From a bacterium (lineage in GTDB: Bacteria > SZUA-182 > DTGQ01): DNA of 10,856 bases. Within the stretch, counting starts at the first letter, position 1. Every line of letters begins with the position of its first letter. The DNA lies in assembly GCA_023512255.1 (NCBI GenBank), contig JAILZY010000108.1, positions 1 to 10,856 on the forward strand, given 5' to 3'. Made by a program: the position numbers and the translations under genes. Positions 1-10,856 of the stretch are shown here, in pieces. Under the pieces are notes generated by a model that ran no database searches, had not been told where the DNA came from, and saw only the letters and a program-made list of their open reading frames with translations.

Positions 1-72
1 ACTATTGTCTTTTACCTCAATACCCTTACCCTGCGGCTTATCTCCTCCTCCTAATTTAAACATGGGGAACAT
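1..72 (-). CDS. Possible start of a divergent gene, cut by the window edge
   Basis: On the minus strand an ATG at 72-70 opens a frame that stays open to base 1, giving 24 codons. A second in-frame ATG lies at 63-61. The short peptide has a plausible soluble composition: a GGGDK stretch followed by KPQGKGIEVKD. The frame is also open upstream to stop codons near base 118, with an in-frame TTG, so the exact start is unclear. No Shine-Dalgarno sequence sits at a good distance from either ATG; a GGAAG lies about 20 bases upstream. I do not recognise the product. If real, the gene is transcribed away from the cytochrome cluster and 73-219 is a shared divergent promoter region. The fragment is so short that chance is a serious alternative. 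Confidence 0.3.
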   Translation of the reverse strand, partial: MFPMFKLGGGDKPQGKGIEVKDNS

Positions 73-206
73 CTGTTTTTTGAGTATTTTTCTTCCTTTC
101 AAACAGAAGATATGCTATCATTTTATTATCATTATTATCTATCTCTCCCATCTTTGGGCACCTATCTTTGGGGATCGTCTTTTTAGGGAGAAGGAGAGCC
201 GGGAAA

Positions 207-213
207 GGGGGGG
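207..213 (+). promoter_or_regulatory. Ribosome binding site with a G7 tract
   Basis: A run of seven G residues preceded by AAA lies six bases before the ATG at 220. It can pair with the anti-Shine-Dalgarno end of 16S rRNA and supports that start over the in-frame ATG at 232. A second purine-rich AAGGAG at 191-196 is too far upstream to serve this start. Confidence 0.5.
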
Positions 214-219
214 CTTAGA

Positions 220-1191
220 ATGAGGAAGGTTATGAAGAGGGCAAGCTTTTTTATCGTTTGCACGGCTCTATGTTGGTGGCTGCTTTTGGCTGTCCCAGCA
301 GTTGAGGCAGCGATAGCTGAATATTTAAAAGAGAATATCACTCCTGCTTTGGTTATCCACCAATTTAACAATCAACTTCCCCTTGGTCAGCCGGTTGATG
401 TTTATATTGATGGCTCCGGCAATCTTTATGTGATCGACTCTTCAAGCAAGGCTGTTCTCATCTTCGATAATCAATATCAACCCTTAAGTAGGCTAGATGC
501 GGTGAGCGGTTTGTCATCGCCAAAGGCAGTAGCCGCAGATCAGAAGGGCTATATTTATGTGTCCGATGCAGAAGGCGGAATCCTGGTTTTTAACTCCATT
601 GGCAAGATTGTCCGAAAGATTGATCTGGATCATTTGACCAAGGGCAAGGTTAGGTCTGCTCAAGACCTAGCTATTGACCAGTCTGGCTACCTATATCTGG
701 CTACTGGAACAGAGCAGGGGGCATTGGTCATAGATCCCCAGGGTAGGCTCAAGATGGCCATAACTCCTCAGGAGCCAGCCAAGGAGGAGGGCATGGGGCC
801 AACACCGGTAGCTGTTGATCGGCTAACGCTTGATTCAGACGGCAGAATCTATCTGCTCAGTGCGCAGATGGGAAGAGTCTATGTTTATCAGAGTCCTGAC
901 AGGTTTTTGTTTCAATTCGGACAAAAAGGTGGATCCTTTGGGAAACTAAGTCAACCGGTTGGCATCGCGGTTGATCGGTCAAAGGGATTAATCTATGTCA
1001 TAGACTATATGCGACATACCCTGAGTATATATAATTTGGAAGGGGTATTTTTGCAGGAATACGGCGGTCAGGGTGAAAAGCCGGGTTGGTTTAGCCATCC
1101 CAACCAGATCTGTCTGGATAAGCAACACCGTCTGATTGTGGCCGACTCTTTTAATCATCGTCTTCAGGTATTGGCTGTTCAATCGCCATAG
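220..1191 (+). CDS. Exported six-bladed NHL-repeat beta-propeller protein
   Basis: The 323-residue protein begins with a basic, strongly hydrophobic signal peptide, with likely cleavage after VEA at about residue 30. The cysteines in the leader do not fit a lipobox, so a soluble periplasmic or secreted protein is more likely than a lipoprotein. The rest is six NHL-type blades at about residues 58-83, 100-125, 147-172, 198-224, 245-271 and 293-318. Each follows the pattern P-x-x-[IV]-x-[IVL]-D-x-x-G-x-[IL]-Y-[IV]-x-D, ending in an aromatic or aliphatic strand such as VLIFD or LQVLAV. NHL propellers normally act as protein-protein or ligand scaffolds; no catalytic residues are evident. The gene lies 211 bp before a multihaem cytochrome gene on the same strand, with a related propeller after that gene. 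A role in assembling or docking the cytochromes is inferred from this context only. Confidence 0.85.
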   Translation: MRKVMKRASFFIVCTALCWWLLLAVPAVEAAIAEYLKENITPALVIHQFNNQLPLGQPVDVYIDGSGNLYVIDSSSKAVLIFDNQYQPLSRLDAVSGLSSPKAVAADQKGYIYVSDAEGGILVFNSIGKIVRKIDLDHLTKGKVRSAQDLAIDQSGYLYLATGTEQGALVIDPQGRLKMAITPQEPAKEEGMGPTPVAVDRLTLDSDGRIYLLSAQMGRVYVYQSPDRFLFQFGQKGGSFGKLSQPVGIAVDRSKGLIYVIDYMRHTLSIYNLEGVFLQEYGGQGEKPGWFSHPNQICLDKQHRLIVADSFNHRLQVLAVQSP

Positions 1192-1301
1192 AGAGGCTTA
1201 AAAAACAACTGCTTTGTGAGCAGATGATGAGTAAGTAATATATTTTTTAAAAAAATACCGAAATATTAATTCAAGGGAAAGTCTTCTTCAGGGCTCGCTA
1301 C

Positions 1302-1330
1302 TTGAAAGATAACCACAACATTATTATATT
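1302..1330 (+). promoter_or_regulatory. Putative sigma70-type promoter for the cytochrome-propeller pair
   Basis: TTGAAA at 1302-1307 is followed by a 17-base spacer and TATATT at 1325-1330. Each hexamer differs by one base from the TTGACA/TATAAT consensus, and the spacing is ideal. Transcription would begin near 1337, leaving a leader of about 65 bases before the ATG at 1403. The region is AT-rich, so a chance match is possible. The 10-bp duplication starting at 1326 overlaps the -10 element and the probable start site. Confidence 0.45.
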
Positions 1331-1347
1331 ATACCATATTATACCAT
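1326..1347 (+). repeat. Tandem 10-bp duplication at the putative promoter
   Basis: ATATTATACC occurs twice back to back (1326-1335 and 1336-1345), followed by AT of a third copy. It supplies a second TATTATACC-type sequence just downstream of the proposed -10 element. This could shift the transcription start or arise from simple slippage. Confidence 0.8.
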
Positions 1348-1351
1348 CGAC

Positions 1352-1380
1352 TTTAGGAGTGAATCTTTTAGGATGAATCT
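1352..1380 (+). repeat. Tandem near-repeat in the leader of the cytochrome gene
   Basis: TTTAGGAGTGAATCT (1352-1366) is followed directly by TTTAGGATGAATCT (1367-1380); the copies differ by one base deletion. Each carries an AGGA motif resembling a ribosome binding site, but both lie too far from the ATG at 1403 to serve it. It may be a recent slippage product or a leader element. Confidence 0.75.
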
Positions 1381-1385
1381 TTAAA

Positions 1386-1392
1386 AAGGGGG
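1386..1392 (+). promoter_or_regulatory. Ribosome binding site of the 414-residue cytochrome
   Basis: AAGGGGG ends ten bases before the ATG at 1403. A GGAG at 1398-1401 is only one base from the start codon and is too close to function. The purine run together with the signal peptide supports ATG 1403. Confidence 0.4.
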
Positions 1393-1402
1393 CGTTTGGA
1401 GC

Positions 1403-2647
1403 ATGAAAAGAAGGGGAATTTTTCAAGTTCTGTTGACTGTGGCACTTAGCAGCGGGTTGATTTTTATCCGAGGGGTAATGAGGTCTGAGGCAGGGGTAAA
1501 GGGAGCATGTTCTACCTGTCATACCATGCATAACAGTCAGAGCGGAGAGGAAGTGAATAAAGAAGGTGCTCAGTCATATCTGATCAGCAGAGGCAACCTG
1601 AATGCCGCAAACCCTTGTCTTGGCTGTCATAAGATACCGACAGCCAATGGAGAATTTCTGGTCAGGTTGATAGAGAATGATCCAAACAGCCTCGTGCCTC
1701 AGGTTAATGTTGATCTTGCAGTAACGAATGGTAAAGTATCGGCTGCGGGAACTTATTACTATACCACTAGAGACAAAACTGAGCAGAATGGGAAAAGTTG
1801 CCGCAAAGGGCATAATGTGGCTGGGATGGAGGATGATAATGGTGGCAATGAAGATGGCTGGCTTGGAGTTGTGCCGCCTGGCGGGACGGAAGATTGCATC
1901 AAGAGTAATTTTAGCAATCAGTTGACTTGCGCGGGGGCCTCTGGCTGTCATGGGGATAGGAATATAGCTGATCCGCTGGCTTCGATCAAGGGGGGACATC
2001 ATAGCCCGGCCGCAAACACTTATGAAGGACGCTATCGGGATGGAAATACAGTGGCCAGCAGCTATCGGATGCTCCTTGGGGTCAAGGGTCGGGTAGCTAG
2101 CAGGTGGGAATATGGGGATCATAGAGACGAGATTCTCGATCAGGCTGATTTGAGTGGAGATGATATTAATATTTATCAGGGGACGGATAAGGGAGTACAG
2201 GGTAGTAAAAGGCATCCTGGACCTGATGGATCGATCAATGGCTTTTGCGGTGAGTGTCATGGGTGTGCTGAGGGGAATACCGAAAACGGCTTCCATAGTC
2301 TGCGGGGATTGAAGGGAGAAGGTAATAGTGAGATGAGCTCTCCCTGGAAGCGGCATCCAACAGATATCGTGATGAAGGCAAACACCGCTTATTGGGATTA
2401 TCCTGGGGAGAAAGGCAAGTTTTATTCTCAGGAAGTACCGGTCGGTTTTGCTAAGATAAGTAAAACGGGCACAGTAAATGATCTTCAAAAATCGGATCGG
2501 GTCGTCCTATGTGTATCTTGTCATCGGGCTCATGGGTCACAGTATGACGATGCCTTGCGGTGGGATTATCGGGAGATGAAAACCAGCGCAACCAAAGGCA
2601 GCGGCTGCTTCCGTTGTCATACGGATAAGTATAACAAGAATCAGTAA
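1403..2647 (+). CDS. Secreted multihaem c-type cytochrome (5 CXXCH plus CX5CH)
   Basis: The 414-residue protein starts with a signal peptide (MKRR, then a hydrophobic core) probably cut after SEA at residue 30. Canonical haem sites CXXCH start at C36, C72, C282, C370 and C402. The first continues as CHTMHNS and the fourth as CHRAHGS, both typical of doubled-CXXCH cytochromes. C176-C182-H183 forms a CX5CH that may or may not bind haem. C133-R-K-G-H137 looks like a CXXCH with glycine in place of the second cysteine. Histidines in GGHHS (197-201) and WKRHPTD (315-321) are candidate distal ligands. The middle region (190-280) has no haem motif and may form a separate domain. The gene ends 26 bp before the second NHL gene, so the two are very likely co-transcribed. 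An electron-transfer role in the periplasm or at the surface is inferred; redox partners cannot be seen. Confidence 0.88.
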   Translation: MKRRGIFQVLLTVALSSGLIFIRGVMRSEAGVKGACSTCHTMHNSQSGEEVNKEGAQSYLISRGNLNAANPCLGCHKIPTANGEFLVRLIENDPNSLVPQVNVDLAVTNGKVSAAGTYYYTTRDKTEQNGKSCRKGHNVAGMEDDNGGNEDGWLGVVPPGGTEDCIKSNFSNQLTCAGASGCHGDRNIADPLASIKGGHHSPAANTYEGRYRDGNTVASSYRMLLGVKGRVASRWEYGDHRDEILDQADLSGDDINIYQGTDKGVQGSKRHPGPDGSINGFCGECHGCAEGNTENGFHSLRGLKGEGNSEMSSPWKRHPTDIVMKANTAYWDYPGEKGKFYSQEVPVGFAKISKTGTVNDLQKSDRVVLCVSCHRAHGSQYDDALRWDYREMKTSATKGSGCFRCHTDKYNKNQ

Positions 2648-2665
2648 GAATCGACAGCAAGAAGT

Positions 2666-2670
2666 AGGAG
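2666..2670 (+). promoter_or_regulatory. Ribosome binding site of the second NHL gene, unusually close
   Basis: AGGAG ends only three bases before the ATG at 2674, shorter than the usual five to nine. No better in-frame start follows: the GTG at codon 7 has no purine-rich leader. Initiation may be weak or helped by translation of the preceding gene, which stops 26 bp upstream. Confidence 0.45.
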
Positions 2671-2673
2671 CGA

Positions 2674-3720
2674 ATGAGAAGTTTTGGTCTGGTGAAGGCG
2701 GCGTGCGGCCTTAGTGGCCTTGGTTTTGGTAGCCTTGGTATATTTGGTATAATTATTGGCAGTCTTGGTATAATTGGTAGTAGTATTCTTTTTGGCGCGC
2801 TGGTGGGCTTCTCTTCACCTGCTTTGGTTAAGAGTGCTGAAGCCAAGGAGGCTAATCCTAAGGCCAAGATCCGTATGGAGTGGCTTTTTGAGGTGCATGG
2901 AAGCCAGAAGGGCCAACCTTTCAGTCGTCCTCAGGGAATATTCCTGGATACCATTAAAAAGAAGGTTTATATCGCCGATACGGACCGCGGACAGGTGGCT
3001 ATATTTTCCTTTTCAGGAGAGCCGCTGGGCGTTTTGACAACAGATCGGCCTCTGGCCAGCCCGCTGGGGATAGCGGTCGATTCTGAAGGTAAAATCTACA
3101 TCAGCTACCGAGATAGGCCGTCGCTGGACATCTTTGAGCCTGGAGGAAAGTATCTTTTCTCCATTCCTTCCTCTGAAGCGATGAAGAGGAAGGAATATGC
3201 TGAATTTTTAGCTGGAAAATTTGTGCTCGGTCCGGCTGGCAGGATATATGCAGTGAATAGAAAGAAGGCTGAAATTTGGGTATTTGAGCCAAGTGGGGCT
3301 TTGGCCTTTCGTTTTGGCGGCAAGGGGATGGGAGAAGGTAATTTTCAGTTTATTACTGATATTTTTTCCCGAGAGGGAAAGATTTATCTAACCGACGCTC
3401 AAGGGGTCCCGGTGCAGGTCTTCAGCCAGCAGGGTAAGTATCTTTATTCCTTTGGCAGACATGGCCAGCATGAGGAAGATTTTTCTTTTCCAAACGGCAT
3501 TTGTGTGGACCGCCACCAGAGGATATGGGTAGCTGATGCTTTTCGTCATCAGATCAAGGTTTATGATCAAAGCGGAAATTTTCTGTCTGGTTTTGGTATC
3601 TTTGGAACAGAAGCGGGGAAATTTTATTTTCCCGTTGACCTTGACTTTGACAATCAGGACAGGATATATATATTAGAAAAAAGTGGCCATAGATTTCAGG
3701 TATTTCAAATCAAAGATTAA
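2674..3720 (+). CDS. NHL-repeat beta-propeller with a glycine-rich hydrophobic leader
   Basis: The protein has 348 residues. Residues 9-52 are almost entirely G, I, L, F, S and A, far longer than a normal signal-peptide core, and include the decapeptide repeats GSLGIFGIII and GSLGIIGSSI at 19-38. A possible signal peptidase site follows at SAEA (54-57); otherwise the segment may stay as a membrane anchor or hairpin. No lipobox is evident. Six NHL blades follow at about 83-112, 129-156, 181-207, 224-251, 271-299 and 318-345, with patterns such as P-x-G-I-x-[VL]-D and [IV]-W-V-A-D. It is the same fold class as the propeller at 220-1191, but with clearly different sequence and leader. Close coupling to the upstream cytochrome gene suggests it scaffolds or docks that cytochrome, perhaps at a membrane. 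This is inference from context. Confidence 0.85.
   Translation: MRSFGLVKAACGLSGLGFGSLGIFGIIIGSLGIIGSSILFGALVGFSSPALVKSAEAKEANPKAKIRMEWLFEVHGSQKGQPFSRPQGIFLDTIKKKVYIADTDRGQVAIFSFSGEPLGVLTTDRPLASPLGIAVDSEGKIYISYRDRPSLDIFEPGGKYLFSIPSSEAMKRKEYAEFLAGKFVLGPAGRIYAVNRKKAEIWVFEPSGALAFRFGGKGMGEGNFQFITDIFSREGKIYLTDAQGVPVQVFSQQGKYLYSFGRHGQHEEDFSFPNGICVDRHQRIWVADAFRHQIKVYDQSGNFLSGFGIFGTEAGKFYFPVDLDFDNQDRIYILEKSGHRFQVFQIKD
2728..2787 (+). repeat. Duplicated 30-bp unit encoding the Gly-rich leader
   Basis: The 30-bp units 2728-2757 and 2758-2787 are imperfect tandem copies, both beginning GG(T/C)AG(C/T)CTTGGTATA. They encode GSLGIFGIII and GSLGIIGSSI within the hydrophobic leader of the second NHL protein. 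The similarity is visible in DNA as well as protein, which points to expansion by slippage or unequal recombination. Confidence 0.75.
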
Positions 3721-4068
3721 TTAATTATTATTAACAAGTTATTGGTCCTTTCGCTAAGTGTGTAACACAAGTGCACAGCGGATCAATTAGGCTATCAATC
3801 GTAGGTTGCGGACCTTGTGTCCGCCGCAGCTTGCGCACTTTATTAGCGAAAAGACCACTTATTCTATGGATAGATTAAAGAACAGGGAGAGAAGGGGAAA
3901 AGATGTAAATAAAAGATAAGGGAAATACGATTCGCTTCTTGGAAGAAGTAAGAAGGAAGAGTAGAGTAAGATAAGGTTATATCAAGTTTGGGTAAGAATA
4001 TAGCAAGTTGCATTGTTAGGTGAAGAGTGCTCCCCGTAATTTTTAGTTAGAATGATGTGGAATTAGAC
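3721..4068. other. 348-bp intergenic region without a gene
   Basis: The gap separates the second NHL gene from the giant cytochrome gene. Its first part is AT-rich, followed by the inverted-repeat element at 3743-3857. The stretch from about 3875 to 3980 is purine-rich on the + strand (many GAAG, AGGG and AAGA runs) and contains a short palindrome, CTTCTTGGAAGAAG, at 3935-3948. I see no convincing open reading frame, no clear sigma70 or sigma54 promoter, and no intrinsic terminator with a T-tract. The giant gene probably has its own promoter here, but I could not place it. Confidence 0.6.
3743..3857. repeat. 115-bp element with imperfect terminal inverted repeats (MITE- or REP-like)
   Basis: TGGTCCTTTCGCTAA at 3743-3757 pairs with TTAGCGAAAAGACCA at 3843-3857 at 14 of 15 positions. 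Just inside, AAGTGC (3769-3774) and GCACTT (3835-3840) extend the symmetry. The interior holds a perfect 6-bp hairpin, GCGGAC/GTCCGC, at 3808-3824. TTAT flanks the left end directly (3739-3742) and lies one base beyond the right end (3859-3862), a possible but imperfect target duplication. It has no coding capacity. It could be a non-autonomous mobile element, a dispersed palindromic repeat, or a structured RNA or transcription-attenuating element between the two genes. Confidence 0.5.
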
Positions 4069-7000
4069 GTGAAGAAAGCAGTCTCTATCTTTGCAGGTTT
4101 GTGTATTGTTTCGATTTTTTCCCTTTTTCCCGCGATCGCTGGGGAATACCATATCAATATCCCAGGCAAGGGGCAAAACTTAAACTGCTATGATTGTCAT
4201 ACACTTCATTTCAGCCAGGACGGCTCTGCCCCGCCGCAGGTCCCTATCGGAGCAAGACCTTGGGGAGGAGCGCCGCAGGATTATCTTTTAAAAAATATTA
4301 CTTCGGAAATGTGTCTCATGTGCCACGACGGCACTAACCCCGAGGCACCGCAAGTTACCTACTCTCCCTTATCCGGGTCTGTCTCCTCCACGTTTAATTA
4401 TCAGAGTTCAGCCGGCTATTTAGGTGAGGAAAAGAACGCTTCTGATCCCAGCTATTCTGTCTTTGGCCACACGCTAAACTCTTCTGATCCTCCCCCTGGG
4501 TATAATGGGGCCTGGGAGGGGATCCTCTCTTGCACTCGCTGTCATGACCCTCACGGCAATTCATATTATCGGAATCTTCGGCCAAAACCTTTAGTTGGTT
4601 CTGCAAATGGTTCTGTAAATGATTCTGCAAAAGGAGCTCCTCTGACCTATTTTATCAGCACCTCACCGGACGCATCTAAAGATAAGGTGATTCAGATTGC
4701 CGTCGGCCCGAATGATTCACCTTTTCTGCGCTATGATTTAAACAAGATTATCTACCGTCAGGAGGGAGACGGTGTCCAAAATTCTGCCGGTCTTTCCTTC
4801 TGGTGTGCTGGATGCCATTCCGATTTTAACCACGACGGCAAAAGCCAGGGGCCGAGGAAGCTTCATCCTACCTATGGGCTTAGCATGTCTGAGGCTAAGC
4901 CTGAGATCAGAGATAAGTGGATAAGCTCAGCTTCAGGGCCTCCGACTAGGCCTCCAACCATAACCCCAACCGACACAAATCGGGGCGAGGATCGCCTCTT
5001 TTGCGGCACCTGTCATAAGGCTCATGGCTCAACCCACAGCTATGGGTTGCTGTGGGAAAACCCTGCGGCCTCTGATCGAGAAAGCGGCCAATACATGCGA
5101 GATACCTGTCAGGCTTGCCATAATATTGGCCAGGGGCATTATGAGTCAAGCCCTCATGCGGACCCAAATTTTGGGGTCTATCGAGTGCAAGAATTCGCTA
5201 GGGGTGAGTGTGAGCATTGCCATCAGCAGCACGGCACCCCGCGTGGGGCTAGCAGCGGCAGCAGCAGTGGCGGCCAAAATAGCGGCGGCATGGTGCGGGA
5301 TTATTATGAGCATAACTTATTTTCCGCTAACAATAAGTTTTTGTGTCTGACTGACGGCTGTCATAAAGACGGCCCGCCCTCCTATCCTCTTTCTGATACC
5401 ACCTTTTCAGATGAGACATCAAAAGCCAGGATCAGTATTGCCGTCGTCCCTGGCAGCGACAGAGCCTATCTTGGCTACTTCGAAGCCAACCGGCAAATCA
5501 ATAATACCATAGTCCGGCTTGCCGGCCTGCAATATCGGGGAAGGTGGCCGGGGGCTTCTGTTTACAACAATGAGCAATATTCTCCGCATGGTCGAGAGCA
5601 GGGCCCCATGCCTGATGGGGGCTCGTGTCTTAATTGTCATAGTCCTCACGGCACGGAGAGCCAATTTGACATGCTCAAATTGCCCTATAGGGGGACCCCT
5701 AACTCAAGCAGTCAAGCGGCTGATAATTATAAGCTTTGCTTTAGCTGCCACAGTGAGCAGGGGCCATCTGAGATGAGGGCCGAAACTAAAAAAATTGCCA
5801 GCTATTATACTCTGGATGATCCCTACTCAGGGCATCGGATAAAAAGTGCTAATGGGTTTGCCCAGCCAGGGGATAAACTGGCCTGCTCAAATTGTCATAA
5901 CCCTCATGGTTCAATGGGCCATAACAAAAGCGCCCCTAATCTTCATCTCCTTTCGGATGAGCGGCCAGAGTGGAGTGGGCTTAAGGATACCTTGACTGAT
6001 CCTAATTCCTCCCGAAAATTTTGTTTTGGCTGCCATGTGCCCTCTGACTCTCCTCAGAGTGAGAAGGAAAAATGGCCTAAGGTGGAAGGAATTCAGATGC
6101 AGCCGATTCCTGACTTTGCCGAGCACCGACGAGAGGCGGCTGGCAGCTGTCACAGTTGTCATGGCGGAAGCTATGATAAACCCGATTCGGAAAATGTCCA
6201 TCATCCTTCCCCGGGCAGTTGCGATAAGTGTCATGCGGATCAGGGAGCCTGGGAGAGGAAGGTGTATAGTGGGCCTCACCGCTCTCATACTGACCGATAT
6301 GCTTTTGCCTGTGAGGTCTGCCATGCCCGACAGAACCGCAAAGCCGCAAAAGCCACTCATGGCTATGGCAAGCCGCAGGGGGCGATTTGCCAGTATGCAG
6401 AAGTGTGCTTCTGCGACGGCTCTGATTCAATTGATTGGAAGGAGCAAGTTCTCCATAAGAAAACTTACCGCTATCGCTCTTTGTACCATAATCCCTATGA
6501 TAAGGCCGGGATTGTGCCAGGCTATGATGCTTCAGCCTATGAGCGGCCCGAAAGCCGCTGTTTGCCTGATCCGGTTGATCCCAACCGCGTTCTTTGGACC
6601 GACCAGAGCACCTTCAGGGGGCAGGATTCGTGCAGCAATATCTGGTGTCATAGCAATGCTAATCCACTCAGCTTGCCTAACTTTCCTAGGGCGAATAGCT
6701 ATCGGGCTAACCCTTCATTTCACCTGACCTGGGATGAGCATGACACGGATCGGTGCAATAATTGTCATGGATTTACGGATCTAGATCAGCCGGCTGAGCA
6801 ATACCAGCTCTCCTCGTATCACCGAAAGCATATTGTGGTTACTACACCAGGGAAAGCTACATGCGGCAAGGAGAAGATCCGCTGCGGCTGGTGTCATGCC
6901 AAAACCTGCAGTGAGGATTCAAACACTATTCGGGAGGATGGGGGATACTCCTTCCATGTCAATGGGGTAAAGGATGTTGTTTTCCTCGATCCCAATGGGA

Positions 7001-10000
7001 AATATACTGTTGATAGCAATACTGGTAAGCGCACCTGTTTGGTGAGCTGCCACAGTCGCGACGGGGTGCTGATTCCAGTCTGCTGGGATGAGCCTGAGCC
7101 TGAGAAGGTCTGCGGAACCTGCCATGATGTTTATGCTGGGGTTGGCTCTTGCCGCAGCACGATTTCTACAGGTGGACACTCTGCTCATCTGGTTGCTGAT
7201 CGGGGCCCGGGCGGTCCACATTCGGTTGAGCAGTGCGATGAGTGTCATACCTCACATGATGATCCTGCCCATAGCAATGGTTGGGTAGATTTTAAAGATG
7301 GCCAGATACTGGCTAAGACCACTGTGTGCAATAACTGCCATAGCCCGGGCGGTGATTATGACGGAGTGAATGATCCTGAGATCGGGGCCAAAAAAATTTG
7401 GGAGGCCGAAAAAAAATCGGGGGAAGCAGGCGGCGTGTATGTAGCTTCTGGTGGGAGGCTAGAACTCAAAGAGAGCAAAAAGAAGTGGTGTGTCGGCTGT
7501 CATGATCGGCAGCCAGCTACAAGCCGCAGCGATGGCTCTGGGGTGATGGCTCCGAACATAGCTGGAGATGAGCAGGCATTTTTGGTTTATGGGAGAGGGT
7601 ATGGTTATTTTGTAACCGGTCATGGTCTAGAAAAGAGTAAACCTTATCCGGCCTCAGGGGTACAGGGTGCTGGAGTCTCCTGCACGGATTGTCATGAGGC
7701 TAGCCTTGGTCATATTGATCATGCTCATCGTACGTACTCAGTCAGGCAGAAAGATAACCCAAACAATAAGAGCAATTATCGGCTTGGCTATCGTCTCAAA
7801 GCCTCGCCCTTGGCCACTGACCCGAATCGGCCTCTTGATATTCCAAGGACAGCCGCCACCGGCCCTAATAATAATCCACAGCAGCAGTGGCAAGATTTTG
7901 CCCTCTGCTTTGAGTGCCATGATAGATCTGCTTTGCTGGGCAATGGCATAAGCTCTGGTGAATACTATAAAAATCCCCTTCAGACGAATTTTTACAATGA
8001 TGCCCGTACCTATAAGGAGGACAATACCAAGAAAGAAAACCTCCATCTTACTCATTTAACTGGAAGAGGGGGTGGGGGTAACAGTCTCGATTGGACCTCC
8101 AGTTGGAGTGAAACCGGCGACTCGGCCATTAGCTGTCCTGCCTGCCATAATGTGCACGGCTCTCCATCTCCTCGCATGATGCGTCATGGGGAGCTTATCA
8201 GCACGCCTGGCTCTACGGATAAAGTGCCGGGCTTAAATTTCCGCTATCTCCCCTATCCGCCATCAAATACGGTCCTTGCGGAAAGCAGTGGAGGAGAAAT
8301 TTTCAGGCAGTTTAGCAGCGGACCAGGCTCGATTTCGCAAAATAAGATTTGCAACACCTGCCACCGAGCCTTTATACAATATTCCCGCTCACCCTATCTT
8401 GATCCGAACAAGGTCAATCCCCAGATCCTGAGCGTTGTGGCTCACAACGGCCCCGATGGAGGACAGGGGATCAACGATGGTGATTATCTAACTATCACCT
8501 TTACCACAGCCATCAATAACCCAGAGGTTATCCAAGGGGCTGAAGATGTAAAATCCGTAATCAAAATTTACGGGGATAGCGGCCTGAGCCAGGAAAAGGA
8601 ATGGACGCCCGCTTTGATAGAATGGTCATCAGCAGGGGGACATTCGAATGATACCCTACGGATCTTCTTGCAAAAGGTGGGCAGCAGCATTGCAGTTGGT
8701 GATTATCTTAGAGTGCTGCCGGGAAAACTTTATGGCAAGCTTGGCACGATTGTGCTTCCGATCGACTCATATCAGCAGATTACAGGCTCATTTGATTGCG
8801 CACTGGTCAGAGCTGTAGCTGAAAATAATTCCCAGAGTCTGGAGCCTGGAATTCAGGCAGGCGATCAGGTAACGGTTTACTTTTCAGGCTCGGTTGATGT
8901 CTCAACTACTGAGTGGCGGCTGACTTCAGACAATATTGATCAGGCTCTGCGTCTAGACCACGATCATAGTTGGGGGAAGGTTGAGATCAAATGGAATGAG
9001 CCTATTTATGATGCCCTGACTATAACCTTTGGCAGCGGGCCGCCTGCTCCTACGATTGCGGTTGGTGATCGCATCAGCCTGGGGAATATCATTCATGATC
9101 GGTTCAAAAATCAGATGACCGGATCGGTCAAGCTTGAAGGCTCCTTCGATGCTCTGCTCCCGATCAGCCCTAAGGGAGTATACTGGTGCAATATTGCTGG
9201 GCCGCCCTGGGGTGATGTCTCAAAATCGATTGATGGAGATCCGAATACACTCTGGTCTCTAGGCGGGTCAGCGGAAGGGAAAATCAGCTATGATCTGGGG
9301 GCCCAATATCGAGTTTTTAGGGTCATAATCTTGAGCGGCGGCAGCAGTGAAAATAAGGCTGCGGATCCGCCCAAGGCTATGGTCAAGGTGTGGCTGACGG
9401 CAAGTCCTGAGTATGATCCAAAATCTCCGCTCATTAACTCTTGGGAGATACCGATAACTCCAGAACCGCATGTTAGCCCGCCGTTTGAGGCCACGGGCCG
9501 GTATTTGCGGATTGAAGCCACAAAAATTGGGGCAGGTCCCCTTGGCCCGCTTTTCCATGAAGTGCAATTTCAGGGCACATATGTGCTTCCCTATGCCGCT
9601 CCTCGGATTGTTGGGGTTGAGGCCTATAATGTAGCGGGTGGTGTAGGGGTAGATGATGGTGATGAGGTAGTGGTGCGGTTTAATGTTTCGACCAATGGTT
9701 CTGAGGTGATTCGGGGTGTAGATGATGTAGCCTCTATTTTAGCGGTTTATGGGGATGCGGATCACAAGGTGGAGAGTAGAAAGAGCTGGGGTAGTATAAA
9801 GAAGGTTGTCTGGTCTGATGAGGGGGGAAATAAGGATGACACGCTGAGGATAACCCTGGGTGGTGGGGATGTGAGCATTGCGGCTGGGGATGTGGTTGAG
9901 GTGTGCTCGAGCAAGCTGAAAGGGAGAGTGGATGGGTTTGAGCTACCGATAGTCTCATCGCAGGTGATCAGGGGAAGCTTTGACTGCTCTGTGGTCAGGG

Positions 10001-10856
10001 CAGTAGCCGTGAATCAGTCCCAGAGTCAGGATCCTGGGATTCAGGAAGGTGATCAGGTGATCATTTCCTTTGCTGGCCAGAGCGGAGGCACGCCGATCAG
10101 TCCGGATAAGATTGATGATGCCCTGCGGTTGAATAATGGTCATAGCTGGGGGCAGGTCAAGGCAATAGAGTGGAGCGATCCTAACACCTTGATCATAACC
10201 TTTGGTGCTAGCAGTCCCAGTCCAACCATTGCTGTTGGCGATCTCATTACCCTGGGTGGTGTGATTTGCGATCGTGGTCAGCATCCGATTTTGGGATCGG
10301 TTGAGCTGATCGGCTCTTTTGATCCTCCGCAGGCTGTGTGGCGGACCCCAGAGGCTATTCACAGCTTCAGCCCGGATGCTTGGGGAATTACTAATGCTAA
10401 AAAATCAATCGATAATGATACCACAACCTCCTGGACCGTGATGAGCGGCACCGCCCGAATCACCTATGATCTTGATCCGAAATATCAGGCTCAGTATCAG
10501 GTTTCTCAGCTTAAGATATTTTTTAGCTCTAGCAGTCAACTGGTGAAAGCCTTGGTCAAGGTTTGGGTTACCACGGGTCCGACCTATGATCCGGATGCTC
10601 CAACCTCTGGCCCTTATGAAATATCAGTAAATTCTTCAGGCTGGATTGAAATTCCGTATCAATTTTATGCCAAGGGCCGCTATCTCACCTTAGAGCTTAC
10701 CAAAAAGACCCCAGGCCCCTTTGGTAATTTTATCTCTGAGGTGCAATATAAAGATGGTAAGGTCCAATTACCTGAGCCTGCTCCTCGGATTGTTGGGGTT
10801 GAGGCCTATAATGTAGCGGGTGGTGTAGGGGTAGATGATGGTGATGAGGTAGTGGT
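4069..10856 (+). CDS. Giant multihaem cytochrome with C-terminal Ig-like and discoidin-like repeats, 3' end outside the window
   Basis: The frame is open for 2262 codons without a stop. The GTG start is chosen because it gives a classic signal peptide (MKKAV, hydrophobic core, AIA at 22-24) and has a weak TGGAA seven bases upstream; an in-frame stop at 4048 excludes earlier starts except GTG 4057. CXXCH motifs begin at residues 40, 82, 155, 246, 312, 347, 381, 521, 557, 606, 652, 694, 718, 748, 896, 939, 1015, 1056, 1087, 1141, 1205, 1280, 1356 and 1428. CX4CH lies at 426 and 855, and CX3CH at 990, so up to 27 haems. Several sites read CxxCHxxHG (doubled-CXXCH family). A Ser/Gly linker lies at 391-407. 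From 1451, tandem 394-residue repeats each hold two Ig-like modules and one discoidin-like module. Likely role: surface electron conduit with adhesive tail; the anchoring mechanism is not visible. Confidence 0.9.
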   Translation, partial: MKKAVSIFAGLCIVSIFSLFPAIAGEYHINIPGKGQNLNCYDCHTLHFSQDGSAPPQVPIGARPWGGAPQDYLLKNITSEMCLMCHDGTNPEAPQVTYSPLSGSVSSTFNYQSSAGYLGEEKNASDPSYSVFGHTLNSSDPPPGYNGAWEGILSCTRCHDPHGNSYYRNLRPKPLVGSANGSVNDSAKGAPLTYFISTSPDASKDKVIQIAVGPNDSPFLRYDLNKIIYRQEGDGVQNSAGLSFWCAGCHSDFNHDGKSQGPRKLHPTYGLSMSEAKPEIRDKWISSASGPPTRPPTITPTDTNRGEDRLFCGTCHKAHGSTHSYGLLWENPAASDRESGQYMRDTCQACHNIGQGHYESSPHADPNFGVYRVQEFARGECEHCHQQHGTPRGASSGSSSGGQNSGGMVRDYYEHNLFSANNKFLCLTDGCHKDGPPSYPLSDTTFSDETSKARISIAVVPGSDRAYLGYFEANRQINNTIVRLAGLQYRGRWPGASVYNNEQYSPHGREQGPMPDGGSCLNCHSPHGTESQFDMLKLPYRGTPNSSSQAADNYKLCFSCHSEQGPSEMRAETKKIASYYTLDDPYSGHRIKSANGFAQPGDKLACSNCHNPHGSMGHNKSAPNLHLLSDERPEWSGLKDTLTDPNSSRKFCFGCHVPSDSPQSEKEKWPKVEGIQMQPIPDFAEHRREAAGSCHSCHGGSYDKPDSENVHHPSPGSCDKCHADQGAWERKVYSGPHRSHTDRYAFACEVCHARQNRKAAKATHGYGKPQGAICQYAEVCFCDGSDSIDWKEQVLHKKTYRYRSLYHNPYDKAGIVPGYDASAYERPESRCLPDPVDPNRVLWTDQSTFRGQDSCSNIWCHSNANPLSLPNFPRANSYRANPSFHLTWDEHDTDRCNNCHGFTDLDQPAEQYQLSSYHRKHIVVTTPGKATCGKEKIRCGWCHAKTCSEDSNTIREDGGYSFHVNGVKDVVFLDPNGKYTVDSNTGKRTCLVSCHSRDGVLIPVCWDEPEPEKVCGTCHDVYAGVGSCRSTISTGGHSAHLVADRGPGGPHSVEQCDECHTSHDDPAHSNGWVDFKDGQILAKTTVCNNCHSPGGDYDGVNDPEIGAKKIWEAEKKSGEAGGVYVASGGRLELKESKKKWCVGCHDRQPATSRSDGSGVMAPNIAGDEQAFLVYGRGYGYFVTGHGLEKSKPYPASGVQGAGVSCTDCHEASLGHIDHAHRTYSVRQKDNPNNKSNYRLGYRLKASPLATDPNRPLDIPRTAATGPNNNPQQQWQDFALCFECHDRSALLGNGISSGEYYKNPLQTNFYNDARTYKEDNTKKENLHLTHLTGRGGGGNSLDWTSSWSETGDSAISCPACHNVHGSPSPRMMRHGELISTPGSTDKVPGLNFRYLPYPPSNTVLAESSGGEIFRQFSSGPGSISQNKICNTCHRAFIQYSRSPYLDPNKVNPQILSVVAHNGPDGGQGINDGDYLTITFTTAINNPEVIQGAEDVKSVIKIYGDSGLSQEKEWTPALIEWSSAGGHSNDTLRIFLQKVGSSIAVGDYLRVLPGKLYGKLGTIVLPIDSYQQITGSFDCALVRAVAENNSQSLEPGIQAGDQVTVYFSGSVDVSTTEWRLTSDNIDQALRLDHDHSWGKVEIKWNEPIYDALTITFGSGPPAPTIAVGDRISLGNIIHDRFKNQMTGSVKLEGSFDALLPISPKGVYWCNIAGPPWGDVSKSIDGDPNTLWSLGGSAEGKISYDLGAQYRVFRVIILSGGSSENKAADPPKAMVKVWLTASPEYDPKSPLINSWEIPITPEPHVSPPFEATGRYLRIEATKIGAGPLGPLFHEVQFQGTYVLPYAAPRIVGVEAYNVAGGVGVDDGDEVVVRFNVSTNGSEVIRGVDDVASILAVYGDADHKVESRKSWGSIKKVVWSDEGGNKDDTLRITLGGGDVSIAAGDVVEVCSSKLKGRVDGFELPIVSSQVIRGSFDCSVVRAVAVNQSQSQDPGIQEGDQVIISFAGQSGGTPISPDKIDDALRLNNGHSWGQVKAIEWSDPNTLIITFGASSPSPTIAVGDLITLGGVICDRGQHPILGSVELIGSFDPPQAVWRTPEAIHSFSPDAWGITNAKKSIDNDTTTSWTVMSGTARITYDLDPKYQAQYQVSQLKIFFSSSSQLVKALVKVWVTTGPTYDPDAPTSGPYEISVNSSGWIEIPYQFYAKGRYLTLELTKKTPGPFGNFISEVQYKDGKVQLPEPAPRIVGVEAYNVAGGVGVDDGDEVV
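4597..4632 (+). repeat. Three 12-bp repeats inside the giant cytochrome gene
   Basis: Three in-frame 12-bp units, GGTTCTGCAAAT, GGTTCTGTAAAT and GATTCTGCAAAA, encode GSAN, GSVN and DSAK. They lie between the third and fourth haem motifs in a region that looks like a flexible loop. Being a multiple of three, copy-number change would alter loop length without shifting the frame. Confidence 0.75.
6631..6768 (+). other. CxxxxCH...CxxCHG domain (PF09698-like) within the giant cytochrome
   Basis: Residues 855-861 read CSNIWCH followed by SN. About 40 residues later, after a Trp-containing spacer (HLTWDEHD), CNNCHG begins at residue 896. This C(x4)CH...C(x2)CHG arrangement matches the GSu_C4xC__C2xCH domain first described from repeated units in Geobacter sulfurreducens cytochromes. 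Only one clear copy is present. The CX4CH at 426 (CLTDGCH) lacks this context. Confidence 0.6.
9172..9582 (+). other. Discoidin-like (F5/8 type C) module, repeat unit 1
   Basis: Residues 1702-1838 show the order typical of discoidin or CBM32-like folds: KSIDGDPNTLWS (a loop with Asp and Trp), a KISYDLG strand, an FRVIILSGG strand, an AMVKVWLTASPEYDP segment, a GRYLRIEATK strand, and a final FHEVQFQG strand. Such modules often bind glycans or other surface ligands through their loops. Family membership is judged by pattern only, and ligand specificity cannot be read from it. Confidence 0.6.
9598..9674 (+). repeat. 77-bp exact direct repeat, internal copy
   Basis: These 77 bases are identical to 10780-10856. 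The base before the repeat differs (C at 9597, T at 10779), so the left boundary is sharp; the right boundary is set by the window end. They encode the start of repeat unit 2 (PRIVGVEAYNVAGG and onward). Confidence 0.95.
10336..10758 (+). other. Discoidin-like (F5/8 type C) module, repeat unit 2
   Basis: Residues 2090-2230 repeat the discoidin-like order: KSIDNDTTTSW, RITYDLD, VSQLKIFFSSS, LVKALVKVWVTTGPTYDP, GRYLTLELTK and ISEVQYKDG. The sequence differs considerably from the module at 9172-9582 while keeping the Asp/Trp loop and the GRYL strand, which suggests constraint on the fold with freedom in binding loops. Confidence 0.6.
10780..10856 (+). repeat. 77-bp exact direct repeat, copy at the window end
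   Basis: Identical to 9598-9674 and offset by exactly 1182 bp. It opens repeat unit 3 and runs to the last base of the window, so its true length is unknown. Confidence 0.95.

Follow-up and report, generated by a model that had tools for sequence, protein, structure and literature searches.

A giant cytochrome gene with 27 haem-type sites and discoidin-type tail units in a putative Oet-type cluster

Gene content of the locus and integrity of the giant frame

The stretch of DNA analysed herein (the window) is 10,856 bp in length and constitutes one complete contig, C121, of the draft genome G000 (3.83 Mb, 172 contigs, 96.6 % complete). Four genes are found, all on the + strand: an NHL propeller, an OmcS-like cytochrome, a second NHL propeller and a giant frame. 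These genes, and the parts into which the giant can be divided, are as follows.

220..1191, + strand: exported NHL-repeat beta-propeller, 323 aa (Pfam PF01436, E 1e-22); the same gene occupies the same place in L030 and L027
1403..2647, + strand: OmcS-like cytochrome, 414 aa (phmmer to OmcS 6ef8/6nef, E 6.7e-7; profile of seven relatives, E 4.4e-22)
2674..3720, + strand: second NHL-repeat beta-propeller, 348 aa (Pfam PF01436, E 3e-21); a propeller gene lies here in L027, L028, L029 and L030
4057..10856, + strand: giant cytochrome gene, its 3′ end missing at the contig end (complete 2,561-aa orthologue at L030:5702-13387)
4057..4143, + strand: hydrophobic secretion signal, approximately residues 1-29, with no typical lipobox (by eye from the sequence)
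4129..5124, + strand: haem module 1, residues 25-356, 6 CXXCH (OmcS PDB profile, E 2.6e-12; separate genes in L089, L091, L092 and L094)
5137..6261, + strand: haem module 2, residues 361-735, 8 sites (blastp to L089, 1e-50, and L090, 5e-66)
5344..5364, + strand: CX4CH haem site at residue 430, CLTDGCH (ordinary CXXCH in the same column in L027, L089 and L090)
6262..8376, + strand: haem module 3, residues 736-1440, 13 sites including CX4CH (859) and CX3CH (994) (PF09698, 20.5 bits against a cut-off of 21.7; paralogues)
8401..9585, + strand: tail unit 1, two related beta domains (~8413-8784 and ~8785-9156) followed by an F5/8C domain
9169..9585, + strand: discoidin (F5/8 type C, CBM32-like) domain of unit 1 (PF00754, 29.5 bits, cut-off 28.2; PDB profile; fold comparison Z ~8 on a weak model)
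9586..10770, + strand: tail unit 2, 45 % identical to unit 1, with its F5/8C domain at 10336-10770
10780..10856, + strand: tail unit 3, start only (exact 77-nt copy of 9598-9674, at the contig end)

The giant frame (4057-10854) extends over 2,266 codons with no stop and an open 3′ end. An earlier note on this DNA had described one frame of at least 2262 codons beginning at 4069, which holds true, the count given here being from the GTG at 4057; both positions are alternative in-frame GTG starts, with a clear ribosome site at neither. Because the window is the whole contig and the frame runs off its end, the C-terminus of the giant is missing from the window. The window's final 77 nt (10780-10856) repeat the beginning of tail unit 2 (9598-9674) exactly, and no third good copy of this repeat was found in the G000 genome. 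A break inside such a repeat fits an assembler stopping there, as is to be expected when sister units 2 and 3 display 92 % DNA identity (L030:11042-13384, in the genome G001 described below). These two sister units share long identical stretches of protein sequence, which points to either recent duplication or gene conversion.

Directly before the giant gene, at 3740-3861, lies an element of ~122 bp with inverted ends, which belongs to an abundant MITE- or REP-like family. At least 40 copies are present genome-wide, mostly at 86-91 % identity (40 of 209 candidates scored), and the element forms a strong hairpin (DNA fold z -3.8).

With regard to the authenticity of the giant, the sister genome G001, from the same genus, harbours the complete gene; its product matches the window's protein in having 24+1+2 haem sites, is 70 % identical to it over ~2,190 residues and comprises three tail units. 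Values of dN between the two are 0.18-0.19 for the haem modules and 0.24-0.27 for the tail, with dS above 1 throughout; all parts of the giant are under purifying constraint. In G003, from another genus of the same family, a frame of 1,307 codons links the later haems to a single tail unit. Misassembly of the haem and tail parts, which the earlier note had named as grounds for rejecting its own reading, was itself rejected, as the same join recurs in the independent assemblies G001 and G003. An assembly artefact in the broader sense, whereby the haem and repeat parts were wrongly joined or the number of units inflated or collapsed, is extremely improbable: although the contig ends in the exact 77-nt repeat and leaves the unit number of G000 uncertain, the join is shared with G001 and G003, and no stop interrupts the frame, which is under purifying constraint. 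The listed relatives of G000 comprise nine genomes of its class and none from other classes of the phylum, and its lineage is therefore sparsely sampled.

Haem modules and their separate counterparts

The giant contains 24 CXXCH, one CX3CH (residue 994) and two CX4CH (residues 430 and 859) motifs, giving 27 haem-type sites within residues 44-1436, the last of which is at residue 1432. A chance origin of the CXXCH sites was ruled out by shuffling, with residues 1-1450 yielding a mean of 0.13 CXXCH and a maximum of 2 over 2,000 shuffles, compared with the 24 observed. In the alignment with the G001 protein, all 27 lie opposite a haem-type site, the three unusual examples among them, such that both this count and the sister protein bear out the 27 motifs in the first ~1430 residues that had been read from the sequence beforehand. 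The site at residue 430 is argued to be real because three homologues have an ordinary CXXCH there (CFECH, CYNCH and CYHCH). Histidines number 73 in the first 1,450 residues, which is sufficient for 27 predicted bis-His haems. Several CXXCH-type sites together with an export signal, the latter read by eye, identify the giant as a multihaem c-type cytochrome at the level of sequence. Among the families put forward in the earlier note for an HMM check, PF09699 scored above cut-off, as did PF14522 and PF14537, whilst PF09698 fell below it at the score given above. A PDB sequence search with the whole haem part returned nothing useful. By its sequence profile, module 1 is a distant relative of OmcS. 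Paralogues of module 3 are found within further large cytochromes encoded by G000, with 47-60 % identity over parts on contigs C134 and C41 and a weaker match on C120.

A profile search of 386 bacterial genomes recovered fused modules 1 and 2 only in the window's family and order. One or both occur in shorter frames of ~350-440 codons in six further genomes, several of which display them as neighbouring genes. In G182, the counterpart of module 1 is a 6-haem gene (E 2e-37) and that of module 2 the 7-haem gene immediately after it (E 1e-50); a propeller comes next, then a frame of 705 codons and lipoprotein-like frames. The fetched region of G331 similarly contains module 1 and a module-2-like gene, together with a propeller and a further exported frame, of which the start is covered. 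The arrangement in G321 and G183 is more extensive, comprising 26-haem-type and 16-haem genes, an NHL gene, an OmcS-like gene, a second NHL gene, module 1, a 9-haem relative of module 2, a large NHL-repeat frame and two more frames, with the 26-haem frame of G183 cut by the end of the fetched stretch; the 26- and 16-haem blocks are present in L092 and L094. As all four of these unrelated bacteria encode modules 1 and 2 separately, in genes lying side by side, the giant is a fusion, in gene order, of neighbouring cytochromes, and may be described as Oet-type cytochromes to which a third, 13-haem part and a lineage-specific tail have been joined.

Other combinations of haems with adhesive-type domains exist in these organisms. 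An fn3/Big_1 protein is joined straight to modules 1 and 2 in G002 and G004, and the haems of these modules have therefore become linked to adhesive-type domains in more than one way. Two other cytochromes of G000 itself (L066:5963-9946 and L065:3912-7409) contain 15 CXXCH and a Golvesin_C domain each, and one of them also has F5/8C.

Upstream of the giant, the 414-aa OmcS-like cytochrome (1403-2647) possesses five CXXCH motifs and a CAGASGCH sequence of Cx5CH type, the Cys and CH of which are kept in several aligned relatives. The latter is a putative sixth haem site, and an unusual one if real. By homology, and with this inferred site completing a set of six, the protein can be placed with the OmcS-type cytochromes.

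Composition and possible function of the tail

The tail has a period of 394 residues, the same motif occurring at residues 1455, 1849 and 2243, and within the window it amounts to two complete units and the start of a third. Each unit contains two beta domains of ~120 residues, which are related in that both match the same repeats of other proteins, followed by a likely discoidin (F5/8C, CBM32-like) domain, for which a Pfam match, a PDB profile search and a fold comparison on a weak model all speak. The PF00754 match passes its cut-off in unit 1 only (29.5 versus 28.2 bits); other copies in the window do not do so alone, and those of the orthologue in G001 (26.9) and of G003 (22.4) also fall below it. 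A profile of six copies searched against the PDB gave as its top matches GH92 mannosidase, chitobiase, alpha-N-acetylglucosaminidase CBM32 and sialidase domains (E 1e-3 to 0.1), whilst a PDB sequence search with the whole tail gave nothing useful. An AlphaFold2 model of one unit, built from a two-sequence alignment, has a mean pLDDT of 52 and is used as weak support: many discoidin domains match its last third (VIA Z ~8, 113 residues, 3.3 A), and Foldseek assigns a probability of 0.99-1.0 to several single discoidin domains, but with E above 0.001.

The two beta domains are less easily classified. No Pfam or PDB sequence match to an Ig-like family was obtained for them, the nearest being Big_9 at E 0.095 in one of ten members. 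In the same low-confidence model, the first domain aligns with an Ig-like domain from SbsC, an S-layer protein (98 residues, Z 9.1, 2.8 A), and an Ig-like identity is thereby only suggested. Thus, of the tandem discoidin- and Ig-like modules that had been proposed from the sequence, the discoidin-type repeats stand on PF00754 and the PDB profile, whereas the Ig-like part found no counterpart by sequence and is hinted at by the model.

Complete tail units are present only in G000, G001 and G003 among the 386 genomes, whilst the second beta domain alone also occurs in other bacteria. Outside the class, no CXXCH was present in any frame examined of the best hits (L098-L114, L116-L124, L129-L136, L141-L144 and L148, ~3.4 kb each). 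Within it, the classmate G005 contains a single open frame of 13,481 codons (G005:C32:4835-45277; L032-L034) with no CXXCH, which harbours several copies of the tail's beta domain and an ARWDGSxWNALGSGL-type repeat end; its product is a surface-type protein of very large size. Similar frames, thousands of codons long and likewise containing this beta domain, are found in G007:C69 (L035).

Adhesion of the tail to polysaccharide is a plausible prediction. The discoidin fold in other proteins can also bind lipid or protein, and the giant might be a surface redox protein whose tail serves as a spacer or stalk with no glycan binding, the discoidin fold being used for protein contacts, for example with neighbouring cytochromes or parts of a surface layer. 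The Pfam scores are weak in all copies but one, the first beta domain is, in the weak model, similar to Ig-like domains from two S-layer proteins, SbsC and SbsB, and the 87 % identity of two sister units is of the sort seen in structural repeats, all of which would suit such a stalk. We nevertheless regard it as unlikely, given that the top PDB sequence matches are discoidin-type modules of glycan-acting enzymes.

Cluster context and proposed role

In G001 the giant is seen to adjoin the genes that follow it; the corresponding downstream series of G000 begins on another contig, C10 (L064). Located 3′ of the giant in G001 is a 1,207-aa fn3/Big_1 (invasin-type) protein, then a 567-aa exported protein with no Pfam family and lipoprotein-like genes. 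Beyond these, the contig encodes a 5-haem cytochrome, a HAMP protein and a prolyl isomerase, together with two cytochrome frames, one of 25 and one of 16 CXXCH, a propeller and additional cytochromes. The 25- and 16-site frames (L070:7832-11078) overlap in different reading frames, and may be either overlapping genes or the result of a frameshift in one gene. A candidate for the outer-membrane beta-barrel OetI is present at this place, as a conserved exported protein of 536-567 aa without a Pfam family; none of the tests applied linked it to the published porin. Its alternating-strand signal is z 2.4-4.0, yet the beta-rich tail of the giant scored equally high; an AlphaFold2 model from a two-sequence alignment (pLDDT 29) was unusable and was discarded.

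This gene content resembles two published systems. An operon of seep sulfate reducers and metal reducers has a four-gene core, namely a six-bladed propeller, a prolyl isomerase and two cytochromes, of 16 and 26 haems (PMC5539420), whilst the OetABI conduit for extracellular electron transfer (EET) occurs with OmcS/OmcX-like cytochromes in ANME-partner sulfate reducers and in Geobacter (PMC10553843). The Oet-type set, with propellers, PPIase and the frames of 25 and 16 CXXCH, is found on one contig of G001 and split over C121 and C10 in G000, the assignment being one of gene content and not of sequence identity to published Oet proteins. As in an Oet-type cluster, a propeller, an OmcS-like cytochrome, 16-/26-haem-type cytochromes, a prolyl isomerase, a membrane-type protein and lipoproteins are found together, and modules 1 and 2 of the giant correspond to separate cytochromes of such clusters. 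The difference is that these cytochromes are here fused into a single chain of 27 haems, to which a third module and a discoidin tail also belong. Module 2 is a candidate for the extracellular cytochrome lipoprotein OetB in position only, the giant having no typical lipobox by eye. With regard to OmcS (PDB 6ef8, 6nef), the upstream gene and, more remotely, module 1 are sequence relatives, but module 1 is built into a larger chain, and the upstream protein is likened to OmcS by sequence, its filament formation being hypothetical.

Cytochromes with adhesive domains have been described elsewhere. OetF has fibronectin domains, and contact with matrix or partner has been proposed for it (PMC10553843); going by its description, it is likewise an EET-cluster cytochrome fused to an adhesive domain with the same proposed purpose, but with fibronectin in place of the giant's discoidin units, although a fibronectin-type fusion does occur in the relatives G002 and G004. 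Multihaem cytochromes of ANME carry S-layer or pectin-lyase-like domains, with partner contact proposed (PMC9012536); as described, these (MHC-A/B/C) are similarly very large multihaem proteins fused to surface domains, but are archaeal. A multihaem transcript of a soil Fe(III) reducer contains a fibronectin type III domain (PMC6199725). The tail matches F5/8 type C/CBM32 (PF00754) in profile and, on a weak model, in fold, but with weak scores, and differs in being joined to haems. Among the best hits in the open-licence literature, no paper joins discoidin to a multihaem cytochrome. The statement in the earlier note that no described example was known can thus be kept, within that literature, for the discoidin combination, but not for adhesive domains at large. 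Neither the cluster nor the concept of an adhesive cytochrome is new in itself; the novelty lies in a fused 27-haem chain with discoidin units in this lineage.

We consider it moderately probable that the giant is a secreted outer-surface cytochrome of an Oet-type EET cluster, anchored in a glycan matrix by its tail. From its context, the protein would be exported across the outer membrane, and its 27 haems would form a continuous wire from an outer-membrane exit point, or from an OmcS-like filament, to an external acceptor or partner. The discoidin units may bind matrix glycans, a mineral-associated polymer or a partner cell, and such binding would keep the haem chain at the contact site. This surface role is favoured because all 27 sites and the joins are conserved under constraint, with the join also present in G003, and because the better covered clusters with modules 1 and 2, which also include large membrane-type and lipoprotein-type genes, match both the published operon of propeller, 16-/26-haem cytochromes and prolyl isomerase and OetABI with OmcS/OmcX. 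It is favoured further by the OmcS relative in the window, by the Big_1/fn3 protein, barrel candidate and PPIase of the sister cluster, and by the fact that huge surface-type proteins of the class, themselves free of haem sites, contain the tail's beta domain as well. Counted against it are that the giant has no lipobox or membrane anchor and that the barrel candidate has no Pfam family. The term conduit, as used in the earlier note, is too simple, since the giant shows neither a transmembrane nor a barrel part; what synteny suggests is a soluble secreted cytochrome that would work beside a separate candidate outer-membrane protein, an OmcS-like cytochrome and other large cytochromes.

A location in the periplasm has also to be weighed, where the giant would be an electron store and bridge, and its tail would bind peptidoglycan or the inner face of the outer membrane. 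A signal of Sec type only, with no lipobox, would be in keeping with this, as would the predicted periplasmic location of the core proteins of the published operon, including its 16- and 26-haem cytochromes (PMC5539420). However, discoidin, fn3 and invasin-type domains are typical of the cell exterior, the neighbouring cytochrome is OmcS-like, and the tail's beta domain is shared with giant surface-type proteins, making this location quite improbable.

Returning to the surface reading, a more specific and decidedly speculative version of it, to which we give a low probability, is that the giant is a covalent junction, in which the OmcS-related module 1 would dock on the end of a putative filament formed by the OmcS-like cytochrome encoded just upstream, modules 2 and 3 would pass electrons on, and the discoidin tail would fix the filament end to a glycan surface. 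If true, the giant would be a built-in connector between a cytochrome nanowire, a cell-surface conduit and a matrix or partner cell. The finding bears on how cytochrome filaments connect to outer-membrane conduits, and on how electron-exchanging cells stay attached to their partners or to minerals. The giant is a compact target, in that its tail unit could be studied by itself for glycan binding and its haem part for conduction. Cytochromes that are separate proteins elsewhere are fused here in gene order and joined to modules of a carbohydrate-binding type, an arrangement that sets the sequence of the parts and hints at a coupling between conduction and attachment.
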